Source: an uncultured Candidatus Saccharibacteria bacterium (GTDB taxonomy: Bacteria > Patescibacteriota > Saccharimonadia > Saccharimonadales > Saccharimonadaceae). Taken from it: 64,000 nt of DNA. The position numbers were made by a program, and so were the translations under genes. Below are positions 1 through 64,000 of this stretch, piece after piece; within the stretch, counting starts at the first letter, position 1; each line of letters opens with the position of its first letter. The DNA is taken from positions 1-64,000 of the forward strand of contig CAMJLE010000001.1 of assembly GCA_946406665.1 (NCBI GenBank). The letters run 5' to 3'. Under the pieces are notes generated by a model. It was not told the origin of the DNA. It did not search any database and was given only the letters and a program-made list of their open reading frames with translations.

Positions 1-57
1 TTAAGGTTTATGACTCCGTCGCAAATGTTGCAAAGGTGCTGAGTTAATACGTACCTA

Positions 58-86
58 TTGACATTTTTAACTGTTTATGCTAAAAT
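58..86 (+). promoter_or_regulatory. sigma70-type promoter (TTGACA-17-TAAAAT) for gene at 294
   Basis: TTGACA at 58-63, 17-nt spacer, TAAAAT at 81-86; about 200-nt leader to ATG 294. Confidence 0.75.
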
Positions 87-293
87 GTAGCTATGGTTGC
101 CATAAACGGCAGCGAAAGATCATTAATAAGGTTATGCGCAAACGACTTAATCGTATATATCTCCTTCGTTCGAGCTAGCGTTTAGCTTCTATAGATATTT
201 CATCTATGGCGGCCAGGCGCTAGCCCGAAACCTGAGCGGGCTTGCAGATTGCATTATCACGCTAGCCCCAAGAAGGGGCAAAAGGAGGTAACC

Positions 294-698
294 ATGATTG
301 ATAAGAAAGACACTGTGTTCGTGAAAGATGGCTGTACTTACGTCATCACTGAAAAGAATGCCTTCTATATCTGGGGGCGTCGGAGCGTCGTAGTGGAAGG
401 GGAGACGCGCGAGGTGTACGATCAGATCCCCCGAAACGTAGCAGGAAAACTGATTGACTGCATCGAATCGGCGGAAATGAGTTACCCCGGTCTGTTCTGG
501 GGTGTTCCTACGCTCGTCTGCATCGCAATCGGCGTGTTCTGCGCGATCGCAACGTATGAGCTCGACCCGATGACTTACGGCGTCGATGCATACTCAGTGA
601 TTGTGATTGTCGTTACGATCGCATATGCGGCGTGTGCAGTGATCTGTGCAGGCTTCTGGGCGACAGAAGCATTCATCCCCTGGATCAAAAGAGCATAA
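294..698 (+). CDS. small hypothetical protein with two predicted C-terminal TM segments
   Basis: ORF with strong SD (AAAGGAGGT) just upstream of ATG 294; hydrophobic C-terminal half. Confidence 0.75.
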   Translation: MIDKKDTVFVKDGCTYVITEKNAFYIWGRRSVVVEGETREVYDQIPRNVAGKLIDCIESAEMSYPGLFWGVPTLVCIAIGVFCAIATYELDPMTYGVDAYSVIVIVVTIAYAACAVICAGFWATEAFIPWIKRA

Positions 699-747
699 CC
701 GAACGATTCGCCCTTTACGACGAGATTGCACCTTCCATAAAGAAAAA

Positions 748-770
748 ACCTCCGGCTTGCCGGGGGTTTC
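748..770 (+). terminator. rho-independent terminator
   Basis: AAACCTCCGGcttgCCGGGGGTTT stem-loop after the 294-698 CDS. Confidence 0.7.
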
Positions 771-901
771 TTCGTGTCTGCGTTTTTTGATTTTCAAGGT
801 CCATATATACATAGTCCACAGAGTAACAGCACTTGCGCTCACTTCTATTCACTACAAATTATCTCAGTAAGCTCATTTTTGGTTTTTATGCCATCTACGT
901 C

Positions 902-1795
902 CTAAAAACTCCGCGAACTGCCGCCGCCGCCAGAGCGTCCACCTCCGCCAGAAAATCCGCCGCCTCCGCCAGAATGCCCAGAATGGCCATGTCCGCCGCT
1001 AATGCCCGCGCCGCCTCCCGTAATTAAGCTAACACCTAGGAATGCAGAAACTAGATTGAAGATCGTTAGCATCATCGGGAGCTCATGCCAAGACTTGGCG
1101 CCGACCGAAATGCCATGGATTGCAATCGGAATCACAAAGAGCTCCATCACGAAAAATAATATCAGCTTATGTTTAAAGCTGCCCTCGCTGAACAGCGCGC
1201 CGAACGAACTAGCGAGTATACATAGAATGAAGCTAATAAAACTAAAATCTACTTCGCTTTTTATATTATTAGAAACACGAGTTGGCGCAACATTGCTGTC
1301 GAAGTTATATTCTTTTGCAACTTCTGCAAAGAAGGCTTTATAGCCATTTAGCATGCCTTCATCGAAATTATCATCCTTAAAGTAAGGGATCATATACTCA
1401 TCTTGCAAGCGGCCAGTTTTTGCATCCGGGAGAGCCCCCTCAAGGCCGTAGCCTACCTCTACGCGCACCTGACGTTCTTCGAGTGCTAGTAGTATCAGAA
1501 GGCCATTATTTTTCTTTGCGTCGCCTATACCGTAGCTTCGGAATAGTTCCGTAGCATACCCCTCGAGGTCGCGCCCCTCAAGATTCGGCACCGTCACGAC
1601 GACAATTTGCGCCGTGGTAGCTTCATCGAGCGCGCGACTTTGCGAAAAAATGTAATCTTCTGTATCAGCACTGAGAATGCCTGCCCTGTCGTTAACATAG
1701 AATCTCTCGCTTGGCGAAACGATAGCAACGACATTGATGGCGCAAAAACCGAATGCGACAAGCAATGACAAGATGGCGCAATAGAGTTTTTTCAT
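902..1795 (-). CDS. TPM-domain (YgcG-like) membrane protein with Gly/Ser-rich C-terminus
   Basis: SPSERFYVNDRAGILS...QIVVVTVPNLEGRDLEGYATELFRSYGIGDAKKNNGLLILLA...RVEVGYGLEGALPDA is TPM-family; ends GGGGGFSGGGGRSGGGGSSRSF. Confidence 0.85.
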   Translation of the reverse strand: MKKLYCAILSLLVAFGFCAINVVAIVSPSERFYVNDRAGILSADTEDYIFSQSRALDEATTAQIVVVTVPNLEGRDLEGYATELFRSYGIGDAKKNNGLLILLALEERQVRVEVGYGLEGALPDAKTGRLQDEYMIPYFKDDNFDEGMLNGYKAFFAEVAKEYNFDSNVAPTRVSNNIKSEVDFSFISFILCILASSFGALFSEGSFKHKLILFFVMELFVIPIAIHGISVGAKSWHELPMMLTIFNLVSAFLGVSLITGGGAGISGGHGHSGHSGGGGGFSGGGGRSGGGGSSRSF

Positions 1796-2406
1796 TATTC
1801 TTTATTGGTATCAAAATTCACTTCTGGAACTTTAAGTTTCGATTCGTCGCTGACTTCGAAATAGTCTTTCTTCTCCTTGCCCATCATGCCCGCCACTATA
1901 GAGCTAGGAATAGTACTAATTTTCATATTGTAATCCTTCACGGCTTCATTATAATCATTGCGCGCGGTCACGATGCGATTTTCAGTACCGGCCAGCTCAT
2001 CCATAAGACCGATAAAGGTCTTGTCCGCCTTAAGATCTGGGTAATTCTCGATAATAACATTCAAGTTATTAAGGGCGCTGTTGAGCTTATTATTGGCATC
2101 GCTCAGTTCCTTAATGCTGCTTGCCCCGGAAACGGCCGCACGCGCATCGGTTATTGTATCGATTACGCTTTGCTCGTGGCTCGTGTAGCCCTTAACGGTA
2201 CTAACGAGGTTGGGGATCAAATCCGCGCGGCGCTCTAGCTGAGTCTTGATGGCGGAGGCTTTCTCGTCTACTCCTTGCTCAAGGCCAATGATAGAGTTAT
2301 ACGTTCCTACATATACACCGGCTAACACGATTGCAATAACCGCAATAATGCCCATGATTCCAATTGCCGCGATACCTTTTTTCTTCATACTGCTCCTTTT
2401 AATCAC
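1795..2406 (-). CDS. lemA: LemA family protein
   Basis: N-terminal TM, YNSIIGLEQGVDEKASAIKTQLERRADLIPNLVSTVKGY; adjacent to TPM gene as usual. Confidence 0.9.
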   Translation of the reverse strand: MIKRSSMKKKGIAAIGIMGIIAVIAIVLAGVYVGTYNSIIGLEQGVDEKASAIKTQLERRADLIPNLVSTVKGYTSHEQSVIDTITDARAAVSGASSIKELSDANNKLNSALNNLNVIIENYPDLKADKTFIGLMDELAGTENRIVTARNDYNEAVKDYNMKISTIPSSIVAGMMGKEKKDYFEVSDESKLKVPEVNFDTNKE

Positions 2407-2469
2407 TAGTTGTTTATATTATATATCAGTAATCAGGCCATCTTTTGCTTTTTCATGTACAATAATCTT

Positions 2470-3177
2470 ATGAATAAGTATGAACTGAAGAAATACCACA
2501 TAGCAATCGCAATAGTCGCGGCCTTGTTCGTCGGTATTGTGATTGGTAATATTAATATTTTGCATCTAAGTACTGGCCTGCCGGCACTACCGCTGCCAGA
2601 AATAACCGACGGACAACGCGGCGAGCTGGGAATCGATAAGAATATCAACGAATCAAACATCGATAAGTATCTCGGCCGTAGCGATAGCGTTTATCGCGAC
2701 ATGCGCATGCTCAAGGACCCGGCCAATTACGAAGCAATTGACGGCGATAGTTATTTGTCTGGGTATGTTGATGGTTTTGAAATCATACCTTATCCGTATC
2801 TCGTCAATGTTGTCGGGCTCCCAGAAGCAGTCGGCAAATCATACGATGGCAAAACGCTGTTTACTCAAAACGACAAAAACGAATATGCGGCAAATTACGA
2901 TGAATCTCAACGTATTCTAGAAGACATTTTTCCAAAAGATAAGAAGATCTTCCTCATGTGCGGCGGTGGTGGCTATGCCGGTATGACAAAGAGCATGCTC
3001 GTAAAACTTGGTTGGGATTCCAGTAAAATATACGTCGTAGGTGGATATTGGTTCTACGAAGGCGAACATGACGTAAAAGTCAAAAGCGGCGAGGGCGAAA
3101 ACGCTAAATATGCCTTCTGGAAAGTTCCATACCACAACATAAATTTCGACGATTTGACCGAGAAGAAAAGTGAGTAA
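2470..3177 (+). CDS. membrane-anchored rhodanese-like protein
   Basis: N-terminal TM; CGGGGYAGMTKSMLVKLGWDSSKIYVVGGYWF resembles a rhodanese Cys loop; start ATG 2470, 6 nt after TACAAT. Confidence 0.55.
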   Translation: MNKYELKKYHIAIAIVAALFVGIVIGNINILHLSTGLPALPLPEITDGQRGELGIDKNINESNIDKYLGRSDSVYRDMRMLKDPANYEAIDGDSYLSGYVDGFEIIPYPYLVNVVGLPEAVGKSYDGKTLFTQNDKNEYAANYDESQRILEDIFPKDKKIFLMCGGGGYAGMTKSMLVKLGWDSSKIYVVGGYWFYEGEHDVKVKSGEGENAKYAFWKVPYHNINFDDLTEKKSE

Positions 3178-3661
3178 AAAGAAAATCGACCCACGGCCAA
3201 ACAAAATAGCCATCATGGCTATAGCTATCTTCTGTGTCGCAGTGTTCTTTGGTGGCTATTTCCTCGTTCGCGGACTGACGCCAAAGGAATTTCGCCTAGA
3301 CGAAGAAATGTATGACAAGAGCGAAGCGATCGATATAGACAAAGGTACATACGAAAAACTAATCGCCGACAAGAAGTCTTTTATCATAATGATCGATAAG
3401 CCAGATTGTTTTACGACCGCCAACTTACGGCAGCGCATGAAAGAATTCCCAGAAGAGATGCAGTTTAAATATTATCGGATTATGTGGTCCCAGGCAAAAG
3501 AATCGAGTTTGCATGAATATGTTAAATTTGTACCGTCCGTCGCGATTGTTCGTGAAGGCAAAATCATAGATTTTCTCGATGCCGACTCCGCAGAAGATAC
3601 GGATAAGTATAATGACGCTGAAGCTTTGCGAAGTTGGATAGACGAGTATATTAAGTTCTAG
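3170..3661 (+). CDS. membrane-anchored thioredoxin-fold-like protein
   Basis: TM then FIIMIDKPDCF...FVPSVAIVREGKIIDFLDAD; overlaps upstream rhodanese-like gene. Confidence 0.5.
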   Translation: MSKKKIDPRPNKIAIMAIAIFCVAVFFGGYFLVRGLTPKEFRLDEEMYDKSEAIDIDKGTYEKLIADKKSFIIMIDKPDCFTTANLRQRMKEFPEEMQFKYYRIMWSQAKESSLHEYVKFVPSVAIVREGKIIDFLDADSAEDTDKYNDAEALRSWIDEYIKF

Positions 3662-3684
3662 ATATTATATTTTGCCATAAAAAA

Positions 3685-3708
3685 GGCCCTGCGTCATTTC
3701 GCAGAGCC
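3685..3708 (-). terminator. terminator of the 3694-4530 gene
   Basis: minus strand GGCTCTGCGaaatgaCGCAGGGCC followed by TTTTTT. Confidence 0.65.
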
Positions 3709-4530
3709 GCCATCCTTAAGGAATGGCATAATTATCTCGTAATCGTGATGATTCTCGCCGACACCGAAGTGCCCGGTAGGAAGCCTCAGCAGCTCCATCT
3801 GGCGATCTTTCGTCTTCTCAGTCAGAGTGTCACGCGAACGTCTACGCTCGCCTTGCCTTGCGAGACGCAGCAGAGCGTCGTTGTTGACCAGATCGTCAAA
3901 TATACTGAAGACAAGGACGTCGGGCCGAAACCCGAATTTTACGTGCGCACTGCTTGCGCATATTGACAGCTGATCGAGAACCAGCTGTAGCGAATATGCT
4001 GGACCGTCAACTTTCACGATTGGCAATTGCATCAGCCAACCGGTCGCTATGGAAAGACCCCATGCGGCAGGCAGTACCGGTATGAGCTTTCGCATTTTCG
4101 GCGCTAAGCTACGTGCGCCCACGCAAGGGTTCAGGCCGATCACCTTGTCGCATTCGCGCGCGACGCCCATGATGAGCTGGTAGCCCATCGAGACGGCGAC
4201 GAATGTAACTTCTCTGTATTCGCGCTTATCGATATGTTCTTTAACTGCTAGGCGCGCAGCTTCGACGTCGAGTCCCAGATTACGGTATTCGACATAATGC
4301 ACTGAGGTATCTGCTGAGATATCCCCACCTATGTGCTCCGTAATGAACCGAAACGGCTTTGCCGTCCGGGACATACATCCGCCAATTAGGTAGATTGCTT
4401 TGTCAGTAGACGTGCCGGCGTTTACATCATAGATATCTACGCCTCGTTTATACCAGCGCGTGACGTACCAGGCCGCATATGATACGGCGTTGGCTGCCGC
4501 AGCTACTACAATAACTCCTTTCAGTGACAA
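3694..4530 (-). CDS. alpha/beta-hydrolase-like protein
   Basis: nucleophile-elbow-like VAVSMGYQ, late Asp (FDD) and His (TGHFG); TTG start after GGGGGTGA SD. Confidence 0.5.
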   Translation of the reverse strand: MSLKGVIVVAAAANAVSYAAWYVTRWYKRGVDIYDVNAGTSTDKAIYLIGGCMSRTAKPFRFITEHIGGDISADTSVHYVEYRNLGLDVEAARLAVKEHIDKREYREVTFVAVSMGYQLIMGVARECDKVIGLNPCVGARSLAPKMRKLIPVLPAAWGLSIATGWLMQLPIVKVDGPAYSLQLVLDQLSICASSAHVKFGFRPDVLVFSIFDDLVNNDALLRLARQGERRRSRDTLTEKTKDRQMELLRLPTGHFGVGENHHDYEIIMPFLKDGGSAK

Positions 4531-4663
4531 TCATGTCACCCCCTTTCGAAAATAAAAATACAACACTTCACAAGTATCTTGTATATTATATCACATTTGG
4601 TAAATAATCGCAAGCGTTTTGACCGCCATGAGCGGTCTGATTCTGCAAAAGTCTGTGTCGTGG

Positions 4664-5401
4664 CTATGATTTGATAACGCTTTTGTCGATTGGTGGATTA
4701 TTAGCATCGTCGCCCTCGGGAATAGAATCATTTAGTGGCCTGAGCTCCGGTATATCGACATCATCCGCTTTGATTTCAACTCGGTGCGCGACGCAGTGAG
4801 AGCTAGTTTCGACGGACACGATGAAACGGAAGTTGTGCGCAAAAGAGATATTAACACAACCCGAAATGCCACCAGCACTAGATTGAATATCGATACGCGC
4901 AATAGAACCACCGCCGCTCTCCTCGTTTTCGTCTAGATAGCGGGCGTCAATTTCCACATTGCCGGCCTCGCAGTAGGTATTATCGTACCAGCTGGTCGGC
5001 TGCGAGTTGGCGTTATTATACCCCGTCACCGCATTCTTAAGGTAGCGGCAGTCGCTTTGTGCGATTGCCTTTGGGCCATTCCTGTTATACAAGATTCCCG
5101 TGCCAAAGATACGAGAAGCCGCCATCTGCTCACTGTCGCTCAGCTCGTAATAACCGGATGGCGTCATTGAGATACCTTTTTTGACCTGCTGAAAAATATC
5201 ATTGCCAGCCTCATTCCATACTGTAATAAAGAAGAAAATTGCCATAGCAAATGGCATCATGAACATTATTACAAAAAAGAACATCACGAACTTGAGCCCA
5301 CCAGTAGAGCTTACGCGATTCACCCTATAGCTCCTGTCGGATATAGTTGAATCTTTTATGTCTCCTGGCCTAATTGGATCAGCCATAAAACCATCGCTCA
5401 T
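4664..5401 (-). CDS. hypothetical membrane protein
   Basis: ORF with SD AAAGGAGG; one strong TM segment near the N-terminus. Confidence 0.65.
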   Translation of the reverse strand: MSDGFMADPIRPGDIKDSTISDRSYRVNRVSSTGGLKFVMFFFVIMFMMPFAMAIFFFITVWNEAGNDIFQQVKKGISMTPSGYYELSDSEQMAASRIFGTGILYNRNGPKAIAQSDCRYLKNAVTGYNNANSQPTSWYDNTYCEAGNVEIDARYLDENEESGGGSIARIDIQSSAGGISGCVNISFAHNFRFIVSVETSSHCVAHRVEIKADDVDIPELRPLNDSIPEGDDANNPPIDKSVIKS

Positions 5402-5511
5402 AATTGCCTCCTTTTAGAACTTATTATATAGCAAAAGTAGAACACTAACGGAATGAAAAAGCCCCCTCGACCGTAGTCTTGGGAGCCTAGGTTTACAGTT
5501 ACGATAAAATG

Positions 5512-5967
5512 TCATCTGCCCTGGCTATACACATGAAGCGTAGCAGTGACGTAATCGATAGCCTCGAGAGCCGCCTTCACATCCTTCGCTTCGTCTTCGG
5601 ACGCGAAAGTTAGATAACCGCTAGTCTCATAATGATCATCCACGGGGCCAGCGCTGAGCTGGCGTCCATCCTCGGTTTCGTAGCAGAAGACTACGCCACG
5701 GCCACAGGGGTCAACGTTGTAAAAGAAATCCGGCTCCGGATTCTCATCGGTCCAGGCGGTCCTTCTGTGTACTTCGGACAGATTTAATGCAAGGCAGATC
5801 AGCTTGTATTCGCTGTCCATATTGCTGAATATGCCGCTCAGAGAAGGGTTCTCGGTCAATTCCGGAAATCCCTTTTTCGCGACATCACAGAACGCCTTGA
5901 AGGCTTCTTCCATCGAAGCGCTATCATCCGTCCTGTACGTAACTTGATATGATCTCCTACCTTTCAT
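5512..5967 (-). CDS. hypothetical protein
   Basis: ORF with SD AAAGGAG lying inside a large hairpin (5974-6056) and an upstream consensus promoter. Confidence 0.65.
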   Translation of the reverse strand: MKGRRSYQVTYRTDDSASMEEAFKAFCDVAKKGFPELTENPSLSGIFSNMDSEYKLICLALNLSEVHRRTAWTDENPEPDFFYNVDPCGRGVVFCYETEDGRQLSAGPVDDHYETSGYLTFASEDEAKDVKAALEAIDYVTATLHVYSQGR

Positions 5968-5973
5968 ATATTA

Positions 5974-6056
5974 CTCCTTTCTATTTGGTTTTTTGCCTCA
6001 CTCTTGCCCACCTATTTGGTGGGTGAAAGTGAGGCTAAAAACCAAATAGAAAGGAG
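5974..6056 (-). promoter_or_regulatory. long 5'UTR hairpin enclosing the SD of the 5512-5967 gene
   Basis: 39-nt arms 5974-6012 and 6018-6056 pair with 4 mismatches around a 5-nt loop; minus-strand 3' arm ends AAAGGAG 6 nt before ATG. Confidence 0.85.
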
Positions 6057-6120
6057 AATCATTTCGTAATCTGCAAACTACAAATGTTCTATATGGCAAA
6101 CATAATGACCATATAGGTGT

Positions 6121-6149
6121 ATTGTATCATATTTTATCATTCTTGTCAA
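6121..6149 (-). promoter_or_regulatory. sigma70-type promoter TTGACA-17-TACAAT
   Basis: minus strand TTGACA (6144-6149), 17 nt, TACAAT (6121-6126). Confidence 0.75.
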
Positions 6150-6208
6150 TACTGACACCTTGCCGAGCCTTTTTGAGGACCACCGAGCTAATTCGTGTAA
6201 GCAAAAAA

Positions 6209-6231
6209 CGGAGCATCCCATAAATACTCCG
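6209..6231 (-). terminator. hsp20 terminator
   Basis: minus strand CGGAGtatttatgggatgCTCCG then TTTTTT. Confidence 0.6.
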
Positions 6232-6251
6232 CTTTTTTCTTTGAACGATGA

Positions 6252-6734
6252 TTAGCCTTCGATGGCAATATACTTCTTCTCTTCCGGAAGCTCTTCCTTT
6301 GGCTCAGCTTTTGGAATAGTTAGCGAGAGGACGCCATCTTTATATGCGGCCTTAATCTCCTCTTGTTTAATATCTTCACCAACATACCAGCTGCGGCTCA
6401 TCGATCCAAAATGTCGCTCCTTGCGAATAAGATGGCTGCCATTCTTGCGCGGCTTGCCGTTTTTGTCTTCGCGCTCCTCGATATCCTCGCTAGTTTCGGC
6501 ACTGACGGTCAAAACGCCATTATCGAATTTAACTTTAATGTCTTCCTTTTTGTACCCTGGAAGTTCAATTTCAAGATTATATGCCTGTTCTGTTTCGCTT
6601 GCGTCTGTGCGCATTAGGCTACGCCCATTCCCGCCACCATTAATTGCTGGTAACATTGGGCGATGTCCAAAGAATCCGTCATCGAAATCATTGAACATTT
6701 CGTCAAAAAGGCTCTCGAATCCCGAATGAATCAT
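6252..6734 (-). CDS. hsp20: Hsp20/alpha-crystallin small heat shock protein
   Basis: YNLEIELPGYKKEDIKVKFDNGVLTVSAE ... AAYKDGVLSLTIPKAE. Confidence 0.95.
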   Translation of the reverse strand: MIHSGFESLFDEMFNDFDDGFFGHRPMLPAINGGGNGRSLMRTDASETEQAYNLEIELPGYKKEDIKVKFDNGVLTVSAETSEDIEEREDKNGKPRKNGSHLIRKERHFGSMSRSWYVGEDIKQEEIKAAYKDGVLSLTIPKAEPKEELPEEKKYIAIEG

Positions 6735-6836
6735 CTTTTTCCTTTCGTTAAGTTTGTGTGAGTAAGTTAGTTGCTAACCGTTATATTGCGTTCGTGTCGG
6801 TTGCTTTCGCTTATGTTTTCATTATAGTCCATCGAG

Positions 6837-6863
6837 TTAGCACTGTCAAGCCCCGAGTGCTAA
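6837..6863 (-). promoter_or_regulatory. CIRCE (HrcA operator) upstream of hsp20
   Basis: TTAGCACTG-N9-GAGTGCTAA, one mismatch to TTAGCACTC-N9-GAGTGCTAA; overlaps -35 of TTGACA (6844-6849)-17-TATAAT (6821-6826) on the minus strand. Confidence 0.9.
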
Positions 6864-7384
6864 TTTTTACGGTAGATTTTAATATTTGCGGCGGCATATT
6901 TTTTGTCGCTTAGAAGCTCAAGGTAAGATAACTGTGGCGGCTCGGGCGATTCTGGGTGAGAGAGAATAAAAAGCCCGCCAGGCACCAAATGCGCAACCAG
7001 GCCGGCCACAACGCCGTATTGCGGGTTATCGTATGGCGGGTCAGCAAAAATAATACCGTAGTCACCATCGGGGGCTCTCAAAATATTCGCAAGATCGGAA
7101 GCCTGAAGAGTCTGCAAGTTTTTCTGAATAGTCCGAATCGCTTTCGGATGCTTCTCCATGAAATCTACATGAGAGGCACCAAGAGACAGCGCCTCGATGC
7201 CAATTGCGCCACTGCCGGCAAACGCATCGAGAATTCGGCGACCCGGAATTTCGTTGCGAATAGAGTTAAAAATCGCCGCACGCTCGCGCTCGCCCATTGG
7301 ATGGGTAGCCTTGGTCTTTGGCGTGTCGATTAGTCGACCGCCGTACTTACCAGAGATGATTCGAATTTGATTATTATTCTTCAT
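6860..7384 (-). CDS. rsmD: 16S rRNA (guanine(966)-N(2))-methyltransferase RsmD
   Basis: RIISGKYGGRLI, FAGSGAIGIEALS, ADPPYD motif. Confidence 0.9.
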   Translation of the reverse strand: MKNNNQIRIISGKYGGRLIDTPKTKATHPMGERERAAIFNSIRNEIPGRRILDAFAGSGAIGIEALSLGASHVDFMEKHPKAIRTIQKNLQTLQASDLANILRAPDGDYGIIFADPPYDNPQYGVVAGLVAHLVPGGLFILSHPESPEPPQLSYLELLSDKKYAAANIKIYRKN

Positions 7385-7395
7385 GTTTGATTTAC

Positions 7396-9399
7396 TTAGT
7401 TTAATGTTGTCAAACGTTGGTATTTGCGAACAGAGTCGCTTAATTCCTTATATTCTACCAAATCATAGCCGGTCTGCCGAAATTGTTTCACGAGAGCCTC
7501 CGCCCTATGGACTAGTTTCGTGTCGGTAATTGTTGCAATACGTAGGTCTAGCGCGCCATGCTGTAAAGAGCCGTACAGTTCGCCTGGGCCGCGCAATTTT
7601 AAATCAACCTCCGCCAAATAGAAGCCGTCCTGCGAGCGTTCAATTTCGCGCAATCTGCGCGTTGGTGCATCGGAATTTGAGTTGATTAAATAACAATACG
7701 AAGCGTCACTGCCGCGGCCAACGCGACCACGCAACTGATGTAGCTGCGACAATCCATATTGATCCGCATCGGCAATTACCATGACGGTGGCATTTGGAAC
7801 ATTCACGCCAACCTCCACTACGGTAGTGCTAACTAGAATATCTATTTCGCCTTTCGCGAACATTGTCATAATTTCGTCTTTTTCAGCTGGCTTCATTTTG
7901 CCATGCAGAAACGCAACGTTGTAATTTGGAAATTGATGTGCGAGTTTCTGCGATTCCTTTTTAACATTAGATAACTCGCTCGCACCTTTGTCGTCAATTT
8001 TCTTGCAAATATAGTAGGCTTGATGGCGCTTCTGAAGCTCCGCGTCAATTGAGTCCCACATTTGCTTCGTAGAGTTTGGTGAAACGATTTTAGTCGTAAT
8101 TGGCTGACGGCCAGCTGGAAGCTCGTCGAGGATAGAGACGGAAAGGTCGCCAAAGATAGTTAATTGCAACGAGCGCGGAATAGGCGTGGCCGTCATGGAT
8201 AAAAGGTGTGGCATCGTATGTGCTTTTGCGAGAAGTTTTTGGCGCTGCATTACGCCAAAACGATGTTGCTCGTCGATGATTGCTAGGCCAAGATTCTTAA
8301 ACTCCGTATCATCTGTTATGAGAGCATGGGTGCCTACAACTAAATCGGCCTCGCCAGATTTGATGTGCTTTTTTAGTTCAGCCTTGCGTTTGGTGGAGCC
8401 GGTAAGTAGCGCCACGCTTAGTTGATTGCCGAATAGCTTTGAGAGCGATTCGGCGTGCTGAGTTGCAAGCACCTCCGTCGGAGCCATTATGGCCGCCTGA
8501 AAGCCTGCGCGAGCGGCTACAAAGCAGCTGAGTGCAGCCACCATGGTCTTACCTGAACCAACGTCGCCCTGTAGTAGGCGGTTCATAGGAATCTCTTGCT
8601 CCATATCCTGGATTATCTCCCAAGTTGCACGACGCTGCGCATTCGTGAGCTTAAACGGCAGCCCTTCAATAAAAGACTTCAGTGCGCCCATGTCGCCCTC
8701 GATTGCTTGCGTGTGGAGTTTTTGGTTTTCCTCGCGGTTAAGCCTTGCAGCAAGCAAAAGACTGAATAGCTCTTCGGTGGCGAGATATTCTCGACCCTTC
8801 TTCGCCGCATCGACAGTCTCTGGAAAATGCACATTAAAAAGGGCGTCCGCTCTGCCGGGATAATTAGGTATCATGTCGGGAATTAGAGCGATATTATTAT
8901 CGATAGTTTTGATAAATTTCTTGAAATCTTGCGATTTTATTGAGCCGCGCGCTGGATAGACTGGCTGGATTTTTGCCGTGCTTGCCTTGGCGTCATAATC
9001 ATCCGCCAAAGTAGCGGACGGATTGGATATTTGATAATACCCATGCGACAAAGCCATCGTGCCAGAAAAATAATAGTCTTTTCCCGCATCAAACTGTTTG
9101 GCGCGGTATGGTTGATTAAACCAAATTGCTCGAATAGCTCCAGACTTATCGCGCAGAGTGGCTTCGACTAAATTCAGATTGCGCCGCATGCGGCGTAGCC
9201 TTACGTTTTCAACTTTCGCCTTTACGGTGACTTTTCCTGGCTTTAGGTCGGAAATGTTTTGAGCCTGTTGGAAGTCTTCATAGTCGCGCGGCAAGTGATA
9301 AACCAAATCGCGAAGCGTAAAAATACCGGCCTTATGCAAAACTTCGGCCGTTTTAGGGCCTATGCCCTTCACCTCCTCGACAGGCGATGCCAAATCCAT
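7396..9399 (-). CDS. recG: ATP-dependent DNA helicase RecG
   Basis: RLLQGDVGSGKTMVA, IDEQHRFGVMQR, TATPIPRS, HQLRGRVGRG; ATG 9399 preferred (MDLASPVEEVKGIGPKTAE). Confidence 0.95.
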   Translation of the reverse strand: MDLASPVEEVKGIGPKTAEVLHKAGIFTLRDLVYHLPRDYEDFQQAQNISDLKPGKVTVKAKVENVRLRRMRRNLNLVEATLRDKSGAIRAIWFNQPYRAKQFDAGKDYYFSGTMALSHGYYQISNPSATLADDYDAKASTAKIQPVYPARGSIKSQDFKKFIKTIDNNIALIPDMIPNYPGRADALFNVHFPETVDAAKKGREYLATEELFSLLLAARLNREENQKLHTQAIEGDMGALKSFIEGLPFKLTNAQRRATWEIIQDMEQEIPMNRLLQGDVGSGKTMVAALSCFVAARAGFQAAIMAPTEVLATQHAESLSKLFGNQLSVALLTGSTKRKAELKKHIKSGEADLVVGTHALITDDTEFKNLGLAIIDEQHRFGVMQRQKLLAKAHTMPHLLSMTATPIPRSLQLTIFGDLSVSILDELPAGRQPITTKIVSPNSTKQMWDSIDAELQKRHQAYYICKKIDDKGASELSNVKKESQKLAHQFPNYNVAFLHGKMKPAEKDEIMTMFAKGEIDILVSTTVVEVGVNVPNATVMVIADADQYGLSQLHQLRGRVGRGSDASYCYLINSNSDAPTRRLREIERSQDGFYLAEVDLKLRGPGELYGSLQHGALDLRIATITDTKLVHRAEALVKQFRQTGYDLVEYKELSDSVRKYQRLTTLN

Positions 9400-9413
9400 A
9401 TCTTTATTATATC

Positions 9414-10070
9414 TTAATCGTGCGGTTCGGTCGGAGAGTTTTCGGCACGCCATTTTGCGATTTCGCCATGGTTGCCACTGAGTAATACTTCCGGCACGCG
9501 CATGCCGCGGAATTCTTCTGGTCTGGTATATTGCGGATACTCATAATTGTCGCCATCGGAAAAACTCTCGATTTCGGCAGAAGTTTCACCGCCAAGTACG
9601 CCCGGAATCAGACGCACGATTGAATCTATTACCGCCATGGTCGGTATCTCGCCGCCAGTCAAGATAAACTTGCCGATTGATACTTGATAATCTACCAAAG
9701 TAACAATGCGCTCATCGTAGCCTTCATAGTGTGGGCAAACAAAAATATAGTTTTGATTTGCAGTCGCCAGCTCTTTTGCGCGAGCCTGATTCCAGATACG
9801 ACCCTTAGGAGTCATTAATACTACTTTAGCCTCCGAATTTCGCGCCTTTGCGTCTTCGACGGCTGCGAATATCGGCTCAGGCTTTAGCAACATGCCGTCG
9901 CCGCCGCCGTATGGCGTATCGTCTACTTGGCGACGGGGGCCAAGGCCGAATTGGCGCAAATCTATCATTTCGAATTCGACCAGACCACGATCCTGCGCCT
10001 TCCAGAGCATCGACTGGTTGAAAACCTTGTCGAACATTTCTGGAAATAATGTAATTACGGAAATCTTCAT
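9414..10070 (-). CDS. trmD: tRNA (guanine-N(1)-)-methyltransferase TrmD
   Basis: MKISVITLFPEMF, DDTPYGGGDGMLLKPEPIF, HYEGYDERI, SIGKFILTGGEIP. Confidence 0.97.
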   Translation of the reverse strand: MKISVITLFPEMFDKVFNQSMLWKAQDRGLVEFEMIDLRQFGLGPRRQVDDTPYGGGDGMLLKPEPIFAAVEDAKARNSEAKVVLMTPKGRIWNQARAKELATANQNYIFVCPHYEGYDERIVTLVDYQVSIGKFILTGGEIPTMAVIDSIVRLIPGVLGGETSAEIESFSDGDNYEYPQYTRPEEFRGMRVPEVLLSGNHGEIAKWRAENSPTEPHD

Positions 10071-10678
10071 TGTTTTTGGACTTTTACCATGGCAGGGCGA
10101 ATAATTACTCCGTCGTAGTAGTAGCCAGGGCGCAAGGTCTCGCCAATTACTTCTTCTTCGCCGTCACCCTCGACCATCACGGCATCATGTAAGTCAGGAT
10201 TAAAGGCCGAACCGGCTTCGGCCGGTATCTTGGTCAACCCCAGCTCCTTTGTGGTTTTCTCGAAACTTTTGGCTAGGGGACCGAGCGTGTCTGGGTTCGC
10301 CGCAATGGCGCGTTCAATATCGTCTAGCAAGGTTAGTATTTTTTTGACGGTAGCAAATTTTACTGCGTTGCCATATTGCTCTTTTTGAACCTCAGTTTGA
10401 CGGCGGAAGTTTTCGAAATCTGCGCGCGTCCGCTGGAGGTCCTGAATTAGCTCGTTGATTTTATCATTCTGAACGTCATCGACGGTCTTCTTATGATTCT
10501 TCGCAACTTTGGCCGATGTCTCTGCGGCACTGATGACCGCTTCACCAATATCCTCCTCATCACTCTCAGGTTCTTTGCGCGGAGCCGCACTCCCGCCAGG
10601 GCCACCGTTTGGGTTGCGTTTTTCTTTGTCTGACGCTTCGCTTTGTGGCGTTTCGTTATAATCTTGATCTTCATTCAT
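10067..10678 (-). CDS. grpE: co-chaperone GrpE
   Basis: RTRADFENFRRQTE...ALVMVEGDGEEE-type C-terminus; next to hrcA. Confidence 0.92.
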   Translation of the reverse strand: MNEDQDYNETPQSEASDKEKRNPNGGPGGSAAPRKEPESDEEDIGEAVISAAETSAKVAKNHKKTVDDVQNDKINELIQDLQRTRADFENFRRQTEVQKEQYGNAVKFATVKKILTLLDDIERAIAANPDTLGPLAKSFEKTTKELGLTKIPAEAGSAFNPDLHDAVMVEGDGEEEVIGETLRPGYYYDGVIIRPAMVKVQKQ

Positions 10679-11405
10679 AAATAATATCCTCCAACATTAT
10701 GCCAGCATGACGCACGAGCGACATGACGCGTTTATATGATTGCCGAGTTGGGCCAAGCACACCAATATAGCTCCGATCAGAGTATGGCGAGCGAAATCGA
10801 GAAATTATCAAGGATACGTTAGAAGCCTTACCAACAGGATTCTCGGTGCCGATATATACATTGATAGCTTCGTTTGGCTGAACCTCCATTAGCCATGGCT
10901 TTATATTGTCGAGCAATTTACCTACAGCCTGCACCTGCGCGGTCTGCAAAAACTCTGGCTGCGAGAACAGATTGCCGAATCCTGAAATATATATTTGATC
11001 GCCAATAGTCGCTAGGCCAAGATTGCCTGTTAGATTTACGAGACTATCAACGGCAGTACGGATGGCATAGTCTGCGCGAGTTTGCGCCTGAATACGCGTT
11101 GCAAGAGCCCTAGTGGGACGATCTTCTTTTTCGACTCTGTAATTAGGGTTAGTATCCTCTTCGTGGCTAATTTTCTCTTGAAGAGAGTTTACATAAAGTC
11201 GATATCCCGCATCGGTAGGAACGCGACCAGCAGATGTGTGTGGCTGCGTAATATAGCCCATCGCTTCAAGCTTAACCATCTCGGAACGAATGGTGGCCGA
11301 TGAGCAATCAAAAAGCTTCGCTAAAGTAACGCTCCCCACTGGCGTAGCCAGTTCTGCATATTCCTCTATTATTGCGTAAAGAATCTCGCGTTGACGATCT
11401 GTCAT
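10671..11405 (-). CDS. hrcA: heat-inducible transcription repressor HrcA
   Basis: MTDRQREILYAIIEEYAELATPVGS, SSATIRSEMVKLEAMGYITQPHTSAGRVPTDAGYR. Confidence 0.95.
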   Translation of the reverse strand: MTDRQREILYAIIEEYAELATPVGSVTLAKLFDCSSATIRSEMVKLEAMGYITQPHTSAGRVPTDAGYRLYVNSLQEKISHEEDTNPNYRVEKEDRPTRALATRIQAQTRADYAIRTAVDSLVNLTGNLGLATIGDQIYISGFGNLFSQPEFLQTAQVQAVGKLLDNIKPWLMEVQPNEAINVYIGTENPVGKASNVSLIISRFRSPYSDRSYIGVLGPTRQSYKRVMSLVRHAGIMLEDIIYE

Positions 11406-11423
11406 ATCTTTATTTTAGCCCCA

Positions 11424-11450
11424 CTAGCACTCTTGGTCAAGGTTTGCTAA
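11424..11450 (-). promoter_or_regulatory. degenerate CIRCE operator at the hrcA promoter
   Basis: CTAGCACTC-N9-GTTTGCTAA (3 mismatches) overlapping TTGACC-17-TAAAAT on the minus strand. Confidence 0.7.
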
Positions 11451-12596
11451 CTATTCGGTCGTGTAAGATCGGCTCACTGGCATATGGTAATAGGAGCTGG
11501 TTTTCTTGAGATAATCTGCACGCTCGGATGTTTTATGTTTGAGTATGTCTTTATATATATTATTATTTGAAGAATTTTGTTTATTGCCGAGATTATCGTA
11601 GACATAAAACGACTTGCCGAACACTACTGCGTAACCGTCACGTATGTATACTTCTTCGCCTGGGTTAACAATTGAAATTTCTTTTTTGTTAAAGTTGTAC
11701 AGACGACGGATGCCACCGGTATGATATTCCATTACATATTTGCCGTACGTATAAACACCTTCAGCCGCGCTAGCTAAAACATCACCAGTGCTTAAATCGT
11801 ATAGACGATACTCGCTGCTCTCGCGCACAATGATATATTTGCCAAGCACATCTTTCATGCCGTTATAGGCCACATGATTAATATCGTGATAGAAACGGCT
11901 AACTTTATTAGGGATTACTTGATGATTGTCGTTAATAGAAAAGAGCCCATACTCTTCAGTTGCTGGATTGAGGATTGCGTAATATTTACCACTCCCCCAT
12001 TCGAATACGCTCATAGAAAGATAGTCGATACTATTGTCGATGGTAGTCGTAGTGGTCGTGTTGTTTTTTGCATCATAGACAATGAATTTACCATCGTGAA
12101 TGATCATACGCTCGTTCTTAACGATGTCGGCCATCTTTTTGCAATCTTTATGCGTACATTTATACCCCTCGATAGTTGGTAGCGGATCTTCGACATTTTG
12201 GCAGCTCGTATTGTTTTTGTATTCTTCCCTATCGCAACAAGATTTACTAATTGTGCCATCTTTATTCACGCAGCCATCCGTATCTGGCCCGACATTAAGG
12301 CTCTTAACAACTTCGACAATTAGCCAAATAAGTGCCACTGCGATAATAATCCCGAAAATCACCAACGCGACTTTTACGGCAGTATACTTGTTATTTTCAC
12401 GACGAATCGCAGCTTGTTGGCTTTTTAGCGCCTGAGCATTATAGGCCTGCTGAGCGGCAAGCTCTTTTTCGGCTACTTCGCGCGCCGATTCTATGACGCT
12501 CTGCGTGCGTACATTTTCGTAAGCATTTGGATTATTACTTTGGGGCGGATTCTGGTTCTGCGGAAACCCACCGTTATTCGCATTCTGATTGTCCAT
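11451..12596 (-). CDS. hypothetical single-TM membrane protein
   Basis: ORF; Asn/Gln-rich N-terminus, one TM, extracellular-like C-terminal part. Confidence 0.75.
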   Translation of the reverse strand: MDNQNANNGGFPQNQNPPQSNNPNAYENVRTQSVIESAREVAEKELAAQQAYNAQALKSQQAAIRRENNKYTAVKVALVIFGIIIAVALIWLIVEVVKSLNVGPDTDGCVNKDGTISKSCCDREEYKNNTSCQNVEDPLPTIEGYKCTHKDCKKMADIVKNERMIIHDGKFIVYDAKNNTTTTTTIDNSIDYLSMSVFEWGSGKYYAILNPATEEYGLFSINDNHQVIPNKVSRFYHDINHVAYNGMKDVLGKYIIVRESSEYRLYDLSTGDVLASAAEGVYTYGKYVMEYHTGGIRRLYNFNKKEISIVNPGEEVYIRDGYAVVFGKSFYVYDNLGNKQNSSNNNIYKDILKHKTSERADYLKKTSSYYHMPVSRSYTTE

Positions 12597-12622
12597 AACT
12601 GTTTTTATTATATAATATTTTC

Positions 12623-13348
12623 ATGGATGAGAAAATTGAAATCATTAAAAAGTGGCTCGGCACGGGCAGTATTAATGTGTTCGGCATGCCATTTTCCGGC
12701 AAAGACACGGTCGGAGTGCATCTCGCTGAAGTTCTTGGTGCAAAGTTTCTAAGTTCGGGAATTATCATCCGAGCGGTCGAAGACGAAGATAAGGAAATGA
12801 AGAAAGAGACTGATTCTGGCCAATTAATAAATTCCGATAAATTTCGCTCTATCATCTTGCCATATTTCGCAAAGGACGAACTATCCAACTATGCGCTCGT
12901 CTTAAGCAGCGTAGGTCGATGGGCGGGCGAAGAATACGACGTAATCGAACACGCGCAGAACTCTGGGCATCCAATCAAAGCTGCAATTTTGCTTAATCTC
13001 TCCGAAGCAGAAGTCAGAGCACGCTGGAATGAAAGCAAAAATCTTCAAGATCGCGGAGATCGCATCGATGATCGCGACGAGAAGGTTTTAGATACGCGAA
13101 TTAATGAATTTCTAAACAAGACTATACCGGTAATCGAGACTTATCAAAAACGCGGGTTAATAGTGCCCGTTATGGCGACCGGATCTAGAGATGAGGTTTT
13201 CGCAAACGTAATCGACGCACTGGTTCGTCTAGCGCACAACGAAGAGCGCAAAGTCACCATGCTCGACGAAAGTCGCAACATTGCCAATAGTGTAGGTGAA
13301 ATTAATATTCGCGAAACAGCCGAACAAACGGAAGAGACTGAAAATTAA
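12623..13348 (+). CDS. adenylate kinase-like nucleoside monophosphate kinase
   Basis: P-loop-like NVFGMPFSGKDTVGVHLAEVLGAKFLSSG; R-rich lid-like RGDRIDDRDE. Confidence 0.75.
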   Translation: MDEKIEIIKKWLGTGSINVFGMPFSGKDTVGVHLAEVLGAKFLSSGIIIRAVEDEDKEMKKETDSGQLINSDKFRSIILPYFAKDELSNYALVLSSVGRWAGEEYDVIEHAQNSGHPIKAAILLNLSEAEVRARWNESKNLQDRGDRIDDRDEKVLDTRINEFLNKTIPVIETYQKRGLIVPVMATGSRDEVFANVIDALVRLAHNEERKVTMLDESRNIANSVGEINIRETAEQTEETEN

Positions 13349-15123
13349 TCTCTTTTGAGCATCACCGTAAACGCCTCGCTCGGAATATCTACTTTTCCGA
13401 AGCGCTTCATGCGCGCTTTGCCGCGTTTTTGTTTCTCCATCAGTTTTGCCTTTCGGTCGCGATCGCCAGTATGAATCTTTACCGTAACGTCTTTACGAAA
13501 AGCGCCAAGCGTTTCGCGCGCAATAATACGCGCACCGATTGCCGCCTGCAACGCAACTTCGAAATTCTGGCGCGGAATTACTTCTTTGAGCTTTTTTGTG
13601 ACCGTACGGCCGATACTGTCAGCTTCGCTTCGGTGCGCCATCACGCTTAGGGCATCAACGCGCTCGCCGGCCACTAGGAAATCTACGCGTACAAGATCCT
13701 CGGCATAATATCCGCCAAGCTCATAATTGAAAGAAGCATACCCGGAGGTTGCTGATTTGAGTTGATCGTAGAAGTCTGTCAGCAAGTTTGCCATTGGCGC
13801 TTCAAAATCGATAACGGCGCGTGTGTCAATATATGAGATATTTTTCTGGATGCCTCGCTTGCCGACAATTAACTCGAGAATTGGGCCTATGTATTCTTTC
13901 GGCGTAATAATTTCACCTTTCGCCCACGGCTCGCGAATCTCTGCGATTTTGCTCACATCGGGCAAGTCGGAAGCAGAGCGAATATCCAGCTGCTCACCAT
14001 TCGTTAGTGTTACATGATAGTCGGTCGATGGGTTCGTAATAATTAAATCAAGCTTGAATTCGCGCTCAAGACGTTCGCGAATGATATCCATATGCAATAA
14101 TCCCAGAAATCCAATACGAAGCCCGAAGCCAAGCACGGGCGAATTTTCCGGCTCGTACTGCAACGCTGAATCGCTAAGGGATAGTTTTTCGAGCGCCTCC
14201 TTTAGATCTTTGTATTGATCATTGCTGACTGGAAAAAATCCCGCATAGACAAATGGGCGAACATTTTTGTAGCCGGGGAGCGCAGAGCTAGCTTTTTGTT
14301 TCGTCAATGTAACAGTATCGCCCACTCGTGCTTCGCGAGTAGCCTTAAGATTAGTGACAATATAGCCAATCTCGCCGTCTTTTAGTTGACCGCGGGGGGA
14401 CATTTTAGGATTAAGCACGCCAACTTCTAGTGCAATGTCATTCGAGCCGGTAGCCATCATGTGAATGTTGGCATTTTTGGGGAGATTGCCACTAAACATG
14501 CGGATATACAACACGACGCCACGATAATCGTCGAAGTAACTATCAAAAATCAGTGCCTTCACCTCGTCGGAGTTCGATTCTTTTGGCGCCGGCACTTTTT
14601 CAATGATTGCATTAAGAACCGCCTCAACATTCTCGCCGGTCTTTGCAGATACTTTTATGATGTCTGACTCTTCGCAGCCTAATAGATTAATAATTTCCGC
14701 AGTGACACGCGGAACATCGCTAGCTGGTAAATCTATTTTATTGATGACGGGGATAATATATAAGTCTTGCTCGAGTGCGAGATAGACATTAGCTAGAGTC
14801 TGAGCCTGAATGCCCTGAGTGGCATCGACCACCAAAATCGCACCCTCAACGGCCTGAAGACTACGCGATACTTCATAAGAAAAGTCGACATGCCCTGGCG
14901 TATCAATCAAATTCAGAGTATATTCTTTATACTTCATGCAAACTGGCGCAAGCTTAATTGTGATTCCCTTCTCGCGCTCCAGCTCCATCGAATCCAGTAA
15001 CTGAGATTTCATCTCGCGTTTTGCGACCGTACCGGTTATTTCAAGCATGCGGTCAGCTAACGTCGATTTGCCATGATCGATGTGCGCAATGATACAAAAA
15101 TTACGGATTTTATCTTTATCCAT
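13345..15123 (-). CDS. lepA: elongation factor 4 (LepA)
   Basis: IAHIDHGKSTLADRMLE, DTPGHVDFSYEVSRSL, NKIDLP, KVDIPSEAF C-terminus. Confidence 0.97.
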   Translation of the reverse strand: MDKDKIRNFCIIAHIDHGKSTLADRMLEITGTVAKREMKSQLLDSMELEREKGITIKLAPVCMKYKEYTLNLIDTPGHVDFSYEVSRSLQAVEGAILVVDATQGIQAQTLANVYLALEQDLYIIPVINKIDLPASDVPRVTAEIINLLGCEESDIIKVSAKTGENVEAVLNAIIEKVPAPKESNSDEVKALIFDSYFDDYRGVVLYIRMFSGNLPKNANIHMMATGSNDIALEVGVLNPKMSPRGQLKDGEIGYIVTNLKATREARVGDTVTLTKQKASSALPGYKNVRPFVYAGFFPVSNDQYKDLKEALEKLSLSDSALQYEPENSPVLGFGLRIGFLGLLHMDIIRERLEREFKLDLIITNPSTDYHVTLTNGEQLDIRSASDLPDVSKIAEIREPWAKGEIITPKEYIGPILELIVGKRGIQKNISYIDTRAVIDFEAPMANLLTDFYDQLKSATSGYASFNYELGGYYAEDLVRVDFLVAGERVDALSVMAHRSEADSIGRTVTKKLKEVIPRQNFEVALQAAIGARIIARETLGAFRKDVTVKIHTGDRDRKAKLMEKQKRGKARMKRFGKVDIPSEAFTVMLKRD

Positions 15124-15177
15124 GCGTATATTTTACCACGACAGGGGCGGATTACCGAATTCGCCAACTCTGAATCG

Positions 15178-16587
15178 CTACTCGCGACAAAATGAAACTG
15201 TTTTATCGTAAACCTTTTCCGGCATTGTCCAATCTTCAAAGATTGGCTCCTGTACGAAATTATCTATCGGGTATGCTTTTTCGAGGTTCTTTTTTCTATC
15301 TACGCACACTTCGGAGTCGGTCGAATTCTTAATAGTTTGAAGCTGCGGCGCAATTGCGCGGTAGTAGCTAAAGGCAATGCATGTGCGATAGATCACCGCG
15401 AAAGTGCTAGCGCAAATTAATACAGCCATAAACACCATTGCCAACTTTTTATTTATTTTCTTATAGTCAAATTCTCTAAAGTAGTGATAGAAAATATAAA
15501 GGACTAATATTATTCCAGTTATGTGCGCAGGAAAATATAGGCGAGTAAGCTGTTTAATTTGCGAAACGGAAAGCCAATACGCAAACATGAAAGAAACTAG
15601 TGCAATTATCGTTCGCTTCTCTGCTATTGTCCATTTCTTAAACTTAACCCGCCAATGTTTTTCGGTAAGCATAACGATTGCTCCACAGAGAATTATAGGT
15701 AGATATAGCGGTCCAACTATATTATTGAAGTTTGATACCATATGGCCAATTATCTTTGCGAAACTCTTTGCTGGCGACGTCATAATGTCCGAGATGCTAA
15801 CATAGTCGTACATCAAAGTATAATTACTGTTCGTATAGCCGGAAACGCCGGGCCCAACGATATAGCAAAAAGCTACACCAATCATTAATCCGACTAGCGC
15901 CGCAATCTTCCATCCCCTGAGATTTTGGCTAATTACATTTTTTTGTTTTTCGATAAAACGTAAATATAGATAGTACAAAATATATGCTAGTAAGAACGCA
16001 ATTGGAGTTAGATTATGCGAGATGCCAAACATAAAGCCGGCAACAAGCATCCAAATCGAGAATAGCCAACTATGTTCGCGCTTTTTATAGACATTATTGA
16101 TAAATGGCAGACAAAATAGTACCGTAGCGATGCCAATAAATAGGTAATTATTGATTAAAGAAAAGCCCCGATATAGCACTTTTGCATGGGCGCTATATAT
16201 GAGAATAACGAAGAGCATATTTGCAATAATTGCGTCTTTTATGTGCAGATGCGGCCTGCGCCGAAATATATACAAAAGAATAACATACGCAAAGACGACA
16301 ACGAGTGCGATATTCAGAAGCCTAAAAACAAAATTACTGAAGCTGCCCTCGAATGAAGTATAGGAATAATACTTTATGATTACATATTGATAAGCGTCAC
16401 TGGCACGTCCGCTCCATTTAAACCAGCTGGCCGCGCTCTCGATTACATTTGGCGTCTGATTTGCACCTTGCGCCATATCTTCGCCCGATGTTGTCATCAG
16501 AAAATACGAATTAACAAAGAATAGCACCGGCAATACATATAGCAGTATTGCTATGATTTTATTCCGTTTTCGGGCTTTATTTTTCAT
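15178..16587 (-). CDS. polytopic membrane protein (DUF6056-like/glycosyltransferase-like)
   Basis: 469 aa with many TM segments; family assignment tentative. Confidence 0.6.
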   Translation of the reverse strand: MKNKARKRNKIIAILLYVLPVLFFVNSYFLMTTSGEDMAQGANQTPNVIESAASWFKWSGRASDAYQYVIIKYYSYTSFEGSFSNFVFRLLNIALVVVFAYVILLYIFRRRPHLHIKDAIIANMLFVILIYSAHAKVLYRGFSLINNYLFIGIATVLFCLPFINNVYKKREHSWLFSIWMLVAGFMFGISHNLTPIAFLLAYILYYLYLRFIEKQKNVISQNLRGWKIAALVGLMIGVAFCYIVGPGVSGYTNSNYTLMYDYVSISDIMTSPAKSFAKIIGHMVSNFNNIVGPLYLPIILCGAIVMLTEKHWRVKFKKWTIAEKRTIIALVSFMFAYWLSVSQIKQLTRLYFPAHITGIILVLYIFYHYFREFDYKKINKKLAMVFMAVLICASTFAVIYRTCIAFSYYRAIAPQLQTIKNSTDSEVCVDRKKNLEKAYPIDNFVQEPIFEDWTMPEKVYDKTVSFCRE

Positions 16588-17394
16588 CTACTTTAATAAC
16601 GAAAAGATTATCACTAGGATAGCCACAACGACGCGATACCAACCGAATGTCTCGAGAGAACCCTCTTTTTTGAGATAATTCATGACGAATTTTATTGCGA
16701 TCAGCCCAACAATAAAGGCGACAACGTTTGCGATTAATAGCGTTAGCCAATTTTCTGCGATATATGTACGCGAAGAACTGCTAAGAAGGCTCTTCAGGAT
16801 TACGCCCGCCATTACCACTATGCTAACTAGGAATGAATAATCGGCGGCCGACTTATTGTCCATACCGGCCACACGGCCAGCAATTATCGTCGTACCAGAA
16901 CGCGAAGTTCCAGGTATCAGTGCGAAACATTGCGCAACGCCAATCGCTAATGCCTTCTTGGGCGTAAGCTCTTTTTCGCTTTTAATTTTTTTGCACTTCG
17001 GCAGCTTTTTGATAACAATCATCACAATACCGACTAGCGCCATCATCGTCGCAATTACCGGCAAACTCGAGAAGAACGGACTACTATCGATTAAATCATT
17101 AAGCAGTAGTGCCGCAATCACGACGGGAATGCAGGTCAAAATAACGTTGAGGGCGAATTTGTAGTTATGTTCCACGAAAATTTCACGCAATATCTCGACA
17201 ATTCGCTTGCGATAATAAATCAGTAAGACTAACCACGTACCGAGATTAATGAATTCCAAAAATAGGTGAAAGCTTTCAGGATCGGCACTGACGATATTGC
17301 GCATTATTTCAAGATGCCCGGAACTTGAAACTGGAATAAATTCCGTCAGACCCTGCGTTAAACCGAGCCAAATCGATTGCCACTTCCCTATCAT
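16588..17394 (-). CDS. uppP: undecaprenyl-diphosphatase UppP/BacA
   Basis: GLTQGLTEFIPVSSSGHLEI, ALIPGTSRSGTTI. Confidence 0.96.
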   Translation of the reverse strand: MIGKWQSIWLGLTQGLTEFIPVSSSGHLEIMRNIVSADPESFHLFLEFINLGTWLVLLIYYRKRIVEILREIFVEHNYKFALNVILTCIPVVIAALLLNDLIDSSPFFSSLPVIATMMALVGIVMIVIKKLPKCKKIKSEKELTPKKALAIGVAQCFALIPGTSRSGTTIIAGRVAGMDNKSAADYSFLVSIVVMAGVILKSLLSSSSRTYIAENWLTLLIANVVAFIVGLIAIKFVMNYLKKEGSLETFGWYRVVVAILVIIFSLLK

Positions 17395-18452
17395 TTTGCT
17401 TCATACCTCCCTGTATGTTTTTTGCCGTCATATATTAAAGTTGGAATACCTTTTGCATGAATGTCGTTTACGACGATATTGTTATTTTTGCTGATGATCT
17501 CATCGATTGCATCTGAAGTTACGCGCTCCGATATTTCATTAATAGCCTTGTCATCTAGTCCGAATTCTTTTAGCCACTGCTTGATAATTCCCCGCATCTG
17601 TTCGCTGGAATAATAATCATTTATGGCATCGAGCCATGCGCCACGTTCTGGGTCTTTTTCGGTATAGATTCGCTTCAGTATTTTGAATGCGATTGATTCC
17701 GTCGTAGTGTTTTGTTCTTTCTCGTTTACGGCATAGACATAACGTGCAATCAGTTCCGAATTAGGATATTTAAACTTGCCGTCGTTATCTTGAATTGGAA
17801 ATACTACCAATTTTACGTCGTATTTCTCGAAGAAGCCAGAATCTAGCTGAGCTTGAAATGATTGCTTACAGACAATGCACCCCGGGTCGTAAAAATCGAT
17901 CGCTGCCGGTTTACCCTCATTTTTGATTTCTACGGCAGTTACGTCGAAATTGCTGGGATTCCAATCGCGAAACTTGTCTGGAATTGCGCCAAATATCTCG
18001 CCCCAATCACTAAACCATAGGCCGATATATTCTACCGGGTTGCTAGCTTCTGTATTATTGTCAATACTGCAAACCTCTGAACCAAGCGAGCACGCCTCGG
18101 CATGCTTGACGTTGCAAGTACCAAGTGAATATAGGGCGAGGCCAGCTTTTGCCCCTTCTACGAGCGACCAGACTGTAATAATGACGATTAGAATTGAGCC
18201 AGCCTCAATTGCCGCCGAGACTGGCTTGACCCATTTCGGATGACGAATGATTAGTTTGCTTAGGACGGTATTTTTTACATCGTCGCCAAATCCCGTCTCG
18301 CATTTTTGGAGAGTTACGCGCTTGCCGACGCAACCCCACGATTTTTTCAGGGTTTTTAGGTATTGCTTGCCAACTTTTGGTTTGAAGATTGAAATAAATG
18401 CGACAAAAATACCAATAATTGCGAGAATAATAAACGCCGCTATACAGACCAT
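17391..18452 (-). CDS. multi-TM protein with thioredoxin-like CxxC domain
   Basis: AIDFYDPGCIVCKQSFQAQ and GIPTLIYDGKKHTGRYE. Confidence 0.65.
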   Translation of the reverse strand: MVCIAAFIILAIIGIFVAFISIFKPKVGKQYLKTLKKSWGCVGKRVTLQKCETGFGDDVKNTVLSKLIIRHPKWVKPVSAAIEAGSILIVIITVWSLVEGAKAGLALYSLGTCNVKHAEACSLGSEVCSIDNNTEASNPVEYIGLWFSDWGEIFGAIPDKFRDWNPSNFDVTAVEIKNEGKPAAIDFYDPGCIVCKQSFQAQLDSGFFEKYDVKLVVFPIQDNDGKFKYPNSELIARYVYAVNEKEQNTTTESIAFKILKRIYTEKDPERGAWLDAINDYYSSEQMRGIIKQWLKEFGLDDKAINEISERVTSDAIDEIISKNNNIVVNDIHAKGIPTLIYDGKKHTGRYEAK

Positions 18453-19615
18453 TAGCCCAACATCCTTTCGAAGACCTCTATCGTCTTATCGATATCCTCG
18501 GGACGAATGTGGTATCCCATCGAAAAACGAATTAGTGGCGGATAATGTTTGACGTGATCGAGATAGTAGTGAACGCAGAAATATCCAGTCCGCGCCATGA
18601 TGCCCTCGTTGGACAACGCTCCGCCAACTAGATGAGAATCAAGACCGTCAATATAGAAGGAAATGGTCGGGTTCGGTTCGCTATTTACCAGATGAATCCG
18701 CTCTTGGCCGCTTAAATAATCAAACAGGCGCTCATACTGGCGATGAAAGTTTTCTTTATCCGCCTTCGAGATACCATTAAGCCACTTGATAGCTTCACCG
18801 AAAGCGACAATTTCACCCCAAGCTTGCAGCCCGGACTCGAACTTCGTATAGGCATGATTAGCCGACTCGGCGGACAGCTTATAACTGTCTTTGTCTACAT
18901 CGTCGACCATACCGCCACCGATAAAGCTCGTCTCAATTTTCTTAAACAAATCGCGGCGGACAATCATAAAGCCGAGCGATGGACCATACATTTTATGCGC
19001 CGAGCTACAGATAGCATCGGCCTCGGTTTTGTACAAGATTTCTGGACTATGCGCGAGTGCCTGCGCGGCGTCGACGATAATCACACCTTTTTGCTTATGA
19101 ACTTTTTTGATTAGCTCCTTAATATTGCTTAGTTGGCGGCCATCAATATTCGATGCGCAGTTCACAACAACGAGTGCCTTCGTGAAATCGTAATCGTCGA
19201 GCTCGATTGAGCCGTCTTCTTCGCGCACCATAACCTCGCGCGGAATGCCGTGGCGCTTCGCGAAAGTCATCGTGGAGAGGAATGGCGAATTATGCTCAAT
19301 ATCAGACGTGACGACTTTTTCGAAGATTCCATCTTTGAACTGATCGAGCAAAAGATTAATGCCGTATGTAGTATTAAGCGTGAATGAAACTGAATAATCT
19401 TTTGACTTGAGTTTGAGGTATTTCAAAATGAGCGCACGGGTTTCCTCGACCAACTCATCAGTTTCTCGGCCCCAGGCATATTTTACGCGCTCGCCGCAGG
19501 AATTATGTTGCGTATAGTAGCGATTTAGTGCGTCGATTACTGGTCGCGGGCGCAAAGATTGGCACGCAGAGTCTAGATACACATCGCCATCGGATAGATA
19601 GTCAAAATCTTTCAC
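18452..19615 (-). CDS. class V aminotransferase / cysteine desulfurase-like (SufS/IscS-type) PLP enzyme
   Basis: YLDSACQSLRPRPVIDAL, VDAAQALAHSPE, CSSAHKMYGPSLGFMIV (PLP Lys). Confidence 0.85.
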   Translation of the reverse strand: MKDFDYLSDGDVYLDSACQSLRPRPVIDALNRYYTQHNSCGERVKYAWGRETDELVEETRALILKYLKLKSKDYSVSFTLNTTYGINLLLDQFKDGIFEKVVTSDIEHNSPFLSTMTFAKRHGIPREVMVREEDGSIELDDYDFTKALVVVNCASNIDGRQLSNIKELIKKVHKQKGVIIVDAAQALAHSPEILYKTEADAICSSAHKMYGPSLGFMIVRRDLFKKIETSFIGGGMVDDVDKDSYKLSAESANHAYTKFESGLQAWGEIVAFGEAIKWLNGISKADKENFHRQYERLFDYLSGQERIHLVNSEPNPTISFYIDGLDSHLVGGALSNEGIMARTGYFCVHYYLDHVKHYPPLIRFSMGYHIRPEDIDKTIEVFERMLG

Positions 19616-19694
19616 TCACACCTCCTTAGTACTTTTACTAGTATATCATCCTTTGGGCTCGGCTGACCATAGAAGCTAAGAAAAAACCTTCGTC

Positions 19695-19723
19695 TTGAAT
19701 AATCTCTGCTTTTGTGATATAAT
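19695..19723 (+). promoter_or_regulatory. sigma70-type promoter TTGAAT-17-TATAAT
   Basis: TTGAAT 19695-19700, TATAAT 19718-19723. Confidence 0.7.
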
Positions 19724-19772
19724 ATAAGAATGTCGCAATAGTCAAGCAGTATTCGCAGAAGGAGGAAGAAAA

Positions 19773-20093
19773 ATGGCGAATGAGAGCTTAACTTTAGAAA
19801 CAGTCGCGAACAACATGATAAGAGTGCCCTGGTATACAATCTAGGCTGATCAGTATCTGAGCATGCTGCTATCGATGCCCCAGTTGCGTCGGCTCGGATG
19901 GGTCGATGAAGATGGATATAGGCGACACACCGCACAGTTTGACGGAAATGCTGCCATTATCAGCATCATAACCGTGAACAATGACGGCAAAGATTGCTAT
20001 TTGATCCAGCGAGTCACGCTACCTAACGGAAGGTTCCACTACGCAAGGGGCGATATCAACTCATACATGCGGGTAAAACTGAACAAAGGCTAA
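19773..20093 (+). pseudogene. small hypothetical gene interrupted by in-frame TAG at 19842-19844
   Basis: AAGGAGGA SD then ATG 19773; frame reads MANESLTLETVANNMIRVPWYTI*ADQYLSMLLSMPQLRRLGWVDEDGYRR... to TAA 20093. Confidence 0.65.
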
Positions 20094-20124
20094 GCCTTTC
20101 AATCCCGTAATTGCACATTTCGAC

Positions 20125-20153
20125 ACCCTCCGGAGAGACATAATCCGGAGGGT
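20125..20153 (+). terminator. stem-loop terminator
   Basis: ACCCTCCGGAgagacataaTCCGGAGGGT, perfect 10-bp stem. Confidence 0.65.
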
Positions 20154-20273
20154 CATTTTATGTCGGAATTTGCATTTACTATAAACTACTATTTAGTAGT
20201 GGCGTTTTTAATGGTTTTATTGTATTATATAGACAGATGCGACGTGCTCTTTTTGAGAGAGGAGGTGATTTTA

Positions 20274-20765
20274 ATGATTTTTATCGAAAAGAGAGCTATT
20301 AACGACGTCTTCGAGGCGATCTATGAAGCGATCCACTCTGGAAAGCACGTAATAATTACTGACGCCGCATTGAAGAGATTATGGGAAAAGACCCGCACTG
20401 TGGAAAAAAGTTTACTGAGGCGCTCCATAATAAGCAAAACTCGCCCAAATGGGGATAGAGAGATTGTGCCATTAGCGGAACGCGTCGTGTTCATGAATAA
20501 ACGTGAACATTGCGTTCAGTTAGAACGCGAAAGATACCACAGATTCACAACGGTGCTTTCATTCTGTAGTAAGCATACAGATTGGGAGGTGGAGATTATT
20601 CCCATGCAGTCGCCGGAAGGTTCTCCTACGGATTTCTTTGTCGCTGGCATTCATCGCAAAGACGCGACGAAGCCATGGACGGACATCCCTTGGGATAGCG
20701 ACTGGAATACTACAGGTTTCCTCGCAGGTAGCGAGCGGGAACCGGTAGTAATCGTATTGCCATAA
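20274..20765 (+). CDS. hypothetical protein
   Basis: SD GAGAGGAGGTGA before ATG 20274; followed by strong terminator. Confidence 0.65.
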   Translation: MIFIEKRAINDVFEAIYEAIHSGKHVIITDAALKRLWEKTRTVEKSLLRRSIISKTRPNGDREIVPLAERVVFMNKREHCVQLERERYHRFTTVLSFCSKHTDWEVEIIPMQSPEGSPTDFFVAGIHRKDATKPWTDIPWDSDWNTTGFLAGSEREPVVIVLP

Positions 20766-20792
20766 GCCGCGGAATCATTCCGTGGCTTTTTT
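20765..20792 (+). terminator. rho-independent terminator
   Basis: AGCCGCGGAAtcaTTCCGTGGCTTTTTT. Confidence 0.85.
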
Positions 20793-20843
20793 ATGACTAG
20801 TAAAAAGACGTCTTCAGCCTGATTTGCTAAGTAGATTGACTGC

Positions 20844-20871
20844 TTGACTAATGCATATTTTGTTCTATAAT
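20844..20871 (+). promoter_or_regulatory. promoter TTGACT-16-TATAAT
   Basis: boxes at 20844-20849 and 20866-20871. Confidence 0.7.
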
Positions 20872-20919
20872 TATATTATTGCTAGAGTCGATTTTTTATC
20901 CAAAAAGGAGGGGTCATAA

Positions 20920-21441
20920 ATGGATACGATGATTCAAACAGCAATCAAACAACTACGTCAGGGCAAAATCTACATTCTGTCCGAACATTGGTACTGGAAA
21001 CAGCTAACTGATATAGCTGCGACTGGATGCATCGACAGAAGAACTGTCGACAGCAATAACAAGCAGTTATGCCGAGCTAGGACGATTATCGGGCGAAAAG
21101 AAAACAGGATTGTCGTTAATAGCATTTTGCTTTGCGACAATAGTAGCCTCTTAGGCGACTACCGTATTATTACCAGTATAAAAACACCCGATTGCACCTT
21201 AAAGACGGGAGTCGACATGAGGATGTGTAAGCTCTGTCTAGAAGCTGCAAATAGCGCAAAAACTAGATTCTGCCCCATAGAGTCCTTGACTATATGGCTT
21301 ATCGAGGCGCTAAATGCGACCAAGCGCAAGGCATTCAAAAGATATCTCGGACTATATATGACAATTCTTGAATGGGCCGACCAAAACGCGCAAGACTCCA
21401 AAGACGTTGCGCAGCGTATTGAATGCAGTATACCGCGATGA
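20920..21441 (+). CDS. hypothetical protein
   Basis: SD AAAGGAGGGG before ATG; promoter upstream and hairpin downstream. Confidence 0.65.
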   Translation: MDTMIQTAIKQLRQGKIYILSEHWYWKQLTDIAATGCIDRRTVDSNNKQLCRARTIIGRKENRIVVNSILLCDNSSLLGDYRIITSIKTPDCTLKTGVDMRMCKLCLEAANSAKTRFCPIESLTIWLIEALNATKRKAFKRYLGLYMTILEWADQNAQDSKDVAQRIECSIPR

Positions 21442-21488
21442 CGTATTGCGCAATAGGCGAAACACCTCCGGCTTGAAAGGGCCGGGGG

Positions 21489-22295
21489 TTATTTTTTCTT
21501 GTCTTTCTTCCCGTCTTTTAGGAATTTGCGAATTAGTACACAGGCTATTGCTAAGCCGACAACGAAGACCGCACATAAAGCCATGACTCCGGAAATATCG
21601 TCTAGAGTATAGGCGTTATTAGGCAACGGTTTTGGCTTGCGGCCACCGCCATTACTGCCGTTATTGCTATTATTGTTGCTACTGTTGCATTGCTGACAGT
21701 TGCAACAATTAGAACAGTTACATGGTTTGTCATCCTTATAGCCTTCCGCCGTAAAGACCCAATCTACCTCTCCGGTGCGATGCATATATTCATTACCGAG
21801 CGTCTTTGGCACAATTAATTCCACTTTCAGCGTAGTGCTAGCGCCGTTTACGAATTCGCCAAGGAGTACGTTGTTCCTTAGTCCATCGAGCTGATCAGGT
21901 GAAGAGTTATATATTAGGTTGCCGCCATTATAGACGCGCATCGATAATTGCGACAAGAAGTCCGACATGGTCGCAATGGTTTCTTTATCGGAGACTTCTT
22001 TCAAGGGCGGATTATTGGATTCATCATGCGTCTCGGCGCGAAGGTAGATTTTGACGTAGTCGTATTCTGGCGCCGTATTGCGGACCTTGATAGTTTCAGT
22101 GACTTTATCGCCCGGCATGGCATTCTTGAAACCGTCAAATAGGTCAGTATCGTTCCATTCTGAGCCTGGATAAAACACGAAATTATCTGCTCCGCCCTCA
22201 AAATAGACGGCAGAACTTAAAGCGCCAACATTTTGCGTTCCGAGCGCTACGAAAATTGAACTGAATAGTAAAATAGATGCGAAAAACTTCTTCAT
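21489..22295 (-). CDS. secreted, C-terminally anchored surface protein with Cys-rich linker and LPNNA motif
   Basis: signal peptide MKKFFASILLFSSIFVALGTQNVGA; NAMPGDKVTETIKVRNTAPEYDYVKIYLRAE; CNCSNCCNCQQC; LPNNA + TM + KDGKKDKKK. Confidence 0.8.
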   Translation of the reverse strand: MKKFFASILLFSSIFVALGTQNVGALSSAVYFEGGADNFVFYPGSEWNDTDLFDGFKNAMPGDKVTETIKVRNTAPEYDYVKIYLRAETHDESNNPPLKEVSDKETIATMSDFLSQLSMRVYNGGNLIYNSSPDQLDGLRNNVLLGEFVNGASTTLKVELIVPKTLGNEYMHRTGEVDWVFTAEGYKDDKPCNCSNCCNCQQCNSSNNNSNNGSNGGGRKPKPLPNNAYTLDDISGVMALCAVFVVGLAIACVLIRKFLKDGKKDKKK

Positions 22296-22296
22296 T

Positions 22297-22872
22297 TTAC
22301 TCCTCGGGCCAACCTTCCGCCTCATAAACGTTATTGCCATTATTCGCTACTTGAACGCCTTGCGCTGTTAATTCTATATTAAACGAAGCATCAGCAAAGG
22401 TTGTAGCTAGACCTTTTGACAGCGACACTTCCGTAAATAGCGGCTCAGTAGTTTCGCCAGCTTTGAGTGCGCGATAATAATAGTAGTAACCATCGCCACC
22501 ATTAAGCCAATTATGCGTATTATAATTAGCCATAATCGCATCATTTGGCGCGGGAACAACAGCGCCATCGGCATTTTTGACACTATTTTTCACAAGAATC
22601 CGCACCCAAACATCGCCGTGGTCAGTGTTTTTGACTTGCGGAATCTTGCTAAAAGTATCGCCCGGCATAGCGTTGTTGATATTCGTAAACGGAATCGGGC
22701 GCCCATCAACGCCAACTCGGTTAGTATTCTCAATCAAATCTATTGAAACACCGTCCGTAGTAATAACATTGTGGGCGCGATCCGATGTCACGAAGAAAGC
22801 AGAAGTACCACCAATCGTAGCCACGATTAGCAACGCGAGTGAGATTAGTAGTATCTTCTGCTTCTTAGACAT
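22297..22872 (-). CDS. SipW-dependent-type (TasA/camelysin-like) secreted protein
   Basis: MSKKQKILLISLALLIVATIGGTSAFFVTSDRAHNVITTDGVSIDLIE...NAMPGDTFSKIPQVKNTDHGDVWVRILVKN. Confidence 0.8.
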   Translation of the reverse strand: MSKKQKILLISLALLIVATIGGTSAFFVTSDRAHNVITTDGVSIDLIENTNRVGVDGRPIPFTNINNAMPGDTFSKIPQVKNTDHGDVWVRILVKNSVKNADGAVVPAPNDAIMANYNTHNWLNGGDGYYYYYRALKAGETTEPLFTEVSLSKGLATTFADASFNIELTAQGVQVANNGNNVYEAEGWPEE

Positions 22873-22892
22873 GAGTTTATTCTAAATTCCGT

Positions 22893-23642
22893 TTAGTTAT
22901 TTTGAGCAGCGTACGCAGCTACGGCGTCGTCAACATTAGCGATACCTTCGGCCTGAACTGCATAGGCATTAACGATTACTTCCCAATCGCCAGAATATTC
23001 AGCAAACGAGCCAGAATATTTACCATTCGTTACTTCCTGGCCGGTTGGTATATATACTTTGTCGCCAACCATTTTCACATCGTCATCGACATAAATTTGG
23101 CTGATTGCTGGAGAAGTAGTATAACCAGGTTCAACAATATCCTTGTGGGTTGAGCGTAGACGAGAATAGGTCTTATCGCCAACAGTAACTTCGTCAACAT
23201 AAGTCATAAGACTCCACTGATGAGTGTCATGATCGTCGTAGACAGTCGCTATGCCACTATTTGTAGTGTAGCCATCAAGAAATGTCTTTAGCTGATTATA
23301 ATGGAGAGCATTATTGCTTTCTTGAGTCTGTGTTTTCGAATTATAAAGAGCACTCGGAATCAGCATTTCAACCCAAACCCATGCCTTTTCGCTGTCATTC
23401 TTTACGGTAACAATAGCGTTCTTTTGCACCGCTATATCACTGTTCCCTGGCATTATCTTTTGGTTTTGCACGAAGGCATTACCCTGATGGTCATATTCTT
23501 TTAACTCAATGTCAACTTTACCAAGCGTAAAGGTGTTGGTCTCCGTTTCGGTATCCGTGAAATATGCCAAGGTGCCTGCGCTAAGAATAAGAGCGGAGAT
23601 GCCGAGTACACCTGCTACTGCTAGAACTTTTTGCTTTGTCAT
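22893..23642 (-). CDS. SipW-dependent-type (TasA/camelysin-like) secreted protein
   Basis: VLAVAGVLGISALILSAGTLAYFTDTETETNTFTLGKVDIELKEYD...VTVKNDSEKAWVWVEMLIP. Confidence 0.85.
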   Translation of the reverse strand: MTKQKVLAVAGVLGISALILSAGTLAYFTDTETETNTFTLGKVDIELKEYDHQGNAFVQNQKIMPGNSDIAVQKNAIVTVKNDSEKAWVWVEMLIPSALYNSKTQTQESNNALHYNQLKTFLDGYTTNSGIATVYDDHDTHQWSLMTYVDEVTVGDKTYSRLRSTHKDIVEPGYTTSPAISQIYVDDDVKMVGDKVYIPTGQEVTNGKYSGSFAEYSGDWEVIVNAYAVQAEGIANVDDAVAAYAAQNN

Positions 23643-23665
23643 TTTTTCTTGTTTTCCTTTCTTTA

Positions 23666-24352
23666 TTAGTTACTTAAATAGCTAAATGCTTGTTGTGGCG
23701 TGCTGAAGCCGTAAGATTGTACCGCTTCGGCGGTCATTTTTACGATCATTTTGCCATTTCCGTCTACGAAGTTAGATAAATCAACACTCTCGTCTTTCAA
23801 CACTTGCGTGCTTAAGCCAATATATTGGTAAATCGGCATAGTTGTCTTCATGCCGGGCTTGAGCGGTTCGCGACGCGTAAAGGTTACTTCTTTGTATTGC
23901 TTGCCATCAATTGTGCGATTCGCAAAGTTGCGGACAAATTCTGAGTCGCCAGGATCTTCGTCTGGCAATTTAGATGTGCCACCATAAGAGTATGTGATGT
24001 AATCCTTGCTAAATAGCTCTAGCGGGAAATACGCCTTGATGCGAACGTAGACATCGATGTTGCCATTATTAGTAACATAAGGCTTCATCGCGATCTGCTT
24101 GCCGGCGACGAGGATATTTGCGGAAGTTCCAAGCCATTCCTCATATGCTGTGTTGAGCTGCTCGGACATCGCCTTGTTGTAGTAAGTAGACGTAATATCC
24201 GAGTGCCAACGAAATAGCGTAATGTCCGTGTTGCCGACTAGGAATTGGTTTGTAACTTCGCTCGTATCTGTAAAGTACGAAAGGGTCGTCATGGAGCCGG
24301 TTACGCCCAACATGATAACGGCTAGAGATACAATCAGGATCTTTTTCTTCAT
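23666..24352 (-). CDS. SipW-dependent-type (TasA/camelysin-like) secreted protein
   Basis: MKKKILIVSLAVIMLGVTGSMTTLSYFTDTSEVTNQFLVGNTDITL...YVTNNGNIDVYVRIKAYFP. Confidence 0.85.
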   Translation of the reverse strand: MKKKILIVSLAVIMLGVTGSMTTLSYFTDTSEVTNQFLVGNTDITLFRWHSDITSTYYNKAMSEQLNTAYEEWLGTSANILVAGKQIAMKPYVTNNGNIDVYVRIKAYFPLELFSKDYITYSYGGTSKLPDEDPGDSEFVRNFANRTIDGKQYKEVTFTRREPLKPGMKTTMPIYQYIGLSTQVLKDESVDLSNFVDGNGKMIVKMTAEAVQSYGFSTPQQAFSYLSN

Positions 24353-24403
24353 TAACCTCCTTTCTCCCTATTAATATATGAATCTTTTAATAACTCCTTC
24401 ATA

Positions 24404-24916
24404 CTATTTTTTGCTCGCAGTTTTCTCCTTTCTTTTGTCATAAACAGTCGGATAGAATACCACGAATAGTAGGCCAATGGCGACTACTATCGCGATGTAT
24501 AAGCCTGGCGGATGTTGAATATGAAATGCTAAGTACCCCAGCAGCGGGATGGAAAATTCTGGCCTGCCGAGAACGTTTTTATAGTGAACCTCTTTTGCGT
24601 CAGGGACATCGTTGGCGTCACCTTTGGTGCGAAAACGCTTGCCATTATCGGCATTGACAACTTCAACGATGCGGTGCGTCACAATAGTATTATTCTCGTC
24701 GGCGACGAAAGTAATTACGTCGTTTTCTTCTAGCTCATCTATATCGACCGGCTTAACATAAATCAGCGAGCCGACGTGGTAATTTGGCTCCATCGAGCCC
24801 GACATGACGGTGTATATTTCGTAGCCAAATAGGCGGAAAACGACTAGTAAGATTGAGAGTAGCAGAACGAAACCGACCGCAATGGTGGTAAATATACCCC
24901 AATAACGTCTCCTCAT
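24404..24916 (-). CDS. sipW: type I signal peptidase, SipW/S26B type
   Basis: VMSGSMEPNYHVGSLIYVKPVD, ENDVITFVADENNTIVTHRIV, TKGDANDVPDAKEV, GRPEFSIPLLGYLAFHI; start at MRRRYWG with GGAG upstream. Confidence 0.88.
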   Translation of the reverse strand: MRRRYWGIFTTIAVGFVLLLSILLVVFRLFGYEIYTVMSGSMEPNYHVGSLIYVKPVDIDELEENDVITFVADENNTIVTHRIVEVVNADNGKRFRTKGDANDVPDAKEVHYKNVLGRPEFSIPLLGYLAFHIQHPPGLYIAIVVAIGLLFVVFYPTVYDKRKEKTASKK

Positions 24917-24973
24917 CCTACTCCTATCCACGTTTTTATTATATTCATTATGCTTATTTTTTGCAACAAAAAG

Positions 24974-25000
24974 CCCTCGTCCGATAAGCTCGGGCGAGGG
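24974..25000 (-). terminator. terminator of the 25088-25738 gene
   Basis: CCCTCGCCCGAgcttatCGGACGAGGG followed by T-tract on minus strand. Confidence 0.65.
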
Positions 25001-25087
25001 TCGACAAATGTTGATAGTAGCAATCAGCGCCCCTCCCCCCGCTACGTACATCACGAGCGGAGAGAGGGGACAGAACGGAGGGGATTA

Positions 25088-25738
25088 CTAATGAACGACG
25101 CAGACTGCGAGCACTCCAGCAAGAAGCACAGAGAAGTTCACGATATTCGAAAACGTTACCGCATACTCGGCGTCGTATTTATCGTTGTCCTGATCAAATA
25201 TTGCGGTAGCGATGAAAACTCCGGCCTGCACAATGATCAGGAGTGGTATCATGGCCGGACCGCCATACTTCTCCATAACAGAGAACGGATCTAATACCGC
25301 CAGAATGACCGCAACAAGAGCTGTAATGGCGACAATGCATTCTCCGTTGCCAGTGAGCTGGCTCATCACGACAGTAAACAGCGCCACCAGCGTTGCAATC
25401 GCCACTGCGATCACGAATGTAATCGTGCGGGCTTCACGCAACGGCCCGATAAACATAAGGCCAATCGCAGAGATTGTCGTAATCATGGAGCTGGCGGCAT
25501 ATGCAAATCTGTTTTTTATACGATCTGCTACAAACAGCGCCCCAACACATACGAAAGACAGGAGACTCTTACTGATCAGGTTGGCCGGCACCCTTTTAAA
25601 TATGAATGCTGCAGCCATAGCGACGGCAAGCTGGACCACTGCCATAAGGGCAGACGTGGTCCTAAACTCGCGCAGGTGCATAGGCGAGGAAGTCTTCTCT
25701 TCCTGGCTTTTTTCAAACTTCATTTTAAAACGCAACAT
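25088..25738 (-). CDS. multi-TM hypothetical membrane protein
   Basis: ORF with SD GGAGGTG; 6 or more hydrophobic segments. Confidence 0.7.
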   Translation of the reverse strand: MLRFKMKFEKSQEEKTSSPMHLREFRTTSALMAVVQLAVAMAAAFIFKRVPANLISKSLLSFVCVGALFVADRIKNRFAYAASSMITTISAIGLMFIGPLREARTITFVIAVAIATLVALFTVVMSQLTGNGECIVAITALVAVILAVLDPFSVMEKYGGPAMIPLLIIVQAGVFIATAIFDQDNDKYDAEYAVTFSNIVNFSVLLAGVLAVCVVH

Positions 25739-25884
25739 TTACACCTCCAAAATATAAAAGATCGGTGGGCACAATTACCCATTGCTACTTTTTACATTAT
25801 AGCATCTAGTGGACGGCTCGTCAATATTATTACTACATGCCATAGAGCCCCCCAAAAAAAATACAAAATCAAGACACGAAAATA

Positions 25885-25910
25885 GCCGCCCGACATTGTA
25901 GTCGGACGGC
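25885..25910 (-). terminator. stem-loop terminator of the 25949-27562 gene
   Basis: GCCGTCCGACtacaatGTCGGGCGGC on minus strand. Confidence 0.55.
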
Positions 25911-25948
25911 ATAAATACAGTCTGCGTTTATTGGTTATTAGCGATGAA

Positions 25949-27562
25949 TCACGTAAAGCGATCCATCGTTATTGACACACCGTTCGGGCAGGTCTCTTTG
26001 AGCCCCTCGAAGGTCTCGTAGATCGACCTGGGGTCTTCCCCGTTGAGAATCTCGAGCGCCTTCAGGACGACTCGACCAGCCCTCTCGGGAACAAGGTCGC
26101 CATTCTCGAGCTTAACGAACTGTTCTCCTTTAGCGAGCTGCCCGTCAAACTTTACTAATATCCGGTACCAAGGACCAGATATCAGAACGCCGGTATACTC
26201 CCCAACGCCATACACCTCGATACTATAAGAAGAAAGAACCATATAGCCGTAGTTGTTTGTTTGCGGGAGAAGAGTCATTTTTTCGGTCGTCGCTGGGTCT
26301 ACGCGCCATTTCTGGCCATGCGCAAGAGCACGCAAATCCAGGCATCCGTCGCTTATATAGGCCGCAACGTCCTCCTGCGTAGAAATCCATCCGTCGCTAA
26401 AATTAGTCACGACAGGCGGCTGCTCCTCGGGATTTTCTGCCCTAATGACTTCCTCTGGGTCTGTCTTTGTGCGGAGATAGACATCCGCCAAGACGCCAGT
26501 CGGAGCCGTCTTGTCAAGGGCGTCAAAGCGCACCTCGAAGAAGTCGGGATAGTTCGCAAGGCTACTCATGGCCAGCGAGATTGCTCTCGCCATCAGCTCT
26601 GGAATTTTGCTTCCATTTTCCATGACGAATATATCGCCGGCCAATGGAAACGACATCCAAATCGTCACCCCGCGCCCGAGCTGCGCCTCAAAGTAAGGTC
26701 GCTCGGCATCGTCCCAGCTTCCATAGACTCGGATCTTCGACGTCTGACCTAGTTGGCTGTCGTCGTAATAATACGAGACGCCCCCGCCTTCGATGCTATC
26801 TCCGCCAACAAAACCGCGGCGCTTAGCCGTCTCGCCGAGCCAGAATTGATTGCCCATCGTTACAATGGGCGTACTGTCAACATCGTCCCAGGTTACCAGC
26901 TCGGTGTCGGGATTGTAGAGAACCTTGACGTCCGTATTGGCGGACTCACCCCACTGCTTGAGGCGCAGGAAACGAGCCTTCGTTCTCGCCGATTCTCCAT
27001 CAGACGTCTCGAGGTAATATAAAACTACCTTAGCCATCAACGGAGAAATGTGGCTTCCGTCTTCCAGAACCAGCGTTCTGTCCTCGGGCGAGTCATGAAA
27101 TTTCATATCGATTATACATGTGGGTGCAAAGATTCCGCCATGTATGTATGGACAATCCGAATCACTTCGGGCTCCATGGATCGTAATATTCGATCCGCTC
27201 TCTGGGACCATGTCGGCAGTAATCTCTTCCCCGGCAACCCCATAGCCATCAGTATGGCCATGAGCTTTCGCCATGCGGCGAAAATCGAGGTTATTCCCTT
27301 CGTCGATGTACGTCTCAATGTCGCCCTTCAGGAAGAAGTATCCTTCGCCGAATTGGACCCTGTTGCCAACTTCGTCAATCGCGGGATCGTAGTCCTCGAA
27401 GACGAAGGTGGGCCTCATGACCATTGTTTCAGGCTCAGGCTCTGGCTCGGTTTCCGCCGTAGCTCCGTATTGGTTAGCAGCGTGCATAAATGACACGAAA
27501 ATCAGCGTGGCGCAGAGTATTGCCGCTGCGCACTTGAAGATTCTATTAGATTCTTTCTTCAT
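25949..27562 (-). CDS. large secreted/lipidless exported hypothetical protein with about three internal repeats
   Basis: signal peptide MKKESNRIFKCAAAILCATLIFVSFMHAA; SD GGAGGGG before ATG 27562; repeats LEDGSHISPLMAKVVLYYLE / MENGSKIPELMARAISLAM / LENGDLVPERAGRVVLKALE. Confidence 0.8.
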   Translation of the reverse strand: MKKESNRIFKCAAAILCATLIFVSFMHAANQYGATAETEPEPEPETMVMRPTFVFEDYDPAIDEVGNRVQFGEGYFFLKGDIETYIDEGNNLDFRRMAKAHGHTDGYGVAGEEITADMVPESGSNITIHGARSDSDCPYIHGGIFAPTCIIDMKFHDSPEDRTLVLEDGSHISPLMAKVVLYYLETSDGESARTKARFLRLKQWGESANTDVKVLYNPDTELVTWDDVDSTPIVTMGNQFWLGETAKRRGFVGGDSIEGGGVSYYYDDSQLGQTSKIRVYGSWDDAERPYFEAQLGRGVTIWMSFPLAGDIFVMENGSKIPELMARAISLAMSSLANYPDFFEVRFDALDKTAPTGVLADVYLRTKTDPEEVIRAENPEEQPPVVTNFSDGWISTQEDVAAYISDGCLDLRALAHGQKWRVDPATTEKMTLLPQTNNYGYMVLSSYSIEVYGVGEYTGVLISGPWYRILVKFDGQLAKGEQFVKLENGDLVPERAGRVVLKALEILNGEDPRSIYETFEGLKETCPNGVSITMDRFT

Positions 27563-27681
27563 CTTTCCCCTCCTTGGATGTATTTTAAAATTCTTCACTA
27601 TACGCGACTGTAACTATATTATATCACACATCGGCGAAAAAATCAAGCATATGCTCTACCTAAAGCCCCTCTAATACCACA

Positions 27682-27710
27682 AAAAGCACCCCCTAGGTAA
27701 GGGATGCTTT
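27682..27710 (-). terminator. rpoC terminator
   Basis: AAAGCATCCCttacctaGGGGGTGCTTTTT on minus strand. Confidence 0.8.
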
Positions 27711-27729
27711 AGATTCTTGGCGAGTTGGA

Positions 27730-30700
27730 CTAAATATTGTCTAATTCGCCTTCGGCTGGCTCAGAATCGTCTGTGCCATCTACGGAATCGTCTGTGCCAA
27801 CATATTGAGATAGCGGCTCAATACCAGTTCCTACAGGAATCTTGCGACCAATAATCACATTCTCCTTTAGACCCTTGAGGTGGTCGACGCGGCCAGAGAT
27901 GGCGCTGGAGATTAGGACGCGGGTCGTATCTTGGAAGGAAGCAGCAGATAGGAATGAGTCGGAGTAGATAGATACCTTAGAGATACCGAGGAGCATTTGC
28001 GTATACTCCGCTGGAGTCTTACCTTCGGCGAGAGCGGCCGCGTTCTCTTCGGCAACCGCAGCCTTACTGACGATATCGCCAGTAACGAAGCTGGTATCGC
28101 CCGGCTCGTCGATCATGACGCGCGAGAACATCTGGCGAATAATGATTTCGAGATGTTTCGAGGAGATTTCATGGCCCTGTGCGGCATAAATCGTAAGAAT
28201 ATCGTTCAAGATATAGCGCTCGGTTTCCTCGATGCCCTTGTACTTCATGAGGTCCTGCAAGTTCAACGAACCCTCAGATAGGCGATCGCCAGGCTCGACG
28301 CGGTCACCGTCGTGGACGGTTAGGGCGAAGTCTACTGGTACGGAAACTTTGAGTGGTGCGCCTGCATTAGCAACAAGAACAATCTCGTCCTGAGTGAGCT
28401 CAGCAATACCGTCGAATGGAGCAATAATTGGGTCTGCACCCTTGGCTTTGCTTGCGATTACTGCGCCAGTCTTGACCGAAGCGCCATCCTTAACCTTAGC
28501 CTTGCGGCCATCAAGAATGAAGTGTTCCTTCTTGCCTGCGTCTGGCGTAACTTGAACAATATTGTGGCGCCCCTCTTCCCAAGTAGAGACAACACCGGCA
28601 ATAGTAGAGATGTAAGCCTGACCTTTTGGTGTACGAGCTTCGAGAAGCTCTTCGACGCGCGGAAGACCGCGAGAGATAGCACCAGAACCGGCAACACCGG
28701 ATGAGTGCTTCGTATCGAGCGTAAGCTGCGTACCAGGCTCACCGACGGACTGAGCGGCGATAACGCCGACTGGCTCATGATAGGCAACTGGCTGGCGGGT
28801 CGACATATCGATACCGTAAGCCTTGCGCGGCACACCGTCGTTGCATTCGGTAGTAAGAACGCTCTGAATCTTCAAGCTATCGATTTCCTCATCTGCAGCA
28901 ATCTGGTCAGCAACCTCGCGCGAAATCAATTCGTCAGCTTCGAGGCCATACTTTTCGACCGCCTCGGCAGAGTAGCGACCATAAATACGATCAGCAAAGT
29001 TGATGCCGGTGATTTCGGACTCGCTCTTATAGATGCGGAATCCTGGATCTTCGGCTTCGGACTCAACCGTAAAGACATCCTGAGACACATCAACGAGACG
29101 GCGAGTGAGGTAACCAGAGTCGGCCGTACGAAGAGCGGTAGATACCTGGCCTTGGCGCGCACCGCGGGTAGCGATGAACGATTCGAGCGTATTGAGACCC
29201 TTCTTATAGCTAGACTTTACTGGAAGCTCAATTTCACGGTTAAAGACATCCACCATGATACCGATGGTCGCAGATGCAAGCTTAATATTACCTGCAGAAC
29301 CACGCGCACCAGAGTTGGTCATGATAGAGATATTCGTGTCAAGGTGAGCAAGATTATCCTTAACGAGCTTAGAAATGTCGTCGTCAACCTTGCGCCATGC
29401 GGCTACGGTTAGGCGATAGCGCTCGTCTTCGGTAATGAGGCCATCCTCAAACTGTTGGCTAATCTGCGCTGCAACACCTTCACCTTCGGCAATCAGCGGT
29501 TCGACTTCTGGATAGTATGGATAATCGTCCTTAGAAGTAGATACGCCTGCTACGGTTTCGTACTTAAATGACAAATCCTTGATTGCATCAGCAGCCTCGA
29601 CGGCGGCGTCGGCACCGAATTGGTTGAGGATATTCGCCATCACCTTCTTGAGGTGCTTGCTATTCTGAACTTCGTTATCATACGGATAATCCTTTGGCAA
29701 AACTTCATTGAAGAAGACGCGGCCAAGGGTAGTATCGCGCTTTTGACCTTTCGTATGGACGCGAATTGGCGTCTGGAGCTGGATGAGGCCCATATCGTAG
29801 GCGAGCTCAGCTTCATATACGCTAGTATAAGCCTTGCGCTCGGTCTGAGCGGACGGCTTCTCGTAGGTTAGATAGTAGCTACCCAATACGACGTCCTGTG
29901 TAATCGAAAGTACTGGCGCACCATCGGCTGGCTTCAAGAGGTTCTTGCCGGCAGCCATGAGCTCTTTGGCCTCTGCCTGAGCTTCGCTCGAAAGCGGTAG
30001 ATGGACAGCCATCTGGTCACCATCATAGTCGGCGTTGAAGCCGTTAGCAACGAGCGGATGGAGCTTAATAGCTTTACCGTCAACCAAGCGTGGCTGGAAA
30101 GCCTGAACAGAGAGACGGTGTAGAGATGGAGCACGGTTTAGGAGAACGTATTTGCCTTCAATTACCTCATCTAGCGCATCCCAAATCACGGTTTCGCCCT
30201 GCTCAATCATACGAGAAGCAGAACGGATATTATTAGCATACTCATTCTTGATCAACCAAGATACGACAAATGGCTTAAAGAGTTCGAGCGCCATCTGCTT
30301 TGGTAGGCCGCACTCATTGATGCGAAGTTCTGGGCCTACGACGATTACTGAACGACCAGAATAGTCTACGCGCTTACCGAGAAGGTTTTGGCGGAAGCGG
30401 CCTTGCTTACCTTTTAGGAGATCCGACAAGCTCTTGAGCTTGCGGCGGCCATTCTGAGAGTTGGCGGTACGACCACCACGCGATGCGTTGTTGTCGATGA
30501 GTGCATCGACTGCTTCTTGAAGCATGCGCTTTTCGTTGCGCTGAATAACTTCTGGAGCGTTGAGGTCAACCAACTTCTTCAAGCGATTATTGCGGTTAAT
30601 AACGCGGCGATAGAGATCGTTCAAGTCGGAAGTGGCAAAACGACCACCGGCGAGCGAAATCATCGGGCGAAGATCTGGTGGAATAACTGGAATTACACTC

Positions 30701-31584
30701 AAGATGAGATCAGTTGGCTTAATACCGGCAGATTGCATGCCTTCTAGAACTTTGAGGCGCTTCATGATACGCTTTTGTCTTTGTCCCTTGGCGCTCTCTG
30801 CTTCTGCGTGTAAATCGTCAACGAGTTTATCGAGGTCGATTTCTTCGAGAAGTTTCTTGATTGCGCTTGCGCCCATTTCTACGGTGATGAGATCCTCATA
30901 CTCTTCATCAAGATTGCGATAATCAACTTCATTGATGACGGCGCCCTTCTTGAAGCTAGTCAGGATTGCCTTCTTGTTACGATAATCATCCTCTAATTCT
31001 TCAAGCTCTTTAGTCTGGGCCTCAGCGAGAGCTTTAACGTCGGCGTTGTCGGCCTTCGATTCGTTCTCGTAGCGAGCCTGAATGGCCTGGCGGGCGACAT
31101 CGGTCTGCGCTTCGAGGTCTTCTAGGCGTTTATCGATTTCGGCCTGATCGGCATCAATAATGAGATATGAAGCAAAATATACGACTTTCTCAATATTTTT
31201 CACGGTGATATCGAGCAAAAGGCTCAATGCGGACGGCGTACCGCGCATAAACCAGATATGCGCAACCGGCGCGGCAAGCGTAATGTGCCCCATGCGCTCG
31301 CGGCGAGTAATGCTCTTGGTGACAAGATTGCCCTCTTTGTCTACGGCAGCCTCACGGGAGCGGACGCCTTTTAGCTTCGGGTCATTTGGATTGATATCTT
31401 TTACTGGTCCGAAGATACGTTCGCAGAACAGACCGTCACGTTCTGGTTTCTGCGTACGATAGTTAATAGTTTCTGGCTTTAGCACTTCGCCGTAGCTCCA
31501 GTTGAGGATATCCTCCTCGCTAGCTACTGAGAGGCGAATAGAGTCAAACTCGTTGGCGCTAATGAAATTATCTTCCCAAGCCAT
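27730..31584 (-). CDS. rpoC: DNA-directed RNA polymerase subunit beta'
   Basis: ETINYRTQKPERDGLFCERIFGPVKD, NADYDGDQMAVHLPLS, SGARGSAGNIKLASA, GVIAAQSVGEPGTQLTL. Confidence 0.99.
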   Translation of the reverse strand: MAWEDNFISANEFDSIRLSVASEEDILNWSYGEVLKPETINYRTQKPERDGLFCERIFGPVKDINPNDPKLKGVRSREAAVDKEGNLVTKSITRRERMGHITLAAPVAHIWFMRGTPSALSLLLDITVKNIEKVVYFASYLIIDADQAEIDKRLEDLEAQTDVARQAIQARYENESKADNADVKALAEAQTKELEELEDDYRNKKAILTSFKKGAVINEVDYRNLDEEYEDLITVEMGASAIKKLLEEIDLDKLVDDLHAEAESAKGQRQKRIMKRLKVLEGMQSAGIKPTDLILSVIPVIPPDLRPMISLAGGRFATSDLNDLYRRVINRNNRLKKLVDLNAPEVIQRNEKRMLQEAVDALIDNNASRGGRTANSQNGRRKLKSLSDLLKGKQGRFRQNLLGKRVDYSGRSVIVVGPELRINECGLPKQMALELFKPFVVSWLIKNEYANNIRSASRMIEQGETVIWDALDEVIEGKYVLLNRAPSLHRLSVQAFQPRLVDGKAIKLHPLVANGFNADYDGDQMAVHLPLSSEAQAEAKELMAAGKNLLKPADGAPVLSITQDVVLGSYYLTYEKPSAQTERKAYTSVYEAELAYDMGLIQLQTPIRVHTKGQKRDTTLGRVFFNEVLPKDYPYDNEVQNSKHLKKVMANILNQFGADAAVEAADAIKDLSFKYETVAGVSTSKDDYPYYPEVEPLIAEGEGVAAQISQQFEDGLITEDERYRLTVAAWRKVDDDISKLVKDNLAHLDTNISIMTNSGARGSAGNIKLASATIGIMVDVFNREIELPVKSSYKKGLNTLESFIATRGARQGQVSTALRTADSGYLTRRLVDVSQDVFTVESEAEDPGFRIYKSESEITGINFADRIYGRYSAEAVEKYGLEADELISREVADQIAADEEIDSLKIQSVLTTECNDGVPRKAYGIDMSTRQPVAYHEPVGVIAAQSVGEPGTQLTLDTKHSSGVAGSGAISRGLPRVEELLEARTPKGQAYISTIAGVVSTWEEGRHNIVQVTPDAGKKEHFILDGRKAKVKDGASVKTGAVIASKAKGADPIIAPFDGIAELTQDEIVLVANAGAPLKVSVPVDFALTVHDGDRVEPGDRLSEGSLNLQDLMKYKGIEETERYILNDILTIYAAQGHEISSKHLEIIIRQMFSRVMIDEPGDTSFVTGDIVSKAAVAEENAAALAEGKTPAEYTQMLLGISKVSIYSDSFLSAASFQDTTRVLISSAISGRVDHLKGLKENVIIGRKIPVGTGIEPLSQYVGTDDSVDGTDDSEPAEGELDNI

Positions 31585-31585
31585 A

Positions 31586-34500
31586 TTATAGGTCCTCCCC
31601 TAAATCAGTTATTACTTCTTCATCGTCGAAATCTTCCTCGACCTCGATTTCTTCGTCGAGTGGGTTTCCTTCGGCGTCTTCAAGTCCGAATCCTTCGGCA
31701 TTCTCGCCAAGATCCTCTGGCGGCGCCTCTTCATCGCTATGTTGAGCATATATCACAGAATCATCGCGTTGGCGCTCAACTTCCTCGGTTGTCTTCTCAA
31801 TGACATGATCGGCATCTCTGGCATCACCATGATCAAGTAAGTCAACCTTAAGGCCGAGACCTTGGAGTTCCTTTACCAAGACGTTGAAGCCTTCCGGAAG
31901 TTTTGGCCCCTCAATTGGCTCATTCTTAATGATAGATTCGTATGCCTTGGCGCGACCGTAGACGTCATCAGATTTAATTGTAAGCATCTCTTGCAAAGTC
32001 GATGCTGCGCCATAAGCCTCGAGTGTCCACACCTCCATTTCGCCGAAGCGCTGGCCACCATTCTGAGCTTTACCACCAAGTGGCTGCTGAGTGACCATAG
32101 TGTATGGACCGGTAGAACGAGCGTGAATCTTGTCGGCTACCATATGATGGAGTTTAAGCATATACATTACACCAACCGTAATGCGCTCTTCGAATGGCTC
32201 ACCGGTCAAACCGTCGTAAAGCTTAACGCGGCCATCTGGCTCAAAGCCGGCCTTCTTTAATTCTTCAGAAATCGTTTCGTCAGTAACGGAGTTGAATGAT
32301 GGAGTAGTGACATGATAGCCAAGAGCGCGTGCGGCCATACCGAGATGTGTCTCGAATAGCTGACCGAGGTTCATGCGGCTTGGCACGCCCATTGGGTTAA
32401 GTACAACATCTACTGGAGTACCATCTTCCATGAACGGCATATCTTCTACAGGAAGAATACGTGCAACTACACCCTTGTTACCGTGGCGGCCAGATAGCTT
32501 ATCGCCAACGCTGATTTTGCGCATTTCGGCAACATAGATCTTAATTTGCATTAATACGCCAGACTTCAAATCGTTGCCCTGCTCGCGCGTGAAGATTTTA
32601 ACACCGACAACCTTGCCGCCATCAGAACCATTCATGCGGACGGAAGTATCGCGAACGTCTTTAGCCTTTTCGCCGAAGATGGCGCGAAGGAGACGTTCCT
32701 CAGAGCTGAGCTCCTGCTCGCCCTTTGGCGTGATCTTACCAACGAGAACATCGCCATTATGAACTTCAGAACCGACAGTTACGATACCGTCTTCGCCGAG
32801 GTGGCGAAGTGCAGCTTCGCTAACATTCGGAATATCGCGAGTGACCTGCTCTGGACCAAGCTTAGTTTCGCGAACCTCTACATCAAAGTCGCGAATATTA
32901 ATACTAGTTAATTCATCATCCTGGACAAGGCGGCTAGAAATCACGATAGCATCATCCATGTTGTAACCACGCCATGGCATGAAGGCGACAAGCATATTCT
33001 TGCCGAGTGCAAGCTCGCCCTTATCTATGGATGCGCCCTCAATGAGAACATCGCCCTTCTTGACCTTCTGGCCACGCTTAACAACAACGCGCTCATCGTA
33101 ACAGCGGTCGTCATTCGTCTTCATGAAGTGGATTAGATTATAAGTCTTCGTTTCTTTCTTGTACTTAACTTCAACAGCGTTCGAATCAGCTTTGACAACT
33201 TCGCCATCCTCTTCGGCAAAGACAATTTGCGAAAGATTCTTAGCAACTTCGCCATCGATGCCGGTGGAGACAAGAGCAGCCTCTGGCTTGATTAGTGGTA
33301 CTGCCTGTTTCTGCATGGCGCAGGCCATCAAAGAACGGTCGACGCGGTTCTTTTCTACGAATGGAATCATCGATGCGGCAACGCCAAGAATTTCCTTATG
33401 TGCGGCATCCATATGTGTAACTTCGCTGGCCATTACCTGTGTAGGTTGAAGGGCTTTGCGAGCAGACACGTATTCATCAATAAACTTGCCGTCTTTGTCT
33501 AGCTTTGCGCTCGTGTCGGCAATAACCATATTTTCTTCTGCAGCGGCATCTACGTAGACGATTTCGTCGGTAACTTTGCCGTTCTTTACGATGCGATATG
33601 GCGCCTCAATAAAGCCATAATCATTGATGCGAGCGTAGGTTGCAAGGTTAAGCACGAGGCCTACGTTGCCACCTTCTGGGGTTTCTACTGTACAAATGCG
33701 GCCATAGTGGGTTGGATGCGTATCGCGCACTTCAAAGCCTGCGCGTTCGCGAGTAAGACCACCGGGGCCCATGCTAGATAGACGGCGCTTGTGCGAAAGT
33801 TCGCTGAACGGGTTAGTTTCATCCATGAGCTGGCTGAGCTGAGAGCTACTGAAGAACTCTTTAACAGCGGCGGTAACTGGACGAGAGTTGACTAGCTGAG
33901 ATGGAGTAACTGTTTGCGGGTCACTCATCGACATGCGGTCGAGAATGTTGCGCTGCAAGCGAAGCATACCTAAGCGGAATTGGCGCTGAACTAGCTCGCC
34001 GACGAGCTTTACGCGGCGATTTGCGAGCGAGTCGATATCGTCAACTGGATCTTGAGTGTTGTTTAGGCGAATTATCTCACGAATAATCGCGATAAGATCT
34101 TGCATTTGTAGCGTGCGATGCGATTCGTCATTTGGCGTATCGAAGCCGAGGCGTTGATTAATCTTGTAGCGGCCAACACGAGAATAATCATAGCGGCGAT
34201 AATCATTGAAAGTACGGTCAATCATCGAGCGTGCATTCTCGATGGTCGCCAAGTCGCCCGGACGAAGACGGCGATAGATTTCGAGAAGGGCACTGCCCTG
34301 ATTGTCGGATGGGTCTTTCTCGAAAGTATTTTCGATATAGTGAACATCGCCGGTATCAATATCCTTGAAATCAGCCATGATTTCGGTCTTTTTACGGCCA
34401 AGCGCACGAAGCAGAGTCGTTACAGGAACTTTGCGACGGCGATCGATTTTGACGTAGATGACGCCCTTAGTGTCTGTTTCGAACTCGAGCCATGCACCGC

Positions 34501-34993
34501 GGCCTGGAATAATTTTTGCACCATAATAATTATGGCCACCAACGCTGTCTGCCTGGAAGAATACACCTGCAGAGCGAATTAACTGAGAAACTATAACGCG
34601 CTCGGTACCATTAATAATAAAGCTGGCGCGATCGGTCATCCATGGATAATCGCCAAAATAGATATCCTGCTCTTTAACTTCGCCGGTTACTTTATTAGTA
34701 AGCTCTACATTAACATGCAGTGGAGCTTCGTAAGTTGTAAGATTTTCTTTTGCCGTACGGTCGTCTTCGACAGGATCCTTAAAGTAGTAATCCTTGAAGC
34801 GTAGGCTCATTTTCTGACCAGTATAGTCATCAATTGGATTGAGCTCATTGAAGACTTCTTGTAGGCCGAATTTTACAAATTCATCCCAAGATTTGGTCTG
34901 ATGCTCGGTTAGATTTGGTATTTGAAGAACTTGGTCGCCTTCGGTAAAGGATACCCGGCTACCACTGTTTGTGGAATTATTTGATTTTGCCAC
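31586..34993 (-). CDS. rpoB: DNA-directed RNA polymerase subunit beta
   Basis: SSQLSQLMDETNPFSELSHKRRLSSMGPGGLTRERAGFEVRDTHPTHYGRICTVETPEGGNVGL; GTG start. Confidence 0.99.
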   Translation of the reverse strand: MAKSNNSTNSGSRVSFTEGDQVLQIPNLTEHQTKSWDEFVKFGLQEVFNELNPIDDYTGQKMSLRFKDYYFKDPVEDDRTAKENLTTYEAPLHVNVELTNKVTGEVKEQDIYFGDYPWMTDRASFIINGTERVIVSQLIRSAGVFFQADSVGGHNYYGAKIIPGRGAWLEFETDTKGVIYVKIDRRRKVPVTTLLRALGRKKTEIMADFKDIDTGDVHYIENTFEKDPSDNQGSALLEIYRRLRPGDLATIENARSMIDRTFNDYRRYDYSRVGRYKINQRLGFDTPNDESHRTLQMQDLIAIIREIIRLNNTQDPVDDIDSLANRRVKLVGELVQRQFRLGMLRLQRNILDRMSMSDPQTVTPSQLVNSRPVTAAVKEFFSSSQLSQLMDETNPFSELSHKRRLSSMGPGGLTRERAGFEVRDTHPTHYGRICTVETPEGGNVGLVLNLATYARINDYGFIEAPYRIVKNGKVTDEIVYVDAAAEENMVIADTSAKLDKDGKFIDEYVSARKALQPTQVMASEVTHMDAAHKEILGVAASMIPFVEKNRVDRSLMACAMQKQAVPLIKPEAALVSTGIDGEVAKNLSQIVFAEEDGEVVKADSNAVEVKYKKETKTYNLIHFMKTNDDRCYDERVVVKRGQKVKKGDVLIEGASIDKGELALGKNMLVAFMPWRGYNMDDAIVISSRLVQDDELTSINIRDFDVEVRETKLGPEQVTRDIPNVSEAALRHLGEDGIVTVGSEVHNGDVLVGKITPKGEQELSSEERLLRAIFGEKAKDVRDTSVRMNGSDGGKVVGVKIFTREQGNDLKSGVLMQIKIYVAEMRKISVGDKLSGRHGNKGVVARILPVEDMPFMEDGTPVDVVLNPMGVPSRMNLGQLFETHLGMAARALGYHVTTPSFNSVTDETISEELKKAGFEPDGRVKLYDGLTGEPFEERITVGVMYMLKLHHMVADKIHARSTGPYTMVTQQPLGGKAQNGGQRFGEMEVWTLEAYGAASTLQEMLTIKSDDVYGRAKAYESIIKNEPIEGPKLPEGFNVLVKELQGLGLKVDLLDHGDARDADHVIEKTTEEVERQRDDSVIYAQHSDEEAPPEDLGENAEGFGLEDAEGNPLDEEIEVEEDFDDEEVITDLGEDL

Positions 34994-35196
34994 ATTCCCT
35001 CGCTATTTTTTCTTTAGTGTTGATACTTTGGCCGGAAGATCACCGCTTTAACCTCTACCGCTTCGCCGGAACGGTTCGAGCAAAAAATTTAAAGCACACT
35101 ACTTCTTAGTACTGTATTTTAGTGCATTCCTACAAGAACGTCAAGACGATTTTAATTAGTTGTAAAAAATAGCATGAGCGTTTACAATTTTCTTAT

Positions 35197-37332
35197 ATGG
35201 AAGGTTATGTGTTTTTAGTGCTACTAGTGCTTGGCGCTTTTATTTTGCTCAATCCTGTCACATGGATTGTAATAATTGCAGTCATCGTAATTGTAAGTAG
35301 CTCCAAGAAGAAAAAGAATGTTAACGCTAGTGCACCTAACGCAAAAGTAGGACCAGGCGCAAAACCGACTGTTGCGCCAAAGCCAGCAAATCCGATGACG
35401 AAATGGAACTGGCTACTATATATTGGTAGTTTCCTGATCGTACTTGCGATGATGTATTTCATCAATACGATTGATGGCTCATATGTGGCGCCAAGCACTG
35501 TTATCCTTACCATTCTAATATATACCGGCGGCATAGTCCTGCATAAAATGATTGATTACCTACGCCCAGTAGCGAAAGCTTTCGTCTATTCGGCCCTCTG
35601 TATGATTCCGCTCTGGCTTATCGCCTTTTCTTCAATGGGGATGCCAGACAAAATTGTGCCAATTTGCGTCTCTTCGGCATTTATGGTCGCAACCTTCCTG
35701 AGCGCTTTTCTACTAGACGACAATTTGCTAGGTCACGTAGCCTTCACGAGCATAGTGCTCTTTATGTGGTCGTTCACATCGTTGTTGAACTTGAAAGTAG
35801 ATTCTGGACCATTCTGCTACATCATACATATGTCGCCCGCTCTAGCTTCCATATTGCCAGTTTCCTTGTATCTGTCTGGCGCATCATTGCCTGTAGCCTT
35901 CAAAGAAGCGTCGAAAAATATCGGCACTGCGCTTTGGCAGTTAGGTTTTTGTACTTCTCTGATTTTATTCGTAATACCAGGCATCGCTACCGTTGCGCCG
36001 CTTTTGCGAACGATATGTGCATTGCTATTCTTAGCTTTCTCATTTGCGTTTTGGTACAAAACCCGAAAACGCTATTTCTCAATCACGATGAGAATAGGTA
36101 TTCAAACGCTAGTGCTCGCCATAGTTGCGGATATAATGGACTTCTCTGTTGGGTATATTTCTAACGACCAGGTATTAATCAGAAAGGCAGTCTGCTTCGT
36201 GAGCGCATGGCTGGTTACCTTTGCCGGGCAAGTCTTATACTCCTTGTACTGCAAGAAGCCGACAAAATCCGACGAATCAGCGGAGCGGGCAGTTAGTATT
36301 GCATCGATGGCCTGTATTCTATTTGCGCCGGGACTCTGCTTCGGATTACCATCAACGGCAAATGCAATTATTTGGATAATCGTCTGTCTACTACTTGCGA
36401 TTTTCGGTATCACATACGCGTTTTACTACAAGAATGTCAGCTGGAGTATCGCTACGGCAACTAGTGTCATGATTATCCCTTATGTGATCGGCTCCTATAT
36501 TGCGGAGCCAAAGTGGGATAGTGTGATATATGTAATATCCTATGGGATTATTTCACTCATATTTCTACTTGGCGCATTCCTTTTGCAAAAAATCCAGAAG
36601 AAAGAAACGCAGATTATCGGCGCAATCAGTATCGTAATATCCTGTTTGGCGATGACTAATTACGCGATAGACGCGAATATGGCATATTTGGGTTATATGC
36701 TGTCGGCTGTATTCTTCTCCGGCTTCGCCATGCTTATTAATATGGATGCATTTTATGAGGTGGCTGTATATGTTTTCTCGATAGGTCTAATGCAGCTATT
36801 CGGCGATTTACTCCATCCAGCCGTCGGCTCTCATAGAGACACTAACGAGATCTTGCGACAGGTTATCGATGCTCATATTATCGGCATTGCGTTTATTGGA
36901 ACGCAGCTAATCTCAAAGTATATATACAAAAAATCCGACAAAACACGTTTCATTATCGGGTATTCACTATTTTCCATAGTGATGACGGGTATCTGCGCAT
37001 CATTATCTTCTAATGGAGACATCGGGTGGGCGTTACTCTTCTTGGTCGAACAGGTAGTAGCGCTACTCTACGGCGTAACAAAGAGGGAGAAATGGTTAAT
37101 TTGGTTCAGCTCGATCGAAATCTTTATCGTCGCATTACGCCTAACCGAAGGATTGTACTTCTTATGGATGGGGCTAATCGGTGTTGGGCTAATAGCTATA
37201 GTTATCTGGCAGCTCAGTAAAGCAAACAAGCAGGGCATCGACAAAGACACAAAACCGGTAAAGCCGTCGCTCCCCGAAGAGCAGAAGGCTCCAGAAGCGA
37301 CAACTGAACAAAAAGAAGATACGCGGCAGTAA
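35197..37332 (+). CDS. large polytopic membrane protein of unknown function
   Basis: 711 aa ORF, many TM segments; TTGTAA-17-TACAAT promoter ends 8 nt before ATG. Confidence 0.85.
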   Translation: MEGYVFLVLLVLGAFILLNPVTWIVIIAVIVIVSSSKKKKNVNASAPNAKVGPGAKPTVAPKPANPMTKWNWLLYIGSFLIVLAMMYFINTIDGSYVAPSTVILTILIYTGGIVLHKMIDYLRPVAKAFVYSALCMIPLWLIAFSSMGMPDKIVPICVSSAFMVATFLSAFLLDDNLLGHVAFTSIVLFMWSFTSLLNLKVDSGPFCYIIHMSPALASILPVSLYLSGASLPVAFKEASKNIGTALWQLGFCTSLILFVIPGIATVAPLLRTICALLFLAFSFAFWYKTRKRYFSITMRIGIQTLVLAIVADIMDFSVGYISNDQVLIRKAVCFVSAWLVTFAGQVLYSLYCKKPTKSDESAERAVSIASMACILFAPGLCFGLPSTANAIIWIIVCLLLAIFGITYAFYYKNVSWSIATATSVMIIPYVIGSYIAEPKWDSVIYVISYGIISLIFLLGAFLLQKIQKKETQIIGAISIVISCLAMTNYAIDANMAYLGYMLSAVFFSGFAMLINMDAFYEVAVYVFSIGLMQLFGDLLHPAVGSHRDTNEILRQVIDAHIIGIAFIGTQLISKYIYKKSDKTRFIIGYSLFSIVMTGICASLSSNGDIGWALLFLVEQVVALLYGVTKREKWLIWFSSIEIFIVALRLTEGLYFLWMGLIGVGLIAIVIWQLSKANKQGIDKDTKPVKPSLPEEQKAPEATTEQKEDTRQ

Positions 37333-37422
37333 CCAACGAGTATTCACCGTTCGAGGCGCTGACCAATATGGCCGGCGCCTTTTAATATTGCTATGAAAAC
37401 TGACGCTTCTAACTAGAGCACC

Positions 37423-37456
37423 AAAAAACCACCCCTCTACCATGGGATGGTTTTTT
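37423..37456 (+). terminator. stem-loop terminator
   Basis: AAAAAACCACCCCtctaccatGGGATGGTTTTTT. Confidence 0.7.
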
Positions 37457-37534
37457 AGCATATAAGCTCTCAACTATTTATGTTTTTAAAGCTGACTCGC
37501 AGTTAGCCTAATGCCTAAATAAGCATTACGTTTA

Positions 37535-37972
37535 TTATATATCCAAATCGTCCAAGTCTGCAAGCTCTTGACGGGTCTTTTTTGCAAGTTCGCTGCCCTC
37601 TTCGACTGTAGATTCATCGTCGCCATCAACATCTTCCTCGATATCCGCCTCTTCTGCGGCAATAGCAGCTTCCTCGTCTTCTGTCGGAACTTCTTCTTTG
37701 TCTTCGTGCTTAGCAGGCTCGTAGCCGTCGTTGTTTACAATCTTAAGGTTGTAGCGAGCGTCATTCTTCGTGCCAAGGGCGCGTAATAGCGTGCGGATGC
37801 TTTGGGCAGTAGCGCCACGGCGGCCAATAATGCGACCGACATCTTCTGGGTCAACTTCTAGACTTAGGAGTACGCCCTTTTCGTCGATGGTGCGATCGAT
37901 GCTAACTTTGTCTGGATTATTAACTAGAGTCTTTACAATATATTCTACGAATTGCTGGTCTATAGTAGCCAT
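37535..37972 (-). CDS. khpA: KH-domain RNA-binding protein (KhpA/YlqC-like) with long acidic tail
   Basis: YIVKTLVNNPDKVSIDRTIDEKGVLLSLEVDPEDVGRIIGRRGATAQSIRTLLRAL; adjacent to rpsP. Confidence 0.88.
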   Translation of the reverse strand: MATIDQQFVEYIVKTLVNNPDKVSIDRTIDEKGVLLSLEVDPEDVGRIIGRRGATAQSIRTLLRALGTKNDARYNLKIVNNDGYEPAKHEDKEEVPTEDEEAAIAAEEADIEEDVDGDDESTVEEGSELAKKTRQELADLDDLDI

Positions 37973-38040
37973 AGGTTCTCCATTTTTAATTATTTATGCT
38001 TTTATTATATATTATTCTGGCATTTTTGACAGCGAAGCGT

Positions 38041-38070
38041 AAAAAAGTCCGCCTCCTTGGGCGGACTTTT
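38041..38070 (-). terminator. strong bidirectional terminator
   Basis: AAAAGTCCGCCtccttGGGCGGACTTTT. Confidence 0.8.
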
Positions 38071-38118
38071 CCATTCATGCATAACCCCTCATATCATACT
38101 TGATGATATTCGTCAGTA

Positions 38119-38154
38119 CAAAAATGCACCTCTCATTCTGGAAGTGCATTTTTA
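38119..38154 (-). terminator. rpsP terminator
   Basis: AAAAATGCAC...GTGCATTTTT hairpin. Confidence 0.7.
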
Positions 38155-38168
38155 GAATATCTCGAGTT

Positions 38169-38534
38169 TTAAGCCTCTGCTGTTTCTTCGCCAGCTTCTT
38201 CAGCTGGAGCTTCTTCTTCCTTTGGTTGGTTTTTGCGAAGCTTGTCGGCATGCTTTGCGTTTGCATGCTTCTCGTTTGGCATTTTAACCCATTTTGGCAT
38301 CTTGATGCCTTCTTTGACTAAAATGCGAATCACGCGAGTGCTCGGCTGAGCACCGTTGCTGAGATATTTTTCGACTTCTTTTTTATCAAGGACGGTTTCC
38401 TTGGTATGTGGGTTGTAGCTGCCGACCTGAGCGACGATACGACCCGAAAGAGGGTGACGTTGCGCTTCTTGGACGACTATCCGATAAAGCGGGAAAGCTT
38501 TACGGCCATTACGCTGTAAGCGAATCGCAAGCAT
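38169..38534 (-). CDS. rpsP: 30S ribosomal protein bS16
   Basis: MLAIRLQRNGRKAFPLYRIVVQEAQRHPLSGRIVAQVGSYNPHT. Confidence 0.97.
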   Translation of the reverse strand: MLAIRLQRNGRKAFPLYRIVVQEAQRHPLSGRIVAQVGSYNPHTKETVLDKKEVEKYLSNGAQPSTRVIRILVKEGIKMPKWVKMPNEKHANAKHADKLRKNQPKEEEAPAEEAGEETAEA

Positions 38535-38615
38535 AATACTCCTTAATTAATTTATCTTGGTTATTATAACTTATTTTTACCTATTGAGCAAGTATACTTC
38601 TTTGAGCATGAAAAA

Positions 38616-38638
38616 TCCCGCCTCAGAGAGGCGGGGAA
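38616..38638 (-). terminator. terminator of the 38644-39102 gene
   Basis: TCCCCGCCTCtctGAGGCGGGA then TTTTT on minus strand. Confidence 0.75.
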
Positions 38639-38643
38639 TCGGA

Positions 38644-39102
38644 CTACGGAAAGATCTTAAACGCCACCCACAAAAGGCATGACGTGAGCAGGACAGCACA
38701 AATGCATGCGAAGCCTTCCCCATGTTTACTGTCTGCCTTATTGACGGCGCTAATTGTGTTGATATAATGACTTATTCCCCACACAACTTCCTTGTCATCG
38801 TTGACGTCGTGGTGGCGACCAAACGCGCCAACCTTGTAAGTGTATCCTCTTTGCCGAGTATGATACACCTTGATGTCGCTGACGCTGCGGCCCGGCTCGT
38901 ATTTTGCCACGATCATGCCCTTGACGGCCGCTTCGGCGGCGTCACGCTCTTCTTCCGCGGCCACGAGCGCCGCTTTGGTAGGCGCGTAGGTGGCGACTGT
39001 GTACCCGCAGGCTACGAAAAATAAGATCACCATAGCCAGCTGTACTATCTTTCTAAAGATACGGTCCATTCGACCTGTTCTTCTATTGCGACTCATTCTC
39101 AT
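38644..39102 (-). CDS. hypothetical two-TM protein
   Basis: ORF with SD GAGGGGGG; TM near each terminus; own promoter and terminator. Confidence 0.7.
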   Translation of the reverse strand: MRMSRNRRTGRMDRIFRKIVQLAMVILFFVACGYTVATYAPTKAALVAAEEERDAAEAAVKGMIVAKYEPGRSVSDIKVYHTRQRGYTYKVGAFGRHHDVNDDKEVVWGISHYINTISAVNKADSKHGEGFACICAVLLTSCLLWVAFKIFP

Positions 39103-39134
39103 CCCCCCTCTCGTGAAATATGTAGTCCTATACT

Positions 39135-39163
39135 ATTATAGCGCATTTATTCATATTTGTCAA
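39135..39163 (-). promoter_or_regulatory. promoter TTGACA-17-TATAAT
   Basis: consensus boxes on minus strand, 39158-39163 and 39135-39140. Confidence 0.75.
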
Positions 39164-39196
39164 GTATAGAATCTCTCGCTGGCGATTTTGAACAGA

Positions 39197-39952
39197 CTAG
39201 GCGCGAGTTTTGCGCTTAGCATCCTGCGGAGCCGTCTTATCCGGATGCTCTTTCTTATATTTGCGAATAGCCTCACTGGCGGCTTTGACCTGAGCTTCTT
39301 GCTTGCTGTGGCCGGTAGCGGTTGCCTTGAGGTTTTCGTTAATATAAACACCAAGCGTAAAGACCTTATCGTGATCGGGCCCCTCTTCTTTCATGACGCG
39401 ATAGACCGGCGTCACGCCGTCAATACGCTGGGCGAGCTCTTGCAAGTAGGACTTTGAATCGCGCCAGGATTCATTCTCGAGAATTTCATCTATCTTCGTA
39501 AGAGTATTGTCATGAATGAATTTTTCAGCAACGCCATAGCCCTTGTCTAGATAGATAGCGCCAATAATCGCCTCGTAGCAGTCCGCCATGATGACATGAT
39601 GGGCGCGTTCGGAACCGTTCTTTTCGCCCCTGCTAAGGCGCACGAGCGGACCATAGCCGAGTTTCTCGCCACTGGCGGCATTAGACTCGGTGTTGACGAG
39701 CGCGGCGCGCCAGCTGGTCATTATCCCCTCTGGCTGGTCATAGTTTTTGAAGAGGAAGTCCGATGTGACCAACTCCAAAACGGCATCTCCTAAGAATTCT
39801 AGACGCTCGTTATGCTCAACCGCCGTCTTTTTATGCTCGTTGACATAAGAGCGATGAGTCAAAGCGGTGATTAGTAGGTTGATGTCCGAAAAATTAATAC
39901 CAAGTTTGTTTTTAGCAAACTCTTTATACGCATCAAGTTGTTCTTTATTCAT
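39197..39952 (-). CDS. rnc: ribonuclease III
   Basis: LTHRSYVNEH...HNERLEFLGDAVLELV, ADCYEAIIGAIYLDKG, C-terminal dsRBD. Confidence 0.96.
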   Translation of the reverse strand: MNKEQLDAYKEFAKNKLGINFSDINLLITALTHRSYVNEHKKTAVEHNERLEFLGDAVLELVTSDFLFKNYDQPEGIMTSWRAALVNTESNAASGEKLGYGPLVRLSRGEKNGSERAHHVIMADCYEAIIGAIYLDKGYGVAEKFIHDNTLTKIDEILENESWRDSKSYLQELAQRIDGVTPVYRVMKEEGPDHDKVFTLGVYINENLKATATGHSKQEAQVKAASEAIRKYKKEHPDKTAPQDAKRKTRA

Positions 39953-40638
39953 TAATATTCCCCACTACGAATTTTGCGTTTTGCAATTAACATTAGTTTT
40001 TCTATGTCGGCATACTCGATTGCATCAAGTGCGTCAGCGAAACTAAACCAGCGGATACCGTTCATCCATTTTTCTTTCGTTGGGCGCTCGTTCTTATCTA
40101 GCGACTGAACGAGGTAAACTTGAGTCGTCATTAAAACTAGCTTCTCTAGACGGCGATACTTGAAGTGTATTTTGCCTAGCCAAGTTAGTACGTCGACATT
40201 TTTGAGACCGGACTCTTCGCCGATTTCGCGCACTGCGGTCTGCTTGGCCGTCTCTCCGGGCTCAATATGGCCTTTTGGAATAGTCCAGCGATCCTTGCTG
40301 TCTTGGATTAGCAAGATTTCAATATCGTGCTGGTCTGGCGTCATGCGAAAAACTATACCGCCAGCAGTTGGCTCACGCACGATTTCTTTGATCTCTGGTT
40401 TTTTGCGCAGAACAACTTGTCGAAACTTCTCGAGTTTCGGCTCTTTATAGAGCTCAGTAGGCAAAGCCTCTGGAATTTTGTATCCGTTACGATGGCTCTT
40501 CGTGTTATTGTTGTTGCTGTTCTTACTTGATGATGTAGATCGGTGTGCGGCGTTCTTAGTCCTTGGATTCTTCGCTAGCTTGTTCTGACTCTGTTTCTGC
40601 TGGGGCTGCTTCTTCCTTGGTCTTTTCTGATTCTGCAT
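39952..40638 (-). CDS. NUDIX hydrolase with basic N-terminus
   Basis: [23 protein letters not shown] Nudix box. Confidence 0.92.
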
Positions 40639-41083
40639 GCTTTCTATTATCCTCTCCCCCGATATTACGATAAGCAGTGCCTAGTACGCCATTAATGAAC
40701 TTAGAAGAGTTGTCGGAACCAAAAGCTTTAGCGAGCTCTACGGCCTCATTAATAGCTACTTTTGGAGGCACTTTGTCTTGACGGCGCGTCAATTCAAAAA
40801 GACCAATCCTCAGGACATTGCGGTCGATTGAGGAAATACTAGAAATTGGCCATTCTGGCGCCATTGGCTGCAACTCTTTGTCGAGTTGTTCCATTTCATC
40901 AAAAACACCATGCGTTAGGTCATGGACGAAATCTACGTCTCCTAATGCCTTAGCATAGGGTTCGATGTTTTTTGCGACGATACTATCGATGTCGGCCGAG
41001 GCATCGCCTGCCTTACTACGGAATTCGTATTCATACAAACTCTGTAGCGAGATTATTCTGCCGAGATGTCGATTGCTTGCCAC
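40556..41083 (-). CDS. nusB: transcription antitermination factor NusB
   Basis: SLYEYEF...[16 protein letters not shown]...[30 protein letters not shown]. Confidence 0.92.
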
Positions 41084-41101
41084 GTTTTACTGCCTCCCTT
41101 T

Positions 41102-41323
41102 TTATTTTTTCTTACTGTCTTTTTTACAATCACAATCTTTGCAATCGCAATTTTTATTTCCGCACTTTTTGCAGGTTTTAAGTTTGAGATTTGGGGTTTT
41201 CTTCGCAGTCTCAAAAGCTTTAACTGGAGAGTGCTTGTTTACACTACGAGCTAGCGTCAAACGCAAGTGGCTACGGCGTAGGCCGGTCTTGCGAGGGCTA
41301 CTCTGTTTTTTCGGTTCAGGCAT
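41102..41323 (-). CDS. rpmF: ribosomal protein bL32-like with Cys-rich tail
   Basis: PKKQSSPRKTGLRRSHLRL resembles L32 N-terminus; C-terminal CKKCGNKNCDCKDCDCKKDSKKK. Confidence 0.65.
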   Translation of the reverse strand: MPEPKKQSSPRKTGLRRSHLRLTLARSVNKHSPVKAFETAKKTPNLKLKTCKKCGNKNCDCKDCDCKKDSKKK

Positions 41324-41432
41324 GTAAAAATGCTCCTTCTTTGATATATTACTTTGGCATTAGTTTACTATATTTCTGAGGTTTTTACAAGTGGGCAGCA
41401 TCACTAGGCTTCTCTATGCTATAATTAAGCTT

Positions 41433-42290
41433 ATGAAAATACGGAAGGCGAAGTCGCGAATCAAGCTCGCATTAAGTTGCGCGCTAGCTCTTGTTTGCGT
41501 GGTTGGAATTGGCGTATCTGGCTATAAGATTATTGAGTGGAAGATCGATTCTGAACGCACAAAGAACCAGCAAGAGGAAATTGTGGTTATTGCCGATGTT
41601 ACGGAAAAAGAGGACGACGAAAAGACCGAGGTTATCGAACAAAAGAAGCCAGACCCGAAGACTGGCCCATACTGGGACTATATTAAGATGAGGCTTATTG
41701 ATGTTGATTTTGGTGAGCTAAAAAAGAAGAACCCAGACACGGTGAGCTGGATTTCGCTAAGCGGAACAAATATTAACTACCCAGTAGTCCAATCGACCGA
41801 TAATGATTTCTATTTGCACCATACTTTTGATCGAAGCTACAATCAGGCGGGTTGGGTGTTCGCCGATTATCGCAACGCTATAGATGGCACTGATAAAAAT
41901 ATGATTTTTTACGCCCACGGGCGCGTTGATGGCACGATGTTCGGCACCTTACGAAATGCTCTGTCGAATGGCTGGCTAAGTAATACTAGTAACTTCACGG
42001 TACGTACAGCCAACGAACACGAGAGCTCGCTATGGCAGGCTTTCAGCGTATATCATATTCCGACTACTAGTGATTATATTAGGACTGATTTTGCGGGCGA
42101 TGAGGATTTCGAGCAGTTCGCCAATACACTCATGAAGCGTAGTGCATACAACTTTCATACGACAGTTTCTGGTTCCGACCACATCCTTACATTATCCACC
42201 TGCTACAGCGAAACAGAACGCGTAGTTTTGCACGCGAAGTTGATTAAACGACAAGCCAAGGCATCCGTGCCGGCGACTACGGATTTGTAA
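41433..42290 (+). CDS. class B-like sortase
   Basis: INYPVVQSTDNDFYLHHTFDRSYNQAGWVFADYRN, MIFYAHGRVDGTMFGTL, LTLSTCYSETERVVLHAKLI. Confidence 0.92.
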   Translation: MKIRKAKSRIKLALSCALALVCVVGIGVSGYKIIEWKIDSERTKNQQEEIVVIADVTEKEDDEKTEVIEQKKPDPKTGPYWDYIKMRLIDVDFGELKKKNPDTVSWISLSGTNINYPVVQSTDNDFYLHHTFDRSYNQAGWVFADYRNAIDGTDKNMIFYAHGRVDGTMFGTLRNALSNGWLSNTSNFTVRTANEHESSLWQAFSVYHIPTTSDYIRTDFAGDEDFEQFANTLMKRSAYNFHTTVSGSDHILTLSTCYSETERVVLHAKLIKRQAKASVPATTDL

Positions 42291-42316
42291 TTATTCGCGG
42301 CCGGCACATATGTGCC

Positions 42317-45127
42317 TTATTTGATAACTATATTCACTAAACGTGTCTTTGGAACTACGATAACCTTGACGATTTCCTTGCCATCCGTGAATGTCTTTAT
42401 TTTTTCGTCGGCAAGCGCTAGTTCCTCTAGCTTGGCCTCATCCTCGGCGTCGCCCGCAGCGATTTGAATGCGCGCGCGAAGCTTGCCGTTAACTTGGACG
42501 ACCATCTCGACTTCGTCATCGACGAGGTATTTCTCGTCCCACTTTGGCCAAATATCGTCAGACTTGAGCTCTTCGAGCATTTCCGATGCCAGATGTGGCG
42601 CAAACGGCTTAAGTAGCTTGGCGAGTGAAATCAAATCCTCTTTATTGGCGCCCTTTTTATATAGCTCATTTACAAACTCCATCAATGCAGCGACAGCCGT
42701 ATTGAAGTTATTGCGATGCATATCTTCGGTAACTTTTTTGATAGTCTTGTGACGATATGCGAGGTTTGTGTCTTCTTTGATGCATTTTTTGTCGAAAGTT
42801 AGAGTCCAACAACGATTCAGGAAGCGGTACACGCCTCCGATTGCTTCAGTGCTCCATGCAGCATCCATATTATATGGCCCAATAAACAATTCGTAAGTAC
42901 GAAGCGTATCTGCGCCATAGCCTTGATTGATAACATCGAGTGGATCGATGACGTTGCCCTTCGACTTCGACATCTTCTTGCCGTCTGGTGCATTAATATA
43001 GCCGTTGTACAGCAATTTTTTAATAGGTTCACGGAAGTTTAGATAGCCCTCGTCGGCAAAGAATTTGCACCAGAAGCGAACATAGAGTAAGTGCGCAACC
43101 GCATGGTCGCCACCACAATAAACGTCGGTAGGTGCCCAAAAATTAACTTTCTCTGGCGCCCAGGCTTGATTCTTATTATGTGGATCAGTATAGCGCCAGA
43201 GGTACCAGCTCGAACAAGCATACCCATCAAGCGTATCTGTCTCGCGCATCATTTTTTCGCCATTGATTGTAACTTCCATGAATTCCTTGGATTTTGCGAG
43301 AGCACTACGTCCAGACTTATCCGGTTTATAATCGTCAATCTTTGGCAGCATAACCGGCAATTGATCTTCAGGAATTGCGTGCGGATTACCCTGTTTGTCG
43401 TAGGCTATAGGAATCGGACAACCCCAGTAGCGTTGTCGCGAAATTAGCCAGTCGCGCATACGATAAGTAACTTTGCTGCGACCAAGCTTCTTCTTTTCTA
43501 GCCATGCAATTATGCGTTCGCTCGCAATAGCATGCTCCAGACCGTCGTATTCGCCAGAATTTATCATGATGCCGGCGCCAGCCATAGCGCTAGGGCTCTT
43601 GTAGTAATTAAAAGTTTTTACGTGGAGTTCGTCTTGGATTTTTGCAAGAACTTCTTTCTCACTTAGCCATTCAACGTCGAGTTTTTCGTCGGCATCAAGC
43701 TTCTGCTTATTGCGCTTGTCTGATTTTAGTTGAAATACGAAGCCGTAGAATTCTTTTTCGACGTATTCTTTTCGGCTAGCCGCATAGAAATGATGAAGGA
43801 TGCGTGGAGTCTCCGTAATTAATTCCAAATCTACATATCCGGTTTCTTCGGCTATCTCGCGAAGCGCACACTCTTCTGGTGTTTCGCCTTTCTTACTACT
43901 GCCGCCCGGGAAAAGATGCCAATCGTGACCATCTGTCTTGCTCCAGTCTAATACTAAGTATTTCTTAGTATTTGGATCATATACTACGCCAAGGGAGCCC
44001 CATTCTTTTCTTTCTGCTTCGTCGTTAGCGTCGCCAGTGGTTTCTTCGATGACTTGACGAATTGGAAGATTGAATTTCTGCGCAAACTCATAGTCGCGCG
44101 TATCGTGAGCCGGAACCGCCATAATAGCGCCCTCGCCGTACCCAGCCAAGACATAATCCGCGACCCAAACCGGTATTTTTTCGTTATTAATAGGGTTAAT
44201 TGCATACGCACCGGTGAAGACGCCGGTTTTTTTCTTGTTCTCTTGGCGTTCAATCTCGGATTTCTTGATTGCTTCCGCGCAATATTTTTCAACCTTTGAG
44301 TGTTCTTTCGTGGCGACAATCTTTTTAATTAGCGGATGCTCTGGCGCCAAGACTAGAAAAGTGGCGCCGAATAGCGTGTCTGGGCGAGTAGTAAAAACAG
44401 TAACTTTTTCGTTTGAGCCATCAATGCGAAAATCAATTTCTGCGCCCTCACTACGGCCAATCCAATTCTTCTGCATGGTCTTGATTTTTTCTGGCCAATC
44501 AAGAGAATCGATTTCGTCGAGTAGTTCGTCCGCATATGCAGTGATTTTGAAGAACCACTGTTTCATCTTTTTCTTTTCGACTTCGTGACCACAGCGCCAG
44601 CAGCAACCACCCTCTACCTGCTCGTTTGCGAGTACCGTCTGATCGACCGGGCACCACCATTGATAGCTCTCTGCTTGATATGCGAGGCCTTTTTTGAATA
44701 GCTGAAGAAAACACCATTGAGTCCACTTGTAATATTCTGGGTCGGAAGTATTAATTTCGCGCGACCAATCGATTGCATAACCTAGGCGCTTCGCCTGCTT
44801 GCGGAAATTATCAATATTAGTTTTTGTGACTTCTTGAGGGGAAATGCCAGTCTTGATAGCGTAGTTCTCGGCAGGAAGCCCAAAAGTGTCATAGCCAAAT
44901 GGGCGCAAAACATTCATTTCTTGCTGCGCGTAGAAACGAGCTAAACAATCTACGATAGAAAAATTGCGAACGTGGCCAACATGAAGGCCGGCGCCGGACG
45001 GATAAGGAAACATTTCCGCGAGAAACATCTTCGGACGCTCGTCGTCGTCTTTTGCGGCAAAAGGTTTTTCTTCTTCCCAACGCTTTTGCCATTTTTCTTC
45101 TATTTTTAGTGGATCGTAATGGCTCAT
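42317..45127 (-). CDS. leuS: leucyl-tRNA synthetase with inserted Nudix domain
   Basis: HVGH, KMSKS, TTRPDTLFG, GYGEGAIMAVPAHDTRDYEFA; consensus Nudix box GSSKKGETPEECALREIAEETGY inside CP1. Confidence 0.97.
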   Translation of the reverse strand: MSHYDPLKIEEKWQKRWEEEKPFAAKDDDERPKMFLAEMFPYPSGAGLHVGHVRNFSIVDCLARFYAQQEMNVLRPFGYDTFGLPAENYAIKTGISPQEVTKTNIDNFRKQAKRLGYAIDWSREINTSDPEYYKWTQWCFLQLFKKGLAYQAESYQWWCPVDQTVLANEQVEGGCCWRCGHEVEKKKMKQWFFKITAYADELLDEIDSLDWPEKIKTMQKNWIGRSEGAEIDFRIDGSNEKVTVFTTRPDTLFGATFLVLAPEHPLIKKIVATKEHSKVEKYCAEAIKKSEIERQENKKKTGVFTGAYAINPINNEKIPVWVADYVLAGYGEGAIMAVPAHDTRDYEFAQKFNLPIRQVIEETTGDANDEAERKEWGSLGVVYDPNTKKYLVLDWSKTDGHDWHLFPGGSSKKGETPEECALREIAEETGYVDLELITETPRILHHFYAASRKEYVEKEFYGFVFQLKSDKRNKQKLDADEKLDVEWLSEKEVLAKIQDELHVKTFNYYKSPSAMAGAGIMINSGEYDGLEHAIASERIIAWLEKKKLGRSKVTYRMRDWLISRQRYWGCPIPIAYDKQGNPHAIPEDQLPVMLPKIDDYKPDKSGRSALAKSKEFMEVTINGEKMMRETDTLDGYACSSWYLWRYTDPHNKNQAWAPEKVNFWAPTDVYCGGDHAVAHLLYVRFWCKFFADEGYLNFREPIKKLLYNGYINAPDGKKMSKSKGNVIDPLDVINQGYGADTLRTYELFIGPYNMDAAWSTEAIGGVYRFLNRCWTLTFDKKCIKEDTNLAYRHKTIKKVTEDMHRNNFNTAVAALMEFVNELYKKGANKEDLISLAKLLKPFAPHLASEMLEELKSDDIWPKWDEKYLVDDEVEMVVQVNGKLRARIQIAAGDAEDEAKLEELALADEKIKTFTDGKEIVKVIVVPKTRLVNIVIK

Positions 45128-45213
45128 AATTAACATATTTTACCCTATTTTCTAAGAGGTGTAAAATGCTCGCGTTTTAACACAAAAAGCATTTCGTAGT
45201 GTATAATAATGTA

Positions 45214-47949
45214 ATGGCAAAACTTAAAACTGCGAGTAATAAGAAAAAGGCCACTAAATCCGTATCCAGCAGGCGCCCCATCAAAAAGGCGACCAAGAAA
45301 AACGGAATGAGCCTGTATTCCAATTTAGCTTACAAACGCCGCGTCAAGGAGGATATGCGCGCGCGCAAGAAAGCCGAAGAATTAGCTAAACTACCAAAGA
45401 ATCCTTTCTTGCGTTTCTTTGCAAGATTAAGACCAGACCGCGTCTTTAAGGCAATCTTCTCCAAAGAGGGCTTAATCAGAATTCTTAAGTTCATCGTAGT
45501 CTGTATATTGCTGATGATTATTGCAGTTGGCGGTTTGTTCTTGTATTTCAAGAAGGATTTATCCGAAATAGATCCAGAAGAGCTAGCAAGCAGAGTGCAA
45601 AATACCGTTAATACCTACTATGACCGAAATGGCGAGTTGCTTTGGGAAGATAAGGGAGACGGCGATTATCGCTTAGTTGTTGACGGTAGCGAGATTTCGT
45701 CATACATGCGCCAAGCAACAGTCGCAATTGAGGATAGAAACTTCTACAACCACGCGGGCGTAGATTTGGGCGGTATCGCTCGCGCCGTATACGTCACGGT
45801 TCTCAAGCGCGGAAACGTACAAGGCGGCTCCACGTTAACTCAGCAGTTGATAAAACAAGTTTATTTCTCAGACGAAGCTAAAGACCGTTCATTCTCTGGC
45901 ATTCCTCGCAAGATTAAGGAAATGATTCTTGCGATTGAAGTCGAAAAAATGTACGACAAAGAGCAGATTATTACAATGTATCTGAACGAGTCGCCATACG
46001 GTGGTCGCCGTAACGGTGTCGAGTCGGCAGCTCAGACCTACTTTAAGAAGAGCGCGAAAGACCTCGATTTGGCAGAATCCGCATTACTCGCAGCGATTCC
46101 GAACAATCCGGGCGTATTAAACCCGTACAATATCGACGGGAATAAGGCACTTCTGCAGCGCCAACATTACGTTCTAGACGCAATGGTCGACATGAACTAC
46201 ATCACCGAAGAAGAGGCCGAGAAGGCAAAGAAGGTAGACATTCTCGACAAACTGCAACCAGAGCAGAACCAATACGCTGGCATGAAAGCGCCTTGGTTTG
46301 TCCTTGAGGTTAAGTCGCAATTGGAGAAGAAGTACGGCATCAAGACGATGCGCGAGGGTGGCTTCAAGATTAAGACTACCGTTGATTTACGTGCGCAAAA
46401 ACTCGCCGAAGAGGCCGTACGGCAGGGGCAAAAGATTTTCTACATCAATGGCGCAGACAATGCGGCGCTAGTATCGGTCGATGTAGAGACGGCTCAAGTT
46501 ATCGCGATGGTCGGTAGTGTCGACTGGAATAAACAAGGCTACGGCCAAGTAAATGCAACAACTTCTCTACTAGAGCCAGCATCATCAATTAAGCCGATTC
46601 TCGACTACACGCCACTATTCATGAAGCGTGATGGCGTAAACTACGCGCCTGGCACAATCTTACGCGATGAGAATATCAATTCGATTTATTGCGCAGGCTC
46701 TTACGGAAATTGTAGTGTAAAAAACTATTCCGGTGCCTTCTATGGGAATATTACAATTCGTAAATCCTTGGCTGGCTCATTAAATATTGGCGCCATCAAA
46801 GCTCTGTATATTAATGGCATCGATAATAGCCTTAAGGTGGCGCATGATTTGGGCGATAAGTCATACTGTGCAAACGGCGAGCAGGCCGGTCTATCTATGG
46901 CAATTGGCGGTGGCTGTTCGGTCCGGCCAGTTGAGCACGCTAACGCTTACGCTAGCATCGCACGCGGTGGCGTTTATAAGGATTTGGCTTACTGGCTAGA
47001 AATCAAGAATTCGACTGGCGACGTAATTGATGCTTGGGAAGATACTAAGGGCAATCGAGTTGTCGATGAGCAAGTCGCCTATATGACTATGAGCATCTTG
47101 ACGGATTGTGATTCGCGCAACTTTACCTTCGGCTATTATCTCGCACATAATGCCGGCTTCTGTTCAAACCCGGGCGATGTAGTATTTGGCTCAAAGACTG
47201 GTACTTCGGAAAATGGTAGAGGGCGCGCAAAAGATACTTGGATTTTGACCGCTTCTCCAGTTGTCGCAACGGCAATTTGGAGCGGAAACCACGATGGTTC
47301 ACCGCTTACGGCGGATACTCACAATATCGTGTTCGCAATTAGCTCTGCCTATATCAGCCCACTGCACAACCAAGTTTACGCAAAGGATGGGAAGTGGCGA
47401 AAGGGCCAAAGTTTCTCGGTGCCAAACGGTATCAAGCACACGACGATCAACGGTGTTTACGACTACTGGCCAAGCTGGTATACGCAAAAGAGCTCTGGTA
47501 TCTCAAAGACCTCCAAGACTTTCGATCGTATTAGCAAGAAGCTAGCAACTAGCTGTACGCCAGAAGAGACTAAAGTTACGGCCGACGTTACTAAGATTAT
47601 CGACCCGATGACAAAGAAAGAGTCGTTGCTCGCCGGTGATTATAATCCGAACGAGAAAGACAATGTCCATAGCTGCGGCGACGCAAGACCAAGTGCGTCG
47701 GTAACGATTACTGATTCTGGGGCTGGCGAAGATGGAAGTCAAAGCTGGAAAGTCACCGGAACAGCAACGTTCGGAACTTTCGAACTCTCGAGCTACACGT
47801 TGATAGTAGATGGTCAGACCGTAAAAAGCGGAGGACTGAACCCGTCTAGCGATACCGTCGAATATACTACGACAACTAAGCCGACTAGCGTCAGCTTCAA
47901 GATCGAAGACAAAGCTGGCTACGTATATACAGCAACCGGCGCTAACTAG
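45214..47949 (+). CDS. class A penicillin-binding protein (transglycosylase/transpeptidase)
   Basis: VAIEDRNFYNHAGVDLGGIARA, GGSTLTQQLIKQ, PASSIKP, GSKTGTSE. Confidence 0.96.
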   Translation: MAKLKTASNKKKATKSVSSRRPIKKATKKNGMSLYSNLAYKRRVKEDMRARKKAEELAKLPKNPFLRFFARLRPDRVFKAIFSKEGLIRILKFIVVCILLMIIAVGGLFLYFKKDLSEIDPEELASRVQNTVNTYYDRNGELLWEDKGDGDYRLVVDGSEISSYMRQATVAIEDRNFYNHAGVDLGGIARAVYVTVLKRGNVQGGSTLTQQLIKQVYFSDEAKDRSFSGIPRKIKEMILAIEVEKMYDKEQIITMYLNESPYGGRRNGVESAAQTYFKKSAKDLDLAESALLAAIPNNPGVLNPYNIDGNKALLQRQHYVLDAMVDMNYITEEEAEKAKKVDILDKLQPEQNQYAGMKAPWFVLEVKSQLEKKYGIKTMREGGFKIKTTVDLRAQKLAEEAVRQGQKIFYINGADNAALVSVDVETAQVIAMVGSVDWNKQGYGQVNATTSLLEPASSIKPILDYTPLFMKRDGVNYAPGTILRDENINSIYCAGSYGNCSVKNYSGAFYGNITIRKSLAGSLNIGAIKALYINGIDNSLKVAHDLGDKSYCANGEQAGLSMAIGGGCSVRPVEHANAYASIARGGVYKDLAYWLEIKNSTGDVIDAWEDTKGNRVVDEQVAYMTMSILTDCDSRNFTFGYYLAHNAGFCSNPGDVVFGSKTGTSENGRGRAKDTWILTASPVVATAIWSGNHDGSPLTADTHNIVFAISSAYISPLHNQVYAKDGKWRKGQSFSVPNGIKHTTINGVYDYWPSWYTQKSSGISKTSKTFDRISKKLATSCTPEETKVTADVTKIIDPMTKKESLLAGDYNPNEKDNVHSCGDARPSASVTITDSGAGEDGSQSWKVTGTATFGTFELSSYTLIVDGQTVKSGGLNPSSDTVEYTTTTKPTSVSFKIEDKAGYVYTATGAN

Positions 47950-47959
47950 TTTTAAAAAG

Positions 47960-47991
47960 AAGACCCCTCTACTCTGAGGGGGTCTTTTTAT
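47960..47991 (+). terminator. terminator after PBP gene
   Basis: AGACCCCTCtactctGAGGGGGTCTTTTT. Confidence 0.8.
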
Positions 47992-48767
47992 TTCTTGCTT
48001 TTGCGACGGTTGAGGTTTCGTTTATTCTTCATGTCATTTCGTTGTGGTCGCGAATCGCTCTTACTGTGTTCGGCCATTTTCGCAAACATCATTTTGCCAG
48101 CATTGGTCTGGAGATAACGCACGAATTCGATTTCAATGACCTGATTTTTCCCCGCATAGCGTTCAGCTGCGTCGACGACAACCATCGTACCGTCAGGAAG
48201 GTAGGCGACGCCTTGGTGCGGATTACTCCCCACACCAATAATTTTCACTCTGAGCCGATCGCCCGGCAAATACTCACTGCGAAGACCCTGCGCAAGGTCG
48301 TTAATATTGATCGCGTCAACATGCTCCGTAGCTGCAACTTTTGCAAGATTAAAATCATTAGTTAGAATGATGCCGCCATGCTCCTTGGCGAGCTCTATGA
48401 GACGCTCGTCTACCTTGATGCGTCCGCCTTCATCTGCGAATATCTCTACATGCGATAGCTCAATGCGCTCTAGCTCGTTCGCGACATCCATGCCAAAGCG
48501 CGCACGCGCACGCTTTTCTGGATCAGAACCGTCGGCCAGCAATTGGAGCTCACGTATAACAGAGCGCGGAATCAGCACATCGTCTCCCAAAAAACCGGCC
48601 TTTGCTACCGACAAAATTCGGCCATCCATTAGCGTGGAAGTATCAACAAATACTTTGCGGCGCGCTGTGCCGTTTATGCGTGCACCTGCGCCAAGAAAGC
48701 TTTTCATAGTCAGCGCTGTAGTCTCAGCGAAAATGCCAGCTAAGATTATTATTAAAAATAAGTCCAT
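47988..48767 (-). CDS. PIN/TRAM-domain protein (YacL-like C-terminal region)
   Basis: FVDTSTLMDGRILSVAKAGFLGDDVLIPRSVIRELQLLADGSDPEKRARARFGMD...ILTNDFNLAKVA...GVAYLPDGTMVVVDAA. Confidence 0.9.
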   Translation of the reverse strand: MDLFLIIILAGIFAETTALTMKSFLGAGARINGTARRKVFVDTSTLMDGRILSVAKAGFLGDDVLIPRSVIRELQLLADGSDPEKRARARFGMDVANELERIELSHVEIFADEGGRIKVDERLIELAKEHGGIILTNDFNLAKVAATEHVDAININDLAQGLRSEYLPGDRLRVKIIGVGSNPHQGVAYLPDGTMVVVDAAERYAGKNQVIEIEFVRYLQTNAGKMMFAKMAEHSKSDSRPQRNDMKNKRNLNRRKSKK

Positions 48768-48819
48768 ATTTGTATATTATATCACGTTTTGGTTATTTTT
48801 GCAAGCTCCCAGCAAAAAA

Positions 48820-48839
48820 CGCCCCGTTTGTGCGGGGCG
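48820..48839 (-). terminator. ldh terminator
   Basis: CGCCCCGcacaaaCGGGGCG then TTTTTT on minus strand. Confidence 0.8.
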
Positions 48840-48853
48840 CTTTTCGCATCTTT

Positions 48854-49765
48854 TTATCCTTCTGCCTCTTTAATCGCTTCTTGTAGTGCGCTGATACTCT
48901 TTTCGAACTTGCTCTGCTCTTCCGCATTTAGCTTAAGACCGATTCGGCGTACGATACCATGGCGACCCACTACCGCAGGATACCCGTTATATGTATTGCT
49001 CATCTCATCGTAGTTGCTAACTGGAAGAATGCGGCGCTCGTCATTCAGAATACAGTTGGTTATCATGGCCATACAGCTACCGATACCATAATAGGTCGCA
49101 CCCTTCTTCTCGATGATAGTGTAGGCTTCTTTGCGCGCAAAATCTTCGATTTCGTCTAGCTCACTCTTTTCGATAAGGTCGACAATAGGCTGACAGCCAA
49201 CATTCGCACTGCTCCAAATTGCGAACTCCGTATCGCCGTGCTCGCCGACTTGGTAAGCGTGAATATTCTTCGGATGAACCTGTAGTCGTTGACTAAGGCG
49301 AAAACGAAGACGTGCGGAATCAAGGACCGTACCGGAGCCGATTACTCGCTCTGGCGGCAATCCAGAGTAGCGCCAGGTTAGATACGTAAGCACATCCATC
49401 GGATTGCTAACGATTAGGAAAATACCATCGAAGCCGGCCGCCATAATCTGGCCAATCATATCCTTGAAGATAGCGGCATTTTTCTTTAGCAAGTCCATAC
49501 GAGTTTCGCCTGGCTTCTGTGGAACGCCAGCCGTTATAACTACCATATCGCAATCGCCAGCATCGGCATATGAGCCGCTACGGATTTTGAGGTAACTTGG
49601 AGATACGGCGAGCGTATCGCGAAGGTCAATCGCCTCGCCTTCTGCATCCTCTGTATTTATATCTACGAGCACTAGCTCGTTTACGCTGGTACGTTGGTGA
49701 ACTAACGCATAGCCATAGCTCATGCCTACATTCCCCGTACCAACAATCATTACTTTGTTTGCCAT
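48854..49765 (-). CDS. ldh: L-lactate dehydrogenase
   Basis: VMIVGTGNVGMSYGYALV, VVITAGVPQKPGETRMDLL, VSNPMDVLTY, GSGTVLDSARLRF, GEHGDTEFAIWS. Confidence 0.95.
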   Translation of the reverse strand: MANKVMIVGTGNVGMSYGYALVHQRTSVNELVLVDINTEDAEGEAIDLRDTLAVSPSYLKIRSGSYADAGDCDMVVITAGVPQKPGETRMDLLKKNAAIFKDMIGQIMAAGFDGIFLIVSNPMDVLTYLTWRYSGLPPERVIGSGTVLDSARLRFRLSQRLQVHPKNIHAYQVGEHGDTEFAIWSSANVGCQPIVDLIEKSELDEIEDFARKEAYTIIEKKGATYYGIGSCMAMITNCILNDERRILPVSNYDEMSNTYNGYPAVVGRHGIVRRIGLKLNAEEQSKFEKSISALQEAIKEAEG

Positions 49766-49817
49766 TTTGTTTGATGCCCTTTTTGACTTATACTTTAATT
49801 CTAGCATAAGCGTAATT

Positions 49818-50667
49818 CTAAACAAGAGCCCATTGATTACATCCTAGCGAACGAATCGTTCCTTTTATTTCGAGCAAGGTCACTAGTTGATTAAAAGCTG
49901 CAATATTCATGCCTAGGTTTTTCGCTATATCTTCGCCAAACGTTGCTCCGTTTTTAATTTGCTCCACTATTGCGCGCTCGTCTGGCCCGAGCTGATGAAG
50001 TCTTCTGACTTTAGGGCGCATGTGAAGAGCATGTGTTGCAAAGTCATCGAAGCTAACATAGGGTTCTGCATTCCTAAGTAAAACATTGCATCCAGCCGAC
50101 ATCGGGCGCGTAATATCTCCGGGGACAACGTATAAATCTTTCCCCTGCTCCACCGCAAACGATGCCGTTCGAAGAGTTCCAGAATGATCTGATGCTTCCA
50201 CGATAACTACGGCATCAGCTAAGCCAGAAACGAGGCGGTTCCGGTCAAGAAAATGAAAAGCTTTCGTCTTTGTTCCAGGGGAGTACTCGGATAATATTGC
50301 GCCTCGCTCAAGAATACGTTGCGCAAGCCCATAGTTGCTGCGCGGATATATTTGATCGATTGGCGTGCCCAAAACTGCGATAGTTATGCCACCGGCGTCA
50401 AAGGCAACCTCGGTGCGCACATGAATCTATACCATATGCAAGGCCGCTCACGACGATAACTCCCAATTTTGCCAACTTGTAAGCTAAATCGTAAGCGATA
50501 GCTTCGCCGTAGGGCGTACAACGTCTGGCGCCAACTATACTCACAACTCGCTGTTTACTAGACAGACCAGGAATCTCCCCTTGTCTTCAAAGATGAATAG
50601 GTGGGTTACTAATCTGCGTTAAGCGCTTAATTAAGCTTTGATCAAAATCACATTCTTCATACTTCAT
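49818..50667 (-). pseudogene. dprA: DprA DNA-processing protein, disrupted by TGA and frameshift
   Basis: N-part MKYEECDFDQSLIKRLTQISNPPIHL*RQGEIPGLSSKQRVVSIVGARRCTPYGEAIAYDLAYKLAKLGVIVVSGLAYGIDSCAHRG; C-part in a shifted frame DAGGITIAVLGTPIDQIYP... Confidence 0.85.
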
Positions 50668-50713
50668 GAAGATATTTTAAACACGGTGACAATGTCGATA
50701 AAGCGTAAGTCTT

Positions 50714-52153
50714 TTATTTTTCTGACTCGTCGCGGCGCATAGGTGGGAACGGTACACCCTCGCGAGCTGAAACGCCTTCAAATAGCCAGAAATTACGCTC
50801 AGAGTTTCCCCAACCACAAGTCGGCGGCATACCATATTCGAGCATCTCTACGAAATCCATATCAAGCATTTGCGCCTCATCATCGCCGGCGTCGCGCATA
50901 GCCTGCTGACGCTGGAAGCGCTCGAGCTGGTCGAGCGGATCGTTAAGTTCGGAGAATCCATTGCCCATTTCGGTGCCAAAGATTACTGGATGGAAGCGCT
51001 CAGTAACACGTGGATCCTCGGCGTGCTTTTTGGCAAGTGGCGACAGCTCAACTGGCTCATGAATTAGCCAGAACGGACCAGCGGAATTCTTACGAATAAT
51101 TTTCCATAAATAATCTAGCAAGCGCGAAGCTTCGGCCTTGTCATCGAATTTTACATTATTTTTGCGCAAGATGTCGTGAATTTTTTGAATATCTGGATTA
51201 AAAACGTCGACATCGAAATTCTCTTTAATAATGTCCGCAAAGGTAATCTTAGGCCACTCACAATCAAGGTCTACTTTCATGCCGTCGCGCTCAAATTGAA
51301 GCGTCCCCCAGGTTTCCTTGCAGACATATTTAATCATCTCTTCGTAGAAAGCCATGCCCTCTTCGTAGTCCTGATACGCCGCGTACGATTCCATCGCGAC
51401 ATGTTCTGGAAGGTGTTCTTCGTCCATGCCCTCGTTGCGGAAACGTGGACCGATATCATAAACTCGCTCGTATCCGCCACCGATTAAGCGCTTGAGTGGA
51501 AGCTCGTGCGAGATGCGTAGATAATAGTCTTGGTCGAGTGCATCCATGTGCGTTACGAACGGATTCGCATCGGCGCCGCCAGTGGTTACTTCGAGGACTG
51601 GGATATTAATCTCGATAAAACCGTGGTCGTTCAAGAATTGGCGTGTAGCGGTCCAGAATTTGGAACGACGAATAAAACGCTCGCGAACCTCGGGGTTAAC
51701 CGCCATATCAACATAGCGGCGACGCAAACGCTCCTCTTTATTCGTAAAACCATCGCGACCAGGAAGCGGACGTAGCGCCTTCGTTAAAATGCGTGGCATG
51801 TCGCAGAATACGGATATCTCATCCGTCTTAGTTTTGCCGACTTTGCCCTCGGCCTCGAGAAAGTCGCCAGTATCTAGCTTCTTCGTAAACTTCGCCGCAG
51901 CGTCTTTGAGAAAAATCTGTATCTGGCCAGAATCGTCGGCGATTACCACAAAAGCAAGCTTTCCGAAACTACGTATGCTAGCAATTCGGCCGGCAACACA
52001 AACGTCCTTGTCGGCATACTTATCGAAACTCTTAAGAATATCTCCGATTTTAGTATTACGGTTGGAATGTGCTGGATACGGATCAATACCCTCCGCTCGG
52101 AGTTCATTTAGTTTGCGAATTCTTTCATCGCGAAAATCTTTAAGAGTTGCCAT
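50714..52153 (-). CDS. lysS: lysyl-tRNA synthetase (class II)
   Basis: EVTTGGADANPFVTHMDALDQDYYLRISHELPLKRLI, YDIGPRFRNEGMDEEHLPE, GMPPTCGWG. Confidence 0.96.
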   Translation of the reverse strand: MATLKDFRDERIRKLNELRAEGIDPYPAHSNRNTKIGDILKSFDKYADKDVCVAGRIASIRSFGKLAFVVIADDSGQIQIFLKDAAAKFTKKLDTGDFLEAEGKVGKTKTDEISVFCDMPRILTKALRPLPGRDGFTNKEERLRRRYVDMAVNPEVRERFIRRSKFWTATRQFLNDHGFIEINIPVLEVTTGGADANPFVTHMDALDQDYYLRISHELPLKRLIGGGYERVYDIGPRFRNEGMDEEHLPEHVAMESYAAYQDYEEGMAFYEEMIKYVCKETWGTLQFERDGMKVDLDCEWPKITFADIIKENFDVDVFNPDIQKIHDILRKNNVKFDDKAEASRLLDYLWKIIRKNSAGPFWLIHEPVELSPLAKKHAEDPRVTERFHPVIFGTEMGNGFSELNDPLDQLERFQRQQAMRDAGDDEAQMLDMDFVEMLEYGMPPTCGWGNSERNFWLFEGVSAREGVPFPPMRRDESEK

Positions 52154-52192
52154 ATCTTATATCATAACATCGTTTCGCTGATTAGTCGAGCA

Positions 52193-53437
52193 TCATCGGA
52201 TACGTTGGACCACTTCGGCATGCTCAGCGCTGCCAAAGTATGACTCGTCAAGATATTCATAATCTTCAAGATTCTCTTTTTTGAACTTCAAGACGCGATA
52301 TGCCGCCTCGTCGATGCGTTCAATCTTGACGTTGCGTTTGATATTTTCAATCGCTAGCTCAGGATTACTTGGTAGCACAAGCATGTCAGCGCCGGCATTA
52401 ATTGCGCGACGATAGCTATCCCATTCCTGATAATTATTCGTGATGGCACCCATATTCATAGCGTCGGTCACAACTAAGCCGTCATACTTATATTCTCTGC
52501 GTAGAATATTTGTAATTATAGTCCCAGATAGAGATGCCGGGGTATTATCGCCGGTGACTTTCGGTAAAGCTATATGGCCAACCATAATGATTTTAGCTCC
52601 ATTTTCAATCGCATTCCGAAATGGGACTAGATCACTACGCTCAAGCTCGTTGTGCGAGCGATTAATAATCGGTAGACTTAGGTGCGAGTCGACAGCCGTG
52701 TCGCCGTGGCCTGGGAAATGTTTATATGTAGCAACTACGCCATTTTCTTCCAGGCCTCCTGCTAACGCCATCGACATCTTTGTCACTACTTGCGGATTAT
52801 CCGAAAAACTGCGCTTGCCGATGACGTTATTATTCGGATTAAAAAAAACGTCAACGTCCGGCGCAAAATCTACATTAATGCCAATTGCGCGCATTTCTTC
52901 CGCCATTACGCGACCGACTTCTTGAGCCAGCCCAGCATCGTTCGTAGAACCAAGACTATACATGTCAGGAATATTCGTAGCCGCTCTATCCGAAATATTC
53001 GCTATTCGCTGGACGGGGCCACCCTCTTGGTCGGTCGCAATAATCAGTTTTGTCTTGGCGCGCTTCTGCAATTCTTCCACGTATTTTCTCGTACTGGCTA
53101 GCGTTCCATAATTATCGCCCATGAGAATATAGCCACCATAGGGGGCCTCTTTTAGACGAGACATCTCTGCTTCAGTTATGGTTTGGCACTTATTCTCTAC
53201 TATCAACAACTGCGCAATTTTTTCTTCGAGGGACATTGCATTGAGTTGCTCTTGGATAGGGTCGACGGGTTTTGGTTCTGGCTTTATTGTTGGAGCAGAG
53301 TCAGACTGCCGTTCTAAGCTATGCGCTTGCCGCGGCAGTTCATCATTGGGCTTCCGGATAGACACTAATGCGACTATCGCTATCGTAGCGGCCATGGAGA
53401 CTAAAAAGAGGGTAAGTAGCTGTATAGTTTTTCGCAT
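52193..53437 (-). CDS. glycoside hydrolase family 3 beta-N-acetylhexosaminidase (NagZ-like), exported
   Basis: IATDQEGGPVQRI, VATYKHFPGHGDTAVDSHLSLP, VTDAMNMGAI; N-terminal TM/signal. Confidence 0.92.
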   Translation of the reverse strand: MRKTIQLLTLFLVSMAATIAIVALVSIRKPNDELPRQAHSLERQSDSAPTIKPEPKPVDPIQEQLNAMSLEEKIAQLLIVENKCQTITEAEMSRLKEAPYGGYILMGDNYGTLASTRKYVEELQKRAKTKLIIATDQEGGPVQRIANISDRAATNIPDMYSLGSTNDAGLAQEVGRVMAEEMRAIGINVDFAPDVDVFFNPNNNVIGKRSFSDNPQVVTKMSMALAGGLEENGVVATYKHFPGHGDTAVDSHLSLPIINRSHNELERSDLVPFRNAIENGAKIIMVGHIALPKVTGDNTPASLSGTIITNILRREYKYDGLVVTDAMNMGAITNNYQEWDSYRRAINAGADMLVLPSNPELAIENIKRNVKIERIDEAAYRVLKFKKENLEDYEYLDESYFGSAEHAEVVQRIR

Positions 53438-53457
53438 TGATTACCCTCCTTTTTTAA

Positions 53458-55260
53458 TTAATCTGCACCGTCCAAGAATGCGCCAGATTGACGCGACCAG
53501 AGATGATGATATGTACCATTCTTCTCGAGAAGTTCTTGGTGTGTACCTTGCTCTACTATTTTACCGTTATCTAGGACGATAATGCGGTCAAGGCTAGCAA
53601 TAGTAGATAGGCGGTGAGCAACAACGATGCTCGTGCGCCCTTTCATGAGTCGAACGAGCGCATCTTGAATTAGAGCTTCAGATTCAGAATCGAGCGCAGA
53701 AGTTGCTTCGTCGAGCACTAGAATGGGTGCGTCCTTCAAGATTGCGCGAGCTATCGCTACGCGTTGACGTTGGCCGCCTGACAGTTTTACGCCACGTTCA
53801 CCAACAAGCGTCTCGTAACCCTCCGGCAAATCTTTGATAAAATCATGCGCATTCGCCAGCTTGGCGGCACGAATCACATCCTCACGCGTAGCATCGGGGC
53901 GGGCGTATGCGATATTATCAGCTATACTACGATGAAACAGTGATGTTTCCTGCGGCACATAGGCAACCGCCTCGCGTAGGCTGACCTGCTGAACTTCGCT
54001 AATATTTTGACCATCAATTAAGATTTCGCCACCCTGGACGTCCGCAAAACGCAGAAGTAGCTTCGTTAGCGTCGTCTTGCCCGAACCCGACACGCCGACG
54101 AGACCAACACGCTCTCCGGGCTTTATATGTAACGAAAAGTCCTCGAAGATAGAAGCCTTCGCGTCGGCATGGCGAAACGAAATTGCATCAAAATCGATTT
54201 TACCTTTCTCTGCTTTTAGTGGTTTAGCGCCTGAAATGTCCTTGACGAGTTTTTCAGTATCAAGAATCATCGTCATCTCGTATGCGTCGCCAAAAACGCG
54301 ATTCATGTGCTTAAAGATATTATTAACATTCCACAATTCGCCCATGATACTCATCGAATAGTTGACAATGAGAATGAGAGTAGCCACCGATAGATTGAAA
54401 ACCGACGACCCAGTCATCATGAATACTACGAGTACGGCGATAATGCCGATATTGACTACGTTAAAAGCTAAATCTCGACGCATGGTGCCTCTTAGGTGTG
54501 CCATGCCCGCATTGTAGCTAGCGCGGTTAAAATTCGCGTAGCGATGCCGCTCATGCGCTTCGCGACCATAAGACTTAACCGATAGAATATTTGACACCGA
54601 ATCGGCTAGTTGCCCAGTCTGCTTCGTTTCTGCTTCGGCGTGCTCCTTGCTGAGATGCGAAATTCTCTTGAATGTCAGCGCCGAGCATGCAATATAGGCG
54701 GCGACAAATAGGAAGAGGCCTAGCACAAATAATGGCGCGCGCGGCACTAGAATAATAAAGATGAATGTTAGCATTGAGACTAAATAAAGAATGTCGAAAG
54801 TTATAATATCGAAGAAGCGTTCAAACGATCCGACAAATTTATTTGTCTGCGATACTAGAGAGCCCGAAAATCGGTTATTGTGAAACTGCATCGATTGTTC
54901 GCTGACTGCGTCGAAACACATTGCCGCTAAGTCATACAGAACCTTGAGTTCGTATTTCCAGCACCAGCAAACGCGTAGCCAACCCAAAATTACACCACCA
55001 GCAACATAGAGACCAAGTAAGGCGAGCCCCTGCGGCAAAAGAACTGGGACGATTTGATCATTCGGTATTCCCTCAGCAATTGCATCAATCATGTTTGCAA
55101 AAATAAGTGGAATCAAAACCGTGCGAATCAATACGACGATTGGCGTAGAAATAATTGTGCCAATTGCGTACCATTTATACTTTTTTGAACATTGCCAATA
55201 GTAGTACAGCGTACGCTTCGCAACCGACGCTCGCTGCTTGCTATCTTTTCGTTTTTTCAT
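53458..55260 (-). CDS. ABC transporter, fused permease/ATPase
   Basis: GLVGVSGSGKTTLTKLLLR, VKLSGGQRQRVAIARAIL, LVLDEATSALDSESE. Confidence 0.96.
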   Translation of the reverse strand: MKKRKDSKQRASVAKRTLYYYWQCSKKYKWYAIGTIISTPIVVLIRTVLIPLIFANMIDAIAEGIPNDQIVPVLLPQGLALLGLYVAGGVILGWLRVCWCWKYELKVLYDLAAMCFDAVSEQSMQFHNNRFSGSLVSQTNKFVGSFERFFDIITFDILYLVSMLTFIFIILVPRAPLFVLGLFLFVAAYIACSALTFKRISHLSKEHAEAETKQTGQLADSVSNILSVKSYGREAHERHRYANFNRASYNAGMAHLRGTMRRDLAFNVVNIGIIAVLVVFMMTGSSVFNLSVATLILIVNYSMSIMGELWNVNNIFKHMNRVFGDAYEMTMILDTEKLVKDISGAKPLKAEKGKIDFDAISFRHADAKASIFEDFSLHIKPGERVGLVGVSGSGKTTLTKLLLRFADVQGGEILIDGQNISEVQQVSLREAVAYVPQETSLFHRSIADNIAYARPDATREDVIRAAKLANAHDFIKDLPEGYETLVGERGVKLSGGQRQRVAIARAILKDAPILVLDEATSALDSESEALIQDALVRLMKGRTSIVVAHRLSTIASLDRIIVLDNGKIVEQGTHQELLEKNGTYHHLWSRQSGAFLDGAD

Positions 55261-55304
55261 ATATTAATTATATTCCTTTTATGCTATTTTTATGATTCTG
55301 CGCG

Positions 55305-55343
55305 CAAAAACGCGCCGTTTTTTAATAATCCGACGCGTTTTTT
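55305..55343 (-). terminator. greA terminator
   Basis: AAAACGCGTCGG...CGGCGCGTTTTT hairpin. Confidence 0.65.
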
Positions 55344-55354
55344 TAGAAATTCAA

Positions 55355-55801
55355 TTACTCGATGGCGGTAACTTTGAAAACTTTACCGTTTGGCAAAACT
55401 GCCTCCTCGCCAACTTTCTTGCCGAGGATTGCTTTACCAATTGGTGATTCGTCGCTGATTTTGCCTTCGAGCGGATTAGCTTCTACTGCTCCAACTAGCG
55501 TATATTGGCTAGTTTTGCCGGCAGATTCGAGCGAAACCATGCTGCCCATGGCGACTTTCTGCTTACTACCGCCTTTAATAATTTTGGCGTGAAGTAGAAT
55601 ATCTTGAATTTCTAAGATGCGTCCTTCGACTACTTTTTGCTCACCACGAGCAGCGCTGTAGTCTTCGTTTTCGCTTAAGTCGCCATAGGAACGTGCGAGA
55701 GCGATTTTCTCCGCAATCTCTGGACGACGTGCGATAAGTTGTTTTAGTTCTTTCTCTAAATCTTTACGACCTGCCTCAGTAATACTAACTGTCTTAGCCA
55801 T
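55355..55801 (-). CDS. greA: transcription elongation factor GreA
   Basis: ITEAGRKDLEKELKQLIARRPEIAEKIALARSYGDLSENEDYSAARGEQ. Confidence 0.96.
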   Translation of the reverse strand: MAKTVSITEAGRKDLEKELKQLIARRPEIAEKIALARSYGDLSENEDYSAARGEQKVVEGRILEIQDILLHAKIIKGGSKQKVAMGSMVSLESAGKTSQYTLVGAVEANPLEGKISDESPIGKAILGKKVGEEAVLPNGKVFKVTAIE

Positions 55802-55847
55802 ATACCCTCCTTTCCTCTTATGATTATCGGGACTTTGGTATTAATTT

Positions 55848-57083
55848 CTAAGAAAGTTTACTAATAAACTCGTTTAAGGTCAAGAGCTTTGTTTCGCCAG
55901 TACGGCGATTTTTAATTTCGACTTTATCGTCTGCTAAGGTTTTCTCGCTAACTACGACTCGATACGGGATACCCATCAGGTCCGCATCGGCAAATTTTTC
56001 GCCAGTACGAGCAGTTTTGCGATCATCCCAAATGATATTCTCTGGGGATTTAGCATAGAGCTCGGCCGCTTTTTGTTCGCCAGTCTCCCCTATGCCGACT
56101 AGATAGTATTTATATGGAGCGATTTCCTCTGGCCAGACCAAACCCTTATCGTCGCTTAATTTTTCGGCAATTACGCCCATAACGCGGCTTGGGCCAATAC
56201 CATAGCTGCCCATAAAGACTTTCTGGCGTTTACCGTCTTCATCGTTATAGCAAAGATCTAATGCGTCAGTATATTTATATCCAAGCGTGAAGATATTACC
56301 GACTTCGGCCGCCTTACATTTTTCGAGCTTGTCCGCTTCCAGGCCAAGCTGCTTAAGCGTCTCGTCATTATAAACTTCTTCGTTCACAGCTATTTTCTTT
56401 TCGCGATCGAGATAAATTATATCTTCGCCGGCATCGCAAAGTGTCTGAAACTCGTCGCTAAATTTGCTAAACGAGCCGCCTGAAGCGAAAGTACGAAACG
56501 TACTATCGCCAATGCCTAGACGATCGAAGATTTTAAGGTAAGTTTGAGCACAACGCTCGTAAAAGTCTAGATGTTGCTCGCGGTCAGTCGAAAAACTATA
56601 CAAATCCTTCATCATGAATTCACGCGTGCGCATGATGCCGGATTTGGCGCGAAGCTCATTGCGGAACTTTGTCTGAAACTGATAGACGTACCTTGGCAAG
56701 TCTTTATAACTAGAAATGTACGATTTCATCAAGCGCGTTAGTGGCTCTTCGTGCGTTGGCGCCAAGCCAAGTTCGCCGCCGGCATTGAGTTTTGTCTTAA
56801 ACCAAACGTCCATCACGTCGTCATCCCAGCGGCCGCTAGCCTCCCAAACGGCTTTTGGCTGCAAGCTGGTCATACGTAGCTCTTCGCCACCAATACTATT
56901 CATCTCTTCGCGAATAATCTGGATGATTTTATCTAGCGTACGCATACCAAGAGGTAAGTAATCATATACGCCCGCCATTTCCTTATAAATATAACCAGCG
57001 CGCAAAAGAAACTTAGCGCTGCGACTAACTTCGTCGGCCGGCGTGGTTTTCGTGGTTTTAGTAAATGATTGACTTAACTTCAT
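55848..57083 (-). CDS. proS: prolyl-tRNA synthetase, short form lacking the INS editing domain
   Basis: LRAGYIYKEMAGVYDYLPLG, LAPTHEEPLTRL, RTREFMMKDLYSF, MGSYGIGPSRVMGVIAE; 411 aa. Confidence 0.94.
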   Translation of the reverse strand: MKLSQSFTKTTKTTPADEVSRSAKFLLRAGYIYKEMAGVYDYLPLGMRTLDKIIQIIREEMNSIGGEELRMTSLQPKAVWEASGRWDDDVMDVWFKTKLNAGGELGLAPTHEEPLTRLMKSYISSYKDLPRYVYQFQTKFRNELRAKSGIMRTREFMMKDLYSFSTDREQHLDFYERCAQTYLKIFDRLGIGDSTFRTFASGGSFSKFSDEFQTLCDAGEDIIYLDREKKIAVNEEVYNDETLKQLGLEADKLEKCKAAEVGNIFTLGYKYTDALDLCYNDEDGKRQKVFMGSYGIGPSRVMGVIAEKLSDDKGLVWPEEIAPYKYYLVGIGETGEQKAAELYAKSPENIIWDDRKTARTGEKFADADLMGIPYRVVVSEKTLADDKVEIKNRRTGETKLLTLNEFISKLS

Positions 57084-57154
57084 AATTATTATCCTATCAT
57101 AAATTTGAAACTTTACAAAAAGTTATTAATATTATCTATTATTGCGCTCTAGCT

Positions 57155-59395
57155 TTAGGCAAGATTATCGTATTCGTCCATGGACGTGATGAGCAATTCG
57201 CGACCTTTATTTCCGCCAGACGAATCGCCTACGATCCCCATGTCGGACAATTCATCGATAATAGCGGCCGCTCGACCGTAGCCAATACGCAAACGACGTT
57301 GCAAAAGCGAGGTAGAGATTTTGCCTTCACGAAGCGCGACTTCGACGGCTTGACGCTTGACGTCGCCCCCGGCGCCACCGCCCATATCGATACCGACGCC
57401 AGCAGAACCCTTACCGCCGAGTACTACCTGTTGCGAAGTAACCTCTTCGTTGTAGTTTGCAGGCGCTTGCTGACGCAGAAAATCGGTAACTTTTGCAATC
57501 TCGGGGTCGCTGAGGTATGCGCCCTGAACACGGAGCGGTTTGCCCATCATTTCCGTAGTAAGGAACAACATATCTCCGGAGCCAAGGAGCTTTTCGGCGC
57601 CGCCCATATCGAGCATAACGCGAGAGTCGGTATTGTTGTTTACTGCAAAGGCGATACGCCCTGGAATGTTGGCCTTGATAAGACCAGTAACGACTTTTAC
57701 TTCTGGACGCTGCGTAGCGAGAACGAGATGAATACCTGCGGCGCGCCCCTTCTGGGCAATGCGCACAATCAAAGTCTCCAATTCTTTGCCCGCCATCATC
57801 ATCAAGTCCGCCATCTCGTCCACGATTATAACGATATACGGCATCTTGCCATTGTCGTGCCTCTGTGGATTGCCGTCCTCGTCTTGTATCGTGGTCGGCG
57901 TACCCTCCCTGGCCATCTTCTCGTTGTAATCAACGATATTCTTAACACGCGCATCCTTCATTACGGTATAGCGCTGCTCCATTTCCTTTACTGCCCACTG
58001 CATTGCGCTTAGCGCCTCGGAAACATTTGTAATTATCGGGGCAAGCAAGTGCGGAATAGCCTCATACGCAGCCATTTCAACCTGCTTTGGGTCGACAATA
58101 ATCAAGCGCAAATCTGCTGGAGAGTTGTGATAAAGCATAGAAGTAATGAGAGTATTAGTCATCACCGACTTACCCGAACCAGTAGTACCGGCAATGAGTA
58201 GGTGTGGCATCTTGGCGAGATTGCCCATGATCGGTTTTCCGGAGATATCCTTCCCTACCGTAAAGGCCAATGGCTTATCGGCTATCATCCTGTGCCATTC
58301 GCTAGATTTTAAAAGTTCATGCAAGCCAACGCTTGCGGCTTTGTTATTTGGAATCTCTATGCCTACCGTGCGAGTACCAGGAATCGGCGCTTCAATACGA
58401 ATCTTATCTTTTGCTAAGTTGAGCGCCAAATCTCGGTCTAGAGTGGCAATCTTACTAACCTTTACCCCTGCGGGGGGTCTTAGTGTATACTGCGTAATGC
58501 GCGGGCCAACGTTAGCGCCTTCAACCTCTACGTTAATGCCGAACTGTTCTAGAGTATCTTTAATGATAGCGGCATTATTGTGCGTGTCGCCCGGATCAGC
58601 CGGTGAACGTTTCTTGCTGAGCAAATCTATAGATGGCATTTCCCAATTCGGGTCGCTAATCGCCATAAGTGCAGTCGATTCCTCGGCGACTGGGCGTTTT
58701 TCGGTATCGTTCGCCCTCTTCACTAATAAACCGTGCTTCTCTTTCTTCGAATCGGCTATTTCAACATTGGAATTAACTCTGAAATTCTTGAGGCCGTCAT
58801 CATCTGGATCAAGCTCGTGGCCGCTAGCACGACGCATGACTTTGGCGTTCTTAACATCTTCTTCGTTCTTGCTAGTTTTAAAAATAGAGCCGATTTTGCG
58901 GAAGAGCGCGGCGGGAGTCTCGGCATACATGAATAACGCAGTAATCAGAATTAACACTACATAGGCAAAAATTGCGACTCCATTTCCGAGCGTCTTTACG
59001 GCAATACTGTTTAATCCTTCACCAACAATGCCGCCAGTAGGTTCTGCTTGGCCGTAGGTCGGAACGCCAAATGCGCCACAAAACCAAAAAATCATCAAGA
59101 CGGACGCCACCCAGACGCTCGCATCGAGGCGGTTATTCTGAGCGCGAAAAATCATTACAGCAAGATAAGTTAAGAGAACGGGGAATAGAAAAGTAGTATA
59201 GCCAAATACGTGCAAGGAGGCATCGTTGACTTTTTGCAAAGCCTCACCGCCCTTACCCATCCAAGTAACAACAAATACGATAGCAACACAGATCATTAGC
59301 AGTGCCATTATTTGGCGCCAGAAACCGCCCGGCAACTCATGCGAGTTAACTACTTCTTGCGATTTTTTCTTGCGTCCACGTTTTTTTGTTGCCAT
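57155..59395 (-). CDS. ftsK: DNA translocase FtsK/SpoIIIE
   Basis: 4-TM N-terminus; HLLIAGTTGSGKSVMTNTLI, IVDPKQVEMAAYEAIPHLL, IVDEMADLMM, C-terminal gamma domain. Confidence 0.96.
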   Translation of the reverse strand: MATKKRGRKKKSQEVVNSHELPGGFWRQIMALLMICVAIVFVVTWMGKGGEALQKVNDASLHVFGYTTFLFPVLLTYLAVMIFRAQNNRLDASVWVASVLMIFWFCGAFGVPTYGQAEPTGGIVGEGLNSIAVKTLGNGVAIFAYVVLILITALFMYAETPAALFRKIGSIFKTSKNEEDVKNAKVMRRASGHELDPDDDGLKNFRVNSNVEIADSKKEKHGLLVKRANDTEKRPVAEESTALMAISDPNWEMPSIDLLSKKRSPADPGDTHNNAAIIKDTLEQFGINVEVEGANVGPRITQYTLRPPAGVKVSKIATLDRDLALNLAKDKIRIEAPIPGTRTVGIEIPNNKAASVGLHELLKSSEWHRMIADKPLAFTVGKDISGKPIMGNLAKMPHLLIAGTTGSGKSVMTNTLITSMLYHNSPADLRLIIVDPKQVEMAAYEAIPHLLAPIITNVSEALSAMQWAVKEMEQRYTVMKDARVKNIVDYNEKMAREGTPTTIQDEDGNPQRHDNGKMPYIVIIVDEMADLMMMAGKELETLIVRIAQKGRAAGIHLVLATQRPEVKVVTGLIKANIPGRIAFAVNNNTDSRVMLDMGGAEKLLGSGDMLFLTTEMMGKPLRVQGAYLSDPEIAKVTDFLRQQAPANYNEEVTSQQVVLGGKGSAGVGIDMGGGAGGDVKRQAVEVALREGKISTSLLQRRLRIGYGRAAAIIDELSDMGIVGDSSGGNKGRELLITSMDEYDNLA

Positions 59396-59420
59396 ATGGG
59401 GATATTATAGCATAAAAAAT

Positions 59421-59446
59421 AGGGAGAAAGCTTACGCTTTCTCCCT
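59421..59446 (-). terminator. terminator of the 59463-60221 gene
   Basis: AGGGAGAAAGCgtaaGCTTTCTCCCT then ATTTTTT on minus strand; perfect 11-bp stem. Confidence 0.85.
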
Positions 59447-59462
59447 AGTCCGTTGGCCTGTC

Positions 59463-60221
59463 CTATTTTAGCAAGCCGTCGAGAATATCACTATAGCTAC
59501 TATAATCATCGTAGATAGAGTTGCTCGAAGTTTTGCCATAATAGCTAACCAACTGTTGCACAAATACGATAATGAACCCAATTGTCGCGATGGCGATGGC
59601 GATGAAGCAAACGATGCGCAAGAGGGAAGTTTGCCCCTTGGCAATACGCGAAGCTATAAAGCTAATAGTTCCAGCGCCAATTGCGCAAATAACGGTCGGC
59701 AAGAAGCTACTTAGCCACAGGTCGCCCTGCTTGAAGCCCTTACGACCAAGCGACATGAGCGAGTAGATGATGATGCCTACCATATTAAGAGCATATACCG
59801 CAACAAAGCCTAGGAATACATTTGCGATACAGCCCCAAGCTTTCTTGGTAGCTTCGGCGTCAGTAACCTTCTTGAGCGTCAAGATTCCGTAAATCGCAAA
59901 CGCTAGCGCAAACAACCCAGCCATAATAATGGTCGGCACAGCACTATTGGAGCCCATAAAGCGGCCAAAGAACGGAATGGCGAATGACCATTTTCCTTTC
60001 GTGAATCCGGCGATAGCGCAAAAGATAGCGCTATAGCCAAGGAACATCGCGAGCGCCATTGACCAAGCGTTCGTGATGGCCAATTTACGTTTATCTATGT
60101 TTATTTTTGGCATTGATACCGGCTCCACGACCGGTTTTTCTGTTTCTGGCATATATACTCCATTTAGATTATGTATATACCATATATTATATAACAAAAA
60201 TGCCCGCACAATGTCGAGCAT
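59463..60221 (-). CDS. polytopic hypothetical membrane protein
   Basis: ORF, several TM segments; start could be internal at MPETEKP. Confidence 0.75.
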   Translation of the reverse strand: MLDIVRAFLLYNIWYIHNLNGVYMPETEKPVVEPVSMPKINIDKRKLAITNAWSMALAMFLGYSAIFCAIAGFTKGKWSFAIPFFGRFMGSNSAVPTIIMAGLFALAFAIYGILTLKKVTDAEATKKAWGCIANVFLGFVAVYALNMVGIIIYSLMSLGRKGFKQGDLWLSSFLPTVICAIGAGTISFIASRIAKGQTSLLRIVCFIAIAIATIGFIIVFVQQLVSYYGKTSSNSIYDDYSSYSDILDGLLK

Positions 60222-60243
60222 TTTCTGAATGCTTTTTCGAAGC

Positions 60244-62430
60244 TTAGGCTTTTTGATCTACACCTTTCATCGAGAGGCTGAGGCGACCCTTATCGTCGAT
60301 AGCGTCAAGACGAACGTTGATTTCGTCGCCAACCTGCAAGGCGTCGGTAACCTTTGCTAGACGCTTGTCGCTAACTTGTGAAATATGAAGCATGCCATCA
60401 ATGCCCGGCAGAATGTTTACGAAAGCGCCAAAGTCCTTAATTGAAACGACTTTGCCTCTATAAATCTTCCCCGGTTCTGGTTCCTCGACGAGCGATTTGA
60501 TCCAGTTTAGGGCCTTCTCAATCTTCTCCGTGTCTGCAGCGGCGACAGTGACGAGGCCATTTTCCTCGATATTGATTTCGGCACCAGTTTCTGCGGTAAT
60601 TTTATTGATAGTCTCACCACCTTTACCGATGATAGTACCAATTTTATCCGGGTTAACCATGAGCTTCTCGATGCGTGGCGCGTATGGGCTAAGATGATCG
60701 CGCGGGCCGTCGAGTACGGAAAGCATATGTTTCATAATAAACATACGACCATCGTGAGCTTTTTTGATTGCCTCGGAGAGAACACTAACTGGAAGGCCGT
60801 GAACTTTCATATCCATCTGAAGTGCCGTAATACCTTCAGTAGTACCGGTAACTTTGAAATCCATATCTCCAGCAAAATCCTCTGCGTCCATAAGATCGGT
60901 CAAGACGTACGGCTTATCACCATCCATCATTAAGCCCATAGCGACACCGGCAACTGGACGTTTTAGTGGAACGCCAGCATCCATCAAAGCGAGACAGGAG
61001 CTACAGGTAGCAGCCATAGAGGTTGAACCATTCTGAGACATAATCTCAGTAACGCTGCGGATAGCATATGGGAATTCTTCTTCGCTTGGCAAGACTGGCA
61101 TAAGAGCACGCTCAGCAAGGTAGCCGTGACCGATTTCGCGACGCCCTGGGCTACCAATGCGGCCAATTTCACCGACCGTATAGCTTGGCGCGTTGTAATG
61201 GTGCATGTAGCGGCGGACACCGTCGGTAACTTCCATCGTATCGACTAGCTGGCCATAGCTGAGTGGGGCTAATGTGACAATATTCATAGCCTGCGTTACG
61301 CCGCGCGTGAAGAGGCTGGAGCCATGAGTGCGCGGCAAAATACCAACTTGGGAGCTCAGCGGGCGCACTTCATCAAGCTTTCGGCCGTCAGGACGGATGC
61401 CGTCTTCGATAATATGCTTTCGCACATCTTTCTTGACGGCTAGTTCAAAGGCCTCTGAATAATCTGCGCGGAAATGCTCGTCGTAATATTCAGTCTTAGT
61501 GGTCATCTTCTCTTCTTCGGACATCTTGTCAGTTACGCCGGCTTCTTCGTCGGTGATTTCTTTGGCGAATTCGTCATGCATTTCCCACTTGATTTCATCG
61601 ATCAAATTATTGCGCTCGACTGTGTTTTGAGTGCGTAGATTGTCGCCAAGTTTACCGACCATCCATTCGTCAACTTTCTTCTGGATTTCTTCGCTTGGAA
61701 GCACGAGAGTGTATTCTTTCTCTTCGACGCCAACTTTCTCGCGGAGTTCGTTCTGGAGCTTGATGGCTGGTTGAATCATCTTGAGACCCCATTCGAGACC
61801 TCCGATGATGACATCTTCTGGGACTTCGTTAGCGCCCGCTTCAACCATGGTAATGCCGGTATCTTTACCAGCCACAACCAAGTCGAGATCAGAAGCATCG
61901 CGCTCTTCTGGAGTGAGGAAGGCCTTATATTCGCCATTAACACGACCAATACGCAAACCGGCAATTGGCCCATCAAACGGAATCCCGGCTAGCATTAACG
62001 CGCTAGATGCCGCAATCATAGCGATGACGTCCGGCCTAAAGTTCGGATCCATCGATAGAACAGTCGCCACGACCTGCACCTCTTGGCGATAGCCTTTCGG
62101 GAAAAGCGGACGAATTGGGCGGTCAATGAGACGGCCGATTAGGACGGCATTGTCGGAAGGTTTGCCTTCGCGCTTAATAAATTTACTACTGCTAATTTTG
62201 CCAGCAGCATAGTATTTCTCTTCGTAATCGATAGAGAGTGGGAAGAAATCCTGTACAACTGGCTTAGTGCCGACAACGACCGATCCAAGAACGACGGTGT
62301 CGCCATAGCTAACGAGTACGGATGAAGTAGTACGAAAGCCGACGCGGTTAACTTCCAGCGATAATGGGCGGCCGCAAAAATCCGTCTCCACCTTGAAAGT
62401 CTTCTTTCCGCTGGGGTTGATAATTTCCAT
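60244..62430 (-). CDS. pnp: polyribonucleotide nucleotidyltransferase
   Basis: two RNase PH cores, KH (IGTIIGKGGETINKITAETGAEINI) and S1 (GKIYRGKVVSIKDFGAFVNILPGIDGMLHISQV). Confidence 0.98.
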   Translation of the reverse strand: MEIINPSGKKTFKVETDFCGRPLSLEVNRVGFRTTSSVLVSYGDTVVLGSVVVGTKPVVQDFFPLSIDYEEKYYAAGKISSSKFIKREGKPSDNAVLIGRLIDRPIRPLFPKGYRQEVQVVATVLSMDPNFRPDVIAMIAASSALMLAGIPFDGPIAGLRIGRVNGEYKAFLTPEERDASDLDLVVAGKDTGITMVEAGANEVPEDVIIGGLEWGLKMIQPAIKLQNELREKVGVEEKEYTLVLPSEEIQKKVDEWMVGKLGDNLRTQNTVERNNLIDEIKWEMHDEFAKEITDEEAGVTDKMSEEEKMTTKTEYYDEHFRADYSEAFELAVKKDVRKHIIEDGIRPDGRKLDEVRPLSSQVGILPRTHGSSLFTRGVTQAMNIVTLAPLSYGQLVDTMEVTDGVRRYMHHYNAPSYTVGEIGRIGSPGRREIGHGYLAERALMPVLPSEEEFPYAIRSVTEIMSQNGSTSMAATCSSCLALMDAGVPLKRPVAGVAMGLMMDGDKPYVLTDLMDAEDFAGDMDFKVTGTTEGITALQMDMKVHGLPVSVLSEAIKKAHDGRMFIMKHMLSVLDGPRDHLSPYAPRIEKLMVNPDKIGTIIGKGGETINKITAETGAEINIEENGLVTVAAADTEKIEKALNWIKSLVEEPEPGKIYRGKVVSIKDFGAFVNILPGIDGMLHISQVSDKRLAKVTDALQVGDEINVRLDAIDDKGRLSLSMKGVDQKA

Positions 62431-62677
62431 TACATTTCCTTTCTTCGAGAAAATAATATGTATCCATGGCCGTAGTCTAAGTACTACCGCCGCTGGGTAT
62501 CTATCATTTTCTCGATATTTGATACTGTAAATAATTATACCACACCCCTCTTATTCGTCTCCAGAAATGTAACGATCGACTGACCTGATACGACCTGCCA
62601 TATTCATGAGAGTACATCCCATTCGCCAAGGAGATGCAAGCAAAGTGCCAACACTAGCGGAAAGGAGGTGGTCCGAG

Positions 62678-63007
62678 TTGGATGAATTAATCAATCCAGT
62701 TGTTGTTACTGGTTTCGTAAATGAAGCTACTATTAAAAATATATTCGAGAAAATCGAAAAGCCGGCTGGAGTACGATTATGTTCTCGCTATGACGACAAA
62801 AAGAATGGAACGGTGTTATATGTGTGGCCTTTTCGGGCCGCTTTCGCGTACAGTGATAGAGATGGCTTTTTCTACGTATTCTATTTAGATGACGAGGCGC
62901 TCGAGAAGGACGGTATCAAAAGCATCGAGGCTACCTGCAAGTTAACACGCCAACATAGTGCCTTGGCCCTACAATGGCGAAACGTAGGGTGGATTAATGA
63001 GCAATAA
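62678..63007 (+). CDS. small hypothetical protein (TTG start)
   Basis: AAAGGAGGTG SD 8 nt before TTG 62678; terminator right after. Confidence 0.6.
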   Translation: MDELINPVVVTGFVNEATIKNIFEKIEKPAGVRLCSRYDDKKNGTVLYVWPFRAAFAYSDRDGFFYVFYLDDEALEKDGIKSIEATCKLTRQHSALALQWRNVGWINEQ

Positions 63008-63018
63008 ACCGTGCTCAA

Positions 63019-63043
63019 CCCCATGTACGGCATGGGGATTTTT
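63019..63043 (+). terminator. rho-independent terminator
   Basis: CCCCATGtacggCATGGGGATTTTT. Confidence 0.8.
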
Positions 63044-63210
63044 CTTGCCCTACAAACATATCGTCGACCGCACAATTACCACGCTCCGTAAATTGACCAA
63101 TGTGTTATTTTGTGTCATAGTGATAATAGTGCGTTTCTTTTTTGTTGGAGAAATGCAAGTGTAACATTTTTTGTGTGTTGTTTTTTACCTAGGAAAGAAG
63201 GTGATAAAAA

Positions 63211-63846
63211 ATGGTGGAACTTGCTGGCTATCAAATAACCATACCCGCAAACAAAGCTGAAATGCGGATGGGGTCTATCAACAATATATTCAGGAAGATC
63301 GCCGAGGGGCATAATGCATGTTTCAGCTACGCCGAAGATGACGGGAAAGCTAAAATTTGCGTTTACCCATTTAGTATGAGCTACGAAGCTCGCAAGTCAA
63401 AGTCGGGTCTCGATGCAATAGTACCACCGAGTTGCTACGTGCTCAGGATGGACGGCGTACTGTCTACTCAATCGTATGGAACCATAAAAAGACTCAGCGA
63501 TGAGTACTTTGCGAGAACTACAGAGCGGGACGGCGACAAATTATTGCGCATGGCTTCACTTGAGGCCGTAGATGTCTATGGCGGAAATTGGGTATTGGAG
63601 CCGGATTGCGACGCAGTTTTCGCCCAGTTTATCTGTACGGAATTCAGAATCTCGGCGGCGGTATCTAGGTCTAATTCTCCCGACATAGGAGCAAAGCTCA
63701 GGCGAGATGCGGTCGAAGTTGGGAAAATAATTGCCGACGTCGTTATGCATACAAACTTACAGGACGATGTAGCGAAGAATGCCCATCCTCTTCTTCAGTC
63801 GCTCTTCGGAGAGCTCCTGAAAATGGATGGCGCTGGGGGCGACTGA
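63211..63846 (+). CDS. hypothetical protein, possible paralogue of 62678-63007
   Basis: SD AAGAAGGTGA before ATG; shares NIF-KI ... V[YW]PF pattern with upstream neighbour. Confidence 0.65.
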   Translation: MVELAGYQITIPANKAEMRMGSINNIFRKIAEGHNACFSYAEDDGKAKICVYPFSMSYEARKSKSGLDAIVPPSCYVLRMDGVLSTQSYGTIKRLSDEYFARTTERDGDKLLRMASLEAVDVYGGNWVLEPDCDAVFAQFICTEFRISAAVSRSNSPDIGAKLRRDAVEVGKIIADVVMHTNLQDDVAKNAHPLLQSLFGELLKMDGAGGD

Positions 63847-63874
63847 AGGCCAGCCATAACAACAAAGCTGTTTT

Positions 63875-63903
63875 AACCCTATCGCTGTCGATAGGGTTTT
63901 TCG
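63875..63903 (+). terminator. rho-independent terminator
   Basis: AACCCTATCGctgtCGATAGGGTTTTT. Confidence 0.85.
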
Positions 63904-63933
63904 TACTCTAAATTATAGGTATACACTTTATGC

Positions 63934-63962
63934 TTGACTTTATTTCTCTTTTGTGCTATAAT
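63934..63962 (+). promoter_or_regulatory. promoter TTGACT-17-TATAAT for a gene beyond the window
   Basis: TTGACT 63934-63939, TATAAT 63957-63962. Confidence 0.7.
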
Positions 63963-64000
63963 ACGGATATAAATCTACATTTGCACCATTAACAAAGCAC

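Follow-up and report, generated by a model that had tools for sequence, protein, structure and literature searches.

Gene organisation of the sipW locus

The window, i.e., the whole stretch of DNA that was analysed, comprises 64,000 nucleotides from an uncultured Candidatus Saccharibacteria bacterium. Between positions 21489 and 24931 its minus strand encodes a SipW peptidase together with four further proteins, three of them secreted and one membrane-anchored, and sequence motifs or profiles relate all of them to one another. The five open reading frames were found on the minus strand where, and in the order in which, the first-pass annotation had placed them. The first gene, sipW (24404..24931, minus strand), codes for an ER-type (S26B) signal peptidase and is followed on the same strand by the genes for a 228-aa SipW-type secreted protein, which is a candidate TasA/BsaA-like subunit (23666..24352), a 249-aa SipW-type secreted protein, the variable or cassette subunit (22893..23642), a 191-aa BsaA-like secreted protein with an AxGWPEE end (22297..22872) and a TasA-like membrane-anchored protein (21489..22295). 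The latter comprises 268 aa when counted from Met 22295; its open reading frame (21489-22340) corresponds to 283 aa, and it is referred to as the 283-aa protein or anchor in the following.

Within the sipW open reading frame (24404-25054) the start had initially been placed at 24916, which turned out to be an internal methionine; GTG at 24931, yielding 175 aa, is favoured instead, its position being common to most orthologues. A consensus scan identified the promoter TTGCAA-17-TATAAT (24938..24966, minus strand), the -10 box of which ends 7 nt before the GTG codon, and TATAAT was found at approximately the same spot before the sipW start codon in all ten orthologous loci that were read. This location, 7-8 nt ahead of the start codon, renders GTG 24931 the most likely start and suggests that the sipW mRNA is leaderless. 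Downstream of sipW, the genes either abut or are separated by gaps of approximately 20-50 nt, and Shine-Dalgarno-like AGGAGG/GAGGAG sites precede the genes of the 228- and 283-aa proteins. Considering this spacing and these sites, the five genes were reasoned to form one operon, which has a conserved promoter-like site in front of it and is probably transcribed independently. A GC-rich hairpin at the operon 3' end (21464..21489, strand unassigned) comes from the consensus scan only, whereby its T run was scored on the plus strand, and it may serve the convergent plus strand gene. An Rfam scan of 20-28 kb gave no match. GC content amounts to 43-46% for the operon genes and 47% for lepA and nifS, and as the operon genes resemble these two, it is uninformative on recent transfer.

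Membership of the upstream 216-aa and 549-aa genes in the operon was considered and rejected, as the 216-aa gene was not found beside the operon in relatives and as a T-run hairpin lies ahead of the conserved promoter. The 549-aa secreted protein (25949-27598, minus strand) has no family match; a relative of approximately 200 aa with 36% identity locates to the same position in loci L032-L034.

The signal peptidase and its candidate substrates

That an S26B peptidase heads the minus-strand gene set was confirmed with TIGR02228, which was matched above its cut-off (E 3e-30; 105 bits, cut-off 51.85). For NF046067, the Bacillus SipW equivalog, E 4e-34 and 117.8 bits were obtained and the curated cut-off of 190 was not reached; the window SipW is hence to be regarded as a relative of Bacillus SipW, not as a certified orthologue. 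The peptidase possesses the catalytic-type motifs MSGSMEP (Ser), VTHRI (His) and KGDAND (Asp), of which SGSMEP, VTHRI and GDAN are kept across 11 aligned orthologues, and it was assigned to the ER-type Ser-His class of the S26 family.

A strict LxYFTDT...NxFxxGxxDIxL motif had been ascribed to three of the secreted proteins, which holds true for the 228- and 249-aa proteins and not for the 191-aa protein; the latter carries the variant TSAFFVTSDRAHNVITTDGVSIDLIE, with SAFFVTSD where the other two possess YFTDT. The model of the SipW-cognate signal, TIGR04088, was matched above its cut-off of 19 by the 249-aa (E 1.9e-10, 40.6 bits) and 228-aa (E 3.3e-6, 27.1 bits) proteins and gave no match for the 191- and 283-aa proteins. 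TIGR04090, which represents the BsaA family, was matched by the 191-aa protein with 43 bits (E 4.4e-11) and by the 249-aa protein with 24.7 bits, both under the cut-off of 60. In all three SipW-type precursors the second residue behind the likely cut is Phe, and in this they resemble TasA, where Phe at P2' hinders ordinary signal peptidase (PMC10269814). On profile comparison, the family of the 191-aa protein matched that of the 228-aa protein with a probability of 99.4 and that of the 283-aa protein with a probability of 95.8; the 228-aa protein further possesses a conserved C-terminal AxAVQxxGF...AF.

The search against TasA/CalY (PF12389) that the first-pass annotation had proposed identified the 249-aa protein (28.7 bits, E 1.5e-6, cut-off 22.5), while the 191-aa protein gave 15 bits only, which is under this cut-off, and the 228- and 283-aa proteins were without any match in Pfam. 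As PF12389 is named 'Peptidase_M73', the match of the 249-aa protein might be taken to indicate a camelysin-like metalloprotease set. This reading is barely credible and was discarded as HExxH is missing from all four proteins; in addition, the same Pfam model matches in B. subtilis, the organism of TasA, and the best structural matches (see below) are fibre subunits.

The fourth protein, predicted to be secreted and anchored, has NAMPGDxxxxxxxVxN in common with the others, as had been noted; its signal peptide is ordinary-looking and not SipW-type. The signal peptide is followed by a beta domain, a Cys-rich linker (CNCSNCCNCQQC), a C-terminal transmembrane helix and a basic tail. The cysteine cluster between beta domain and membrane helix occurs in only some relatives and may bind metal or form disulfides.

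Searching solved structures by sequence with all four proteins yielded chance-level matches only and no solved TasA. Two of the four, the 191- and the 283-aa proteins, were modelled with AlphaFold. The 191 model (pLDDT 82) consists of a signal helix (residues 3-20), a disordered segment (21-40) and a beta-rich core, whereby the post-cleavage residues 21-40 have pLDDT values below 50 and most of the core has values of 85-97. Its top match among 350,542 PDB chains (Foldseek) was the TasA fibre 8AUR (E 1.5e-3, probability 1.00); further beta-sandwich proteins, including CfaB-type pilins, came next. For the 283 model (pLDDT 69) the top match was 7UEG, a TasA-like archaeal bundling pilin (E 2.3e-4, probability 0.99), with FimG-type pilins among the next matches. 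These E-values are modest (above 0.001 for the 191 model) and the TM-scores are low (0.2-0.4), in part owing to the signal helix and loops present in the models. A TasA-like fold was the best match of both modelled subunits, and we take the concordance of the two separate models as the main structural support.

TasA forms fibres by donor-strand exchange, its N-terminal strand reaching into the next subunit (PMC9674648), and the predicted disorder of residues 21-40 in the 191-aa protein would be compatible with a free donor segment. Fibres and donor-strand exchange are what we infer for the window proteins. Alternatively, the SipW-processed proteins could serve as surface coat or adhesin proteins that sit on the membrane anchor singly or in small complexes and never polymerise. 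Such an arrangement would suit a small operon with a single anchor, and a soluble monomeric form is also known for TasA itself (crystal form 5OF2, PMC9674648); nevertheless, it is considered unlikely, given three paralogous subunits within one operon, the N-terminal segment that is disordered after cleavage in the 191 model, and fibre forms as best structural matches.

The operon differs from B. subtilis tapA-sipW-tasA in that no TapA homologue was recognised in it, in that it encodes a membrane-anchored TasA-like protein in addition to three paralogous subunits, and in that its proteins have diverged too far to be matched to solved TasA by sequence. With C. perfringens sipW-bsaABC it has in common that sipW comes first and that BsaA-family proteins are encoded in the operon, whereas the two-component genes are absent, the 191-aa protein scores under the TIGR04090 cut-off and an anchored TasA-like protein is added. 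The archaeal bundling pili of Pyrobaculum (PDB 7UEG), the best PDB match of the 283 model, belong to another domain of life, and the 283-aa protein differs from them by its C-terminal membrane anchor.

Distribution, relatives and cassette replacement

Of the 45 genomes of the genus, 12 have the five genes in this order, flanked by rpoC and nifS where contigs reach. Far from being absent in all relatives, the locus is conserved, with its gene order kept in independent Saccharibacteria genomes and in a related genus, and as the same order recurs in independent genomes the five-gene set is not due to chance. The relatives are Saccharibacteria MAGs, several of them from the gut of goat, sheep or further ruminants, and the genome of the window likewise belongs to a gut or rumen member of the Saccharibacteria. 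Contamination of the MAG was rejected, as the operon lies on one contig between Saccharibacterial rpoC and nifS, here and in several independent genomes. In several genomes rpoC and nifS are nearly adjacent and free of the operon (28 bp apart in G030, approximately 160 bp in G012 and approximately 390 bp in G034), and other genomes carry unrelated inserts; the junction, being empty in some genomes and differently occupied in others, is thus an insertion site. At the same junction, L107 (G003) has three tandem prepilin-like genes (GFTIIEVVLVLAIAGLIF) in place of the SipW operon. Within the related genus the operon occupies three other locations, namely inside a cluster of ribosomal protein genes, next to groES-groEL-like genes and close to genes resembling tsaD and ileS (gene names being read from sequence), and one sheep-ileum genome possesses two tandem operon sets. 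Across the phylum sample, the 191 profile gave any match in 8 of 380 genomes, mostly a weak one. A literature search, which left most subscription papers and preprints out of reach, returned no paper joining Saccharibacteria and SipW; the sole match for Patescibacteria and SipW appears to concern Bacillus in the rhizosphere.

In the SipW tree the window enzyme clusters with its orthologues (type A), while types B and C stand firmly apart and the branching among type A and Clostridia is left open. Type C adjoins a GTPase gene, a distant LepA relative. Type B was found in 13 genomes of the genus, and type B operons, where read, encode BsaA-like proteins, an anchor homologue with an NPRTN tail, a membrane glycosyltransferase-like protein and a sortase. 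Types A (12 genomes) and B (13) were not found together in any of the 45 genomes, which was calculated to occur by chance in about 0.8% of cases if the genomes were independent, and which relatedness alone could cause. The TasA/BsaA-like domain reaches up to 19 matches per genome in some type B genomes and, in the type B proteins read, mostly forms the N-terminal part of proteins of 450-900 aa, the remainders of which are leucine-rich (DUF285), GH20 hexosaminidase, InlB-like repeat or unnamed domains. These fusions support, and do not prove, a role of the domain as docking or polymerising module. The expanded fusion family comprises L046, L047 and L118-L137 (type B genomes G017, G043 and G040).

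A homologue of the 191-aa protein with the same VQxANNG...GWP end occurs in eight gut Clostridia-type loci (L079-L086), most of which also carry sipW, TasA-like genes and a 283 homologue. Gene order is alike, i.e., sipW, TasA-like proteins, the 191 homologue ending in GWP and the 283 homologue, whereas in the Clostridia loci read in detail the 191 and anchor homologues are set apart by a gene for an adhesin-like protein of 1000-1600 aa and by an additional BsaA-like gene; in Saccharibacteria the operon is shorter and this giant gene is missing. Transfer between Clostridia and Saccharibacteria appears likely, or at least possible. Clostridial anchors mostly end in an xPxTG-type sortase signal, and NPKTG, PQTG and PDTG were found as anchor ends in Clostridia and the related genus. 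From these ends, from the sortase gene in the SipW operon of sister species and from four sortase-domain matches in the genome of the window, one of them within the window, a sortase-assembled or sortase-anchored pilus could be proposed. The operon itself contains no sortase gene, LPxTG is found in none of its four proteins, the anchor tail reads PLPNNAYTLDD, and C. perfringens BsaA forms stable filaments for which SipW is needed and the neighbouring sortase is not (PMC7395162), so that such a pilus is quite improbable here. For the genus of the window, the sorting motif is rather seen as degenerated, with the membrane helix and basic tail left.

The five genes differ in their degree of conservation. 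Averaged over all locus pairs, the 249-aa protein has the lowest identity of the five (37%), as compared to 57% for the 191-aa protein and 71% for SipW. Between L032 and L033, identity amounts to 98% for SipW, 98% for the 228-, 95% for the 191- and 91% for the 283-aa protein and to only 34% for the 249-aa protein. On the DNA level the two loci are mostly 90-99% identical until the 249 gene begins, fall to approximately 35-55% within its mature part and return to at least 91% at the 191 gene. This sharp drop and return documents a cassette-like replacement of the mature part, with signal segment and neighbours retained, and the 249 gene is thus a cassette exchanged between near-identical operons. 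The L032 allele recurs in L042, the L033 allele in L034. Such variability is as expected of an exposed, interaction-setting subunit; phage or immune pressure would show the same.

Proposed function of the operon

Saccharibacteria are tiny, with cultured relatives that live attached to other bacteria, and their grip on hosts has so far been explained mostly by type IV pili. The TasA-like fibre locus that the first-pass annotation had suggested gained support from HMM matches, conserved gene order and TasA-type best structural matches, and the five genes were concluded to constitute, with good probability, a compact fibre operon of the SipW/TasA-BsaA type. The suggested mechanism assumes that SipW cleaves the three precursors before an aromatic pair ([AS]|[YF]F), whereupon the 191-aa protein, and probably the 228-aa protein too, would form the conserved body or base of the fibre. 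The 249-aa protein would co-assemble as an exchangeable component that plausibly sits at the tip or is exposed, and the 283-aa protein, after processing by the ordinary signal peptidase, would tie the fibre to the cell through its membrane helix. The likely role is adhesion to a host bacterium or to the gut surroundings, separate from type IV pili. The latter are surface filaments which Saccharibacteria (TM7x) use in host binding, and type IV pilus mutants that were tested bind less, yet still bind (PMC12206443). From these pili the window operon differs by the absence of a prepilin-type signal or pilus assembly gene and by belonging to an unrelated family. The findings suggest TasA-like fibres as a so far undescribed way of touching hosts or surroundings and the operon as a second, genetically simple candidate for host grip in gut and rumen species, being absent from most of the phylum sample. 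They further extend SipW/TasA-type biology to Patescibacteria and link it to gut Clostridia. As the 249-aa protein changes by replacement next to near-identical neighbours, it becomes testable whether the subunit type follows host or niche.

A more speculative idea, to which only a modest chance is given, regards the TasA/BsaA domain as a general display module. In type A, a fixed fibre base would present the exchangeable 249-aa subunit, which would set binding; in type B, the domain would be the N-terminal plug of a fusion repertoire, the members of which would use a donor strand for non-covalent attachment to a shared scaffold, itself processed by SipW and anchored by sortase. If true, the exchange of subunits on a SipW fibre would determine the host range of an episymbiont.

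Elsewhere in the window, a sortase-family protein is encoded at 41391-42290 (plus strand), and the leucyl-tRNA synthetase (42317-45136, minus strand) carries, at approximately 43583-44017, an inserted Nudix domain close to its editing domain. Most other genomes of the genus encode a leucyl-tRNA synthetase of approximately 800 aa that lacks the insert and matches its two flanks in direct succession; the form of 938-940 aa occurs in only 5 of the 45.
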